From Herpetosiphonaceae bacterium (lineage in GTDB: Bacteria; Chloroflexota; Chloroflexia; Chloroflexales; Kallotenuaceae), in contig DASUTC010000070.1 of NCBI GenBank assembly GCA_036374795.1, positions 1-47,866 on the forward strand: DNA of 47,866 nucleotides, in the 5' to 3' direction. The position numbers and the translations under genes are program-made. Under the pieces are notes generated by a model. It worked only from the letters and a program-made list of their open reading frames with translations. It was not told where the DNA came from and made no database searches. Below, piece by piece: positions 1-47,866 of this stretch. Positions within the stretch are counted from its first letter, which is position 1. Every line of letters starts with the position of its first letter.

Positions 1-729
1 GCCGACGCCCGTGAAATAGGCGTTGCCTTCGTTGCCCTGGCTGCTGGCGTCGATCACATAGACCTCGTCGATCGAAACACCCACGCGCTCGCCGAGCCGG
101 AAGATCTGGTCGCGTAATGCCTGGTCTTCGAGCGGGCGCTGCGTGAAGAAGAGCGGCGTGATCACATACGGCGTCAGGTAGGTCAGCAGCAGCGAGAGCA
201 CGACGAAGCCACCCGACGCCAGCAGCCACCAGCGCTCCGGCGCGACGCGCAGCAGCCAGTACAAGCCCTCGGTTGTCACCAGCGCCATGAACAGCGCGAT
301 CAGCAGCTCTTTCGCCTGTCGCCACAGCCAGGCCAGCGTCGGCTCCTGAGACAGCCCATAGGCGCGGCGGAGGATGAGGCTGGCGTATCCCAGCGGCAGG
401 CTCAGCACTACGGCTACGACAACGCCGACAATGGTAAAACCGGCGACAAGCAGCCACGGCTGCCGCAGGCCGTGAGTCTCAAGCCAGGAGCGGAGCGCCG
501 CGCTCCAGCCCATGCGTACGGCGATCCATAGTCCCAGCGCGGGCAAGAGCAGGTTCGCGACGGCCAGCACGCGCCGGTAAGCGCTAAGCTGCTCGGCCTG
601 CGCCAGCCAGGCGGGATCTGAGCCGAGTAGTTCACGCGGCAGGTCGGGCGCTGGCGCTTTTGGGCTGAGCAGCCAGCTCAATCCGATCGTCGCTACGATG
701 ATCCCACAGGCAAGCAAAAGCGGACGCAT
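1..729 (-). CDS. M48-family (Ste24/HtpX-like) membrane metallopeptidase, 3' end cut by window
   Basis: The reading frame is open from the ATG at 729 down to base 1 (243 codons) and continues outside the window. The N-terminus is a membrane segment (MRPLLLACGIIVATIGLSWLL), followed by at least three more hydrophobic helices at roughly residues 50-70, 92-115 and 140-185. The stretch FFTQRPLEDQALRDQIFRL followed by SSQGNEGNAYFTGVG matches the conserved block that precedes the HExxH zinc site in Ste24/CAAX-type M48 proteases. The HExxH itself would lie just beyond the window edge and is not seen. A Shine-Dalgarno AAAGGA sits about 6 bases before the ATG. Members of this family cleave membrane or prenylated proteins at the cytoplasmic membrane; the substrate here is unknown. 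Family call fairly sure, exact subtype not. Confidence 0.85.
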   Translation of the reverse strand, partial: MRPLLLACGIIVATIGLSWLLSPKAPAPDLPRELLGSDPAWLAQAEQLSAYRRVLAVANLLLPALGLWIAVRMGWSAALRSWLETHGLRQPWLLVAGFTIVGVVVAVVLSLPLGYASLILRRAYGLSQEPTLAWLWRQAKELLIALFMALVTTEGLYWLLRVAPERWWLLASGGFVVLSLLLTYLTPYVITPLFFTQRPLEDQALRDQIFRLGERVGVSIDEVYVIDASSQGNEGNAYFTGVG

Positions 730-972
730 ATGATTCCTTTCTTATCTTAAATTTTACATTAACGATCCGGTTGCGGTACAGGTGCAGTAGATAAGCGTCG
801 GAAAGGCTACTCATTATTAGGACCCTTGTGGCCTTATCTTAAACAAATACGTGCTTATACTATTCGCGTATTCCTGCCAATGCTATTCCTGCTCGATCCT
901 CTATCGCAACCATAGGGCTGTATTGTCAGCAGTTGATCTGAGGTCAGGTTGCGCCTCAAGAAGGAGTTTACC

Positions 973-2730
973 GTGCGGCTCTCCCCCCTGTTTCTGATCG
1001 TCGCGCTGCTGCTCAGCGCATGTGGCGGCGCGCCAAACACCCAACCGGCAGCCACTTCAGCCGCCGAGGCCTCTCCCTCAGCAGCACCCGCAGCCACACC
1101 CGAACCCAAAGAACCGACCACCGTGCCTACTGCGGCGACGATGAACAACGAAGAGATTGCCGAGAAACTGCGGCCTTCGACGGTGCGCGTCGTGGCGGAG
1201 TTCGGCGAAACCGCGATCGATCCCGAAGGCCTGGGCGCTGGTACCGGCATTGTCTATGATCTCGACAACGGCTACATTATTACAAATGCTCATGTCGTCG
1301 AAGGCGCGTCGGTGGTGAAGATCGCCGTCGCCGACAGCACCAAAACTCGCTCGGCGCGCGTCGTGGGGCGCTCGCAGTGCGACGATCTGGCGGTGCTCAA
1401 GGTTGAGAACAAGGAAGGCTTAGAGGCGGCCACGCTGGGCGAGAGCACCAGCATGAAGCCGGGCGCTGAGGTGGTAGCGCTGGGCTATCCGCTGTCGTTC
1501 GAGCTGGGCACCGATATTTCGGTCAATCCGGGCAGTATCTCGCAGCTCAAGGCGCAACTGGATAAGTTCGAGGATCTGATCAAGATCGATGCGGCGATCA
1601 ATCCGGGCAACTCCGGCGGCCCGCTGGTCAATCGCAAGGGCGAGGTGATCGGGGTTAACTCGCTGGGCATCGACGGCGCACAAAATACCAACTATGCGAT
1701 TGCGATGTCACAGGCCAGGCCGATCGTCGAGCAGCTTCAAGAGGGCAAGAACCGGCACTACATCGGCCTGAACCTCGTGCCGAACGAGTACGAAGACTAC
1801 TTCGGCACGACTGAAGGCATGGCGATCATCGGCGTGGCGAGCGGCAGCCCGGCCTCGCAGGTCGGCATTCAGGCGGCGGATCTGCTGGTCAAGATGGAAG
1901 GCAAGTCGATCAGCGACGAGGCGGCGGTCTGTGACATTCTGCGCTCCCATGCCGACGGCGATCAGCTCAAGGTGACGGTCTTCCGTGCCAGCACGGGCGA
2001 GCTGCTCGAAGGCGAGCTGACGATGGGCAAGGTCGGCGCGGCTGACGATAAGACCGTCAAGCTGGCGGTGGTCGGTAATCTCAACAGCGAGCCAGCCGGC
2101 GACAACGGTCAGTCGGGCGACAGCGGCCAGAGCGGCGACAATGGTCAGAGCGGCGACAGCGGGCAGAGCGATGACGATGGCCTGCTCGTCGTCAATAACT
2201 CGTTCGACGACGGCGATGCCGGAACGTGGCCCACCGGGCAGGAGGACGGCTACTCGGCGCAGGTCGCCGACGGCGCGTACACGGTCAATCTCACCGTCGA
2301 TAACATGTACCTCTTCCTGCATCCCGACGAGGCCGCCGATATTGCGAACGGCGCTGTCGCCGCGCAGATTCGGCCTGAGGGAACGGGTCTGGCCGGTGTG
2401 ATGGCACGCTACAGCGAGGCCGACGGCAAGCGCAGCATGTACGTGTGCTGGATCAGCAATGAGCGTAAGTTCGCCTGCTCCAAAGATGTCAACAACGACT
2501 GGACCGTGATGGTCAAGCCGCAGACGCACGACGCGATCCAGCCCGATACCAACAACAAGGTCGTGCTGGCGGTCGTCGGCAACGAGTTTAGCTTCCAGAT
2601 CAACGACCAGGAAGTTGCCAGCTTCACCGACGACTCGCTCACCACCGGCGGGTGGGGCGTGTACGCCGAGACGACGCCCGGCAACTTCAAGGCGCACTAC
2701 GATCATATCGCGATCGGCAAGGTCGAGTAA
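973..2730 (+). CDS. HtrA/DegP-like lipoprotein serine protease with PDZ and C-terminal lectin-like domain
   Basis: GTG at 973 is chosen over an upstream TTG at 949 because AAGGAG (961-966) lies 6 bases before it; this gives 585 residues. The N-terminus is a lipoprotein signal with lipobox LLSAC, so the protein is predicted to be anchored outside the cytoplasmic membrane. The trypsin-like domain shows the triad: His107 in NAHVVEG, Asp138 in DDLAVLK, Ser214 in GNSGGP. A single PDZ domain follows (about 255-340). Next comes a Gly/Asp/Ser/Gln repeat linker (GDNGQSGDSGQSG type, DNA about 2095-2175), then about 175 residues resembling a concanavalin/LamG-like beta-sandwich (FDDGDAGTWPTG start, WGVYAETTPG near the end). 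Likely role is quality control of exported proteins. The extra C-terminal domain is unusual for HtrA and may bind glycans or cell wall (inference). Confidence 0.9.
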   Translation: MRLSPLFLIVALLLSACGGAPNTQPAATSAAEASPSAAPAATPEPKEPTTVPTAATMNNEEIAEKLRPSTVRVVAEFGETAIDPEGLGAGTGIVYDLDNGYIITNAHVVEGASVVKIAVADSTKTRSARVVGRSQCDDLAVLKVENKEGLEAATLGESTSMKPGAEVVALGYPLSFELGTDISVNPGSISQLKAQLDKFEDLIKIDAAINPGNSGGPLVNRKGEVIGVNSLGIDGAQNTNYAIAMSQARPIVEQLQEGKNRHYIGLNLVPNEYEDYFGTTEGMAIIGVASGSPASQVGIQAADLLVKMEGKSISDEAAVCDILRSHADGDQLKVTVFRASTGELLEGELTMGKVGAADDKTVKLAVVGNLNSEPAGDNGQSGDSGQSGDNGQSGDSGQSDDDGLLVVNNSFDDGDAGTWPTGQEDGYSAQVADGAYTVNLTVDNMYLFLHPDEAADIANGAVAAQIRPEGTGLAGVMARYSEADGKRSMYVCWISNERKFACSKDVNNDWTVMVKPQTHDAIQPDTNNKVVLAVVGNEFSFQINDQEVASFTDDSLTTGGWGVYAETTPGNFKAHYDHIAIGKVE

Positions 2731-2763
2731 TTCTCGCATCGCTCCCAGGATAGATCGAAGACC

Positions 2764-2787
2764 GGCGGCTCCTGCAAAGGGGCCGCC
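2764..2787 (+). terminator. Possible terminator hairpin after HtrA gene
   Basis: GGCGGCTCC and GGGGCCGCC pair (one G-U) around a TGCAAA loop, 33 bases after the HtrA stop. There is no good T-tract afterwards (TGTTTAAT follows), so termination is only likely, not certain. Confidence 0.45.
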
Positions 2788-2830
2788 AGGTGTTTAATGT
2801 GCAGCGCGGCCCAGGTGTAGGGGATGGCAG

Positions 2831-2868
2831 AATAAGGGAACAAGGGAACAAACGGAGAACCGAGAGCT
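2831..2868 (+). repeat. Dispersed GAACAAAGGAACC-type intergenic repeat, short copy
   Basis: Purine-rich words GGGAACAAGGGAACAAAC and GGAGAACCGAGAG, the same vocabulary as at 12476-12547, 15153-15283, 15727-15749, 20581-20640, 41877-42092 and 46598-46670. It lies between the HtrA gene and the PH-domain gene. Confidence 0.5.
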
Positions 2869-2920
2869 ACGATCTGCGGCGGGTATACCTGGGCGCGGTG
2901 CACTTGTTGCTGAAGTCCTC

Positions 2921-2950
2921 TGACGATGATACCTATCTTGGTGTTATACT
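2921..2950 (+). promoter_or_regulatory. Extended -10 promoter for PH-domain gene
   Basis: TG-T-TATACT (2942-2950) is an extended -10. A weak -35 (TGACGA, 2921-2926) lies 18 bases upstream. Transcription would start near 2957, leaving a leader of about 48 bases before the ATG at 3005. Confidence 0.4.
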
Positions 2951-3004
2951 TTTGACCATATGGCGATATAGTGAAGTCGTGTACACTACATCCTGTGGGA
3001 GAAG

Positions 3005-3481
3005 ATGGAACAGCGCGCGCAAGAATACCGTTATCGACAGCCTACTCGCCAGCGGGCGGCTTTATGGCTGGTGCTCAGCACCGTGCTGGCCGTGGGCCTC
3101 CTGGCCGTTCTGATCGCGCAGTGGGCAGCCTTCGATCTGGCTACAAGGGGAGTAGCTGCTATCCTGCTGATCATCCTGCTGTACACCATACGCGCCCAGC
3201 TTGCGCGGCTGACGTACCGCTGCCGCATCCTGCCGGATCGGATCGAAGTGATCGCGGCGCTCAACAACCGTACGATCCCGTGGACCAACATCGTCGAAGT
3301 TCGTCGGCTGAACTTACCGCAGTTCGGGAGGAAGCCAGCCTGGGCATGCACCATCTTTACCCGCAGCAGACACGGCAATCCCGCTCCCACCTATCTCTTC
3401 GACCACCAGCTCGATCAAGCTGAAAGCGCGCTGCGGGAGATCGTAAGCGCTACGCCGCACGCCCAACACACAAACATATGA
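3005..3481 (+). CDS. Membrane protein with bacterial PH-like domain
   Basis: 158 residues. Two hydrophobic helices (about 20-40 and 46-62: LVLSTVLAVGLLAVLIAQW and GVAAILLIILLYTI) are followed by a compact beta-rich region beginning YRCRILPDRIEVIAALNNRT and IPWTNIVEVRRLN. That layout, two helices then a YxV-x-DxI...IPWxxI strand pattern, is typical of small bacterial PH-domain (bPH/DUF304-like) membrane proteins. GGGAG (2997-3001) sits close to the ATG (3 bases). Function is unknown for the family beyond membrane association. It stands alone, with its own promoter and with the repeat array at 3538-3628 between it and the MATE gene. Confidence 0.7.
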   Translation: MEQRAQEYRYRQPTRQRAALWLVLSTVLAVGLLAVLIAQWAAFDLATRGVAAILLIILLYTIRAQLARLTYRCRILPDRIEVIAALNNRTIPWTNIVEVRRLNLPQFGRKPAWACTIFTRSRHGNPAPTYLFDHQLDQAESALREIVSATPHAQHTNI

Positions 3482-3537
3482 TCGGTAAAAAAAGCTGATC
3501 GAAAGAGCAGCCTTGCTCGACCGAAATCGTGGACGAT

Positions 3538-3628
3538 AACCCACAATAACCCACATTTTGCCACATATCCCACATAGATGGGGGATAACGAGGGATAATG
3601 TGGGATAAACGTGGGATAAACGTGGGAT
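3538..3628. promoter_or_regulatory. Helically phased array of nine GTGGGAT-like heptamers
   Basis: Four copies read on the minus strand (AACCCAC at 3538 and 3548, TTGCCAC at 3558, ATCCCAC at 3567), then five on the plus strand (GGGGGAT 3580, GAGGGAT 3590, GTGGGAT 3600, 3611 and 3622). Starts are spaced 10, 10, 9, then 10, 10, 11, 11 bases, close to one helical turn, and the halves point away from each other about a centre near 3577. It ends 26 bases before the MATE start. It looks like a cooperative operator or iteron cluster; the protein that would bind it is unknown. The unit resembles a DnaA box (TGTGGATAA) with an extra G, but does not match it. Confidence 0.75.
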
Positions 3629-3632
3629 TTAG

Positions 3633-3652
3633 TTTAGAAAAGATGTTCTAAA
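3633..3652. promoter_or_regulatory. TTTAGAA-N6-TTCTAAA dyad at MATE start
   Basis: A perfect 7-base inverted repeat with a 6-base spacer ends 2 bases before the ATG at 3655. An AT-rich dyad in this position would be a natural repressor site covering the start of the MATE gene. No known operator is recognised with confidence. Confidence 0.5.
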
Positions 3653-3654
3653 AT

Positions 3655-5034
3655 ATGGCGACACGAACACTTCCGCTGCCTCAGACCGGCTCGCTACGCT
3701 CGCATGTGTTCAAGCTTGCTATGCCAGCCGTCGGCGAGCAGTTCCTCAACATGCTCGTCGGCCTGGCCGATACCTATCTGGTGGGGCATATTTCGGTGAG
3801 CGCGGCAGCGCAGCTTGGCTACGGGCCTGCCGAGGGCCTGGCCGGTGTTGGCCTTGCAAACTATGTGGTCTGGCTGGTGACGACACTGTTCATGGCCGGA
3901 GCGGTCGGGAGCACGGCGCTGATCGCGCGGGCAGTGGGTGCCGACGATCGTACCGAGGCGAACGCCGTGGCGCGTCAGTCGGTGCTGCTCGGCATCGTGA
4001 TGGGCCTCGTGGGCATGGCGATGATGCTGCTGCTGGCCGAGCCTACACTGCGGCTGTTTGGCGCGCCGGAAGAGATCGTGCCGCTTGGGACGCGATTTTT
4101 GCACATTACCTCGATCTCGATGCCGCTGGCGGGCCTGATGTTTATGTTGAACGCGGCACTACGCGGCGCGGGCGATACCAAAACGCCGCTGCTGGTGATG
4201 CTGCTGGTCAACGGCCTGAACATCGGTATCTCCTGGCTGCTGGTCAACGGGGAGCTTGGCTTTCCGGCGCTTGGCGTCGAAGGCGCGGCCTGGGGCATGG
4301 GCATCGGTCGCGCGGTTGGCGGCATCGTGATCGTCGGGCTGCTGCTACGAGGCTGCGGCGTGCTCAAGCTGGATCGGCTGCCGTATCCCGATCGGGAGAT
4401 CCTGCGCCGGGTGACACGGGTTGGGCTGCCGACGGCTGGCGAGATGCTGGCGTTTCAGAGCGCGCTGGTGCTCTTCGCGCGCTTCATCACCCATCTCGGC
4501 ACGGTGCCCTACGCCGCGCACAACACCGTGGTCACGGTTGAAAGCATCTCGTTCTTGCCGGGCATGGGCTTTGCCGTCGCCGCGACGACGCTGGTGGGGC
4601 AAAGCCTGGGCGCGAAACATCCGCAGCGCGCGCGGGAGAGCGGCCACGAAGCCTACTTCCAGTCGGCGATCTTCATGGGCATCATGGGCGCGCTCTTTAT
4701 CTTCGTGCCCGAATGGTTTTTAGCGCTGCTGGTGGACGATCCGGCGGTGGTGGCGGCGGGCGTGCTGCCGCTGCGGATGGTTGGGATTATTCAGCCGATC
4801 CTCGCGGCCAACTTCGTCTATGCGGGCGCGCTGCGTGGCGCGGGCGATACGCGCTGGCCGCTGCTGATCAAGCTGATCTCGCCCTGGCTGATTCGGCTGC
4901 CGCTAGCGTTCTGGCTGATTCCGATGTGGGGCCTGGAGGGAGCCTGGATCGCGATGTGCGTCGATCTCTCGCTGCAAGGCGTGCTGGCCTGGTGGCGGTT
5001 TCGCGGCAACGCCTGGGAGCGTATCCGCGTATGA
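3655..5034 (+). CDS. MATE-family multidrug/Na+ antiporter
   Basis: 459 residues with about 12 hydrophobic helices in two similar halves. Family landmarks include AMPAVGEQFLNMLVGLADTYLVGHI near the N-terminus and the duplicated LRGAGDTKTPLL (first half, near residue 170) and LRGAGDTRWPLL (second half, near residue 393), which are typical of DinF/NorM-like MATE exporters. They expel cationic drugs or metabolites across the cytoplasmic membrane using an ion gradient. No clear Shine-Dalgarno precedes the ATG. The gene lies directly behind two candidate operator structures (3538-3628 and 3633-3652), so it is probably inducible. Its stop overlaps the next gene in ATGA. Confidence 0.92.
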   Translation: MATRTLPLPQTGSLRSHVFKLAMPAVGEQFLNMLVGLADTYLVGHISVSAAAQLGYGPAEGLAGVGLANYVVWLVTTLFMAGAVGSTALIARAVGADDRTEANAVARQSVLLGIVMGLVGMAMMLLLAEPTLRLFGAPEEIVPLGTRFLHITSISMPLAGLMFMLNAALRGAGDTKTPLLVMLLVNGLNIGISWLLVNGELGFPALGVEGAAWGMGIGRAVGGIVIVGLLLRGCGVLKLDRLPYPDREILRRVTRVGLPTAGEMLAFQSALVLFARFITHLGTVPYAAHNTVVTVESISFLPGMGFAVAATTLVGQSLGAKHPQRARESGHEAYFQSAIFMGIMGALFIFVPEWFLALLVDDPAVVAAGVLPLRMVGIIQPILAANFVYAGALRGAGDTRWPLLIKLISPWLIRLPLAFWLIPMWGLEGAWIAMCVDLSLQGVLAWWRFRGNAWERIRV

Positions 5035-5846
5035 CGATCGATCTCGCCCCCCACAACCCCTACGGCCTCACGCTGCGCGCGCCGGTGATTGTCGCGCCGA
5101 ACTGCGCCGCGGTGCTGCGTCAGCCCGATCCTGAGCTGATCGGCGCGATTACGACCAGCACCGCTACACTCCGTCCGTCGTATAGCGGCCAGACGCGCTG
5201 GGGCGCTGTGCCTGCCGGTGTCGTCTTCGAGCGCCTGCCGACGATCAGCTTTCGCGCGCTGGTTCAGGCCGAGGCGAAGCGCTGGGCGCGCTCAACGATC
5301 CCCATGCTGCTGAGCGTGTACGGCATGGCGGATGAGCTGGCCCATCTGGCGGCGCAGCTCGAAACGTTGGAGGGGATCGCCGGGGTGCTGGTTCAGACCG
5401 ACGAGCCCGATCCGGGCCTGGCTGTCGCCGCCATGCGAGCACAGACCCAACTGCCGCTGCTGGCGGTCGTGCCGCACGAGGTTGGCGCGCAGGCGGATCT
5501 TGGATCAAGCACAGCCGCACTGGTGGCGGCGGGCGCGGACGCGCTGGTAGCGTGCGCGTATCCGCGAGGCAGCGCCGTCAGCGATGACGCTGTAGTCGAT
5601 GGGGTGATTGTCGGGCCGACGCTGATCCCCTGGACCCTCCGGGCGCTCTCGGAGATCTCCCGCAGCACCCACGTGCCGCTGATCGCGCTTGGCGGCGTGG
5701 CCGATGCCCGGCTAGCGCGGCTCTGCCTTGGGGCAGGCGCGGCGGCGGTGATGATCGACGGCGCGCTGTATGGCGATCCGGCAGCGCCGCAGAGCATCGC
5801 GACAGGTCTTCAGCGCAGCATTGCCAGCGATGCGGCCAGCGCCTGA
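5031..5846 (+). CDS. Dihydroorotate-dehydrogenase-like TIM barrel, apparently degenerate
   Basis: The ATG at 5031 overlaps the MATE stop (ATGA), so translation is probably coupled; the product is 271 residues. The N-terminus (NPYGLTLRAPVIVAPN) and C-terminus (LIALGGVADARLARLCLGAG then AVMIDGALYGDP) match the FMN-binding barrel of class 1 dihydroorotate dehydrogenases. However, where PyrD proteins have the substrate motif NxSCPN this one reads VQTDEPDPG, and the usual lysine strand (VKLxPN-like) reads LLAVVPHE. It may therefore be a non-catalytic or repurposed FMN protein rather than PyrD. The last 37 bases overlap the 3' end of the convergent GH2 gene. Confidence 0.75.
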   Translation: MTIDLAPHNPYGLTLRAPVIVAPNCAAVLRQPDPELIGAITTSTATLRPSYSGQTRWGAVPAGVVFERLPTISFRALVQAEAKRWARSTIPMLLSVYGMADELAHLAAQLETLEGIAGVLVQTDEPDPGLAVAAMRAQTQLPLLAVVPHEVGAQADLGSSTAALVAAGADALVACAYPRGSAVSDDAVVDGVIVGPTLIPWTLRALSEISRSTHVPLIALGGVADARLARLCLGAGAAAVMIDGALYGDPAAPQSIATGLQRSIASDAASA

Positions 5847-8020
5847 AGCGTTTTCTGAACGATGTTGCGCGGCCTGGGACGCCGTCCGACGGGCAGGTGG
5901 TAAGTGTTGACAAGGCGCTGGCCCTCACAGTCGAGCCGAATCCGCACCTCGTACTGGCCGCGCCGCTCGGCGACGAACTCCAGCCGCCCAAGCTCCTGAG
6001 CGGGGCAATCGGCCTCGAACTCTTCGACGATCGTCTGCTCGGCGACGCGCCGCAGCTCTGGGTCGGTGACGATCGCCTGGAGCCGGTAGCGCACCGCGCG
6101 CTGCGCGTCGTTGACGCCGTAGATCGGCAGCGACAGCCGATCGCCGAGCATGTAGCGCGACCGATCCAGCAGCGTGAAAGCATACTGCGGCCTGAACGCA
6201 TCGCGCATCGCCCAGTACGATGCCTTGGGCACGCGCCAGTAATCGACGATCGACCACTGCACCGCCGGATTGCTATCCACGAACATAAACGGCACGATCC
6301 CGCCGGTCGGACGGTACTTGCGCAGCCGCAGCCGGTCGATATAAAACCGGTTCAGCTCGCTCTGGTAGCGCTGCGTCTGCTCGATCAGCGCGTCCAGCGT
6401 GCGGTTATCGCGCCAGTCGAACCAGTGGCGCATGACGTTGCCCTGGAACGAGTGCCGCCGCTGAAGATGCCGCCAGTCGATCCAGACCGTATTCTCCGGC
6501 ATAAACTTCAGGCAGCTCTCTTTGTTCGGGAAGCTCTGCGCACCAAACTCAGTGACAAAGCGCAGGTTGCGCGGGAAGCGCTGCGGCAGCGTATCGAAGC
6601 CGTGTAGCCGCCCGTAGATGATGTACCAGCCGAAATAAAAATGCGTGTCGTTGCCGCGATGCCAGAGCGGGATCGCGTACTCGCCGGAGTTGCTGATCAC
6701 GGGCCGCGTCCTGTCCAGCCTGCGCGCGATACGTGCCAGCCGCCGGTCGAGCACATCGCGGTTCCAGCTCCAGACAAACGTCGAGAAGTAGATCCGCAGG
6801 CCGGTGATAATCCGCTCGTCCGATGTGTCGGTGATGAAGATCGGCTCGTTGTGCATGCACCACACGGCGACCGATGGATGATGGCCCAGCAGCCGCAGCA
6901 TCTCCGCCACCTGCCGCCGGGCGTGCGGCACCACCGCGCGGCGATAGGTCCACTGCATCGGGAAATCCTGCCACAGCAACAAGCCTAGCTCGTCCGCCGC
7001 GTCGTAGAGCGCGGGATGCCCGACGTGGGCGTGAACGCGCAGCAGGTTCATGTGGCAATCGCGCGCCATCTGTAGATCCTGTCGCGTCCGCTCGATCGTC
7101 GTCGCCGCGATGCGCGTATCGGTCGGCGGGTAGTTGTTGCCTTTAATCAAGAAGCGCGTGCCGTTGAGATAGGCGATAAAATCGCGGAACTCAAAGGTAC
7201 GCACGCCGAAGCGGAACGAATACACATCGGAGCGCTCGCCCAGGCAGTGGATCTCAAGCGTCACCTCGTAGAGATTGGGATCGCCCAGGTCGTGCGTCCA
7301 CCACAGGCGCGGATCGGGCAGGCTGAGCGCGCCGCTAAGCTGCTGCGCGCCGCCGATCAGCCGACGATTCTCGCTCACGGTGTGTGTCGTGCCAGTAAAG
7401 TTAGCGGGCGCGAAGCTCCAGCGCAGCTCGGCATCCAGCACCGCCAGCGAATCCAGATCGACGCGCCAATCGAGCGCTGCGGCGCTCTGTGCTATGCTCG
7501 TAGTCTGAAGCTGGACCTGCTGAATCCGAACCGGGCCGCTCTCCTCCAGCACCACGGGCAGCCAGATGCCGCCGGGGTTGGTCATCGGGTCGAGGGCGTC
7601 CCAGTGCGAGAAGACGCCGGTAAGCATGCGCTTGCCGCTTTTACGCCGCTCTTCGGGAGAATCGACCTCGACGATCAGCGTGTTTTCGTCTGACAGGATC
7701 GTCGTGACCTCGTGCTCCTGGGGCACGAAGTAGCCCTCGTGGCGGCCAAAATCGCGGCCATTCAGATAGATCTGCGACCAGTAGAAGATGCCCTCGGCAC
7801 GTAGCCAGTAGCGCCGTCGTCCTGCCTGCTCGCCGGTGGGCCGTGGAAAGTGATGGCGGTAGACGACTTTGCCGGTGTGGAAGCGCAGCGCTTGCGCCTG
7901 CTGCCAGTGCGCAGGAAGCTGCTGCTCGGTCCAGCCGTCGTCGAGCGGGTACAATCCTTGGTTGAAGCGCTCAACAAGGCGCAGATGCCAGGTCGTCGCG
8001 GTCAGGGCAATCGGATTCAT
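5810..8020 (-). CDS. Glycoside hydrolase family 2 protein (beta-galactosidase/mannosidase-like)
   Basis: 736 residues with the GH2 order: sugar-binding jelly roll (about 1-190), Ig-like sandwich (190-285), TIM barrel (about 285-590), then a C-terminal beta domain. The acid/base Glu392 is in WCMHNEP and the nucleophile Glu491 in FVTEFGAQ. LLIKGNNYPPTDTR-like text (RFLIKGNNYPPTDTRI) and LLLWQDFPM are typical of the beta-mannosidase/glucuronidase side of the family. There is no signal peptide, so it probably acts in the cytoplasm on imported oligosaccharides. No sugar transporter is next to it. The exact sugar cannot be told from the sequence. Confidence 0.88.
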   Translation of the reverse strand: MNPIALTATTWHLRLVERFNQGLYPLDDGWTEQQLPAHWQQAQALRFHTGKVVYRHHFPRPTGEQAGRRRYWLRAEGIFYWSQIYLNGRDFGRHEGYFVPQEHEVTTILSDENTLIVEVDSPEERRKSGKRMLTGVFSHWDALDPMTNPGGIWLPVVLEESGPVRIQQVQLQTTSIAQSAAALDWRVDLDSLAVLDAELRWSFAPANFTGTTHTVSENRRLIGGAQQLSGALSLPDPRLWWTHDLGDPNLYEVTLEIHCLGERSDVYSFRFGVRTFEFRDFIAYLNGTRFLIKGNNYPPTDTRIAATTIERTRQDLQMARDCHMNLLRVHAHVGHPALYDAADELGLLLWQDFPMQWTYRRAVVPHARRQVAEMLRLLGHHPSVAVWCMHNEPIFITDTSDERIITGLRIYFSTFVWSWNRDVLDRRLARIARRLDRTRPVISNSGEYAIPLWHRGNDTHFYFGWYIIYGRLHGFDTLPQRFPRNLRFVTEFGAQSFPNKESCLKFMPENTVWIDWRHLQRRHSFQGNVMRHWFDWRDNRTLDALIEQTQRYQSELNRFYIDRLRLRKYRPTGGIVPFMFVDSNPAVQWSIVDYWRVPKASYWAMRDAFRPQYAFTLLDRSRYMLGDRLSLPIYGVNDAQRAVRYRLQAIVTDPELRRVAEQTIVEEFEADCPAQELGRLEFVAERRGQYEVRIRLDCEGQRLVNTYHLPVGRRPRPRNIVQKTLQALAASLAMLR

Positions 8021-8105
8021 AGGCTGCTACTTCGCTAAACGGCTGTGATGCCTTTAGCAAGCGACGAGCCAGGATTGTACGGATGTGATGATCCACGAGG
8101 CGGGC

Positions 8106-8522
8106 TTAGTCGTCGTCGGGGCCGCGCACCACCTGGAACTGCACGCGGCTCTCGCCGCTGAGCACGCTGAGCACGGTGCTGACGATGCTGATCACCAGCG
8201 CGCCGAGCAGCGCGGAGAGGAAGCTGTCGATCTGAAGTCCGATGCCGAAGATCTCGGCCATGCCGCTGGTGAGATAGAGCATGCCCGCGTTGATCAGCAG
8301 CATAAAGATGCCCAGCGTCAGCACCACGAACGGCAGCGCCAGGAAGAGCAGCAGTGGACGGATCGCGGTGTTGACCAGCCCGAAGATCAGCGCGACGACG
8401 GCTAGGCCCCACCAGGGGCCGGTCAGGTTCAGCCCCGGCACGATCGAGACGGCGACCAGGATCGCGATGATGTTGATGGCAAGGCGTAGGATGAAGCGTT
8501 TGAGATTGAATTGATTATTCAT
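8106..8522 (-). CDS. Phage holin family 4-like small membrane protein
   Basis: 138 residues with four hydrophobic helices. MNNQFNLKRFILRLAINIIA, WWGLAVVALIFGLVNTAIRP and LLNAGMLYLTS-like text match the widespread bacterial holin-4-superfamily (DUF360/YvlD-like) membrane proteins. Despite the name these are chromosomal proteins with no proven holin role. The C-terminus is a short charged cytoplasmic tail (ESRVQFQVVRGPDDD). No phage genes are nearby. It is upstream of the GH2 gene on the same strand, 85 bases apart, so the two may be cotranscribed. Confidence 0.85.
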   Translation of the reverse strand: MNNQFNLKRFILRLAINIIAILVAVSIVPGLNLTGPWWGLAVVALIFGLVNTAIRPLLLFLALPFVVLTLGIFMLLINAGMLYLTSGMAEIFGIGLQIDSFLSALLGALVISIVSTVLSVLSGESRVQFQVVRGPDDD

Positions 8523-8833
8523 CGGCTCACGTTACCGATTTCCAAAGGCGCTTGAGCGCCGAAATATTCCGTTTGTATATGATACCACCGCTAGGCCCTC
8601 ACCCCGGAGGCCCTCACCCCGCTTCGCTGCGCTCAGCACCCCTCTCCCGTTGCGACAGGAGAGGGGAAGGATTGTAGCCCCGCGTGCGGTTGCTCCCCCG
8701 CTCCTATGCCGCAGGCCGCGCGGGAAAGGGAACCCGCGCGGGTGGGGAAGGCGGGTGCCCTCTGGGCGTGGGGGTGCGAGCTTACGTCTATTGCGCAACG
8801 ATAGTCCCGGCTTGTATTCGAGCGCACACAAAC
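8523..8833. repeat. Gene-free stretch filled with CCCTCACCCC-type hairpin repeats
   Basis: No gene is seen. It holds two copies of GGCCCTCACCCCG (about 8595 and 8609), then CCGCTTCGCTGCGCTCAGC. Two hairpins follow: CCCCTCTCC/GGAGAGGGG (8639-8666) and CCGCGCGGG/CCCGCGCGG (8716-8741, perfect 9 bp). GGGTGCCCTCTGGG (8754-8767) recurs at 15182. Related CCCTCACCCC elements are at 25799-25874 and 46623-46640. These look like non-coding dispersed repeats rather than regulatory sites. Confidence 0.6.
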
Positions 8834-8857
8834 AGGAGCACTGACACCAGTGCTCCT
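8834..8857 (-). terminator. Terminator after the glutaredoxin-like gene
   Basis: AGGAGCACTG and CAGTGCTCCT form a perfect 10-bp stem around a 4-base loop. On the minus strand it is followed by GTTTGTGTG. It lies 26 bases after the stop of the glutaredoxin-like gene and would close the trp transcription unit. Confidence 0.7.
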
Positions 8858-8883
8858 TATTGATTCAAACTGTTGCGAGGATG

Positions 8884-9219
8884 TTATGCTCGGTTCAGCA
8901 GGCCATGACGCTGCAAGAACGTGCTCAGCGCCTCGTCGCTCGGCTCGGTGATCAGCGTGCCACGATCGAACGAGCGGGCGGAGCGGCCCTGCGGCAGCGG
9001 CGCTGGCTCCTCGATCGGCAGGACCTCGCCTTTGCGGGCGACGACGATCGTTGGGACGCTGCGATGCCCGACCCACTGCTCGACCAGCGTGCCGGCCTCT
9101 TCGTCCTGATCGATATGGATCATGCGATAGGCGACTTGCTTGCTCCGCAAAAATCGCTCCGAACGCATCAGATCGGGGCAGGGAAAGGTGCGCCCGTAAA
9201 CGATAAGCTCTTTGTCCAC
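8884..9219 (-). CDS. Glutaredoxin-like/NrdH-like thioredoxin-fold protein
   Basis: GTG at 9219 is chosen because AGGAGG lies 6 bases before it; longer frames run into the trpD end. The product is 111 residues. It starts VDKELIVYGRTFPCPDLMRS: a thioredoxin-fold strand followed by CPDL, so only one cysteine of the usual CPYC is kept. The cis-proline strand SVPTIVV and HIDQDEEAG linker fit glutaredoxins such as NrdH/Grx3. It probably acts as a cytoplasmic monothiol reductant or glutathionylation factor. It is last in the trp gene row but has its own extended -10 promoter (9252-9260), so it may be expressed independently. Confidence 0.75.
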   Translation of the reverse strand: MDKELIVYGRTFPCPDLMRSERFLRSKQVAYRMIHIDQDEEAGTLVEQWVGHRSVPTIVVARKGEVLPIEEPAPLPQGRSARSFDRGTLITEPSDEALSTFLQRHGLLNRA

Positions 9220-9251
9220 CGAAGTCCTCCTGGTATTGAGTTGCGTTATGT

Positions 9252-9260
9252 ATAATACCA
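9252..9260 (-). promoter_or_regulatory. Extended -10 promoter for the glutaredoxin-like gene
   Basis: On the minus strand TGG-TATTAT, an extended -10 (TGnTATnAT). The predicted start is near 9245, about 25 bases before the GTG, with AGGAGG in between. No convincing -35 is needed for this promoter type. Confidence 0.5.
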
Positions 9261-9298
9261 GGATGCCGCACCCTTCGCATGAGCCGAATCGCGCATGC

Positions 9299-10321
9299 CT
9301 AGGCAGTGGTTCGGCTGGCGCGTACCATCTGCTCCATGCTGCTGTGCGCGGCTCCCTCGTCCAGCGACCTGCGCGCCAGCGCGATGCCCTCGGCGAAATC
9401 GCCCGCGCGCTCGGCGGCAACCAGCGCCGCCGCCGCGTTCAGCAGCACGATGTCGCGCTGCGGGCCGTGCAGCGAGCCGTCCAGAATGCCCCGGATGATC
9501 TGCACGTTTTCTTCGACGGTGCCGCCCAGGATTGCGCCGCGCGGCGCGCGCGGAATGCCCAGCGTCTCCGGCGCGATCTCCTGCTGACGCGGCTCCTGGC
9601 CCGCGCGCACCTCCCAGACCAGACTCGGCGCGCTGAGGCTCATCTCGTCCACGCCGTCGGTGCCGTGGACCACCAGCGCGTGCAGCGTGCCCATGCGGCT
9701 GAGCGCCCGCGCGAGCTTCTCTGCCAGCGGCGCGGAGGCCACGCCGAGCACCTGATACTCGGCGTGCGCCGGATTGGTCAGCGGGCCGAGCACATTGAAC
9801 GCGGTGCGAATGCCGATCTCGCGGCGGATCGGGCCGACGTAGCGCATCGCCGGGTGGAACTTCTGCGCGAACATGAATCCGATTCCGGCCAGATCGAGGC
9901 AGCGCGTCACGCCCACGGCATCCAGCTCGATGTCGACGCCCAGACCTTCAAGCACATCCGCTGAGCCGCATCTGCTGCTCATAGCCCGATTGCCATGCTT
10001 GGCGACAGTCGCGCCCGCGCCCGCCGCGACAAACGCCGCCGTGGTCGAGATATTGAACGTATTGGCGGAGTCGCCGCCGGTGCCGCAGGTATCGAGCACC
10101 GGCTCTTCGTGATAGACGCGCACCGATTTTTCGCGCATCACCTCGGCCATGCCCGCGATCTCGGCGTCGGTTTCGCCCTTGAGATGCAGCGCGGTCAGAA
10201 ACGCGGCCACCTGCGCGGGCGTTGCCTCGCCGGTCATGATCTGCTGCATGACCGCCGCCGCGTCATCTTGCGCCAGATCGCGGCCCTGCACCACCGTCTT
10301 AATTGCATCTTGAATCTGCAT
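9299..10321 (-). CDS. trpD: Anthranilate phosphoribosyltransferase
   Basis: 340 residues, normal family length. It transfers the phosphoribosyl group of PRPP to anthranilate, the second tryptophan step. The PRPP/anthranilate motif is clear: DTCGTGGDSANTFNISTTAAF at about residues 78-98, then KHGNRAMSSRCGSADVLEGLG, and EMSLSAP further on. It follows trpG by 57 bases on the same strand and belongs to the T-box-controlled trp operon. trpC, trpF, trpB and trpA are not in the window. Confidence 0.97.
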   Translation of the reverse strand: MQIQDAIKTVVQGRDLAQDDAAAVMQQIMTGEATPAQVAAFLTALHLKGETDAEIAGMAEVMREKSVRVYHEEPVLDTCGTGGDSANTFNISTTAAFVAAGAGATVAKHGNRAMSSRCGSADVLEGLGVDIELDAVGVTRCLDLAGIGFMFAQKFHPAMRYVGPIRREIGIRTAFNVLGPLTNPAHAEYQVLGVASAPLAEKLARALSRMGTLHALVVHGTDGVDEMSLSAPSLVWEVRAGQEPRQQEIAPETLGIPRAPRGAILGGTVEENVQIIRGILDGSLHGPQRDIVLLNAAAALVAAERAGDFAEGIALARRSLDEGAAHSSMEQMVRASRTTA

Positions 10322-10378
10322 GATCCCTCCACGCGAGATGTGTTCAACATTCGATCCCCTGCCGTCGCCGTGGCGGCG

Positions 10379-10984
<606 letters not shown>

Positions 10985-11009
10985 AGATAGCTCCCAGTCT
11001 GGCGGCACA

Positions 11010-12467
11010 CTACATCGCCTCGGCCAGCTCGATCGCCCGCAGCAGCGCGCGCGCTTTGTTTTGCGTCTCCTGCCATTCGAGCGCGGCCACACTATCGGCG
11101 ACCACGCCGCCACCGGCCTGGACATGCGCGACGCCGTCTTTGAGATAGATCGTGCGGATCGTGATCGCGGTGTCGAGCGATCCGTCGAAGCCCAGATAGC
11201 CGACGCAGCCGGAGTACGGCCCGCGCTGGTCCGGCTCCAGCTCGGTGATGATCTCCATCGCGCGAATCTTGGGCGCGCCGCTGACCGTTCCCGCCGGGAA
11301 GCAGGCCCGCAGCGCGTCGAGCGGCGACAGATCCTCGCGCAGCTCGCCCGTCACCCGCGACACCAGATGCATCACGTGCGAGTAGCGCTCAAGCTGCATG
11401 AACTGCGGCACTTTGACCGTTCCGGGCTTTGCCACGCGCCCGACATCGTTGCGGCCAAGATCGACCAGCATCAGGTGCTCGGCGCGCTCCTTGGGATCGG
11501 CCAGCAATTCCTCGGTCAGGCGCTGATCGTCGGCTTCATCGCGGCCACGGCGGCGCGTCCCGGCGATCGGATGAGTCTCGACGATGCCATCCTCAACGCG
11601 CAGCAGCATCTCCGGCGACGCGCCGATCAGATCGAGGCCGAAGCCGCGCAGCAGATACATGTAGGGCGACGGATTGACCGCGCGCAGTGCCCGGTAGATC
11701 GTCAGCGCGTCGGCTTTGGTGGAGCGGGCGAAGCGCTGCGAGGGCACGACCTGGAAGATGTCTCCGGCGCGGGTATACTCCTTGGCGCGCTCGACGGCGG
11801 CCTCGTACGCATCTCTGCTAAAGTTCGACGCCTCAAAGATCGGCAGCGTCGCCGACTCGGCGGGCCGTGGCTGGACGCGGCTGGTGCCCATCGGCGCTTG
11901 CAGCCGCTCCTGAAGCTCGTTCAGCCGGGCCAGCGCGCGATCGTAGGCGTGGGCGAGATTCGCGCCATCCAGCCGCACATGCGTGATCAGCGTGAGCGTG
12001 TGCCGCAGGTGGTCGAAGGCCGCCAGCGTATCGAAGCGGGCAAAGACGCCATCCGGCAGACCGCCGTACGGTCGGCCTCTGGCGCGCGGCAGCCGCTCGA
12101 AGGCGGTGACAGCCTCGAAGCCCAGCCAGCCAACCGCCCCGCCGCTGAAGCGCGGCAGGCCCGGAAACGAGTGATACGGCCCGTTCGTCGCGGCCAGCCG
12201 CTCGATCGCGAGCAGCGGATCGCCCTCGTCGGCGTGGAGCGCCACGACCTCGCGGGGCTGCATCCCGATGAACGAGTAGCGGCCCATGTGCTCGCCGCCC
12301 TCGACCGACTCGAGCAGACAGGTCGGGCCGTCCTCGCCTGAGGTGAGCAGCACGTATGCGGAGACAGGCGTGAGCGTGTCGGCCAGCAGTTCGACGCTGA
12401 TCGGCATCAGCCCGCGTCGATGCTCGTCTGCCAGCGCCCTGAGTGTTTCAAATGTTGGTGTAATCAT
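11010..12467 (-). CDS. trpE: Anthranilate synthase component I
   Basis: 485 residues from the ATG at 12467. An in-frame GTG 27 bases upstream lies inside the GAACAAAG repeat hairpin and is unlikely. It converts chorismate to anthranilate with TrpG. The N-terminal allosteric motif LLES (CLLESVEGGEHMGRYSFIG) indicates feedback inhibition by tryptophan. Catalytic-domain motifs include FQVVPSQRF, the HPIAGTRRRG block and the GTVSGAPKIRAMEII signature. The start is preceded by no strong Shine-Dalgarno. Instead a long intercistronic hairpin (12476-12547) ends 8 bases before it, which may affect translation. Confidence 0.96.
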   Translation of the reverse strand: MITPTFETLRALADEHRRGLMPISVELLADTLTPVSAYVLLTSGEDGPTCLLESVEGGEHMGRYSFIGMQPREVVALHADEGDPLLAIERLAATNGPYHSFPGLPRFSGGAVGWLGFEAVTAFERLPRARGRPYGGLPDGVFARFDTLAAFDHLRHTLTLITHVRLDGANLAHAYDRALARLNELQERLQAPMGTSRVQPRPAESATLPIFEASNFSRDAYEAAVERAKEYTRAGDIFQVVPSQRFARSTKADALTIYRALRAVNPSPYMYLLRGFGLDLIGASPEMLLRVEDGIVETHPIAGTRRRGRDEADDQRLTEELLADPKERAEHLMLVDLGRNDVGRVAKPGTVKVPQFMQLERYSHVMHLVSRVTGELREDLSPLDALRACFPAGTVSGAPKIRAMEIITELEPDQRGPYSGCVGYLGFDGSLDTAITIRTIYLKDGVAHVQAGGGVVADSVAALEWQETQNKARALLRAIELAEAM

Positions 12468-12475
12468 AGTCGTGA

Positions 12476-12547
12476 GAGAACAAAGAACCGGCAAACAAAG
12501 AACAAAGGTTTTAAGCTTCGGTTCTTTGTTCTTTGTTCTTTGTTCTC
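12476..12547 (-). repeat. Repeat-built hairpin between trpS and trpE
   Basis: On the trp transcript, GAGAACAAAGAAC pairs perfectly with GTTCTTTGTTCTC (13 bp). An inner 11 bp (AAAGAACAAAG/CTTTGTTCTTT) follows, with an 8-base bulge. It begins right after the trpS stop and ends 8 bases before the trpE ATG. It is made from the dispersed GAACAAAG repeat in head-to-head orientation. It may act in mRNA processing, partial termination or masking of the trpE start (inference). Confidence 0.7.
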
Positions 12548-12548
12548 G

Positions 12549-13562
12549 CTAGTCCCGATAATACGTCAGGCCCATCGCCTCTTCGACCATCTCGATCGTC
12601 TCGCTGGCAACGGCGCGCATCCGCGCATTGCCCGCGTGCAGCACCTCCTCGACGATGCCGGGCCGGGCCGCAAACTCGGCGCGTCGCTCGCGGATCGGGT
12701 CGAGAAAGTTATTGATCGCGGCGGCCAGCTTGCGCTTGACCTCGACATCGCCGACCTTGCCCTGGCGGTAGCGATCTTTCAGATCGTCGACCTCGGCGGT
12801 GTTGGGATTGAACGCATCGTGGTAGATGAAGACCGGGTTGCCCTCGACGCGACCGGGAATATCGGCGCGAACACGGTTCGGATCGGTGTACATGCCGCGC
12901 ACCTTCTGCTCGACGGTCTTGGCATCATCGGAGAGCAGGATCGAGTTGTTGAGGCTCTTGCTCATCTTGGCCTGGCCGTCTGTGCCCACGAGCGTGCCGA
13001 CCTCGCTCTCGACATACTCCGGCTCCGGGAAGACCTCGCCATAGACGTTGTTGAAGCGCCGCGCGATCTCGCGGGTCAGCTCGATATGCGCCGCCTGATC
13101 GCGGCCCACGGGCACGGCCTCGGCGCGCGGCAGCAGAATATCGCCGGACTGAAGCACGGGGTAGCCCAGCAGGCCGAACGGCAGTTGATCTTCTTCGATA
13201 TGGGCATTGCGCGCCATGTCCTTGATCGACGGAATACGGCTCAGACGCGGCACCGTCACCAGCATCTCAAAGATCAGATTGAGCTGATAGATCTCTTTGA
13301 CCGCCGACTGGACATAGATCGTGCTGCGCTGCGGATCGATGCCCAGCGCCAGCTCGTCCAGCACCATCTCGTGGATGTTGCCGCGAATCTCGGCGACATC
13401 GGCCTTGGACGATTTGGTCGTCAGCACGTGCAGATCGGCGATCAGGAAGAAGCATTCGTACTGATCTTGCAGGCGCAGACGGTTGGCGTAGGTGCCGACA
13501 TAGTGCCCGATATGCAATTTGCCGGTCGGGCGCGTGCCCGTCAGGAGTCTTCGTTTCGTCAT
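12549..13562 (-). CDS. trpS: Tryptophanyl-tRNA synthetase
   Basis: 337 residues, typical bacterial length. It charges tRNA-Trp in the cytoplasm. Class I signatures are visible: the HIGH-type motif in [20 protein letters not shown] (about residues 8-27) and KMSKS in [13 protein letters not shown] (about residue 197). AAGGAG lies 8 bases before the ATG. It is 21 bases behind the SDR gene and is followed by trpE. Placing trpS inside a tryptophan T-box operon makes sense, since the switch senses uncharged tRNA-Trp. Confidence 0.97.
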
Positions 13563-13583
13563 GGGTGCTACTCCTTTAGTCTT

Positions 13584-14363
13584 TCACGATGTAGATTTTC
13601 TGTCTCGGCGGTCGGGCTGTGGAACAGCCTGCCGCGCGACGATCCGGTCGAGCAGCCAGGGCGTAAGCTTGGCGATGTAGGCGAGCGGCGCGTAGTACCA
13701 CGGAACGAAGATCTTGCGGCGTGGCCGACGGATCGCGGCGACGATCGCCCGCGCGACTACTTCCGGTCCCGGCATCGGCACGTTGATGCCCTCGGTCAGC
13801 GGCGTGCGGATATAGCCGGGCGCGATCAGCACCACCGCGATGTTGTACCGGCGCAGCTCACGCGCCAGCGAGTCGTTGAGGCCGCGCAGGCCGAACTTGG
13901 TGCCGGAGTAGAGGCCGCTCACGCCGATCTCGCCCGCGACCGAGCCAATGTTGATGATCGCGCCGCCGCCCTGCCGCCGCATATGCGGCACGACCGCCTG
14001 GATGCAGCGCGCGGGTGCCAGCAGGTTGATCGTGACGATCTTGACCAGATCCGCGTCGTCGCTGGCGACAACATCGGTGCCATCGCCGATGCCCGCGTTG
14101 TTGATCAGCACATCGACGCGGCCATAGGTGTCGATCGTCGTCTGGACCAGCCGGTCGATCTCGTCGCGGCGCGCCACGTCGGTTGGAACCGCCAACGCCC
14201 GACCACCAGCGCGCTCGATCTCGTCCGCGAGCGCTCGAAGCTGATCGGCGCGACGCGCAGCCAGCACAACGGTCGCGCCGTGCCGCGCGAGCTCGTGGGC
14301 GGTCACAGCGCCGATGCCGCTGGACGCGCCGGTGATGAGCACGATCCGATCGCGGATATTCAT
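13584..14363 (-). CDS. Short-chain dehydrogenase/reductase (SDR)
   Basis: ATG at 14363, overlapping the stop of the upstream TIM-barrel gene (ATGA), with AAGGAG 6 bases before it; 259 residues. A classical SDR: cofactor motif TGASSGIG near residue 10, NNAG near 90, catalytic Ser in INIGSVAG and YSGTK (Tyr-x3-Lys) near 155. RR after strand 2 (LAARRAD) suggests NADPH. The C-terminal VPWYYAPLAYIAKLTPWLLDRI is a hydrophobic/amphipathic tail seen in membrane-associated SDRs. The substrate is unknown. It sits between a Trp-specific T-box and trpS, so it should be induced when tryptophan is short. Confidence 0.88.
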   Translation of the reverse strand: MNIRDRIVLITGASSGIGAVTAHELARHGATVVLAARRADQLRALADEIERAGGRALAVPTDVARRDEIDRLVQTTIDTYGRVDVLINNAGIGDGTDVVASDDADLVKIVTINLLAPARCIQAVVPHMRRQGGGAIINIGSVAGEIGVSGLYSGTKFGLRGLNDSLARELRRYNIAVVLIAPGYIRTPLTEGINVPMPGPEVVARAIVAAIRRPRRKIFVPWYYAPLAYIAKLTPWLLDRIVARQAVPQPDRRDRKSTS

Positions 14364-15139
14364 GGCTGCTCCTTCACGACCTGCCACAGACGGCGCAGCC
14401 GCGTCGCATTCTCCAAAATGTAGGATCGGTCGGGCGTGAAGATCTCCAGTGTGATCGTGCCGTCGTAGCCGTGGCGCTGCAATAGCTCGATCTGCTCCCG
14501 CCAGTCGATGTCGCCGACGCCGAGCGGCAGGTGATCGTCGTGGGTTCGTCGATTGTCTGAGATGTGGACATGCACCAGTTTGTCGGCGTGCGCCTTGAGA
14601 AAATCCTCGGTTTTCTCGCCCTTGACATTCGCGTGGGCAACGTCCAGATGAAAGCGCAGATCGGGATGCGCATCCAGCAGGACGCGAAACGCCTTAGGAT
14701 GATTCATCGTGTTGACCACGTTTTCGATCATCACGGTGAGGCCATACTGCCGCGCTTCCTCCGCCAGCCGCGCAAACGACTCGGCGTTCCAGCGGAGCGT
14801 GTCGTCGTAGGTAAAGCCGTTGAGGCCGCGATCGACATGGACGTTGACGTAGTGCGCTCCCAGCCGCGCGAACGGCTCGAAGGTTACGCGCACCGCCTCG
14901 ATCGCCCCGGCTCGCACCTGCGGTACCGGCGAGCCAAACGGCAGATACCACGCGGTGTGCCCGACGATGCCGAGTCCCGTATGTTCGAGCACGGCCTTGA
15001 GCGCGGCGACATCCACCTGCTCGGCGGCGGCGGCGGGGCCTTCCATCGTCAGATCGATAAATTCAAAGCCGTTCTTTGCGGCCCAGCGCGTCTCTGTCAC
15101 TGGATCGACCGCCGGATCGTTCATCATCCCGACCTGCAT
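14360..15139 (-). CDS. Sugar phosphate isomerase/epimerase-like TIM barrel
   Basis: 259 residues, AP-endonuclease-2/xylose-isomerase-like barrel. The metal-binding pattern is visible: Glu in LTVMIENVVN, Asp/His in LRFHLDVAHAN, His in KLVHVHISDN and Glu in GTITLEIFTPDRS. Family members isomerise or epimerise sugars, hydroxypyruvate or inositol derivatives; the substrate cannot be told. It is the first gene after the T-box terminator, about 175 bases downstream, and is coupled by ATGA overlap to the SDR gene. The two may form a short pathway of their own that has been placed under tryptophan control (inference). Confidence 0.85.
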   Translation of the reverse strand: MQVGMMNDPAVDPVTETRWAAKNGFEFIDLTMEGPAAAAEQVDVAALKAVLEHTGLGIVGHTAWYLPFGSPVPQVRAGAIEAVRVTFEPFARLGAHYVNVHVDRGLNGFTYDDTLRWNAESFARLAEEARQYGLTVMIENVVNTMNHPKAFRVLLDAHPDLRFHLDVAHANVKGEKTEDFLKAHADKLVHVHISDNRRTHDDHLPLGVGDIDWREQIELLQRHGYDGTITLEIFTPDRSYILENATRLRRLWQVVKEQP

Positions 15140-15152
15140 TACAACTCCTTAG

Positions 15153-15283
15153 TCGAACAAAGGACCGAAGGAACCAAGAACAGGTGCCCTCTGGGGACAC
15201 AGAGAGCTAAGAACAAGCGAACAAGGGACGAGAGAACAACATTGAACTCGGCACTTTGAGCTTTGAACTCGAAACTCAGATAA
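15153..15283 (-). repeat. Dispersed repeat copy between T-box and first trp-operon gene
   Basis: Contains GAACAAAGGACC, GGAACCAAGAACAGG, GGTGCCCTCTGGGGAC, GAACAAGCGAACAAGGG and TTTGAACTCGAAACTC. It shares words with 41877-42092 and 46598-46670. It forms part of the leader of the trp-operon mRNA after the T-box terminator. No gene is seen in 15140-15300. Confidence 0.6.
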
Positions 15284-15312
15284 TTTTGATTTCACGAGCC
15301 TCACCGGCGATC

Positions 15313-15346
15313 AAAAAAGCCTCCCGCCCCCGAAGGGACGAGAGGC
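15313..15346 (-). terminator. T-box intrinsic terminator
   Basis: On the minus strand a 12-bp GC-rich stem (two G-U pairs) closed by a TTCG tetraloop is followed directly by six T. It starts 10 bases after the T-box antiterminator sequence, as expected for the competing terminator fold. Confidence 0.93.
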
Positions 15347-15655
15347 GATGATCTCTCGCGGTACCACCCTTGTTCGTCGCGGCTTGCGCCGCCGACGCGC
15401 TCTACAGGTACGGCAGACAGATGTTGTCTGCGATACCTAGCGCCCTGATAACGGTGGCGTTTCCGGTGGCTGCTACTGACGATACCACAGCCAAGAACAA
15501 CAAATTGCTCGCCGTTCTTTGGTTTGCTGTATCGCGTTCGTTCCACGACTCATGGGACCATTCACCGCGCTCGTACGTACTGGCCTCGCACCATCTGCCA
15601 GCTCGCTGCACGCCGTGGCACGGCTACTCTTCCCAATCGACGTCGTTTGCTCGTT
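15313..15655 (-). promoter_or_regulatory. T-box riboswitch, tryptophan specifier (TGG)
   Basis: The universal T-box sequence AGGGTGGTACCGCG is present exactly (minus strand, 15357-15370). Upstream are the Stem I hallmarks GGAAGAGTAGC, AGCGAGCTGG and GATGGTGCGAGGCCAGTA (about 15590-15635), and the specifier loop GTGAA-TGG-TCC with TGG at 15558-15560, the Trp codon. The terminator is at 15313-15346. In this family uncharged tRNA pairs with the specifier codon and, through its CCA end, with the TGGN bulge, stabilising the antiterminator. The downstream genes (trpS, trpE, trpG, trpD) agree with a tRNA-Trp sensor. The control is transcriptional because the terminator has a T-tract. Confidence 0.95.
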
Positions 15656-15667
15656 GGATTGAGCCAA

Positions 15668-15696
15668 AGTATAGCATGCGCGATCTGCCGAGTCAA
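15668..15696 (-). promoter_or_regulatory. Strong sigma-70-type promoter of the trp operon
   Basis: TTGACT (15691-15696), exactly 17 bases, then TATACT (15668-15673) on the minus strand. Transcription should start near 15661, just ahead of T-box Stem I. Confidence 0.9.
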
Positions 15697-15726
15697 CGAG
15701 TGCTCGCCGGTCGGATTGACACCGAG

Positions 15727-15749
15727 CGAAGAACCAAGAACCAAGAACA
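15727..15749. repeat. Short copy of dispersed GAACCAAGAACCAAGAACA repeat
   Basis: Sequence GAAGAACCAAGAACCAAGAACA, directly before a possible gene fragment at 15750. Confidence 0.5.
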
Positions 15750-15911
15750 GCGGACGGGTTTGCTGCGGTCGGCGCATCGATCGAGCAGCAGCTTGATTTT
15801 GTGCGCGCGGCGCTGCCGTTGCTGGTCAAGGCGCTCTTCTCGCATACCACCGCCGTGCCCGCACCCGCGCCGCACCGACCGCTGCGAAAGTCGTCGCTTC
15901 AGTCCGCCTGA
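15750..15911 (+). pseudogene. Possible C-terminal gene fragment next to a repeat
   Basis: A 53-codon open frame without a start codon begins ADGFAAVGASIEQQLDFVRA, continues as a helix (ALPLLVKALFSHTTAVPAPA) and ends at a TGA. Its composition looks coding (amphipathic helix, GC-rich third positions), but its 5' end runs into the GAACCAAGAAC repeat. It may be the remnant of a truncated gene; the family is not recognised. The next 270 bases (15912-16180) hold nothing I can identify. Confidence 0.25.
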
Positions 15912-16180
15912 CGATCGACGACCCGCGATGCCGATGGGCGAGGCACTCCGCCATCGCCCCATGAGTTGCCTCTTGATTGAAAAGCCAATTGCTATCGCTT
16001 GACAGATAACGGATAATAGAAACGGAACAGGCACGCCACTTGTCCCGATTTGCATCGGTGTGCTGCGCGTCTTGCGAAGGGCACATGATCACGGAACGGG
16101 GTCGGCTGCCGGGCGCATGAGCCGCTATCAGCCGAGAACATGCGTGGAGACTACCCCAACTACCACAGCCGGACGCCCGC

Positions 16181-16684
16181 CTAGCCTTCTCGATCGCGTT
16201 CTGCGGCTCGTCGTTGCTGAATATGCTGACGAATCTCCGCGCCACGCTCCCAGTCGCGGCGCTCTTCATCGGTGATGATCAAGAGCGGCGGCACAGGCTG
16301 CGGCCTGCCCTGCTCGTCGATCGAAACGAACGAGTAGTATCCGGTGGTGCAGCGCTCGCGCTCACCTGTCAGCGGACGCTCGGCATAGATGTCGATCCGC
16401 ACGATCAGCGAGGTCCGGCCCGTATGGATCACGCGCGCGAACGCCTCGATAATGTCGCCAAGCCGAATCGGCGTGCGAAAATCGATCCGCTCGGTACTGG
16501 CGGTGACAACCGGCTGGCGGCTAAAACGGATCGCCGCGATCGCTGCCGTTTTGTCCATCATCGCCAGCACATCGCCGCCGAACATAGTACCGTGGGTATT
16601 CGTATTGCTCGGTAGAACAATCTCCGCCGTCGAAACACGCACCGTAGGACGCGGCTCGAAGGTAACTTTAGCGCTAGTACTCAT
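16181..16684 (-). CDS. Acyl-CoA thioesterase (hotdog fold, YciA/BFIT-like)
   Basis: 167 residues. It hydrolyses acyl-CoA to free acid and CoA in the cytoplasm. The hotdog active-site region is clear: LPSNTNTHGTMFGGDVLAMM with the conserved Asn/His...Gly-Gly and MDKTAAIAA helix, then VTASTERIDFRTPIRLGDII. This layout is typical of the acyl-CoA hydrolase family with the Asp in GGDVLxxMD. AAGGA lies 7 bases before the ATG. The gene is divergent from the sensor kinase, and the shared upstream region has facing -10 elements (16745-16771). Confidence 0.92.
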   Translation of the reverse strand: MSTSAKVTFEPRPTVRVSTAEIVLPSNTNTHGTMFGGDVLAMMDKTAAIAAIRFSRQPVVTASTERIDFRTPIRLGDIIEAFARVIHTGRTSLIVRIDIYAERPLTGERERCTTGYYSFVSIDEQGRPQPVPPLLIITDEERRDWERGAEIRQHIQQRRAAERDREG

Positions 16685-16744
16685 TGAAGGTTCCTTCTAG
16701 GAGGATTGGCTTCCTACCCTGCATAGAACGCCAACCAGTTTTCT

Positions 16745-16771
16745 GTACAATGGCATTATCCACTATTGTAC
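16745..16771. promoter_or_regulatory. GTACAAT / ATTGTAC dyad, facing -10 elements
   Basis: GTACAAT (16745-16751) and its inverted copy ATTGTAC (16765-16771) are separated by 13 bases. TACAAT on each strand could be the -10 of the kinase gene (plus) and the thioesterase gene (minus), with start points that nearly coincide. It could equally be a dimeric repressor site. No good -35 is seen on either side. Confidence 0.45.
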
Positions 16772-16814
16772 GCGCTAACCAAAGTCCTACACAGTAAAGC
16801 GAGCCCTGAAATTG

Positions 16815-19800
16815 ATGCTGGTGAGTAATCACATCGATAATCCGCTCGGCGTAGTTGAGTCGTTACTCGCGAGCCTGCAGTGGGCAACACTCCTGGTCGA
16901 CACAACAGGCCGAATCTGGGCAGCTAATTCTTCCGCGCATACCCTCCTATCAGAGCCGCCCGGTACCCTTATCCAAGAGCCGCTCTTCGACTACGTTACA
17001 GCGGAGTCGTCCGGCAAGCTGCGTGAGCTGCTGGACACCCCTTACGTTGGCGCGTACACATCGGTACCGCTATCGCTCAAGGACCGCTCACGGCAGACAC
17101 TTGCATGCACGGCGTATAAGATAGCGCTACCGCTCACGAATCAGGCGTTATGTGCCGTCGTGCTGACCACACAGGACCAGCAGCCGCAGGAGCTTATTCA
17201 AGCGCTCACCATCGCATCGTCGGCGGGCCTTGAGGCACAGGATACGACCGACTTTTTTTCCTGCCTTCAGCAATCGTTCGCGCCGCTGCATCTCGATGTG
17301 CATATTGTGCTGCTGGATCCGCAACAGTACAATGTCAACTGGATCTATACCAGCATCGAGGCGGTCGTGCTGCAAAGCATCGAGCGTCATCTGGGGCTGC
17401 AACTCCGTGATCTCTTTGGGTCGTCGCTGCCGCCGCTCGATACGCTGACCGAGCCGGTCGTCGTCGCGGCGAATGTGCCAGGCTGGGGCGATGCCAACGA
17501 GCATGCCGCGCTGTGCCATACGGTCGCCAGCCTGCTGTGGTGTCATCGCTATGTCGCGATCCCGCTCTCAGCGCACAAGCACGTCTTTGGCGCGCTGATC
17601 ATATCCGGGATCAGTCTTGAGATTAGCGATAGCACGCTGCTCAAGCCGTTTGGGCAGCTCTTTGGGCTGGCCCTGGACCGGCTGTGGCAGCAGGCGTATT
17701 TTGTTTCCGAGCGCGCCTCCACCAGCTTGCTGCTCAAGGCCGGTCGGGCGATCACCGAGGTGACGGCGCTGGATGAGGTGCTGCGGGTCATCTGCGATCA
17801 AGCGCTGATCCTGACGGGCGGTATAACCGCCGCGCTCTGGCAGCCCGATGTCGATGGCACGTCGATGCGCTGCATCATGGCGGTCGGCGCGTTTGCCGAT
17901 CGACTCTTGGAGTATCGTACCGCGATGGATGCCGGGCTGGTTGGGCGCGTCTTTCGGGAGCAGCAATCGCTGATCGTCGATGATATGCTGCAAGAGCCGG
18001 TGGTCGATCCGATCATCAAAAGCATCAGCAAGGCGCATAGCGCGATCTTCCAGGCGCTTCAGATCCAGGGCCGCTCGGTGGGCGTGCTCGCGGTGGGCCA
18101 TCGAGTGCCCGGCTACTTCGGGCGCGCGCAGCTTGAGGTGCTTGAGCAGTACAGCGTCAACGCGGCGGTAGCGATCGAAAACGCGCGGCTGCACGAATCG
18201 ATTCGACGCTCGGAAGAGCGGTACCGCTCGCTGTTCCAGAATGCGCTGGATCTGGTGATCACGCTCGATCTTCAAGGCCGCATCATTTCCTGGAATCGCG
18301 CGGCGCTCTCGTTCCTGGGCCTGTCGCTTGCGGATGTGCATGAGGGCACCGTCAATTTCTATGATCTGCTGCTGCCGGGCACGGCGGACTGGCTGCGGTT
18401 CATGCAGGAGCGCACGCTGCAAGGCTACCAGCCGAATCCCACCGAGTTTGAAATTCGGCGCTCCGATGGCTCGCTGGCGGTGGTCGAAGTGACCATGCAG
18501 CTCTTCGTCGAGCGCGGACAACCGTCGGGCGTGTACATCATCGGGCGCGACATGACCGAGCGCCAGCGCCAGCAGCGCGCGCTGACCGATCAGGTCGCTC
18601 AGCTTACGGCGCTGCATAAGCTCAGCATCGCGCTCAGCTCCTCGCTCGATCGCAGCGTGATCCTGCAAGAGGCCGCCGAGGCCATCGCGCACGCGCGGCA
18701 GTTCGACTGTGTGATCATCCATCTGATCCATGCCAATAACCAGTTTCTCGATCTGGTCGCTGCGGTGGGGCTGGATGCCGCGAAGAGCGCCGCCATTCAG
18801 CGTGCCGAGGCCGGATCTGCGCTGTGGAACGTCTGGCAGAGCGGGCAGCCGCGAGTGGTGACGACGCAGGATCTCTCGCCTGAGGTTCGTCCGATCTTCG
18901 AGCAGATGGGCATCGTCTCGCATACCTACGTGCCGCTGATCAGCACCAGCGGCACCTATGGGGTGCTGGAGATCGGGCGGAGCGGCAGCACGCCGTTCGG
19001 CGAGGGCGAGTTTCAGGTGTTGCAGACGATGGCAACGCAGATCGCGCGCGCGCTCGAAAATATCGCCCTATACGCGGCGGTCGAGTCCAGCGCGGCGCGC
19101 TACCGCGATCTCTTCGAGAACGCCAACGATCTGGTCGGCACGATGACGATCCACGGCCAGATGCTCACGCTGAATCGAGCCGCGCTCCGTTTCTTCGGCT
19201 ACGCTCCCGGCGATCTGGCGCATCTCTCGCTGCGCGATCTGCTGCCGTCCGCCTCCGTTCAATCCGTCGAGGAGGTGCTTGAGCTGATCTTGCAGAGCGC
19301 GAAGCCGTCGGACACGCATGAGCTGGAGGTGGTGCGGCGCGACGGCTCGTGCGCGATCCTCGAAATGCGCTCACGGCTGGTGTTCGAGGGCGAGACGCCG
19401 ACGACGATCCATTTCATCGCGCGGGATATTACCGAGCGGCAGCAGCTTGAATCGCAGGTGCGGCAGGGCGAGAAACTGGCGGCGCTCGGCCAGCTGGTGG
19501 CGGGCGCGGCTCACGAGCTGAACAACCCGCTCGCGGTGGTGCTGGGCATGTCGCAGTTGCTGCTGCGCAATCCGCTGGCCGCCGATCTGATCGAGGATAT
19601 TCGCGACATCGAGGCCGCCGCACAGCGCGCGAAGCATATCGTCAACCAGATGTTGACGTTCGCGCGGGCACAGCAAGATGTGCGCGGGCCGATCGATGTG
19701 GCGCTGCTGATCGATCGGGTGGTGCTGAATCTGCGCCGCAATCTCCAGATCAACGATATTCGTGTCGATGTGCATGTCCAGCCGCAGCTTCCGCCGATCT

Positions 19801-20573
19801 GGGCCGATGCCTACCAGATCGAGCAGGTGCTGGATAACCTGCTCAACAACGCGATCCATGCCCTGGCTGTGCATCCGCACCACCCGCGCTGCATTACGAT
19901 CACCGCCACGGCGCGCGAGCCGCTGATCCGCCTGACTGTCGCCGATAACGGCCCCGGCATTCCCGTGAATAATCTTCCGCGCATCTTCGACCCGTTTTTT
20001 ACGACCAAAGAGCTGGGCCACGGTACGGGCCTGGGCCTGTCGCTGGTCTACGGCATCATCAACAAGCATGGCGGTACGATCAAGGCAGAGAGCGTAGCCG
20101 GGCAGGGCGCGACCTTCCTGATCGATCTGCCGATGAGCCAGGCCAAGGCGCAGCAGCCTGTGGCGCCGGTGAAGAATACGCCCAAGCATAGCTCGATCCT
20201 GGTTGTGGAAGACGAGGTAGACGTGCGCATGATTCTGGAGCGCGCGCTGACCCAGCACGGCTATGATGTCGATGCCGTCGATAGCGCTGAGGCCGCTCTG
20301 AGCAGCACCGCCACCAAGCGCTACGATCTGGTGATCTCCGATCTACGCATGCCGGGCATGAACGGCAATGAGCTGTTCGAGCGCGTTCATGCCGCGCAGC
20401 CGCAGCTCAACTGGGTCTTCATCACCGGCGATACGATGACCGCCAGCAGCGAGGCGTTTCTGAAGCAGAGCGGCATGCCGTTTCTCGCCAAGCCGTTTAC
20501 GCTTGAAGAGCTGTGGGATGCCGTGGCGTCGAGTATTTTGAACGAGCGTCAGCAGCCCTCGCAGGCGGCCTAG
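16815..20573 (+). CDS. Hybrid sensor histidine kinase (PAS-GAF-GAF-PAS-GAF-PAS-HK-REC)
   Basis: 1252 residues from the ATG at 16815 (a TTG directly before it is also possible). No transmembrane helices, so it is a cytoplasmic sensor. Order: PAS-like (about 10-120), divergent GAF (about 135-300), GAF (305-460), PAS (468-590, [19 protein letters not shown]), GAF (600-750), PAS (758-875), HisKA with phospho-acceptor His near residue 900 in [12 protein letters not shown], HATPase with [16 protein letters not shown] and GTGLGLSL, and a C-terminal receiver (1125-1245) with Asp near 1176 in [12 protein letters not shown] and Lys in LAKPF. Phosphate probably passes within the protein and on to an unlinked partner, since no response regulator with an output domain is nearby. 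The signal is unknown; GAF/PAS domains often bind small ligands or haem. Confidence 0.95.
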
Positions 20574-20580
20574 CGGGGGC

Positions 20581-20640
20581 GGAAGAACAGGCGAACAAAC
20601 CAAGAACAGAGAGCAGAGAACAGAAAGCTCGAAGCCCGAA
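20581..20640. repeat. Dispersed repeat copy between sensor kinase and EcfA gene
   Basis: Words GGAAGAACAGGCGAACAAACC, AAGAACAGAGAGCAGAGAACAG and AGCTCGAAGCCCGAAGCC fill nearly the whole 73-base gap between the convergent genes. Confidence 0.55.
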
Positions 20641-20646
20641 GCCAAA

Positions 20647-22389
20647 CTAGCTCCCAGGATCCGATCTGGCGCGCGGTGCTGGCTGGCGTATCCCGCGCAG
20701 GGCCTCGTCGACGGTCAGCCAGGGCCGGTGGCGAAACAGCTTGCCGATCTGCGACGAAAAAATCAGCGAGTCGTTGAGCAAGACCTGCGGTGCTCCCGCC
20801 ACGATCACCTCACCCTCTCCCAGCAGCACCACCCGATCCGCGCAGGCCGCGACCAGCTCCACGTCGTGTGTCACCAGCGCGATGCCGCGACCGTCCCGGC
20901 TCAGTTGTTCCAGCAGCGCGATCAGCAGCGCCTTGTTGCGATAGTCCAGGCCGCGCGTCGGCTCGTCCAGCAGCAGGATCGTCGGCTCGGCTACCAGGAT
21001 CGTCGCCAGGGCAGCCCGCTGCTGCTCGCCGCCGCTGATCTCGCGCGGGTGCGCCGTCGCCAGGTGTTGCAGGTCGAGCAGCGCCAGCGTCCGCTCGATG
21101 CGCTCGGCGATAGCGCGATCGTCCAGACTCTTGCCGTGGCTGCGGCGCTGCCAGAGCGTCCAGCGCAGCTCGTCGCCGACCGTCTCCTGAAAGAGCAGCG
21201 CGCGCGGGTCTTGCGGCACGTAGCCGATCAGCTTTGCACGCTCCTCGGTGGGCAGCGCGGTGATCGGTCGTCCGCCGACCGCGATCGAGCCGCGTGAGGC
21301 CGCGACCAGCCCCATGATCGCGCGCAGCAGCGTCGTCTTGCCCGATCCGTTGCGGCCCATGATCGCCACAAGCTCGCCTCCGCCGATCTCCAGCGAAACC
21401 TGATGCAGCACATCGCGGCCTGCCAGCTCGACGCTCAGGTTGTCGATGCGCAGCGCGGCTGGCTCGGCTCGCTCTGGTACAGCCCGTCGTCGCGTGACGA
21501 AGCCGCCGCGCGGTCGCTGGTGCCCTGACGATTCGATCGCCGTGGCCTGTGGCGCGGTCGTCGCCGCTGCCTGGTCGAGATCCTGCGCCAGCACAAAGCG
21601 CCGCCCCTCTTTGATCGTCAGCGGCAGCGGCTCCCAGCCCAGCGCCCGGCTGAGCTGCACCAGTGGCGGCGCAAGCTCGCTGCGGGCCAGAATCGCGCGC
21701 GGCGTGTCCATGATCACAGTCGGCGGCTGCTCCGGCTGACGCTCGAAGACGAGCAGGCGGTCGGCGTACTGCACCACGCGCTCCAGACGATGCTCGCTCA
21801 AAACGATCGTCAGGCCCAGGTCGGCGTTCAGCTTTTGCAGCGCGGTCAGCACCTCCTCGGCGGTATGCGGATCAAGCTGTGATGTGGGCTCGTCCAGCAC
21901 CAGCACATGCGGCTGCATCGCCAGCACCGAGGCAATCGCCACCCGCTGCCGCTCGCCGCCGGAGAGCGTCGTGATCCGCCTGCGGCGCAGATGCGCGATC
22001 TCAAGCTGATCGAGCACCTCCTCGACGCGCCGCCGCATCACCTGCGGCTCCAGCCCCAGGTTTTCCATGCCGAAGACCAGCTCATCCTCGACGACCTCGA
22101 CGACCATCTGGGCTTCGGGATCTTGAAAGACGAAGCCGACGATGCCCGCCAGATCGCGCGGCTCGACTGAGCGGGTATCGTATCCGGCGACGCGCACGCG
22201 GCCACCGAAGCGACCGCCGTAGAAGTGCGGCACCAGGCCGTTGAGACAGCGCAGAAACGTCGATTTGCCCGTGCCCGACGCGCCGGCGACCAGCACGAAG
22301 TCGCCCTCGGCGATCGTCAGCGATACGTCGTGCAGCACCGGCTGAGCAGCGTTCGGGTAGCTGTAGGAAACGTGCTCGAACTGAATCAT
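20647..22389 (-). CDS. Fused double ATPase of an ECF transporter (EcfA-EcfA')
   Basis: 580 residues with two complete ABC cassettes. The first (1-260) has Walker A GASGTGKST, signature LSGGERQRVAIASVLA and Walker B VLVLDEPTSQLDP. The second (about 305-545) has GRNGSGKTTLLRA, ISGGEQQRAALATILV and ILLLDEPTRGLDY. A fused pair of this size is typical of group II ECF transporters (YkoD-like). It energises vitamin or metal uptake with EcfT. It overlaps the NUDIX gene by 4 bases (ATGA) and ends the cobalamin-riboswitch operon. An expected substrate is corrinoid, from the riboswitch and neighbours (inference). Confidence 0.92.
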   Translation of the reverse strand: MIQFEHVSYSYPNAAQPVLHDVSLTIAEGDFVLVAGASGTGKSTFLRCLNGLVPHFYGGRFGGRVRVAGYDTRSVEPRDLAGIVGFVFQDPEAQMVVEVVEDELVFGMENLGLEPQVMRRRVEEVLDQLEIAHLRRRRITTLSGGERQRVAIASVLAMQPHVLVLDEPTSQLDPHTAEEVLTALQKLNADLGLTIVLSEHRLERVVQYADRLLVFERQPEQPPTVIMDTPRAILARSELAPPLVQLSRALGWEPLPLTIKEGRRFVLAQDLDQAAATTAPQATAIESSGHQRPRGGFVTRRRAVPERAEPAALRIDNLSVELAGRDVLHQVSLEIGGGELVAIMGRNGSGKTTLLRAIMGLVAASRGSIAVGGRPITALPTEERAKLIGYVPQDPRALLFQETVGDELRWTLWQRRSHGKSLDDRAIAERIERTLALLDLQHLATAHPREISGGEQQRAALATILVAEPTILLLDEPTRGLDYRNKALLIALLEQLSRDGRGIALVTHDVELVAACADRVVLLGEGEVIVAGAPQVLLNDSLIFSSQIGKLFRHRPWLTVDEALRGIRQPAPRARSDPGS

Positions 22390-22958
22390 GCCTGCGTCGA
22401 GCGCTCCAGCAGATACCAGCAGAGCGGCAGGACCGAGTAGGTGTTGCGAATCTTGCCGCTCTTGAGCAGCTCCGGCAGCTCGTCGATCGGGACCAGATGC
22501 GGCTCAAGCTCCTCGTGCTCGTCCCAGGCGGTCGGATCGGTTTCGGTCGCGCCCTCGGCCAGCACCGCCGTGAAGTGGTTGGTCATAAAGGCCGGGTTGG
22601 AGTCGGTCTGGCCCAGGATACGAAACGATCGCGCCGTGTAGCCGGTTTCCTCGCGCAGCTCACGGGCCGCCGCTTCTTCGGGCGTTTCGCCAGGCTCGAT
22701 CAGGCCGCCGGGCGTCTCAAGCGAGATCGTTCCGGTGCCGTGGCGGTACTGCGCCACCAGCAGCACCTTGCCGTCGGGCGTTACCGGTAGGATGTTGACC
22801 CAGTCGGGACTTTCGAGCACGTAGAAGTCCGCGCGCCGATCGCCGTCGGGAATGTGGCTGTAGTCGTGGCGGACCTTGAAGATTCGACAGTCGACGACGT
22901 GCTCGCTGCGGTCGATCTGCCAGGTGGGAATGTTATGCTCCGTGTTGTCGTTCATCAA
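22386..22958 (-). CDS. NUDIX hydrolase (ADP-ribose pyrophosphatase-like)
   Basis: 190 residues. The full Nudix box is present: GGLIEPGETPEEAAARELRE followed by ETGY (G-x5-E-x7-REUxEExGU). The start WQIDRSEHVVDCRIFKVRHD and WVNILPVTPDGKVLLVAQYR match ADP-ribose/nucleoside-diphosphate-sugar pyrophosphatases. It cleaves X-P-P-Y bonds in the cytoplasm. It lies between EcfT and EcfA, with its stop overlapping the EcfA start, so it is firmly in the operon. A role in corrinoid or nucleotide-loop salvage is conceivable but not shown. Confidence 0.92.
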   Translation of the reverse strand: MMNDNTEHNIPTWQIDRSEHVVDCRIFKVRHDYSHIPDGDRRADFYVLESPDWVNILPVTPDGKVLLVAQYRHGTGTISLETPGGLIEPGETPEEAAARELREETGYTARSFRILGQTDSNPAFMTNHFTAVLAEGATETDPTAWDEHEELEPHLVPIDELPELLKSGKIRNTYSVLPLCWYLLERSTQA

Positions 22959-23024
22959 TTGCCTCGTGTTTGACTAGCGCAGAATCAACGAGCGTATTCG
23001 GAAAACGTCGCATGCGATTCTGGG

Positions 23025-24164
23025 TTAGAGAGGGGAATCTTTGGGGGACTCCCCCAAATCCCCGGCCTGATGGCGCACTAAATAGATGAGCGCTGGCGTG
23101 CTGAGTAGCAACAATAGCGCCCCGGTCGTCGGATCGAACGACGGCATCCTGGCGCGCGGCAGCGTGGTGTAGATCAGATCGCCGCGATCGAGCAGCCGCA
23201 GCGTGGTCATGCCAACGATCACGGCCAGACTTGCCAGCGCGACGAGCGTATCGCGCCGATGCCAGCGCTCGCGCAGGTAGCGTGTGCGACGTGTGCCGCC
23301 GCCGATCCAGCGGAGCGCGCCCAGCGCCAGCAGCCCCCCGATCGCCGCTGCGATCCAGCCCTGCCAGCTCCCGGTGAAGCCAATGTAGAGCCCCAGCGCC
23401 AGGATCGTCACGCCGACGACGATCGCGCCCTGCACCCAGGCCACGCCAGGTCGCCGCGCGGTCACCCGCCCGTAGCCCCGGCTGTCCATCGCCTCGGCAA
23501 GCTGGATCGAGCGCTCAAGGCCGCCCGATAGCAGCGGCACCAGCAGCGGCAGGCCGTCGCGCCAGGTGCGGAAGCGATGGCCGCGCACCCGCTGCGCGTC
23601 GCGGATCGCCTGCAACTGCAAGATGACCTGCGGCACGAACGTCAGCGCGATCGTCGTCATCAGGCCCGCGTGGAACAGGAAGCGCGGCGTGCGCCGCAGC
23701 AGGCCATAGTGATCGGCGACCGCGTTGAACGCGCCGAAGACCAGGATCAGCGCCCAGAGCCGGATGCCGGAGACGAGGCCGCCGAGCAGCATCTCAAGCG
23801 TGGCCGTGCCGCCCAGCCGCAGACCGCCCAGCCAGAGCGGCAGCTCGATCTCCGGCAGCGTCGCCAGCGGCGTCGCGCCATACGAGAAGCCGCCGACCGG
23901 GATCATGCTCAGCAGCGTGCGGACGACGACCAGCGCCAGGCCCAGCCGCAGAAAGAGGCCGAACGCACGCCCGACCGGACTTTCGGTGTGGCAGCTCTGC
24001 GCGATCAGCACCGCCTGTGCCATGATCAGCAGGTTGAGCAGCGGATTGGTCGAGATCGCGACGACGCCCGCGATCAGCCAGAGCAGCCAGACGAGGCTGT
24101 GAAGCTCTGCCGCTGGCACAGCCGCGCGCGTCGGTCTGCTCCGCGTTGTCTTGGTGCGCGCCAT
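23025..24164 (-). CDS. EcfT transmembrane component of an ECF transporter (CbiQ-like)
   Basis: 379 residues, longer than the usual 250-270. The CbiQ core (about 1-260) has several helices and the coupling motifs FVPQVILQLQAIRDAQRVRG and AEAMDSRGYG, the Arg-Gly helices that touch the ATPases. An extra C-terminal part of about 110 residues adds two to three helices (WVQGAIVVGVTILALGLYIG, WIAAAIGGLLALGALRW, then ALLLLLSTPALIYLV). EcfT joins a substrate-binding S protein to the ATPases. No S component gene is visible in the operon. The start follows a 20-codon micro-ORF by 3 bases. Substrate inferred as corrinoid or cobalt from the riboswitch. Confidence 0.88.
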   Translation of the reverse strand: MARTKTTRSRPTRAAVPAAELHSLVWLLWLIAGVVAISTNPLLNLLIMAQAVLIAQSCHTESPVGRAFGLFLRLGLALVVVRTLLSMIPVGGFSYGATPLATLPEIELPLWLGGLRLGGTATLEMLLGGLVSGIRLWALILVFGAFNAVADHYGLLRRTPRFLFHAGLMTTIALTFVPQVILQLQAIRDAQRVRGHRFRTWRDGLPLLVPLLSGGLERSIQLAEAMDSRGYGRVTARRPGVAWVQGAIVVGVTILALGLYIGFTGSWQGWIAAAIGGLLALGALRWIGGGTRRTRYLRERWHRRDTLVALASLAVIVGMTTLRLLDRGDLIYTTLPRARMPSFDPTTGALLLLLSTPALIYLVRHQAGDLGESPKDSPL

Positions 24165-24167
24165 GGC

Positions 24168-24230
24168 TCAGCGCAGCCCGTGATCATTCGACGGCACGAT
24201 CGTCGTGAGCGTTGCGTGGTGGATCTTCAT
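24168..24230 (-). CDS. Micro-ORF of 20 codons between phosphatase and EcfT genes
   Basis: The peptide MKIHHATLTTIVPSNDHGLR is encoded by a frame whose ATG overlaps the phosphatase stop (ATGA) and whose TGA is 3 bases before the EcfT ATG. It thus exactly bridges the gap. It holds three histidines. It could be a coupling ORF that carries ribosomes on to EcfT, which has no clear Shine-Dalgarno of its own, or a real small protein. It is too short to judge coding by composition. Confidence 0.4.
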   Translation of the reverse strand: MKIHHATLTTIVPSNDHGLR

Positions 24231-24865
24231 CGTCGGCCCGCCAGCGGCGGGACTTCGTTGATCACGCGGGTGATCGTGCCCGACGGGTAGAGATCCAGGT
24301 TGGTGATGCCGCCCAGGTCGATCCGCCACTGCCAGGAGCGCTCGAACGGCAGCCTGAGCAGCGCGCACAGCAGCAGTTGGATCGGCGTGGCGTGCGTGAC
24401 GATCAAGATCCGCTGGCCGTTATACTCGCGCAGTGCGGCGTCCCATGCGGCCTCGACGCGCGTCCACAGATCGGCGGTACACTCGCCGCCATGCGCGCGG
24501 CTGTGCCAGGGATCGGCGAAGCGCGCACGGCTCTGCGCCTGGTATCGCGCGAAAACCTCGGCGTAGGTCAGGCCCTCCCAATCGCCATGATCGGACTCGC
24601 GCCAGCGCTCATCGAGCACGATGCCCGGCGTGCGCGGCTGCCGCTCGGCGACAGCGCGCGCCAGATCGTCGGTGCGGGCCAATCCCGACGTGATGATCGC
24701 CCGGAACTGGATCCGGCGTAAGCGCCGGGCCACGGCCTCTGCCCGCGCCTGTCCGAACGCGGTCAGCGGTCGATCGCTGCGGCTCTGATAGCGCTGGGCC
24801 TTGTTCCAATCGGTCTGGGGGTGGCGCACCAGCCACACGTCGGTATGGCGCGTGACACCGATCAC
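24227..24865 (-). CDS. Histidine phosphatase, CobC/phosphoglycerate-mutase-like
   Basis: 212 residues from a GTG that overlaps the DUF4430 stop (GTGA). The catalytic RHG-type motif reads VWLVRHPQTDWNK (Arg-His near residues 15-16). GDWEGLTYAEV and ILIVTHATPIQLLLCALL supply the second half of the active site. CobC enzymes of this family remove the phosphate from alpha-ribazole phosphate late in cobalamin nucleotide-loop assembly. The riboswitch context makes that role attractive. A generic phosphatase cannot be ruled out because RHG reads RHP here. Confidence 0.82.
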   Translation of the reverse strand: MIGVTRHTDVWLVRHPQTDWNKAQRYQSRSDRPLTAFGQARAEAVARRLRRIQFRAIITSGLARTDDLARAVAERQPRTPGIVLDERWRESDHGDWEGLTYAEVFARYQAQSRARFADPWHSRAHGGECTADLWTRVEAAWDAALREYNGQRILIVTHATPIQLLLCALLRLPFERSWQWRIDLGGITNLDLYPSGTITRVINEVPPLAGRR

Positions 24866-25767
24866 TGCTGGCGTCTCCAGCGCGCAACTCCGATCGCGCC
24901 CAGCAGCCCGGCCAGCATCGCGCCAAAGACGAGATAGCTGCCCAGATTCGCGGATGACGGCTCCGGCTGCGCCGCGCTCGTCGGCGTCGGTGTCGGCGTG
25001 CTGGTGCTCGTCGGCGTCGGCGCGGGCGTGCTGGTGCCGGTCGCGGTGCTTGTCGGCGTGTCGGTCGGCTGCGGCGTCGTGGTCGCGGTGCTGGTCACGG
25101 TTGGCGTCGGCGTATCAGTCGGCAGCACAGGCGTGACGGTTGGCGCAGCCGCGACCACAGGCGCGGTCGGTTTTGGGGTGGGCTTTGGTGTAGGCCGCGC
25201 GGTTGGTCTGGGCGTTGGTCGTGCCGTCGGGCGCGCGGTTGGCCTGGGCTGAGGCTTAGCGGTCGGCTCCGGCGCTGGTATGGCCGTCGGCTGGATCGCG
25301 GGACAGATCTGCTCGAAGGTGACGACCGGCGGCTGCGCTCCGCTCTGGACGTTGCCGCTGCCCCAGGCCCATCCATCGACATCGCCGCTGGCGACACGCC
25401 GCGCGCCCGCGCCCTGAGCGGCGTACTGCCAGGCTCCGCCGCTGAGCCGCCAGTAGGCCCAGTACTGGCCCTGCTGCCCGCCGCCGAACTTGCAGAAGCA
25501 TGGCTCAGCAGGAAACGAGCAGCCATCCCCGCCGATCTTGCAGACCGCGGCATTCCCGCCCGACGTTTGCGCGATCACATCCAGGCCGCTGCGCTGCAAC
25601 AGCTCGATGCCGCTGATACTCTCGCCTTGGAACGACACGCAGCTTGTGTGGACGCTGCCATCGCTGAATCTGACGACCACGCCCGCGCGGCTCGGACCCT
25701 GGCTCTGGATCGGGGCCGGGATGAGCAGGACGAGCAGCGGCAGCAAGAGTATCGGCAGGCGTTTCAT
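24862..25767 (-). CDS. Surface-anchored DUF4430 (transcobalamin beta-domain-like) protein
   Basis: 301 residues. Signal peptide (LPILLLPLLVLLIPAPIQS), then a domain of about 130 residues with the DUF4430 pattern: VVVRFSDGSVHTSCVSF, SGIELLQRSGLDV, QYWAYWRLSGGAWQYAAQGA and VDGWAWGSGN. Six cysteines lie here (for example CKIGGDGCSFPAEPCFC) and may form disulfides. A Pro/Thr-rich stalk of about 115 residues (PTARPTPRP, TPTPTVTSTATTT) leads to a C-terminal membrane helix (YLVFGAMLAGLLGAIGVA) and RWRRQQ. DUF4430 is the fold of the C-terminal cobalamin-contacting domain of intrinsic factor and transcobalamin. Placement after a cobalamin riboswitch and a barrel protein supports corrinoid capture outside the membrane. 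Confidence 0.82.
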   Translation of the reverse strand: MKRLPILLLPLLVLLIPAPIQSQGPSRAGVVVRFSDGSVHTSCVSFQGESISGIELLQRSGLDVIAQTSGGNAAVCKIGGDGCSFPAEPCFCKFGGGQQGQYWAYWRLSGGAWQYAAQGAGARRVASGDVDGWAWGSGNVQSGAQPPVVTFEQICPAIQPTAIPAPEPTAKPQPRPTARPTARPTPRPTARPTPKPTPKPTAPVVAAAPTVTPVLPTDTPTPTVTSTATTTPQPTDTPTSTATGTSTPAPTPTSTSTPTPTPTSAAQPEPSSANLGSYLVFGAMLAGLLGAIGVARWRRQQ

Positions 25768-25798
25768 ACGTTCGATCGTTTCACAAAAAAGGTTGTTT

Positions 25799-25874
25799 GC
25801 AGGCCCTCACCCCCGTCCCCTCGCCCATCGCCATGGGCGAGGGGTGGCGCAGTAGCGACGGGGTGAGGGCCTGC
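25799..25874. repeat. Nested palindromic element (CCCTCACCCC type)
   Basis: Outer arms GCAGGCCCTCACCCC.GTC and GACGGGGTGAGGGCCTGC match over 18 bases. Inside, CCCCTCGCCCAT/ATGGGCGAGGGG forms a perfect 12-bp hairpin with a CGCC loop. It fills the gap between the barrel and DUF4430 genes. On the minus strand it is followed by AAACAACCTTTTTT, so it could act as an intercistronic attenuator or mRNA stabiliser as well as being a mobile-type repeat. Confidence 0.75.
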
Positions 25875-25881
25875 TATCGGC

Positions 25882-27096
25882 CTAGCCCCGCCGCCGATTG
25901 GCAACGAAGCCGGTCAGCAGCGACAGCGCGCCAATCAGCGCCAGGACGGGTGTCAGATCGATCAGGCCGGTATTGGGCAGTTGCGCGGGAATACCGCCGA
26001 CCGGAGGCGACGACGGCGCGGGCGAACCCGATGGCATCGGCGCGGGCGAACCCGACGGCACGGGCATCGGCGCGGGCGATCCCGACGGCAGCGGCGACGG
26101 TGTGCCCGAAGGGCCGGGCACGGGCGAGCCTGCGGGCTGCTCCGGCAGCGCGATGGCGATTCCCTCCAGCGGCAGCGTCCGGCCCACGAGCGCAGGGATC
26201 GCCTGGTAGGTCGCGAGCACGTTATCCTCCGGCTGCGCATCCTGGTAGCGGAACGCGCCGCTGGCGTTCTGGAAGGCCATCAATCGCTGCGCGGGCGTCT
26301 TGCCCTCCCTGGCCCAGTTGTTAAGATCCTCACCTGCGGCGATCAGCGCCTGGATGCTCAGCGCGGTCGAGTTGGCGTCGCTGGCGTTGCCGTACTGTGA
26401 GCTTTGCGAGTACGGAAAGCCGCCGTCCGCGTTCTGCTGCGCGCGATAGTAGGCCACCGCTTTGCCGATCGCGTCGCTGGTATCGCGGGCCGCTTTCAGC
26501 GCTTGCACGGCCAGCGCGGTCGTATTGGTATCGCTGCCGGTCGCGGGAGTGCCGTCGAAACTCCAGCCGCCATCCGGTAGTTGCAGCTTCTTCAGCGCCT
26601 CCACGGCTTCGGGCCTGGGCGTCTGCCCCGCCGCAACTAGGGCGATCAGCGCGTAGGCATGAGCGGTGACATCTTTGCCGTACTGGGCGGTCTGCTCATT
26701 GTAGCCCTTCTGCACATCGACCGTCAGATCCACGCCCTCGGCGGTCGGCGACTGGCCCGCCAGCAGCATCGCGATCACGAACTTCGCGGCCAGGCCAGTA
26801 TCCTGACCGGCTGCTTTGGCCTGTGCCCGCAGAAAATCGACCGGCGATGCGTTGCCTTTTTTGATCTCGGCGATGTTGACGTTCGCAGCCGACAGCGCAA
26901 AGATCGCGTCGGCGGTCGAGCCGGGGCCGAATCCGGCGAACGAGCCGTCTGCCTGCTGCTGGCCGCGAATGTACTCGACAGCCTTATCGATCTCCGGCCT
27001 CGGCTGCTGAGCATAGGCCGGGGCATACGGCGCGATCAGCGCCAGCGCCGCCCAGAGATACATCAGCCAGCGTACGATCATCCTCGTGTGAGTCAC
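25882..27096 (-). CDS. Surface alpha/alpha-barrel protein with prenyltransferase/squalene-oxidase repeats (transcobalamin alpha-domain-like)
   Basis: GTG at 27096 is chosen: it follows the riboswitch terminator, has GGAG 8 bases upstream and leads into a signal peptide (WLMYLWAALALIAPYAPAYA). The product is 404 residues. Helical repeats follow with barrel signatures: IRGQQQADGSFAGFGPGS, LKKLQLPDGGWSFDG, SDTNTTALAVQALKAA and SDANSTALSIQALIAAGE. This is the (alpha/alpha) toroid shared by squalene cyclases, complement C3d and the cobalamin carriers. A Pro/Ser/Gly stalk (PSGSPAPMP repeats) ends in LPNTG, a hydrophobic helix and RRRG, a sortase-type anchor. First gene under a cobalamin riboswitch, so corrinoid binding is the leading idea. 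Confidence 0.82.
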   Translation of the reverse strand: MTHTRMIVRWLMYLWAALALIAPYAPAYAQQPRPEIDKAVEYIRGQQQADGSFAGFGPGSTADAIFALSAANVNIAEIKKGNASPVDFLRAQAKAAGQDTGLAAKFVIAMLLAGQSPTAEGVDLTVDVQKGYNEQTAQYGKDVTAHAYALIALVAAGQTPRPEAVEALKKLQLPDGGWSFDGTPATGSDTNTTALAVQALKAARDTSDAIGKAVAYYRAQQNADGGFPYSQSSQYGNASDANSTALSIQALIAAGEDLNNWAREGKTPAQRLMAFQNASGAFRYQDAQPEDNVLATYQAIPALVGRTLPLEGIAIALPEQPAGSPVPGPSGTPSPLPSGSPAPMPVPSGSPAPMPSGSPAPSSPPVGGIPAQLPNTGLIDLTPVLALIGALSLLTGFVANRRRG

Positions 27097-27120
27097 AGTA
27101 TCCTCTCCTTTTCTGGCAAC

Positions 27121-27145
27121 AAAAAAACCTTTCCGGGTGGAAAGG
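27121..27145 (-). terminator. Intrinsic terminator of the cobalamin riboswitch
   Basis: On the minus strand CCTTTCC-ACCC-GGAAAGG followed by seven T. It lies between the aptamer and the GTG of the barrel gene, so the switch is likely to act on transcription. Confidence 0.9.
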
Positions 27146-27208
27146 CTACGGTACACAGAGCGTGTTGCCGACCACCACCCGTGCCAACGCGGGCGTAGTC
27201 GCTCAGCG

Positions 27209-27349
27209 GCAAGGGTAGGCATTCTGGCTTGCGAGCAGACGATCGGCAGCCTGGCTCAGCCGCTTCGTCTCGTCGTCTCGCTTACAGTAGCGTGGACTGC
27301 GCCGGCCTCGCACCGGCTTCCCCTACAAAGACCTGTCTCGGTCCCTTGC
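27209..27349 (-). promoter_or_regulatory. Cobalamin riboswitch
   Basis: Minus strand. P1 is formed by GCAAGGG (27343-27349) and CCCTTGC (27209-27215). The core is well conserved: GGGGAAGCCGGTGCGAGGCC, then ACGCTACTGTAAGCG, then GAGCCAGG and the B12-box-like GCCAGAATGCCTACCC. Between the aptamer and the first gene is a terminator (27121-27145). Adenosyl- or other cobalamin binding would turn the operon off. It controls the barrel, DUF4430, phosphatase, EcfT, NUDIX and EcfA genes. Confidence 0.95.
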
Positions 27350-27373
27350 GCAAGCGATAAAGTTATGACGCGC

Positions 27374-27401
27374 ATCTTACCATGAAATGAAACGTGTGCA
27401 A
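27374..27401 (-). promoter_or_regulatory. Promoter of the cobalamin-riboswitch operon
   Basis: TTGCAC (27396-27401), 16 bases, then TAAGAT (27374-27379), with TGG just before it making an extended -10. The start would be near 27367, about 18 bases before P1 of the riboswitch. Confidence 0.7.
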
Positions 27402-27493
27402 GCCGTGTGCCGCTGGCGGATGCGCTCGATCGTTCGGGGAATGTCTCTTGCTTGGCCTGGTAGCGTGATATATTCTCGGCGGAAGGAGCGGTT

Positions 27494-27781
27494 ATGACTG
27501 ATAAACAGGTCGATCCGGCCAACGAGTCGATCAAGCAGGGGCGGCACGAAACCCATACGTACGAGGGCCAGGAAGGCTACGGCGTGAAGTACGAGGATGG
27601 GCAGTACCGCGACGGCACCATGCAGGACACGCCGCAGCAGGGGCGCAGCGGCAGCTACGAAACCAATAACCTGGGCGGGTATGGCACCGGGCAGCCCGAC
27701 GCCGAAGGCCAGACGCATAGCGCCGAGCGTCCGGTTCTGCCACCCGATCCCGAAGCGCAGCAGGGCCAGGGCGGCCAGTAG
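27494..27781 (+). CDS. Small hydrophilic Gly/Gln-rich protein of unknown function
   Basis: 95 residues, starting MTDKQVDPANESIKQGRHET and ending EAQQGQGGQ. AAGGAG lies 6 bases before the ATG, and a perfect hairpin (27792-27817) follows the stop, so it is a real single-gene unit. It has no hydrophobic segment or cysteine, and repeats of Tyr-Gly (EGYGVKYEDGQYRDG, GGYGTG). This suggests an intrinsically disordered cytoplasmic protein, perhaps stress-related. No family is recognised. Confidence 0.75.
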   Translation: MTDKQVDPANESIKQGRHETHTYEGQEGYGVKYEDGQYRDGTMQDTPQQGRSGSYETNNLGGYGTGQPDAEGQTHSAERPVLPPDPEAQQGQGGQ

Positions 27782-27791
27782 CACACGCGAT

Positions 27792-27817
27792 GCGGGACGT
27801 ACGCTTGTACGTCCCGC
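27792..27817 (+). terminator. Hairpin terminator after the small hydrophilic gene
   Basis: GCGGGACGTAC-GCTT-GTACGTCCCGC, a perfect 11-bp stem, followed by GCTCTTTCCC. It may serve both this gene and the convergent TPM gene. Confidence 0.75.
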
Positions 27818-27851
27818 GCTCTTTCCCGCTCGATCGTCCGGCCTTACGGCG

Positions 27852-30170
27852 CTACCACTTGGTCGAGCCGCCGCCGCCTTTTTTGGACGATCCCCAGCTT
27901 GACCTGCCGCCGCTGGACGATCCCCAGCCCGACGCGCCGCCGCTGGACGATCCCCAGCTTGAGCCTCCGCCCGACGATCCACGCGACGATCCACGTGACG
28001 ATCGATGCCGCGATGCCGCCAACGCTGCCGCCAGCGCTGCCTGCCGCATCCGTTCCGCCTCGGCGACCTCGCGCTGCGCCTGCTCATGGGCATGCTGAGC
28101 GCGCATCATCGCCCGCCGCGCATACTCGATCTGCGCTTCCAGCGCCGCCGCGCTTGCCGCCTGCGCCATGTATCGCTCAGCCTCGGCGAGCGCTGCTATG
28201 GTATCGTGACGCACCTCACGATGGCGGGTCATGTACTCGTAAGCCTGCGCGATCGTCCACTGAGCCTGGTTCTGCGCCTCGCGCGCCTGCTGTCGCAGCC
28301 GCTCCCGCGCTTCGTGCTCGGCCTGCGCCTGCCGGTGGAGTTCTTGGGTGGTCTGCATCACCTGCCGCACCTGCGCGATAGCCTGAAGATAGTCGGGCCG
28401 CGCGTTGCGCAGCTCATTGCGGGCCATGTCGAGCTGCTGCCCGACGCGCCGTAGCTCGTCCCAGATGCTATCGTGGATGTCGGCGTCGTACTGGCGCACA
28501 TACGTCTCAGCCGCAGCCAGCGCCGCCTGCGCCTGCTCGATCAGCCCCGGCGCGTCGCGGATCGCGCCGTCGATATTGTGCTTGAGCGTGATGATCGCCG
28601 CGATGCGCTGCTCGGCCTCGTCGAGGCGCTGGTTGGCAACGGCAATCTGCTCTAGCGCCTGCTGCCACGCCTGCCGCTCCATCGTGATCAGGCCGCGTGC
28701 CGTCTCAAGCGTCTGCTGGCTCTGCGCCACACGCTGCTGCGCCTCGCTGGGGTAGTCGCGCACGGCCTGCCAGCTCTGCTGCGCGGCGATCCGGCTGATC
28801 TCGTCGAGCGTCTGCCTGCCTCTTGCGATTTGCGCCGTCGCTCGCTCGACGCGCTGCGCCAGCTCGCTCGTCGCCGCCTCGGATTGCCGCTTGAGCTGCG
28901 GCAGCGCCTGGGCCGCGTCAACGGCCTCCTGAGTCCGCCGGGCTGCCGTAGCGGTCAGCCTGGCTGCCACGATGAAGCGCCGATCCTCAAGCGCGCGCTC
29001 GGCCTCGTCCAGGCCCGTCTGCGCCTGCGCCAGGATGTGCTGCGCCGCCTCCGTCCTGAAGCCCTCATCGGCAACTGCTCCGATCGCCGCTGTCGCCTGC
29101 TCGATCGCCGCCCTGCTGTCGATCACCGCCTGCGGCGTTTGCCGCATCGCCGCTTCGAGCGTGGTCAGGCGCGTCTCAAGCTCGTCCGCTGCCTGCGCGA
29201 CCTCCTGGGCCGTCGCGCAGATCTTTTGATACGCCGCCGTGATCGCATTGTACTGATCGACCTTCAGGCCGCGCCGCTCAGGATCGTGATCGTCGAGCTG
29301 CTCATAGTCGAGCAGCATCGTGTTGGCGATCTGCTGCGCTGTGCCGAGCGCTGCGTTCAGCGGTGCGGCATCCTCGGCTGCGACCTGCGGCACTGTGGTT
29401 GTGACGCGCGTCTCAAGATGTTTGATCCGCTGCGGCAGCGCGATGATCTGCTCCACGGCGCCCTGCTTCGCCAGCCGCGCCTGCTGCTGTGCCGCCTGCC
29501 TGCGCTTGCGCTCCCGCTGGTACGCGAAGAGGCCACCCGCCGCGCTGCCAAGCACGAGCACCAGCAGCAGCACGCCAAGCGCGCCGCCCGGCACGCCGAT
29601 GCCCTCACCCGGTACGGCGGCGGGCACTGCCGGTTGTGCTGGCACGGCATTGTCGCCCGGCTTGGCTGCCCCGGCGATGCTCTGATTCATCGCATCCAGT
29701 CCGGCCACAAAGCCGCCCGCAAAATCACCATCGCGGAAGAGCGGATTCATCTGGTCGGTCTGGATCGCCTGCCATTCGCTATCCAGCGCGCCGGTCCACT
29801 GCGCGCCATAGTAGGCCCCGGTTTCGCGATCCTCGATCGCGACGATCAGCAGCAGCAAGTTCGATACTCGATCGCCGTTGGCGTCGTGCCACGTGGCACA
29901 GCCGCCGATCAACTGCTCGGCAAATGCGTCGAGGCTGCTGGACGGCGCATACGTCGCGATCGTCCGCACGCGCACCTCAGCGCCGGTTTCGGCCAGCCGC
30001 TCGGCAGCTTCGCCGACGCGCTGGATCTCGGAGCCAAAAACTCCCGCACTGTCCACCACCACCTGATCGCAGGTCGCCTGGGCGGAGGCGGCGGATATGT
30101 TCGTCAGCGCCAGGGCGATCAGGGTGGCAAGGACGAGCAGTTGTTTCACTAGGATAGGCGGTCGGTTCAT
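27852..30170 (-). CDS. TPM-domain protein with membrane helix, long coiled coil and Gly/Ser/Trp tail
   Basis: 772 residues. Signal peptide (LLVLATLIALALTNISAASA), then an extracellular TPM (TLP18.3/Psb32/MOLO-1) domain (about 33-165: VVDSAGVFGSEIQRVGEAAERL). A membrane helix follows near 195-215 (GVLLLVLVLGSAAGGLFAY) and a basic stop-transfer RERKRRQAAQQ. Then about 480 cytoplasmic residues form coiled coil rich in Ala/Gln/Glu/Arg. The C-terminal tail is SSWGSSSGG-type repeats, with a 30-base DNA period at 27885-27960. TPM domains are linked to membrane-protein repair and membrane phosphatases. GGAGGT lies 6 bases before the ATG. The coiled coil and tail suggest a scaffold; function unknown. 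Confidence 0.85.
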   Translation of the reverse strand: MNRPPILVKQLLVLATLIALALTNISAASAQATCDQVVVDSAGVFGSEIQRVGEAAERLAETGAEVRVRTIATYAPSSSLDAFAEQLIGGCATWHDANGDRVSNLLLLIVAIEDRETGAYYGAQWTGALDSEWQAIQTDQMNPLFRDGDFAGGFVAGLDAMNQSIAGAAKPGDNAVPAQPAVPAAVPGEGIGVPGGALGVLLLVLVLGSAAGGLFAYQRERKRRQAAQQQARLAKQGAVEQIIALPQRIKHLETRVTTTVPQVAAEDAAPLNAALGTAQQIANTMLLDYEQLDDHDPERRGLKVDQYNAITAAYQKICATAQEVAQAADELETRLTTLEAAMRQTPQAVIDSRAAIEQATAAIGAVADEGFRTEAAQHILAQAQTGLDEAERALEDRRFIVAARLTATAARRTQEAVDAAQALPQLKRQSEAATSELAQRVERATAQIARGRQTLDEISRIAAQQSWQAVRDYPSEAQQRVAQSQQTLETARGLITMERQAWQQALEQIAVANQRLDEAEQRIAAIITLKHNIDGAIRDAPGLIEQAQAALAAAETYVRQYDADIHDSIWDELRRVGQQLDMARNELRNARPDYLQAIAQVRQVMQTTQELHRQAQAEHEARERLRQQAREAQNQAQWTIAQAYEYMTRHREVRHDTIAALAEAERYMAQAASAAALEAQIEYARRAMMRAQHAHEQAQREVAEAERMRQAALAAALAASRHRSSRGSSRGSSGGGSSWGSSSGGASGWGSSSGGRSSWGSSKKGGGGSTKW

Positions 30171-30354
30171 GGTCAGACCTCCGCGCTCATATAGTCCTGG
30201 TTAAGGGTTGTGCGTAGCGCTGAGTAGATGGCAAGGGTACATACGTCTGCGTGTGGCGTTACGTTGCAGGGCGTTTCTAAGCTTACGATCTATGATACAC
30301 GACGCGCGGGGAAATTGTGTTGCGATCCGGTGGTATCGCAGCATACAAATCGCA

Positions 30355-31425
30355 TCAATGCGTCTCGAAGACGCCGCGCACCAGACAATGATCGCTGCCG
30401 ACCGTCGCGCAGTTGACCGAGGTGCGCAGCGGCGTGACGCGCGGGCTGCTGAAGAGGTAGTCGATCCGCAGCAGACCCGCATCGATCCGGCGCAGCGGCG
30501 ACAAAATCCAGGTGTTGCCGCTGCCGATACCCGCCGCCAGGTGCGCGTCGATCAGTCCCGCCGAGGCATCCCGGTAGTCGGGCTCGCGCTCCGTCAGGTT
30601 GAAATCGCCGAGCAGGAGCAGCCGCTCGTTGTCGTGCAGCAGCGGATCGATGAACGCGCGCAGAAAGGCGATGTCTGCGGCGCGGCCAGTGGCGTCGAAT
30701 GTGCGCGGGAAAGGCATCGGCCTGCGAAAAGGCGTGTGCGGCGCGCGTGGATGAGCCGTCACCACGATCAGCGTCTTGCCGTCGCCCAGTTCGACGCGCG
30801 CCCACATGATCGGGAAAGCTTCGGGACGGTCGAGGTTGCGCAGGATGCCCTGCTCGACGATCGGGAAGCGGCTCAAAATGCCCATGCCGTCCGAATGCCC
30901 CGGTTCGAGGTAGTGCCAGGGATAGCGCCGCGCGATCTCCGGATCGTTCAGCAGCGCGCTCTGATGCGGCGGCGTTAGCTCTTGCACCGCCAGAATATCC
31001 GCCTCTGCCGCCGCGACGATGCCCGGCAGCTCGTCGAGATCGTGATTCGAGACGTACATGTTCCAGGTTGCCGCGCTCAAGCGCAGCGCGTCCGGCGTCT
31101 CAAGCGGCGGCAGCGAGATCCAGGTCGGCACGAAGCGCACTGCGGCGATTACGCCGCAGACGACGATAGCCGCCAGCAGCGACCGTGAGCGGCGCCGCAG
31201 CGCCGACGGCAGCGCCAGTAGCAGCGGAATGAAGAGATACGGCGCGAAGACCTGGGCCAGCGCCAGCGGCCCGTTTCGCTGCGGAAACAGCGCTTGCTGA
31301 GCAGATATGCCCAGCAAGCCCAGGATGTACAGCGCTCCAAGCGCCTGCACTGCCGACCCAAAGAGGCGCTGCACGGCTCCGCCCGCCGATCGGCTCTGAT
31401 TGTGGGACGCCATAGATCGATGCAT
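30355..31425 (-). CDS. Endonuclease/exonuclease/phosphatase (EEP) family membrane protein
   Basis: 356 residues. Three hydrophobic helices in the first 115 residues are followed by an EEP domain: ATWNMYVSNHDLDELPGIVA, Glu in DILAVQELTPPH, the HPRAPH block, GDFNLTEREPDY and IDYLFSSP ... VGSDHCLV with the terminal Asp-His. These are the metal and catalytic residues of the DNase I/sphingomyelinase superfamily. The active domain is probably outside the membrane; the substrate (nucleic acid or phosphodiester lipid) is unknown. It is 12 bases downstream of the DUF58 gene, so cotranscription with MoxR-DUF58 is likely. A second ATG at 31413 is also possible. Confidence 0.87.
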   Translation of the reverse strand: MHRSMASHNQSRSAGGAVQRLFGSAVQALGALYILGLLGISAQQALFPQRNGPLALAQVFAPYLFIPLLLALPSALRRRSRSLLAAIVVCGVIAAVRFVPTWISLPPLETPDALRLSAATWNMYVSNHDLDELPGIVAAAEADILAVQELTPPHQSALLNDPEIARRYPWHYLEPGHSDGMGILSRFPIVEQGILRNLDRPEAFPIMWARVELGDGKTLIVVTAHPRAPHTPFRRPMPFPRTFDATGRAADIAFLRAFIDPLLHDNERLLLLGDFNLTEREPDYRDASAGLIDAHLAAGIGSGNTWILSPLRRIDAGLLRIDYLFSSPRVTPLRTSVNCATVGSDHCLVRGVFETH

Positions 31426-31437
31426 CGAACAGTCGAA

Positions 31438-32697
31438 TTAGCGATAGGTGCCGACAGCACCAAGCGGCTGGCTCAGCGCCCGATCCAGCGATTGGCCCTG
31501 CTCCAGGCGATAGACCGGCACGCGCAGCTCGTTGAGCTTCGCCATAATCGTATCCGCGCCCGGCCAGCCGCCGAATGTCTGCGGATCGATGAAGATCACC
31601 ACGGCCTGCATGCCCCGGTAGAGCAACTGCTGAAGGCTTGTCACCCAGCCCGGATCGACTGACGCGGTGAGTATGACCATCGTCGAGGAGCGGCTGAACT
31701 GCGTCGACTCGGCGATCAAGACCTCGGCCAGCGGATGCGTGCCGTGCGCGCGCAAAACTGCCAGCGATTCGAGGATCTTATAGAGCTGCCGCGCCTCGCG
31801 CTCCGGCGGGATGACCTCGCGGTGCTGGCCCCAGCCCAGCAGCCCGACGTTGCGGTTGCCGTTCAGCAGGTGCCGCGCCACAGAGGCCGCCGCCGTCACG
31901 ATGTACTCTTCGGTCGCCTCAGGCACCTGGATCTCGCGCCCAAGCCGCCGATCGCGATAGAGCGTGCGCGCCTCCTCCGAGACAGCCTGCGAGCGCTCGT
32001 GCATGTCGATCACGATCCACACGTCGGCGGTCGGGTCGAGCTCGAACTCTTTGACCATCATCTTGCCGGTGCGGGCGGTCGAGCGCCAGTGGATGCGGTT
32101 GAAGCTATCGCCGGGCACGTACTCGCGGATCGTCGAGACGTTGGGCGTGACGTGAAACGTGCGCGTGCGCAGATCCGCGCCGCCGGGTAGCTCCGCGCTC
32201 GGCAGCCGAAACTCAGGCAGCGGCATCGTCGCCGGATAGACGATGATGTCGCTGGTGCTGGGAATCGCGCGCTCCAGCCGGAAGATGCCGAAGGGATCGC
32301 CGCTGTGCAGCGTCACCGGCCCGAGGGTCCACTTGCCACGCATCGTGCAGGGCGTGCGCAGCGTCCAGCGGCGGCGGGCGCTGGATGGCAGGTATGCCAC
32401 GAAGCCGCCCTGGTGCATCGGCATGTCGGAGTGATCCTGCACCTCAACCCACAGCTTGGGCAGCGGCCAGTGATTATCGAGGATCAGCCGCTCGCGCGCC
32501 TCCTCGCCCACCTGCGCGCGTCGCGTCCCGATGTCGCGCGTCACCTCGACGCCCTGAAGGTTGCTCCAGGCCCAGAGGTATGCCAGCAGCAGCAGCGCCA
32601 GCAGCAGGTAGAACAGGTAAAAAAAGAGCGGTATGTTCGTGCCCTGCGCGGCCACGAAGCAGATAATGGCGAGCAGCAGAATGCCTAGTGCTTTCAT
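31438..32697 (-). CDS. DUF58 domain protein with N-terminal membrane helices
   Basis: 419 residues. Two helices at the N-terminus (ILLLAIICFVAAQG and LFFYLFYLLLALLLLAYLW), then a beta-rich region, then the DUF58 signature around NRIHWRSTARTGKMMVKEFE and a von Willebrand-A-like core VWIVIDMHERSQAV. Proteins of this type work with MoxR ATPases as chaperone or metal-insertion modules for secreted or membrane complexes; details are unknown. It lies 45 bases after the MoxR gene on the same strand. Confidence 0.9.
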   Translation of the reverse strand: MKALGILLLAIICFVAAQGTNIPLFFYLFYLLLALLLLAYLWAWSNLQGVEVTRDIGTRRAQVGEEARERLILDNHWPLPKLWVEVQDHSDMPMHQGGFVAYLPSSARRRWTLRTPCTMRGKWTLGPVTLHSGDPFGIFRLERAIPSTSDIIVYPATMPLPEFRLPSAELPGGADLRTRTFHVTPNVSTIREYVPGDSFNRIHWRSTARTGKMMVKEFELDPTADVWIVIDMHERSQAVSEEARTLYRDRRLGREIQVPEATEEYIVTAAASVARHLLNGNRNVGLLGWGQHREVIPPEREARQLYKILESLAVLRAHGTHPLAEVLIAESTQFSRSSTMVILTASVDPGWVTSLQQLLYRGMQAVVIFIDPQTFGGWPGADTIMAKLNELRVPVYRLEQGQSLDRALSQPLGAVGTYR

Positions 32698-32742
32698 CGC
32701 ATACGGCGATCGGCACGACCACAGACGGATCGTGCCAATGGC

Positions 32743-33723
32743 CTATCTCGCTCCTATGATTTCACGTTCGGGCCGTCGTCCGGGCCGTCCGCCGGGCACC
32801 GGCACCGCGCTCAGCACATCGTCGATCACGTTGGCTGGCTGCACGTTGCGGATGCGCGCCGCCGGAGCGATGATCAGCCGATGGCCCAGCACGGCCTCCG
32901 CCAGCGCTTTCACATCGTCGGGCGTTGCGTAGTCGCGGCCCTGGATTGCGGCGTAGGCTTGCGACGTGCGGTACAGCGCCAGCGAGCCGCGCGGGCTGGC
33001 TCCCAGGTATACGTCGTCGTGGTGCCGCGTCGCCGTCACGACCGAGACGATATAGTCTTTGATCAGGTCGTCGACGTACACATCCTTGATCTGCTCCTGC
33101 ATCGTCAGCAGGTTTTCGGCGGTGATCACCTGCGGCAAGGTGTCCAGCGGATGCTGCTTGCGCTGGCTCTCAAGGATCTGTAGCTCCTCGCTCTTCTGGG
33201 GATAGCCCAGATGAATCCGCAGCAGGAAGCGGTCGAGCTGCGCCTCCGGCAGCGGGAAGGTGCCCTCGTACTCGATCGGGTTTTGCGTCGCCAGCACGAT
33301 GAACGGCTCCGGCAGCTTGTGCGTCACGCCGTCGACCGTAATCTGCCGCTCTTCCATCGATTCCAGCAGCGACGATTGGGTCTTGGGCGTCGCGCGGTTG
33401 ATCTCGTCGGCCAGCACGATTTGCGCGATCACCGGGCCGGGCCGGAACTCGAACTGGCTGTTCTGCTGGTTGAAGATCGACACGCCGGTGACATCCGACG
33501 GCAAGAGATCGGGCGTGAACTGAATGCGCTTGAAGGTGCAGCCGATCGAGCGGGCGATCGACTTCGCCAGCACGGTCTTGCCCACGCCGGGCACGTCTTC
33601 CAGCAGCACGTGTCCACGGCACAGCAGCGCGACCAGCAGCAGGTCGACCGCGCGGCGCTTGCCGATGATTACATGCTCAACGTTATCCGCCACTCGCTCG
33701 GCGACCTGTTGAATATCGTTCAA
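32743..33723 (-). CDS. MoxR-family AAA+ ATPase
   Basis: 326 residues from a TTG start with AGGAGG 5 bases upstream. Walker A is [15 protein letters not shown] (about 41-55), Walker [20 protein letters not shown], followed by [10 protein letters not shown] and the sensor region [39 protein letters not shown] is the typical lid motif. MoxR ATPases remodel or load partner proteins, usually with a DUF58/VWA protein, and the next gene is exactly that. First gene of a MoxR-DUF58-EEP row. Confidence 0.95.
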
Positions 33724-34185
33724 ACGATCCTCCTGATATGGATCATGATCGGGATCTTTATTGCTCGGATGGCTTGGTGAAGCGCTAAAACAATCGTTAC
33801 GTCATCCTACCTGGATTATACCAGAAACGTTATGTTGTTTCGCCGGGCGCGTCCGGGCCATACCTTATACAACACCAGCAAAGCCCGCGAGCCGTTCAAT
33901 CTCCGGCGCGCCGCGCCTCCCAATTTTGGATATTGACAATTTTTGATTATTAGCCTACGATCGGCTCAAGAGCTAGATATACCCTTGCACTGCATCCAGA
34001 CGCGGCTGTTCTTGCTGTCAGACGCCACTCCTTGCGCTGCGCGAAGTGGTCATAAACGATCTTTCCCTGGTCATCTGTGGTAGGCTGCACGCTCCACTGT
34101 GCGCCGAATCCGCTTCCGGCTGTGCTGCCTCGGGCAGACGGAAGCACCATCTCCTGTGCCGGGGCTGTTTCGCGGAGGTTGTCAC
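33724..34185. other. Intergenic region between MoxR and the secreted protein gene
   Basis: About 460 bases, AT-richer in its left part. It contains a plus-strand promoter (33933-33961) and a leader of about 215 bases. A minus-strand open frame (33950-34210) overlaps the leader, but I do not count it as a gene. No RNA motif is recognised in the leader. Confidence 0.5.
33933..33961 (+). promoter_or_regulatory. Sigma-70-type promoter for the small secreted protein
   Basis: TTGACA (33933-33938), 17 bases, TACGAT (33956-33961). The expected start is near 33968, leaving an unusually long leader of about 218 bases before the ATG at 34186. Confidence 0.65.
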
Positions 34186-34647
34186 ATGCGGTATCACCTG
34201 CCCAGAACACTCACCAAAGCCGCCTTCCTCGTTGCTAGCCTGGCACTGTTGCTCGGCATCTCGGCCATGCCGACCCATGCCAGCACTGCTCGTGTCCCCG
34301 AAGACGTTGGAACCACGGAGGCAACGCTGTCGCTCAGTGGTCCAGCTTCGATCACGACGTCGGGTAATTACACCTACCGCGCTAGCTTGTATGCGCCCTA
34401 TGCGAGTTTCACGTGGTACAGCCGGACATGCGCGACCAGCACGGTTGCTTCTTGCACCGCCACCTGGAATCTCACGTCTGGTACCTCTACGTCGGAGTAC
34501 ACATCTCAGTACACCAGATACCTTAGCCCGGATTGTTCGGGCGGTGGTACGCGCAGCTTCCAGGTCAGAGTTGATGCAAGGGCGTTTGGGCAGCCAACCC
34601 AAACGAAATATGTGGTAACGAAGCTTTGCGGAACCGTGCAGCCCTAG
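34186..34647 (+). CDS. Small secreted protein of unknown function
   Basis: ATG at 34186 is preceded by GGAGGT about 7 bases away and followed by a clear signal peptide (LTKAAFLVASLALLLGISAM ... THAS); 153 residues. The mature part (about 120 residues) is Ser/Thr/Tyr-rich and beta-like: SGPASITTSGNYTYRASL, FTWYSRTCATSTVASCTATW. Four cysteines (CATSTVASC, SPDCSGGG, KLCG) suggest two disulfides. The pattern resembles an Ig-like extracellular domain, but no family is assigned. Codon use is less GC-rich than the neighbours. It is its own unit, with promoter and terminator. Confidence 0.75.
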   Translation: MRYHLPRTLTKAAFLVASLALLLGISAMPTHASTARVPEDVGTTEATLSLSGPASITTSGNYTYRASLYAPYASFTWYSRTCATSTVASCTATWNLTSGTSTSEYTSQYTRYLSPDCSGGGTRSFQVRVDARAFGQPTQTKYVVTKLCGTVQP

Positions 34648-34678
34648 CTCGTCTCCAAGTGATCAATTTCCTCAACAG

Positions 34679-34714
34679 ACAGCGGCGCGCCGGATACGTT
34701 CTGCGGGCCGCTGT
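34679..34714 (+). terminator. Terminator after the small secreted protein gene
   Basis: ACAGCGGC and GCCGCTGT form an 8-bp stem around a 20-base loop, followed by TTTGTGTTGTT. Confidence 0.65.
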
Positions 34715-34776
34715 TTTGTGTTGTTATGATTGCCTGGTTTCACCTGGCGCAAAGCGAATGATTATGTCCAATGTTC

Positions 34777-34785
34777 TGGTATAAT
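34777..34785 (+). promoter_or_regulatory. Extended -10 promoter for the DUF512 gene
   Basis: TGG-TATAAT, a perfect extended -10, about 60 bases before the first ATG at 34849. Confidence 0.6.
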
Positions 34786-34848
34786 ACAGACCAGAGTACG
34801 GCGCGTCCGTACCTTTTTTGATGCATTAGATTTATATAGGCGTAGCGC

Positions 34849-36441
34849 ATGCAGGGCGCTGACGCGGGCAGGCGCATGGAATATCAGCCGAATCTCCAAA
34901 ATATTAAAGGCTCCGGCGGCGTGGTGGTCAATGTCGAGCCGGGCAGTACCGCCCAGGAACTCGATCTGCGCGTCGGCGACATCGTGGTCGCGGTCAATGG
35001 GCAGCGTATGCGCGATGTGATCGATTACCGCTTTGCGATGGCCGAAGAGCTTGTCACCGTCGAGGTGCTGCGCGGCGATGAGCGGCTGCTCTTTGAGATC
35101 GAGAAGGATGCCGATGACGATCTGGGCCTGGAGTTTTCGGAGCCGCTGTGGGATCGCCTGCGCACCTGCAATAATAAGTGCCCGTTTTGCTTCCTGACGC
35201 AGATGCCCAAGGGCTTTCGTAAGACGCTCTATCTCAAAGACGACGATTATCGTCTGTCGTTTTTGTACGGCAACTTCGTCACGCTCACCAATCTGAAAGA
35301 AGATGACTGGCGGCGGATCGAGGAGCAGCGTCTCACGCCGATGTATGTCTCGGTCCACGCCACCGATCCGTATATGCGCGGCGTGCTGCTGGGCAAGGCC
35401 GACGCGGGCGATGTGCTCGCCGACATTAAGCGGCTCGGCGCGATGGGCGTCGAGGTGCATACGCAGTTCGTGGTCTGTCCCGGCCTTAACGACGGCGAGG
35501 TGCTCCGTGAAAGCATCCAGGCGCTCGCGGCGCTGCATCCGGTCGTCCAGTCGATCGCGGCGGTGCCCGTTGGCCTGACCAAGTACCGCTTCAACGGCAA
35601 AGCGCCTCAGTCGGTCAAGGCGGCGATCCAGGTTCACGAAACTGCCGAGTGGATCGATACCAACTGGGAGCGCCAGCCGCTCTGGGATCAAACGATCTCT
35701 CAGGGCGGCGTGGCCGGTCAGTCCGCGACGGCGGATCTGGGCTTCTGCGCGCGCTCAGCCGATAATCTGGTCGCCGAGATTCCGCTGCGCACGTTCCGCC
35801 CCGAAGAAGCCGCCCGCGTGATCGATCTGCTTGAGCCGTACCAGGAGCGCTTCCGCGCCGAGCTGGGCTATGGCCTGGTCTATCCCTCGGATGAGTTCTA
35901 TCTGCTGGCGAATCGTCCGGTGCCTCCGGCGCATGTCTACGAGGGCGCGGATCAGATCGAGAACGGCGTCGGGATGGTACGCGAGTTTCTGGATGAGTGG
36001 GAGCTGGCGCGGCATAAGCTGCCGCCGCGCTCACGGCAGCCTCGGCGCGTGATCGTCGTCACCGGCACGCTGGCCGAGCCTGTGCTGCGGCCCGTGGTCG
36101 AGCGCATCGGGCGAGTACCGGGCGTGCAGGCCGAGCTTAAGGTCGTGCGCAACGATTTCTTCGGCGAGACTGTCACCGTCGCCGGGCTGCTGACCGCTGG
36201 CGATGTGATCGCACAGGTCGCGCCGCTGGGAGCCGCCGATCTGGTGATCCTGCCGCGTGTGATGTTCGATTTCAAGGGCGAGCGCACCATCGACGACGTA
36301 GCGCCGGAGCAGATCGCCGCCGATCTGGGCAGCCCGATCGCGATGGCTCGTCATCCGCTGGAGCTGGTTCGCGCGATTCGCACGCTGGCGAAAACACCGC
36401 AGCCGAGTCCATCGGCGATGACAGCGGCGGTCGCGGCATAG
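34849..36441 (+). CDS. DUF512/PDZ-containing putative radical SAM protein (TIGR03279-like)
   Basis: 530 residues from the ATG at 34849; an ATG at 34876 (MEYQPNLQNIKG) is also possible and neither has a strong Shine-Dalgarno. An N-terminal PDZ-like segment (GGVVVNVEPGSTAQELDLRV, then GDIVVAVNGQRM) is followed by a radical-SAM-type cysteine motif CNNKCPFC (C-x3-C-x2-C), a barrel-like central part (MYVSVHATDPYMRGVLLGKA) and a C-terminal DUF512 region (EFYLLANRPVPP; FFGETVTVAGLLTAGDV). The function is not established; it is expected to carry a 4Fe-4S cluster in the cytoplasm. In many Firmicutes and cyanobacteria this gene sits near der, as it does here. Confidence 0.9.
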   Translation: MQGADAGRRMEYQPNLQNIKGSGGVVVNVEPGSTAQELDLRVGDIVVAVNGQRMRDVIDYRFAMAEELVTVEVLRGDERLLFEIEKDADDDLGLEFSEPLWDRLRTCNNKCPFCFLTQMPKGFRKTLYLKDDDYRLSFLYGNFVTLTNLKEDDWRRIEEQRLTPMYVSVHATDPYMRGVLLGKADAGDVLADIKRLGAMGVEVHTQFVVCPGLNDGEVLRESIQALAALHPVVQSIAAVPVGLTKYRFNGKAPQSVKAAIQVHETAEWIDTNWERQPLWDQTISQGGVAGQSATADLGFCARSADNLVAEIPLRTFRPEEAARVIDLLEPYQERFRAELGYGLVYPSDEFYLLANRPVPPAHVYEGADQIENGVGMVREFLDEWELARHKLPPRSRQPRRVIVVTGTLAEPVLRPVVERIGRVPGVQAELKVVRNDFFGETVTVAGLLTAGDVIAQVAPLGAADLVILPRVMFDFKGERTIDDVAPEQIAADLGSPIAMARHPLELVRAIRTLAKTPQPSPSAMTAAVAA

Positions 36442-36469
36442 CGCGGCGCGCGTGCGGCGTGTGGTGTGG

Positions 36470-36497
36470 GGCACGGCACGCCGTGCCTTTGTTGTTT
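36470..36497 (+). terminator. Terminator between DUF512 and der
   Basis: GGCACGGC/GCCGTGCC stem (36470-36487) followed by TTTGTTGTTT. It would separate DUF512 from der, at least in part. Confidence 0.7.
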
Positions 36498-36521
36498 AGA
36501 AGAGAATTGGAGTAGAGAATC

Positions 36522-37862
36522 ATGCCACAACCAATCGTTGCGATCGTCGGACGGCCCAACGTCGGCAAGTCGACGCTCTTCAATAAGCTGGTCGGCGAGC
36601 GACGCGCGATCGTCGAGGACGAGCCCGGCACCACGCGCGACCGACTCTACGGTGAGTCGGAATGGCACGGGCGCGAGTTTACGATCGTCGATACCGCCGG
36701 TATTCTGCCAGGCGAGGAAGACGAGGCGACCGCCTCGATAGCGGAGATCGTGCGGGCCACACGCGCCCAGGCGCAGCTTGCGATCGACGAGGCCGACGCG
36801 ATCCTGTTTCTGGTCGACGTTAAGCAGGGCATCACCGCCGCCGACGAAGAGGTCGCCGAGATGCTGCGCCAGACGAGCAAGCCCGTGATCCTGGGCGTCA
36901 ACAAAGCCGACTCGCTGGAGCGGGTGCAGAATGCGGTCGAGTTTTGGAACCTGGGCCTGGGCGAGCCGATCCCGCTGAGCGCCTACCACGGCACCGGCAC
37001 GGGCGAGCTGCTGGATGCGCTCTACGAGGCGCTGCCGCCGTTCGAGGAAGATCCCGATGAGGAGTACGCGCTCAAGATCGCGATCGTCGGGCGGCCCAAC
37101 GTCGGCAAGTCGAGCCTGCTCAACCGCCTGCTGGGCACCGAGCGCGTCGTGGTCAGCGATGTGCCGGGCACCACCCGCGATACGATCGACACGGTGCTTG
37201 AGTACAACGGCGAGAAGATCCTGCTGATCGATACCGCCGGTATCCGGCGACGGGGCCGCATCGACCAGGGCATCGAGAAGTATAGCGTGCTGCGGGCGCT
37301 GCGGGCGATCGAGCGCGCCGACATCGCGCTGCTGATGATCGATGCGACCGAGGGCGTGACCGCTCAGGACGCGCATATCGCCGGGATGGTGCTGGATGCG
37401 TATAAGGGCATCGCGGTGCTGGTCAACAAGTGGGACGCGATCGAAAAAGATAACGAGACGTTTGAAGCCTGGAACAACCATGTCCGCGCCGCGCTACACT
37501 TCATTCCGTACGCGCCGCTGCTGTTCATCTCGGCCAAGACCGGCCAGCGCGTCGAGAAGCTTCTAGAGCTGGCGCTCCTGATCAACGGCGAGCGCAACAC
37601 GCGCATCTCGACCGGCAAGCTGAATACGATCTTGCGCGAGGCCGTTCGGGCGCATCCGCCCTCGTCGATCCACAAGGGCGCGCATCTGCGGATCTTTTAC
37701 GCCACGCAGGCGCAGGTCGCGCCGCCGGTCTTTTTGTTTTTCTCGAACGCGCCGCAGGAGATTCACTTCGGCTACAAGCGCTATCTGGAAAATCGTATTC
37801 GTGAGCAGTACCCATTCGTGGGCACGCCCATTATCCTGGTCTTCAAGAGTCGCGAGGAGTAA
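36522..37862 (+). CDS. der: GTPase Der (EngA), ribosome assembly
   Basis: 446 residues. Two GTPase domains in tandem: P-loop GRPNVGKST (8-16) with DTAGILPGEED, and GRPNVGKSS (about 187-195) with DTAGIRRRGRI, followed by NKWD. The C-terminal KH-like domain ends YATQAQVAPPVFLFFSNAP and RIREQYPFVGTPI. Der is needed for maturation of the 50S ribosomal subunit. GGAG lies 9 bases before the ATG. Length and motifs are complete. Confidence 0.97.
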   Translation: MPQPIVAIVGRPNVGKSTLFNKLVGERRAIVEDEPGTTRDRLYGESEWHGREFTIVDTAGILPGEEDEATASIAEIVRATRAQAQLAIDEADAILFLVDVKQGITAADEEVAEMLRQTSKPVILGVNKADSLERVQNAVEFWNLGLGEPIPLSAYHGTGTGELLDALYEALPPFEEDPDEEYALKIAIVGRPNVGKSSLLNRLLGTERVVVSDVPGTTRDTIDTVLEYNGEKILLIDTAGIRRRGRIDQGIEKYSVLRALRAIERADIALLMIDATEGVTAQDAHIAGMVLDAYKGIAVLVNKWDAIEKDNETFEAWNNHVRAALHFIPYAPLLFISAKTGQRVEKLLELALLINGERNTRISTGKLNTILREAVRAHPPSSIHKGAHLRIFYATQAQVAPPVFLFFSNAPQEIHFGYKRYLENRIREQYPFVGTPIILVFKSREE

Positions 37863-37901
37863 CCACTCTCCTCGCGCTTACTGGAGATGGCTGGTGGCGG
37901 T

Positions 37902-37929
37902 TGACGCTCCGCTATCCGTTCGTTACACT
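37902..37929 (+). promoter_or_regulatory. Promoter of the DUF3105-scpB unit
   Basis: TTGACG (37902-37907), 16 bases, TACACT (37924-37929). Start near 37936, 28 bases before the ATG at 37964. Confidence 0.6.
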
Positions 37930-37963
37930 ACCTGACACCTTTCATCGAGGAGCAATCACTGAT

Positions 37964-38584
37964 ATGGCGACACGTCCAGGGGGCGCACCGCGCCCTAATC
38001 CCGCAGTTCGCGGTCGGGAAGTTCCCCAGAAGCGCTCTTTTCCCCTCGTTCCGGTCCTGATTGGCGTTGGTCTTTTGATTGTGCTTGCGGCTGGTGCCTG
38101 GCTGATCTTCGGCGGCAGCGGCGGCGTTCCGGCTGCCGAGAAGTCGCCGGGCAGCCCCGTCGATGTGCTGCCGTCGCGCGAGCACGTGCCCGACGGCACC
38201 GCCGTGGAGTACAGCACCAATCCGCCGACCTCCGGCGATCACTGGGGGCAAGCCGCGACCTGGGGCATCTATCCCACGCGCGCACCGGCGGATGAGCGGC
38301 TGGTGCATAATCTGGAGCATGGCGGTGTGATCATTAGCTACAATCCCGCCAAGGTGGACGAGGCGACTGTCGAAAAGCTGAGAGAGCTGGCCCGCGATCT
38401 GCGCAAGCAGCGCCCCTGCCTGGTGCTGACGCCGCGCGACAGCATTCAGGACGATAAGCCGATCGCGCTCACGGCCTGGGGTGTAATGGCGCTGCTCGAC
38501 AGCTACGACGAGGCCGGAATCCGCGCGTTCTGGCGCGATCATGTGGCGAATGGGCCTGAGTTCCCTAAGGGACAGTGCGGCTAG
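37964..38584 (+). CDS. DUF3105 membrane-anchored protein
   Basis: 206 residues from the ATG at 37964, which lies just after the promoter; a longer frame would start inside the promoter. A short basic N-terminus, one membrane helix (VPVLIGVGLLIVLAAGAWLI), then an outward domain with the DUF3105 signature: HVPDGTAVEYSTNPPTSGDH and LVHNLEHGGVIISYNP. A conserved His-rich motif (HNLEHGG) suggests metal binding, but the function is unknown. Two cysteines (RPCLVL and GQCG at the very end). scpB follows 3 bases after the stop. Confidence 0.88.
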   Translation: MATRPGGAPRPNPAVRGREVPQKRSFPLVPVLIGVGLLIVLAAGAWLIFGGSGGVPAAEKSPGSPVDVLPSREHVPDGTAVEYSTNPPTSGDHWGQAATWGIYPTRAPADERLVHNLEHGGVIISYNPAKVDEATVEKLRELARDLRKQRPCLVLTPRDSIQDDKPIALTAWGVMALLDSYDEAGIRAFWRDHVANGPEFPKGQCG

Positions 38585-38587
38585 TCC

Positions 38588-39205
38588 ATGACCGAAGCGC
38601 TGGAAGCTGAGCCGTTCGCGCCCGGCGTCGAAGCCGAATTTGGCCCCAAGCAACTGGTCGAAAGCCTGCTCTTCGTTGCAGCGGAGCCGGTGCCGGTGCG
38701 CGATCTGGCGCGGGCCATCGGGCTGCCGCTGGCGGCGATCGAGGCCGTGCTGGAGCAGTTGATGCGCGAGTACCGCTGCCGGGGTATCCGCCTCATGCGC
38801 CACAACGATCATGTCCAGCTCGTCTCCGCGCCGGAGGCCGCCACGGTGGTCGAGCGTTTCCTGGGCGTGCATACCAGCGCGCCCCGGCTATCGAATGCGG
38901 CGCTGGAAACCCTGGCGATCGTGGCCTACAAACAGCCGATCACGCGCTCCGGCATCGAGGCGGTGCGTGGCGTTGATTCGTCGGGCGCGGTGCGGACTCT
39001 GCTCCAGCGTGGGTTGATCGTCGAGGTGGGGCGGCTTCAGGCTGTTGGCCGTCCCATGCTCTACGGCACGACCGAGGAGTTTCTCAAGCAGTTTGGCCTG
39101 CCTAGCGTGGCGCATCTCCCACCTATGGAATTTCCCGACACCGAGCGCGAGCCGCCGCACGCCGCGTCGAACGGCGCGGCTGCCGCTGTTGAGCAGACGG
39201 GTTGA
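38588..39205 (+). CDS. scpB: Segregation and condensation protein B
   Basis: 205 residues. Two winged-helix domains: VESLLFVAAEPVPVRDLARA (first) and LSNAALETLAIVAYKQPITR (second, the most conserved stretch), followed by RGVDSSGAVRTLLQRGLI and LYGTTEEFLKQFGL. ScpB works with ScpA and SMC to condense and separate chromosomes. scpA is not in the window. It is 3 bases behind the DUF3105 gene, without a visible Shine-Dalgarno, so translation is probably coupled. The C-terminal tail is acidic and low-complexity. Confidence 0.95.
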   Translation: MTEALEAEPFAPGVEAEFGPKQLVESLLFVAAEPVPVRDLARAIGLPLAAIEAVLEQLMREYRCRGIRLMRHNDHVQLVSAPEAATVVERFLGVHTSAPRLSNAALETLAIVAYKQPITRSGIEAVRGVDSSGAVRTLLQRGLIVEVGRLQAVGRPMLYGTTEEFLKQFGLPSVAHLPPMEFPDTEREPPHAASNGAAAAVEQTG

Positions 39206-39250
39206 TCTTGTCCTGGTCTGATGATCGTTGAATCATGATGCCGGATACGT

Positions 39251-39273
39251 CGGGGCGTATTGCATGCGCCCCG
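39251..39273. terminator. Hairpin between convergent scpB and ABC genes
   Basis: CGGGGCG/CGCCCCG stem with a 9-base loop. The T-tract is poor on both strands. It may end transcription from both sides. Confidence 0.4.
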
Positions 39274-39313
39274 GCAGTTCGTAATTTGGCAAGGTTCGGC
39301 ATCACGCCGAGGG

Positions 39314-40363
39314 TCAGGCTTCCTCCGCGATCGTCGTCAAAGCATCGGGGCGCAGCGACAGCCGCACGCTCTGGCCCACCGCGAACGTCCCGGCCTCGAC
39401 ATCCAGCTCTAGCTCCGTGCCGCTCCCATGCCGCAGCAGTAGGCGCTGCGTGCCGCCGCGAAACGTGCTGCGCGTCACGCGCCCCTCGATCACATTTACC
39501 GCATCCTCGGTCGGCGGCGCGGCTGCCTCAGGCCGAATCAAGACCGTCTGCCTCTCAGCGCCCTGCTCTTGCGTCTCTACCACCAGCCGACCAAGCGCGG
39601 TCTGCATCAGGGTGCGGCCCCGCTCCACCGCGATACGCTCTCCGACGATCAGGTTGTTCAGGCCCAGGAATCGAGCCGCGAACATGCTGGCCGGGCGGCA
39701 GTAGACCTCCATCGGCGTGCCGCTTTGCACAATCTGTCCACGATTCATCAACACAATCCGATCCGCGACCGCAAACGCCTCGACCTGATCGTGCGTTACG
39801 TAGATGCTGGTCAGGCCCAACGCTTTAATGATCGCGCGCAGGTCTTCGGTCAGCCGCTCGCGCAGCGTGCGGTCGAGCGCGCCAAGCGGCTCGTCCAGCA
39901 TCAGCAGCCGGGGATGCGGCGCGAGTGAGCGAGCCAGCGCTACCCGCTGACGCTCGCCGCCCGATAGCTCGAAAATCGTGCGCCGCGCATAGCCCGGCAG
40001 CCCCACCAGATCGAGCATCTCGTCCACGCAGCGCGCGATCTCGGCGCGCGGTAGCCGCTGCATCCGCAGGCCAAACGCGATATTCTGGCCTACGCTGCGG
40101 TGCGGCAGCAGCGCAAAATCCTGAAACATAAAGCCAAACTGCCGCTCGTGAACCGGCACGCGATCGATCGCGCGGCCTTCAAGGCGGACGCTGCCAGCGT
40201 AGTCCGTCTCCAGCCCGGCGATCACCCGCAGCAGCGTAGACTTGCCGCAGCCGCTCGGCCCCAGCAGGCAGACGATCTCACCCTCCGCCGCACCAAACGT
40301 CACGCCGCGCAGCACAGGCTCGGCACCATAACTTTTGACAATCTGCTCTGCCTCAAGCAGCAT
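39314..40363 (-). CDS. ABC transporter ATP-binding protein with TOBE domain (FbpC/PotA/CysA type)
   Basis: ATG at 40363 is chosen for GGAAGGGG 7 bases upstream and the usual start (LLEAEQIVKSYGAEPVLRGV); 349 residues. Walker A GPSGCGKST, Q-loop FQDFALLPHRSV, signature LSGGERQRVALARSL, Walker B LLMLDEPLGALD and switch His in VTHDQVEAFAVAD are all intact. The C-terminal part (about 235-349) is a TOBE-like regulatory domain (VLIRPEAAAPP, RLSLRPDAL). Family members power uptake of iron(III), polyamines, sulfate or thiamine. No permease or binding protein is nearby, so it is an orphan here. Confidence 0.9.
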   Translation of the reverse strand: MLLEAEQIVKSYGAEPVLRGVTFGAAEGEIVCLLGPSGCGKSTLLRVIAGLETDYAGSVRLEGRAIDRVPVHERQFGFMFQDFALLPHRSVGQNIAFGLRMQRLPRAEIARCVDEMLDLVGLPGYARRTIFELSGGERQRVALARSLAPHPRLLMLDEPLGALDRTLRERLTEDLRAIIKALGLTSIYVTHDQVEAFAVADRIVLMNRGQIVQSGTPMEVYCRPASMFAARFLGLNNLIVGERIAVERGRTLMQTALGRLVVETQEQGAERQTVLIRPEAAAPPTEDAVNVIEGRVTRSTFRGGTQRLLLRHGSGTELELDVEAGTFAVGQSVRLSLRPDALTTIAEEA

Positions 40364-40391
40364 CGACGACCCCTTCCGCGCTTTGAGCACA

Positions 40392-40400
40392 TGGTATCAT
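40392..40400 (+). promoter_or_regulatory. Extended -10 promoter for the GNAT gene
   Basis: TGG-TATCAT, an extended -10 about 24 bases before the likely start at 40424. It lies between the divergent ABC and GNAT genes. Confidence 0.45.
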
Positions 40401-40423
40401 ACATAGCACGAGAGGAAAGATTC

Positions 40424-41341
40424 TTGCGCGGTATGCCATTATTTCGTCGTCCATTCGATCGACGCCACGCATTGGCGCGACCCGCTGCTCCCCACGATGC
40501 GTCCGTGATCGGATCGCTGGGCTACCATGCTTTCCGCCGCTACCTGACCAGCTCGGTCGATGATGTCGTCGAGTTGCTGCCACACGAGCCGACCGCAGTG
40601 CTTGAGTACGAGGGTAAGATCGTTGCGGTGGCGCAGGCGGGCTGGCGCATGTCGCCGAACGCCTGGCTGCGTTCCGTGCTGATCGATGGGCGCGTCGAGG
40701 CGGTGTCGGTGCTTCCACTGTTGATCGACCAGTTGCACCGCTTGCTGCCCGCCCGCGCGATCTCGTCGTTGTATATCACCCTGGACGAATGGAGCATGCC
40801 CTGGCTGCGCACGCCGCTGGAAAAGCTTGGCTACAAGCGGATTATGGATGTGCTGACCTACGAAAAGGTGGGCATGGATGTGCCTGCTTCGGGGAATCAG
40901 GCGGTGGTGGTTCGCCGGGCACGTCCAGAGGATCTTCAGGCCGTACTGCGGCTGGATGCGATCTGTTTTGCTACGCCCTGGGGTAAAGGAGAGGAAATTT
41001 TAGGCCCTGCGCTGATCAGCGCGCCCTATTTTGCCGTGGCAGAGTTTAGCGGCGAGGTGATCGGCTATACCTACGTCACAGTCCATCAGGCGGGGGTCCA
41101 CGCGCATCTCGTGCGCATCGCAGTATCGCCCGCTTTCCAGGGCCGCGCCGTCGGCGTGCGCTTGCTGGCCGATGTCGTACGCTTCTGCCATCATCGGCGG
41201 ATTGACCTGATGACGCTTAATACGCAAGATTACAATGTACAGGCGCAACGGCTGTACGAGTGGTTTGGATTTCGTCGCACCGGCGAAGTCCAGGCTGTGC
41301 TGGGGGTCGAAGGACTCGGCCAGCAGCGGCTCGGCAGTTGA
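40424..41341 (+). CDS. GNAT-family N-acetyltransferase, double-domain
   Basis: TTG at 40424 is favoured by AGAGGA 7 bases upstream; ATG at 40433 (MPLFRRPFDRRHA) is the alternative. About 305 residues. The C-terminal half (about 155-300) is a clear GNAT domain: VVVRRARPEDLQAVLRLDAI, then VRIAVSPAFQGRAVGVRLLA (acetyl-CoA loop, Q/RxxGxG/A type) and NVQAQRLYEWFGFRRTGE. The N-terminal half looks like a second, degenerate GNAT fold (VLEYEGKIVAVAQAGWRM, PLEKLGYKRI). The substrate is unknown; acetylation of protein or metabolite in the cytoplasm. Confidence 0.85.
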   Translation: MRGMPLFRRPFDRRHALARPAAPHDASVIGSLGYHAFRRYLTSSVDDVVELLPHEPTAVLEYEGKIVAVAQAGWRMSPNAWLRSVLIDGRVEAVSVLPLLIDQLHRLLPARAISSLYITLDEWSMPWLRTPLEKLGYKRIMDVLTYEKVGMDVPASGNQAVVVRRARPEDLQAVLRLDAICFATPWGKGEEILGPALISAPYFAVAEFSGEVIGYTYVTVHQAGVHAHLVRIAVSPAFQGRAVGVRLLADVVRFCHHRRIDLMTLNTQDYNVQAQRLYEWFGFRRTGEVQAVLGVEGLGQQRLGS

Positions 41342-41393
41342 TTGCCAGCGCTTGACCACCCCCGCGCCCCTACCGGCAGTGCTGTCGCTACGC

Positions 41394-41774
41394 TCAGATC
41401 TCGTGGTGACGAGCTACATCGCTTACCAGGAGTTGGAGATCGATCGCCGCCTGGAGATAGACCCGCCGCTCTTCGGGCGACCACGCGGCCCGGCTTAGAC
41501 CAAACCACGCCCCAATCAGGTACGGATCGTAGTGCAGCGCCGCGCGGAAGTAGTCTTGCGCCTGCTTGAGGTACCCATTATGGAGCGCGTGCCATCCGAG
41601 CGTTGACAGATAGCCGCTGTCGTGGGTGTCGTGCATCGCTCCTGCGATCTGAAATTCCGCCTGCGTCCGTGCCGCCTGTATGGCATCCCAGATACGTTGC
41701 CGCCAAAGAGCGACCCGCTGCGCGTGGAAGGGTGAGAAAGGATCGCGCTGCACCCGAATTCCCTCTACTTGCAT
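41394..41774 (-). CDS. Small TPR-like helical protein
   Basis: ATG at 41774 is preceded by AAGGA 8 bases upstream; 126 residues. The middle and C-terminal part read as helical hairpins: STLGWHALHNGYLKQAQDYF then RAALHYDPYLIGAWFGLSRA, one to two tetratricopeptide-like repeats (Ala/Gly/Tyr spacing, Pro at the turn). No signal peptide or membrane helix. TPR pairs usually hold protein partners. It is convergent with the GNAT gene (52-base gap). Function unknown. Confidence 0.75.
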   Translation of the reverse strand: MQVEGIRVQRDPFSPFHAQRVALWRQRIWDAIQAARTQAEFQIAGAMHDTHDSGYLSTLGWHALHNGYLKQAQDYFRAALHYDPYLIGAWFGLSRAAWSPEERRVYLQAAIDLQLLVSDVARHHEI

Positions 41775-41876
41775 AGTCCGTCCTTCCCTTGGATGCATGG
41801 ATCTGCTGCATGCCCAGATGCAAAAATCCTTAACTGGATAAATGCGGCTTTGACATGTTTATCACAGTCTCGCAGG

Positions 41877-42092
41877 AAAAGAACAAAGGAACCCGGTGCA
41901 AGGCCCGGAGGGTACTTGGCGCGCAAGGGAACAAAAAGCTCTACCTGCTGCCCCTCGCCTGACGCCGCGAAGTTGGAGGCCCGCCTGAGCGTGGGGCAGG
42001 GCGGGTGCCATGCCGGGGTACCCTTTGGGTCTGGCGCCCGGCGCGGTGAGGGCCTTGAACTCGAAACCTGGCACGTTGAACTCGAAACTCGG
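41877..42092 (+). repeat. Largest copy of the dispersed GAACAAAGGAACC / TTGAACTCGAAACTCG repeat
   Basis: AAAAGAACAAAGGAACCCGG, AAGGGAACAAAAAGCTC, GGGTGCCATGCCGGGGTACC (beside GGGTCTGGC), GGTGAGGGCCTTGAACTCG and GTTGAACTCGAAACTCGG. It combines the words of the smaller copies (15153-15283 and 46598-46670) and of the CCCTCACCCC group. Confidence 0.65.
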
Positions 42093-42228
42093 ACCACGCA
42101 GGACACAGCGGTAGCATCGTAGATCGGGCTGATGATCTACCTCTCGTTGCAGGAGGCTCCCTCACGATCTTGGAGTGCTGGCACGTGCCCGGTAATCCGG
42201 CGGCAGGCGTTTGGATCAAGAATATACT

Positions 42229-42246
42229 GTATACAGCGCTGTATAC
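42229..42246. promoter_or_regulatory. 18-base perfect palindrome GTATACAGC-GCTGTATAC
   Basis: The perfect palindrome is flanked by TATACT on the left and TGTC on the right, so GTATAC/TATAC occurs three times within 27 bases. It looks like a dimeric or tetrameric repressor site (GntR- or LexA-like in shape, not in exact consensus). The nearest gene is the 84-residue protein downstream on the other strand, which ends at 42378. Confidence 0.5.
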
Positions 42247-42377
42247 TGTCAGGCTCACATCGTCGTGAAGGCGTGAGCGTGCGACGGCTGGTTGTGCTGG
42301 TCTTGGAGATGCGCTACAAGGTGTCGGGTGGGTATCAACAATCGTTGGGTGCAGGGATGATGCGGCGACGCGGTGAG

Positions 42378-42632
42378 CTAGGCTGTGTAGCTGAAGTGAT
42401 GATCGTTGATCGGACGTAGCTGGCTGACGAACGCATCGACCCGGGTGATCAGCGCATTTCTGAACTTGATCGGCTTCGGATATTCCAGTGTGACAAGACA
42501 ATCGCCCGATTGGAAGCGCGGCCACACTTGAATGACTTTACCCGGAATACCGGCTAGCGATTGCGATGCACTCTCTACAAAGGCATAGGTCATGCCAATG
42601 GTTGGGTGTGCCAAAGGTGCTCGTTCCGTCAT
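42378..42632 (-). CDS. Small protein of unknown function (84 residues)
   Basis: Starts MTERAPLAHPTIGMTYAFVE, then GIPGKVIQVWPRFQSGDCLV and TLEYPKPIKFRNALITRVDA. AAGGA lies 7 bases before the ATG and an extended -10 (TGG-TACAAT) 49 bases upstream, so it looks real. Predicted to be a small beta-rich cytoplasmic protein with one cysteine. It is divergent from the sigma-factor-like gene, and both promoters share the word CACGTGRTACAATA. It may belong to the same response (inference). Confidence 0.7.
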   Translation of the reverse strand: MTERAPLAHPTIGMTYAFVESASQSLAGIPGKVIQVWPRFQSGDCLVTLEYPKPIKFRNALITRVDAFVSQLRPINDHHFSYTA

Positions 42633-42679
42633 GGGGGTGTCCTTTTTGCTGTTATCTGAGGAGTACTGTCTGTGGCGTG

Positions 42680-42693
42680 TATTGTACCACGTG
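42680..42693 (-). promoter_or_regulatory. Promoter motif CACGTGGTACAATA (minus)
   Basis: The -10 is TACAAT (42681-42686) with TGG before it. It drives the 84-residue gene. It is a 13/14 match, inverted, to the motif at 42802-42815. Confidence 0.6.
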
Positions 42694-42801
42694 CCTTTTT
42701 GTTGTACATGTTACTCGGATTAATACCAGATGACATGTATTTATCAAGGCATGAGCCAAAGCCTGCGAGATGATGGAAAGACGTGGATTGGTGCGAATTA
42801 C

Positions 42802-42815
42802 CACGTGATACAATA
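42802..42815 (+). promoter_or_regulatory. Promoter motif CACGTGATACAATA (plus)
   Basis: The -10 is TACAAT (42809-42814) with TGA before it, in the direction of the sigma-like gene; the leader is about 125 bases. It is the partner of 42680-42693. The rest of the gap 42633-42946 shows no gene. Confidence 0.6.
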
Positions 42816-42946
42816 GGCGTGCCTGTGGAACGATCAGGCAACGATTCTGCGGGGTTGGGGTATCCAAGCCAGCAGCATACGATAGGCCGGATTTGACGAG
42901 GCGTAGTACACTATGCGTAGACAACCTCCGCTAAGGGAGCGCTGAT

Positions 42947-43636
42947 ATGGCCTTTCTCTCAAGCATGTCGAACGACGACCTCGCCCAGCGCTGCGCTGAG
43001 GAGACCGAAAAATTCAACAGCCGCCAGGAGAACGATCCGACCTACTGTTTCGAGCTGATGCGGCGGGCGCTCGCAGACGAGTCCGACGAAGCCTTCACGC
43101 GGATCTATCAGATCTACGAGCGGCAGGTGTTGAATTGGGTATATAGCCATAATCGCTTCACGCAGACGGGCGAGAGCGCCGATTTTTTTGCTACGTCGGC
43201 AATGCGGACGTTTTACTTCGCGCTGCGCGGCGAGAAGTTCAGTAAGTTTCCTTCGCTGCCTCAAACCCTCTCCTATTTAAAGATGTGCGTTCACACAGCG
43301 ATTGCGCAGTATCTCCGCGATCAGCAGCCAAACGCATCGATGCCGCTGGGCGAGATGAGCGATGTGCCGCACACGCCGGATCTGGGTGGCCGCATCGACG
43401 CCGCCGAGCTCTGGACGCATATCTGTCGGCTACTGCCCGACGATCGCGATCAGTTGCTGGCGCGCTGCGTGTTCCTGCTAGATTTGAAGCCGCGCCAGAT
43501 TGTGACGGAGCATCCAACGCAGTGGCGCAACGAGCGCGAGGTATCGGTCGCGCTCTACCGGATTCGTCGGGTGCTGCGCAACGATGCGATGCTTCAACGC
43601 ATGTCGGGAATGGCGCTGAATGGACAGGCCGAGTAG
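42947..43636 (+). CDS. Sigma-factor-like protein (sigma-70 family, ECF-type layout)
   Basis: 229 residues, no membrane segment. The N-terminal part resembles sigma region 2 (ALADESDEAFTRIYQIYERQ, VLNWVYSH, FFATSAMRTFYFAL, YLKMCVHTAIAQYLRD), where ECF factors bind -10 DNA and core polymerase. After a linker, the C-terminal part resembles region 4 (LLPDDRDQLLARCVFLLDLK, PRQIVTEHP, EVSVALYRIRRVLRND), a helix-turn-helix for the -35. The match is divergent, so specific ECF group membership is not clear. It is followed 143 bases later by a zinc-finger anti-sigma-like gene, which supports the call. Confidence 0.75.
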   Translation: MAFLSSMSNDDLAQRCAEETEKFNSRQENDPTYCFELMRRALADESDEAFTRIYQIYERQVLNWVYSHNRFTQTGESADFFATSAMRTFYFALRGEKFSKFPSLPQTLSYLKMCVHTAIAQYLRDQQPNASMPLGEMSDVPHTPDLGGRIDAAELWTHICRLLPDDRDQLLARCVFLLDLKPRQIVTEHPTQWRNEREVSVALYRIRRVLRNDAMLQRMSGMALNGQAE

Positions 43637-43779
43637 CAGCATCCTGCCCGATCGCAGGTTGGATCATTCAATTATGATGTTATCGTGATATTAACCGCAT
43701 TTTTGCATTTAGCAGATCAAACGACACACCAGCATACGCACGATCGATATCAAACTTTTTGACAGAGGAGAGGTGAGAT

Positions 43780-44532
43780 ATGGAGTGCCGTCTCCCACCA
43801 CCAATAACAGAAGATCAAATCAGCGCCGCGATCGAGGGCTTCGTCGATCCGGTGGTCCAAAGCCATATCGGGCAATGCCCAAGCTGCAACGTCCGTCTGC
43901 AACACGCACAGCAGATGGAAGGTGCGCTAAAGGCAAAGCTCTATCGCTGGGATTGTCCCTCGCCGCAGCGGCTGGGTGAGTACGTCCTGGCAATGATCAG
44001 TAGCCAGAGCGAGGAGCGCTCGATCGTTCGGCACCTTGAGCAGTGCGCGGCTTGTAAGAGCGAGGTAGAGGAATTAGGTGGCTTCCTGGTCCCCAACACA
44101 GCACCCGACACGGCCACAGTCTCCAAGCCGGAGCCTGCGCGAGAAAAAGAGCGAGGCTGGGCGCATACGTGGCCTCAAGCATTCGGCCAGATCTTCGCGC
44201 GTGTTGTACCGCGCACGTCTGCGCTGGCGATGCGTGGCGCGGCAAGCGGCCCAATTATGGCCGAGGCCGACGGAACAACCATCGTTCTGGATGTGCAGCC
44301 TGCTTCCGAAGGGCAGGTGACGATCCTGGGCCAGGTTGTGGACGCCGATCAGGATCGCTGGACCGGCGCGCTGGTCGTGCTGCGTCAGGCGGGCAACGTC
44401 CAGGCGACAGCGACGGCTAATGACCTTGGCAGCTTTAGCTGCGGACCGCTCGCCGCCGCGCCGGTCGAGCTAATGATCGCCTCGCCGGTTGGTCAGACCG
44501 TCGTGCTGCCGGAAATCGACGTATCCGCGTAA
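43780..44532 (+). CDS. Soluble anti-sigma-like protein with two zinc-finger motifs
   Basis: 250 residues; ATG preceded by GAGAGGTGAGAT. Two ZAS/zf-HC2-type motifs: His29-x3-Cys33-x2-Cys36 (HIGQCPSC) and His85-x3-Cys89-x2-Cys92 (HLEQCAAC). No transmembrane helix, unlike most anti-sigma factors. The C-terminal half (about 160-250) looks like a carboxypeptidase-regulatory/Ig-like beta domain (VTILGQVVDADQDRWTGALV, SFSCGPLAAAPVELMIA). It probably binds the sigma-like protein encoded just upstream. A doubled zinc finger in a soluble protein could sense redox or metal (inference). Confidence 0.75.
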   Translation: MECRLPPPITEDQISAAIEGFVDPVVQSHIGQCPSCNVRLQHAQQMEGALKAKLYRWDCPSPQRLGEYVLAMISSQSEERSIVRHLEQCAACKSEVEELGGFLVPNTAPDTATVSKPEPAREKERGWAHTWPQAFGQIFARVVPRTSALAMRGAASGPIMAEADGTTIVLDVQPASEGQVTILGQVVDADQDRWTGALVVLRQAGNVQATATANDLGSFSCGPLAAAPVELMIASPVGQTVVLPEIDVSA

Positions 44533-44559
44533 GAAGAATCCGCGAACGCGCAGTGCTGC

Positions 44560-44913
44560 CTACTCGGTCCTGCGCCTGCTCGCACCCCCCTCATCGAGCG
44601 GTACGATCTCCCCAGCCGTGAATTGTGTGGTCTTGCCGTCGACTACCGTCGGGTCCAGACCGAACCGATGGGCGCACACAATCCCGCTTCCCTTCGCTCC
44701 CCGGTTATACTGACAATCGAGACAAAGCCCAAACTCGGCGGGCGCGTCGAAGTATGTGCAGCGATCGGCTGGGCGGCGCGGCGAGCCGAAGCTGATCAGC
44801 TTTAGCTCAGCGCTCAGATCCGGCGCGATGCCGAGCGAACGTCCCTCCTGCGGCTCCGGTAGCTCCGGCAGATCTTCAAGGATCGCGCGGCGGCGGCTAC
44901 GCTTGTTCGGCAC
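44560..44913 (-). CDS. Small Cys-containing protein of unknown function
   Basis: 117 residues from a GTG with GGAGGT 5 bases upstream; it overlaps the OsmC gene by 17 bases. The N-terminus is basic (PNKRSRRRAILEDLPELPEP). The middle holds four cysteines: CTYFDAP, LCLDCQYN and GIVCAHRFG, a possible metal site. Third gene of an AI-2E-OsmC row. No family is recognised. Confidence 0.7.
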   Translation of the reverse strand: MPNKRSRRRAILEDLPELPEPQEGRSLGIAPDLSAELKLISFGSPRRPADRCTYFDAPAEFGLCLDCQYNRGAKGSGIVCAHRFGLDPTVVDGKTTQFTAGEIVPLDEGGASRRRTE

Positions 44914-45280
44914 CTGGCACCTCCAGCGTCATCTCAATCCGCGCGCCATGAGTCAGCGTATTATGCACCGTGCATTGCTGCGCGGCGCGCAGCAGCGCTT
45001 TCTGGCGGCTGGGCGGCACATCCGGCCCCACCTGCAGCGTCATCTGCATGTGTCCGACACGGTAGGGCTGCTCGGTGTAATCCCAGACGACGACGACGGC
45101 AAAGTGATGCAGATGAAAATGCGCGGTCGCGGCATAGTCTTGCATGACCGAGGCGGTACACAGCGCCAGCGAGGCTGCCATCATCTGCAACGGGCCGAAA
45201 GGATCGCCGATCACCTCCAGCCCATGCTCCCCATCGATCTCCAGCCGAATATGCTTGTCGTCCACAACATGAAGCTGCAT
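44897..45280 (-). CDS. OsmC-family peroxiredoxin-like protein
   Basis: ATG at 45280 has AAGGAGG 6 bases upstream and shares one base with the preceding stop (TGATG); 127 residues. The two conserved cysteines are in MMAASLALCTASVMQDYA and QQCTVHNTLTHG, the usual OsmC/YhfA positions. The family reduces organic hydroperoxides or acts in thiol chemistry in the cytoplasm. The central VVVVWDYTEQPYRVGHMQM strand fits the fold. Middle gene of the AI-2E row. Confidence 0.88.
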   Translation of the reverse strand: MQLHVVDDKHIRLEIDGEHGLEVIGDPFGPLQMMAASLALCTASVMQDYAATAHFHLHHFAVVVVWDYTEQPYRVGHMQMTLQVGPDVPPSRQKALLRAAQQCTVHNTLTHGARIEMTLEVPGAEQA

Positions 45281-46521
45281 CAGGAAACCTCCTTGACCGA
45301 TGACTCTCGCGGATCGGGTGGCGCTGGCGAGACAGACTCCGTGTGCCAGGTGCTCGGCGGATACGCCACGACGGTATGCTCTTCGCCGTGCTCTGCGCGG
45401 TGATGCCGGATCAATCCTTTGCGCCAGTTGCTCTGCTGCACTACCGTCACCTGCTCGTTCCACCAGCCGCCCGTCTCGTAGAGCGGCAGCAGATAGCGCT
45501 TGACAGCCTTGGCGATGATCGTGGCGATGATCGCGGCGGCAGGGATCGAGAACAAGATGCCCGCCACGCCGTAGATCCGCGCGCCCAGCAGCACGGCAAA
45601 CAGCACCAGCAGCGGGTTAATCCCCAGCTCGCGGCTCATCACGCGCGGCATCAAGACGTTGGTCAGCAGCGTCTGGCCGACCAACAGCAGGCCGATCGCG
45701 ACGATCGTGCTGGCGATGGGCAGCGTAAAGACGATCACGGCGATCAGCAGGATATTCGCCAGTGCGCCGCCGATAAACGGCAGCAGCCGCAGCAGCAGCA
45801 CGGCCATGACCCACAGCGCCGCATTCGGGATGCGAAAGCCGAAGATCAGCGCGGCGCTGGCAAGCGTGCCGATCGCGACGACGTAGAAGTAGCCGCGAAT
45901 ATACGACGAGTAGGTGGTTGTTACATCGCGGACAAAGCCATCGTACTCGTCGCGCCAGCGCGGGGGAATGACCGGACGGAGCATATCGATCATCCGTCCG
46001 GATGTCAGGCTCATGTAGACGCTCACGGTGATCACCAGCGCGATCCGCCCAAGCACGCCCGCGAAGCTCTGCGCCACGTCGAAGGCGCGCTGGGCGAAAA
46101 GGCTGGCAACCGAGGTGCTCGCGCCGACAACTTGCGCGGTGATCGCGTTGGGATCGATCTCCACGCCGCGCTGTTGGAGCCAGAGCGCAGTGTTTTCCGC
46201 GCTCCGCGCGATCTGGTTGGCAAGGACCGGTATCTCCTGCGCCAGGAGTGTAAGCTGCGGCACCAGCCAGACGAAGCCGCTCACCAGACCGCCGATCACG
46301 AGGATGTAGGCGATGGTGATCGCGCCGCCACGCGGCATGCGCCAGCGCTCCAGGCGGCGGATCAGCGGATCGAGAAGCAGCTTGAGCAGCCATGCCAGAC
46401 CAAAGACCAGCAAAATGTCGGCGATCCGGTAGATCAGTTGAAACACTTGCTGGATCAGCCACAGAGCGGCAATCGCCGAGATCAGGATGATCAAGTAGCG
46501 CGGAACCGTAATGCGACCCAT
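45280..46521 (-). CDS. AI-2E family transporter-like membrane protein
   Basis: 413 residues from the ATG at 46521 (GRITVPRYLIILISAIAALW). About eight helices in the family order; signatures GLAWLLKLLLDPLIRRLERW, YIRGYFYVVAIGTLASAALI and MPRVMSRELGINPLLVLFAV match the AI-2E/PerM/YdbI family, which includes the TqsA autoinducer-2 exporter and Na+/H+ antiporters. The transported substrate is not known here. The cytoplasmic C-terminal tail (WRKGLIRHHRAEHGEEHTVV) is His-rich. It starts an operon with OsmC and a small Cys protein. Confidence 0.92.
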   Translation of the reverse strand: MGRITVPRYLIILISAIAALWLIQQVFQLIYRIADILLVFGLAWLLKLLLDPLIRRLERWRMPRGGAITIAYILVIGGLVSGFVWLVPQLTLLAQEIPVLANQIARSAENTALWLQQRGVEIDPNAITAQVVGASTSVASLFAQRAFDVAQSFAGVLGRIALVITVSVYMSLTSGRMIDMLRPVIPPRWRDEYDGFVRDVTTTYSSYIRGYFYVVAIGTLASAALIFGFRIPNAALWVMAVLLLRLLPFIGGALANILLIAVIVFTLPIASTIVAIGLLLVGQTLLTNVLMPRVMSRELGINPLLVLFAVLLGARIYGVAGILFSIPAAAIIATIIAKAVKRYLLPLYETGGWWNEQVTVVQQSNWRKGLIRHHRAEHGEEHTVVAYPPSTWHTESVSPAPPDPRESSVKEVS

Positions 46522-46597
46522 GATAGTGTTCCTAGGGTGGGGAGCCGACGCGGCACGTGCGCGACTCCCCAACGTGTAGCTCCTGCTCCAGGCCAGA

Positions 46598-46670
46598 ATC
46601 AAAGTTCAAAGTTCCAAGTTCGAGGCCCTCACCCCGGTCTGGCACCCGGTCCTTTGTTCTCCCGTGGCCG
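46598..46670. repeat. Dispersed repeat copy between AI-2E gene and proS
   Basis: AAAGTTCAAAGTTCCAAGTTCG followed by AGGCCCTCACCCCGG, GGCACCCGGTCC and TTTGTTCTCC. It joins inverted GAACTTTG words and the CCCTCACCCC element. No terminator for proS is visible. Confidence 0.6.
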
Positions 46671-46681
46671 GCCTATCGGCG

Positions 46682-47866
46682 CTAGTATGAGCGGGCGAAG
46701 ATCGCCTGCCGCCTGGTCTTGCGACCGGTGAAGAAGCAGGTGCCCTCCGCTTCCGGCTGGTCGAACGGTATCACCCGGATCGTCGCCTTGGTTTCGGCTT
46801 TGATCCGATCCTCGTCCGCGCCGTCGCCGTCGAAGTAGGCGCGCACAAAGCCCTGCTCGACCTGCTGCTTGAACTCGTCGTAGGTGCTGACCTCGAAGGT
46901 GTGCTCGCGCTGGAAGCGGAGCGCACGCTCGAACAGCGCCGCCTGGATCTCGTCCAGCAGATGCGTGACATACTGCGTCAGCCCGGCCTGCTCCACAAAC
47001 GCCTTCCCCTCGCGGCCCGGTCGATCGCGGCGAGAGATTGCGACAGTGCCTTTCTGCACGTCTTTCGGCCCGACCTCGATTCGCACCGGCACGCCTTTGA
47101 CCTCCCACTCGTTGAACTTAAAGCCTGGCGAGAGGTTATCGCGATCGTCGATCTTGAAGCGGAAGCGGCCCTTCCAGTCGGCGGTGATGCGATCGACCGC
47201 CTCCATCACGGCGCTGCGCTCGTCGTCGTTCTTGAAGATCGGCACGACTACAACCTGGACCGGCGCGACTTTCGGCGGCAGCACCAGGCCATCGTCGTCG
47301 CTGTGGGCCATGATCAGCGCACCGACCAGCCGAGTCGACGAGCCCCAGGATGTCGTCCAGCAATACTCCTCGCGGTTGTCGGGCGTGGTGTATTTGATGT
47401 CGAAGGAGCGCGCGAAGTTCTGGCCCAGGTTGTGGCTTGTGCCCGCCTGGAGCGCCTTGCCGTCCTGCATCATCGCCTCGATCGCGTAGGTGCGAAGCGC
47501 GCCCGCGAACTTCTCGCGATCGGTCTTGAGGCCGCGCAGCACCGGAATCGCCATGACGCGCTCGACCACATCGGCGTACACATCGTGCAAGATCACCAGC
47601 GTCTCGCGCTCGGCCTCTTCCTCCGTGGCGTGGGCGGTGTGGCCCTCCTGCCACAGGAACTCCGCCGTGCGCAGGAACGGCCGGGTGCGCAGCTCCCAGC
47701 GCATCACATTAGCCCACTGATTGATCAGCACCGGCAGGTCGCGCCACGAGCGAATCCACTTGGCATAGGTCGCGCCGATGATCGTCTCCGATGTCGGACG
47801 AATCACATACGGCTCGGCCAGCTCCTCACCACCGGCGCGCGTCACCTCGGCGACTTCGGGCGCGAA
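46682..47866 (-). CDS. proS: Prolyl-tRNA synthetase (archaeal/eukaryotic type), 5' part outside window
   Basis: 395 codons are visible, open at the right edge. Class II motif 2 (WANVMRWELRTRPFLRTAEF, then LWQEGHTAH) and motif 3 (LVGALIMAHSDDDGLVLPPK) are clear, as are TSHNLGQNFARSF and the anticodon-binding region VVVVPIFKNDD. There is no bacterial INS editing insert between motifs 2 and 3. The protein ends ...AIFARSY, the C-terminal Tyr typical of the type-3 enzyme, after a zinc-binding-like domain that here keeps only one cysteine (EGTCFFTGRKTRRQ). Charges tRNA-Pro in the cytoplasm. Confidence 0.95.
   Translation of the reverse strand, partial: FAPEVAEVTRAGGEELAEPYVIRPTSETIIGATYAKWIRSWRDLPVLINQWANVMRWELRTRPFLRTAEFLWQEGHTAHATEEEAERETLVILHDVYADVVERVMAIPVLRGLKTDREKFAGALRTYAIEAMMQDGKALQAGTSHNLGQNFARSFDIKYTTPDNREEYCWTTSWGSSTRLVGALIMAHSDDDGLVLPPKVAPVQVVVVPIFKNDDERSAVMEAVDRITADWKGRFRFKIDDRDNLSPGFKFNEWEVKGVPVRIEVGPKDVQKGTVAISRRDRPGREGKAFVEQAGLTQYVTHLLDEIQAALFERALRFQREHTFEVSTYDEFKQQVEQGFVRAYFDGDGADEDRIKAETKATIRVIPFDQPEAEGTCFFTGRKTRRQAIFARSY

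Follow-up and report, generated by a model that had tools for sequence, protein, structure and literature searches.

A cobalamin riboswitch-controlled operon of Chloroflexota with a predicted two-chain, transcobalamin-like corrinoid trap and an ECF importer

The animal cobalamin carriers transcobalamin, intrinsic factor and haptocorrin (2BB5, 2PMV and 4KKI) combine an alpha/alpha barrel with a beta domain. Both domain types recur in a Herpetosiphonaceae bacterium (Chloroflexota) as two neighboring surface proteins behind a cobalamin riboswitch, raising the question of what this locus acquires and by which route. The window analyzed here is the whole 47,866-nucleotide stretch of contig DASUTC010000070.1, and the operon occupies positions 20647-27362 of its minus strand. 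It reads in the order: cobalamin riboswitch, intrinsic terminator, Shine-Dalgarno site, barrel protein, beta-domain protein, CobC-like phosphatase, EcfT, NUDIX hydrolase and fused EcfA. The operon is probably a corrinoid (B12-type) acquisition system in which a two-chain transcobalamin-like trap, predicted to bind corrinoids, would feed an ECF importer, and B12-type cofactors are most likely what it captures. Its features are as follows.

27197..27362, minus strand: cobalamin riboswitch aptamer RF00174 (cmscan, 51.2 bits, E 5.9e-10, full model 1-189)
27126..27147, minus strand: intrinsic terminator, AGCCTTTCC-ACCC-GGAAAGGTT followed by a T run, expression platform (terminator scan and sequence)
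25882..27096, minus strand: surface barrel protein with signal peptide, alpha/alpha toroid, Pro/Ser/Gly stalk, LPNTG anchor and C-terminal helix (PF00432, PF13243, SCO2321_fam, TIGR01167, hydrophobic segments)
26173..27042, minus strand: alpha/alpha toroid domain, predicted half of the corrinoid trap (alignment; profile against squalene-hopene cyclase, E 6.6e-36)
25885..25983, minus strand: LPNTG sorting signal and C-terminal hydrophobic helix (TIGR01167, 18.7 bits)
24862..25767, minus strand: transcobalamin-type beta-domain protein with signal peptide, beta domain, Thr/Pro-rich stalk and C-terminal membrane helix (structure prediction, fold search, hydropathy, composition)
25297..25689, minus strand: beta domain with the fold of the transcobalamin, haptocorrin and intrinsic factor beta domains (AlphaFold, VIA-align, family alignment)
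24227..24865, minus strand: CobC-like histidine phosphatase (PF00300, 176 bits; TIGR03162, 143.2 bits)
23025..24164, minus strand: EcfT (CbiQ-like), carrying a hydrophobic C-terminal extension of ~120 residues (PF02361, 25.6 bits, cut-off 25; hydropathy)
22386..22958, minus strand: NUDIX hydrolase, shared as an operon gene by close relatives only (PF00293, 80.7 bits)
20647..22389, minus strand: fused EcfA-EcfA' double ATPase, with which the operon ends (two ABC_tran stretches; TIGR04520, 356 bits, cut-off 315)

The initial annotation had placed the barrel and beta-domain genes after a cobalamin riboswitch and the phosphatase, EcfT and fused EcfA downstream of the pair; each of these parts was recovered at its coordinates on the minus strand. 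The riboswitch scores over the RF00174 gathering threshold (31.5 bits), is the only copy in the 7.75 Mb genome, and lies upstream of the barrel gene on the same strand, followed by the terminator and the Shine-Dalgarno site. This site (aaaaggagagg) is a good one for the GTG start at 27096 that had been assigned to the barrel gene. Sixteen of 36 relatives likewise carry a terminator behind the riboswitch, where shuffled sequences give an expectation of 0.18. Among the downstream genes, the phosphatase falls below the cut-off (162.9 bits) of TIGR03162, the equivalog model for the CobC alpha-ribazole phosphatase, and the operon encodes both the EcfT and the EcfA/EcfA' components of an ECF importer. 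Three other CbiQ-type EcfT proteins are encoded in the genome. The NUDIX gene, which was absent from the initial list, occurs in 2 of 39 Chloroflexia loci.

The barrel protein had been described as a barrel with a stalk and an LPNTG anchor, and the family models bear this out. Its alpha/alpha toroid, a domain also present in the animal carriers, is matched above cut-off by both PF00432 (39.9 bits, cut-off 26.5) and PF13243 (38.9 bits). The LPXTG model TIGR01167 also exceeds its cut-off of 15.9 bits, while the Pfam model PF00746 reaches 12.4 bits on this protein, under its cut-off of 20. Together with the C-terminal helix and three sortases above cut-off in the genome, the LPXTG signal marks a sortase-anchored surface protein. 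When the barrel sequence profile was compared with solved structures, squalene-hopene and related cyclases were nearest, and transcobalamin and the other carriers were not matched. Read directly, the translation of the window barrel lacks the D-x-D-D motif that class II cyclases carry.

The beta-domain half was assigned through its predicted structure. An AlphaFold model built from 49 sequences (pLDDT 93.2) aligned with the beta domains of haptocorrin, intrinsic factor and transcobalamin at Z 10.4-11.7 in VIA-align, the structural likeness to cobalamin carriers that had been proposed for this half. Beta domains of cobalamin carriers, together with the bacterial structure 3u7z, made up the best 15 PDB matches; the next row, an unrelated fold, had Z 5.3. 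The model has strands at 3-10 and 16-23, a helix at 30-35, a hairpin at 41-46/49-55 and later strands, that is, a beta-grasp fold with the beta-hairpin inserted after the helix that defines the transcobalamin clade of SLBB domains. Four cysteines are conserved across the family alignment. Sequence profiles of the beta domain found nothing significant in the PDB, so it was structure comparison, by itself, that settled the fold. Earlier the protein had been called a DUF4430 protein with a stalk and a membrane helix. The stalk, the helix and, in the predicted structure, the carrier beta-domain fold all stood, but Pfam DUF4430 (PF14478) did not match the 24862-25767 product, and among 30 family members it reached a single one, at E 0.18. 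We nevertheless regard the fold assignment as right, since the predicted structure matches the cobalamin carriers and 3u7z far above the rest. Of the two animal-carrier folds first proposed for the pair, the beta domain is upheld by the model and the toroid by PF00432, but the barrel sequence is nearest to squalene-hopene cyclases. A single-sequence AlphaFold model of the whole beta-domain protein was poor (pLDDT 48) and was set aside.

The collection was scanned for beta-domain relatives with a 10-sequence alignment as query. The barrel gene lies upstream of the beta-domain gene in 37/37 Chloroflexia loci and 38/38 GTDB loci that hold both (75 locus entries), EcfT is nearby in 33/39 and 29/46 loci, respectively, and a cobalamin riboswitch precedes the genes on the operon strand in 36 of 38 loci. 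Linkage of barrel, beta-domain gene and EcfT, on which the proposal of a functional unit had been staked, is therefore conserved across Chloroflexota. Two loci encode barrel and beta domain in one open reading frame, in the transcobalamin order (L119) and in the reverse order (L118), both with a riboswitch upstream. At another (L067), no stop codon separates the beta-domain gene from EcfT, and some loci have tandem barrels and several beta domains. Viral copies of the system were looked for and none were found.

No S component is encoded within the window operon. In many relatives it lies inside the operon and belongs to family PF12822; the profile built from these S components matches CbrT of ECF-CbrT (6FNP) at E 4.9e-7. 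A homologue with 296 bits against the family profile is encoded on another contig of this genome (G000:C31:11174-11941), so the importer may be completed in trans by pairing with the operon EcfT and EcfA. This partner is not unique, because the operon has no S component of its own and the genome holds the three other CbiQ-type EcfT proteins. Across genomes, the S component was found in 75 of 91 with the beta-domain gene and in 10 of 67 others (Fisher 6e-18, the genomes not being independent). At one locus (L058) no S component was found, and the barrel/beta pair stands with FecCD, an ABC ATPase and BtuF-type binding proteins. The C-terminal extension of EcfT was considered as an S-component substitute and dropped once a separate S component had been found in relatives and in this genome.

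The host genome contains six B12-binding domains above cut-off. Single-family searches, on which its metabolic gaps rest, gave no CobI/CbiL above cut-off and no CobS; nor was a convincing BtuC found, the one FecCD match being borderline. Gene content thus supports a genome that would use or need B12, with no sign of making it. As a marker of B12 auxotrophs across the class the system was rejected, the beta-domain gene being present in 19 of 34 genomes with CobI/CbiL (Fisher p 0.85). The S component marks auxotrophs weakly (p 0.006, genomes not independent).

Bacterial proteins that combine an SLBB (transcobalamin-C) domain with an alpha/alpha toroid in CbiO/CbiQ operons were predicted by Burroughs et al. 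in 2007 to scavenge B12 (PMC1796856). As far as the consulted portion of that paper goes, those systems share with the window operon the domain pair, surface anchoring, CbiO/CbiQ neighbors and predicted B12 scavenging, but are described chiefly as fusions or multidomain proteins, from Gram-positive bacteria and some archaea, whereas the window pair is split; the same portion names neither Chloroflexota nor a riboswitch, an S component or a two-protein split. Because the fused form was already predicted there, novelty is confined to the split arrangement under riboswitch control. With its separate anchors and its CbrT-like or BtuCDF partner, the split form varies that prediction in a new way. 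The initial annotation knew of no experimental description of a two-piece system; likewise, no experiment on a bacterial relative of intrinsic factor or transcobalamin was found in the literature searched.

The computation supports the riboswitch with its terminator, both domain types, their linkage and the loci that fuse them; it also supports an S component related to CbrT and a B12-needing genome without signs of synthesis. A mechanism can be proposed around these parts. When cobalamin is scarce, the riboswitch would leave the downstream terminator unformed and the operon would be transcribed. The wall-anchored alpha/alpha barrel and the membrane-tethered beta domain would form two halves of a trap that close over one corrinoid at the cell surface, and the trap would pass this corrinoid to the CbrT-related S component encoded elsewhere in the genome, from which the operon EcfT and fused EcfA would drive it across the membrane. 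What we infer from the parts is that the proteins bind corrinoids, that two chains close on one ligand and hand it off, and that the importer proteins of the operon pair with the S component encoded in trans. We give about even chances to a "split transcobalamin", in which the separately anchored barrel and beta domain close over a corrinoid and reopen at the importer, the importer (CbrT-like ECF or BtuCDF-type ABC) being exchangeable between lineages and the surface pair and riboswitch constant.

The different anchors and separate stalks of the two proteins would also suit a relay, in which each protein would bind corrinoid, or touch the transporter, by itself, with the barrel as first catcher and the beta domain as a docking or hand-over piece at the S component, never jointly enclosing one ligand. 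This we consider unlikely: animal carriers sandwich one B12 between both domains, as described in the 2007 paper (PMC1796856), and L118 and L119 each encode barrel and beta domain as a single chain. Pointing toward a relay, however, are the read-through at L067, by which the beta domain would sit at the transporter, and the loci with tandem barrels and several beta domains, which show that 1:1 pairing does not hold everywhere. Cobalt uptake is known to involve CbiQ-type EcfT proteins, and the CobC-like gene together with CobS genes in relatives points to lower-ligand assembly, so that the pair might capture, and the ECF module import, some other ligand that cells also regulate through cobalamin: a cobalt complex, for example, or else a lower-ligand base or ribazole. 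A reviewer's caution that ligands may be diverse also accompanies the 2007 prediction (PMC1796856). Another ligand nonetheless appears decidedly improbable, given that the S component is related to a proven B12 S component, CbrT, that the modeled beta domain matches B12 carriers specifically, and that neither CobS nor CobI/CbiL was found in the genome, to which a precursor or cobalt alone would therefore be of no obvious help. It is barely plausible that the barrel sits in the operon incidentally, as a secreted terpene-cyclase-superfamily enzyme or as a surface adhesin of a generic kind: its nearest solved relatives by sequence are cyclases, but it lacks the D-x-D-D motif, is secreted and wall-anchored, and lies ahead of the beta-domain gene in every one of the 75 locus entries.

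Set beside the animal carriers, the window pair may form the same two-domain enclosure of B12. Those carriers are single proteins, whereas the window has a riboswitch-controlled bacterial operon for two polypeptides, both of them tethered to the cell; the sequence profile of the window barrel matches cyclases and not transcobalamin. If the "split transcobalamin" is real, bacteria would have a living counterpart of an architecture that animals carry as one protein. Should the operon work as proposed, it would provide a bacterial reference for the origin of the animal B12 carriers and reveal how two separate proteins can trap a corrinoid and deliver it to a membrane importer. The operon offers a small testable set (two soluble ectodomains, a riboswitch, an ECF module and a CbrT-related S component), and the phylum has cultured members, e.g. 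Chloroflexus and Herpetosiphon.

Among other B12 systems, ECF-CbrT of Lactobacillus delbrueckii (6FNP) is an ECF importer with a related cobalamin S component, and it moved B12 into liposomes without a surface binding protein (PMC5997447). In contrast to ECF-CbrT, the S components of the Chloroflexota family stand beside a putative two-part surface trap, and they are longer (260-320 residues against 182 in CbrT). In Bacteroides, the surface lipoprotein BtuG captures B12 ahead of the transporter (PMC6143338). Such surface capture by BtuG and BtuH resembles what is proposed for the window pair. Their folds differ, however, from those of the pair, and they work with the outer-membrane BtuB, not with an ECF module. 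The barrel protein scores 97.3 bits against the SCO2321 family NF053823 (cut-off 300) and the beta-domain protein 37.1 bits against the SCO2322 family NF040672 (cut-off 85), which makes them relatives and not members. No functional description of these families was found; the scores are consistent with an actinobacterial counterpart of the barrel/beta pair. Both families are named after neighboring genes of Streptomyces coelicolor.

The operon lies on the minus strand of the window, which is a complete contig (C70) of a 7.75 Mb genome in 373 contigs. In the 5' to 3' direction it comprises riboswitch, terminator, Shine-Dalgarno site, barrel, beta-domain, CobC-like, EcfT, NUDIX and fused EcfA, and its genes either overlap or are separated by 62-114 bases. 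The RF00174-type cobalamin riboswitch is the only copy found in the searched genome.

Features of the operon
27197-27362, minus strand: cobalamin riboswitch (RF00174, 51.2 bits, E 5.9e-10)
27126-27147, minus strand: intrinsic terminator, AGCCTTTCC-ACCC-GGAAAGGTT, then Ts
GTG at 27096, minus strand: Shine-Dalgarno site and GTG start of the barrel gene
27096 to 25882, minus strand: barrel protein
24862-25767, minus strand: beta-domain protein
24227-24865, minus strand: CobC-like phosphatase
23025-24164, minus strand: EcfT
22386-22958, minus strand: NUDIX hydrolase
20647-22389, minus strand: fused EcfA

The beta-domain protein opens with a signal peptide, followed by a domain of ~130 residues and a stalk of 114 residues in which Thr and Pro account for 59%, and ends in a C-terminal membrane helix. 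The initial annotation assigned this domain to DUF4430. Pfam scores did not bear this out, as no domain was recognised in the protein and DUF4430 made a single appearance (E 0.18) across 30 relatives. However, the assignment is right in fold. An AlphaFold model (mean pLDDT 93), for which the window and named GTDB genomes supplied 49 sequences, was compared with known structures by Foldseek and VIA-align. The top matches were the beta domains of haptocorrin (Z 11.7), intrinsic factor (11.2) and transcobalamin (11.1) together with the bacterial structure 3u7z (Z 11.7), while the next unrelated fold reached only Z 5.3. The hairpin after the helix and the strand order of the model also agree with the transcobalamin-type SLBB fold, in which the hairpin follows the helix (PMC1796856, PMC1949818).

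The barrel protein matches the alpha/alpha toroid families PF00432 and PF13243 in Pfam, and sequence comparison relates it to cyclases, not to transcobalamin. A hydrophobic segment lies at its N terminus, and it also has a stalk of Pro, Ser and Gly and an LPNTG signal (TIGR01167, 18.7 bits); three sortases score above cut-off in the genome.

Natural joins of the barrel with the beta domain are the best evidence that the separate proteins act together. In locus L119 (3817-6600) a single open frame of 927 residues encodes barrel-barrel-linker-beta domain, the order seen in transcobalamin, and L118 (1411-3729) encodes beta domain-barrel-barrel as one polypeptide of 772 residues; both genes begin shortly downstream of a cobalamin riboswitch. 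At L067 (8689-10260) the beta-domain gene runs into EcfT without an intervening stop codon, which may reflect a fusion or a missed boundary.

The linkage of barrel, beta domain and riboswitch put forward in the initial annotation is retained among relatives. Among 40 Chloroflexia loci whose surroundings were surveyed, barrel and beta-domain genes were both seen in 37, always with the barrel gene upstream (37/37); EcfT was near in 33/39 and fused EcfA in 26/39. A second survey of 46 loci from named GTDB genomes, partly shared with the first, gave 38/38, 29/46 and 24/46, respectively, with contig ends explaining some absences. The named organisms include Chloroflexus, Oscillochloris, Thermomicrobium, Sphaerobacter, Ardenticatenia, Anaerolineae and Dehalococcoidia, and the beta domain is present in 100 of 400 evenly sampled Chloroflexota genomes. 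Cobalamin-clan riboswitches (E <= 2.5e-4) occur on the operon strand in 36 of the 38 upstream regions scanned; six are best matched to RF01482, and one RF00174 match falls slightly below cut-off. Terminators within 200 bases after the riboswitch were found in 16/36 relatives against 0.18 expected from crude shuffles, a result that favours regulation through transcription termination, at least for the family of the window and Herpetosiphon-type genomes. Three closely related loci (L106, L108, L112) from bins labelled Gracilibacteria, Gemmatimonadales and Berkelbacteria are probably mis-binned Chloroflexota contigs. In family f4 of the class search the beta domain was found in 1/26 genomes, though most have cobalamin riboswitches, a pattern that we read as a different uptake or synthesis strategy.

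No S component is encoded in the window operon, despite the presence of EcfT and EcfA. The operons of many relatives (e.g. L040, L055, L083, L098) contain a membrane protein assigned to PF12822, a family of ECF S components. A profile built from 13 of these proteins matched one solved structure significantly, 6fnp_A (E 4.9e-7). This structure is that of ECF-CbrT, for which transport of both cobalamin and cobinamide has been demonstrated (PMC5997447). One homologue is encoded in the window genome, on contig C31 (11174-11941, 296 bits), and likely pairs in trans with the window EcfT and EcfA; this pairing is not unique, since the genome holds three other CbiQ-type EcfT proteins. S components were found in 75/91 genomes with the beta domain versus 10/67 without it (Fisher 6e-18, uncorrected for relatedness). 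Some lineages in which no S component was found have a BtuCDF-type transporter beside the surface genes. At L058 (4258-16162) the barrel and beta-domain genes lie under a cobalamin riboswitch and are surrounded, in place of an ECF module, by a FecCD permease, an ABC ATPase and two BtuF-type binding proteins (PF01497), and L057 combines FecCD permeases with the surface genes. Given both kinds of loci, the surface pair occurs with two unrelated B12-type importers.

Six B12-binding domains score above cut-off in the window genome. Single-family searches of it yielded no CobI/CbiL above cut-off (best 57 bits vs 163), no CobS and a single match to FecCD, of borderline strength (26.8 bits). These searches suggest a genome that uses cobamides with no sign of corrin synthesis or convincing BtuC, which fits dependence on the operon. 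In the class as a whole, the presence of the operon is not restricted to genomes without corrin synthesis. Herpetosiphon aurantiacus was reported to lack B12 synthesis genes and to possess a riboswitch-regulated B12 transporter (Sun et al. 2013, PMC3766115). The CobC-like phosphatase (24227-24865) is present despite the absence of CobS from the genome; in Chloroflexus-type loci, CobC is followed by CobS.

Burroughs et al. 2007 (PMC1796856) described, in bacteria, fusions of transcobalamin-C-type domains with alpha/alpha toroids that are often surface-anchored and accompanied by genes for CbiO and CbiQ. They proposed that these proteins scavenge B12 and that the animal carriers originated in bacteria. 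The window operon is a variant of the predicted kind, differing in its split into two anchored proteins, its occurrence in Chloroflexota, its riboswitch control and the addition of a CbrT-type S component. No experiments on such a system were found in the open-access literature searched, which is weak evidence because most subscription papers are outside that scope.

Computational analysis shows the riboswitch and the terminator, both types of domain, the conserved gene order, the fusions and the CbrT-related S component. Scarce cobalamin would allow read-through of the operon, and the barrel and beta domain would then close around a corrinoid, by analogy with transcobalamin. The predicted complex would hand the corrinoid to the S component for import driven by EcfT and EcfA.

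Several further features were noted. EcfT (23025-24164) is extended at its C terminus by ~120 residues that include several hydrophobic segments; in relatives the protein is usually 330-480 residues long. The NUDIX hydrolase (22386-22958) is found between EcfT and EcfA in close relatives only. Just upstream of the riboswitch and outside the operon, 27852-30170 encodes a protein in which an N-terminal TPM domain is followed by a long middle part, predicted to be coiled-coil-like, and a tail rich in Gly and Ser.
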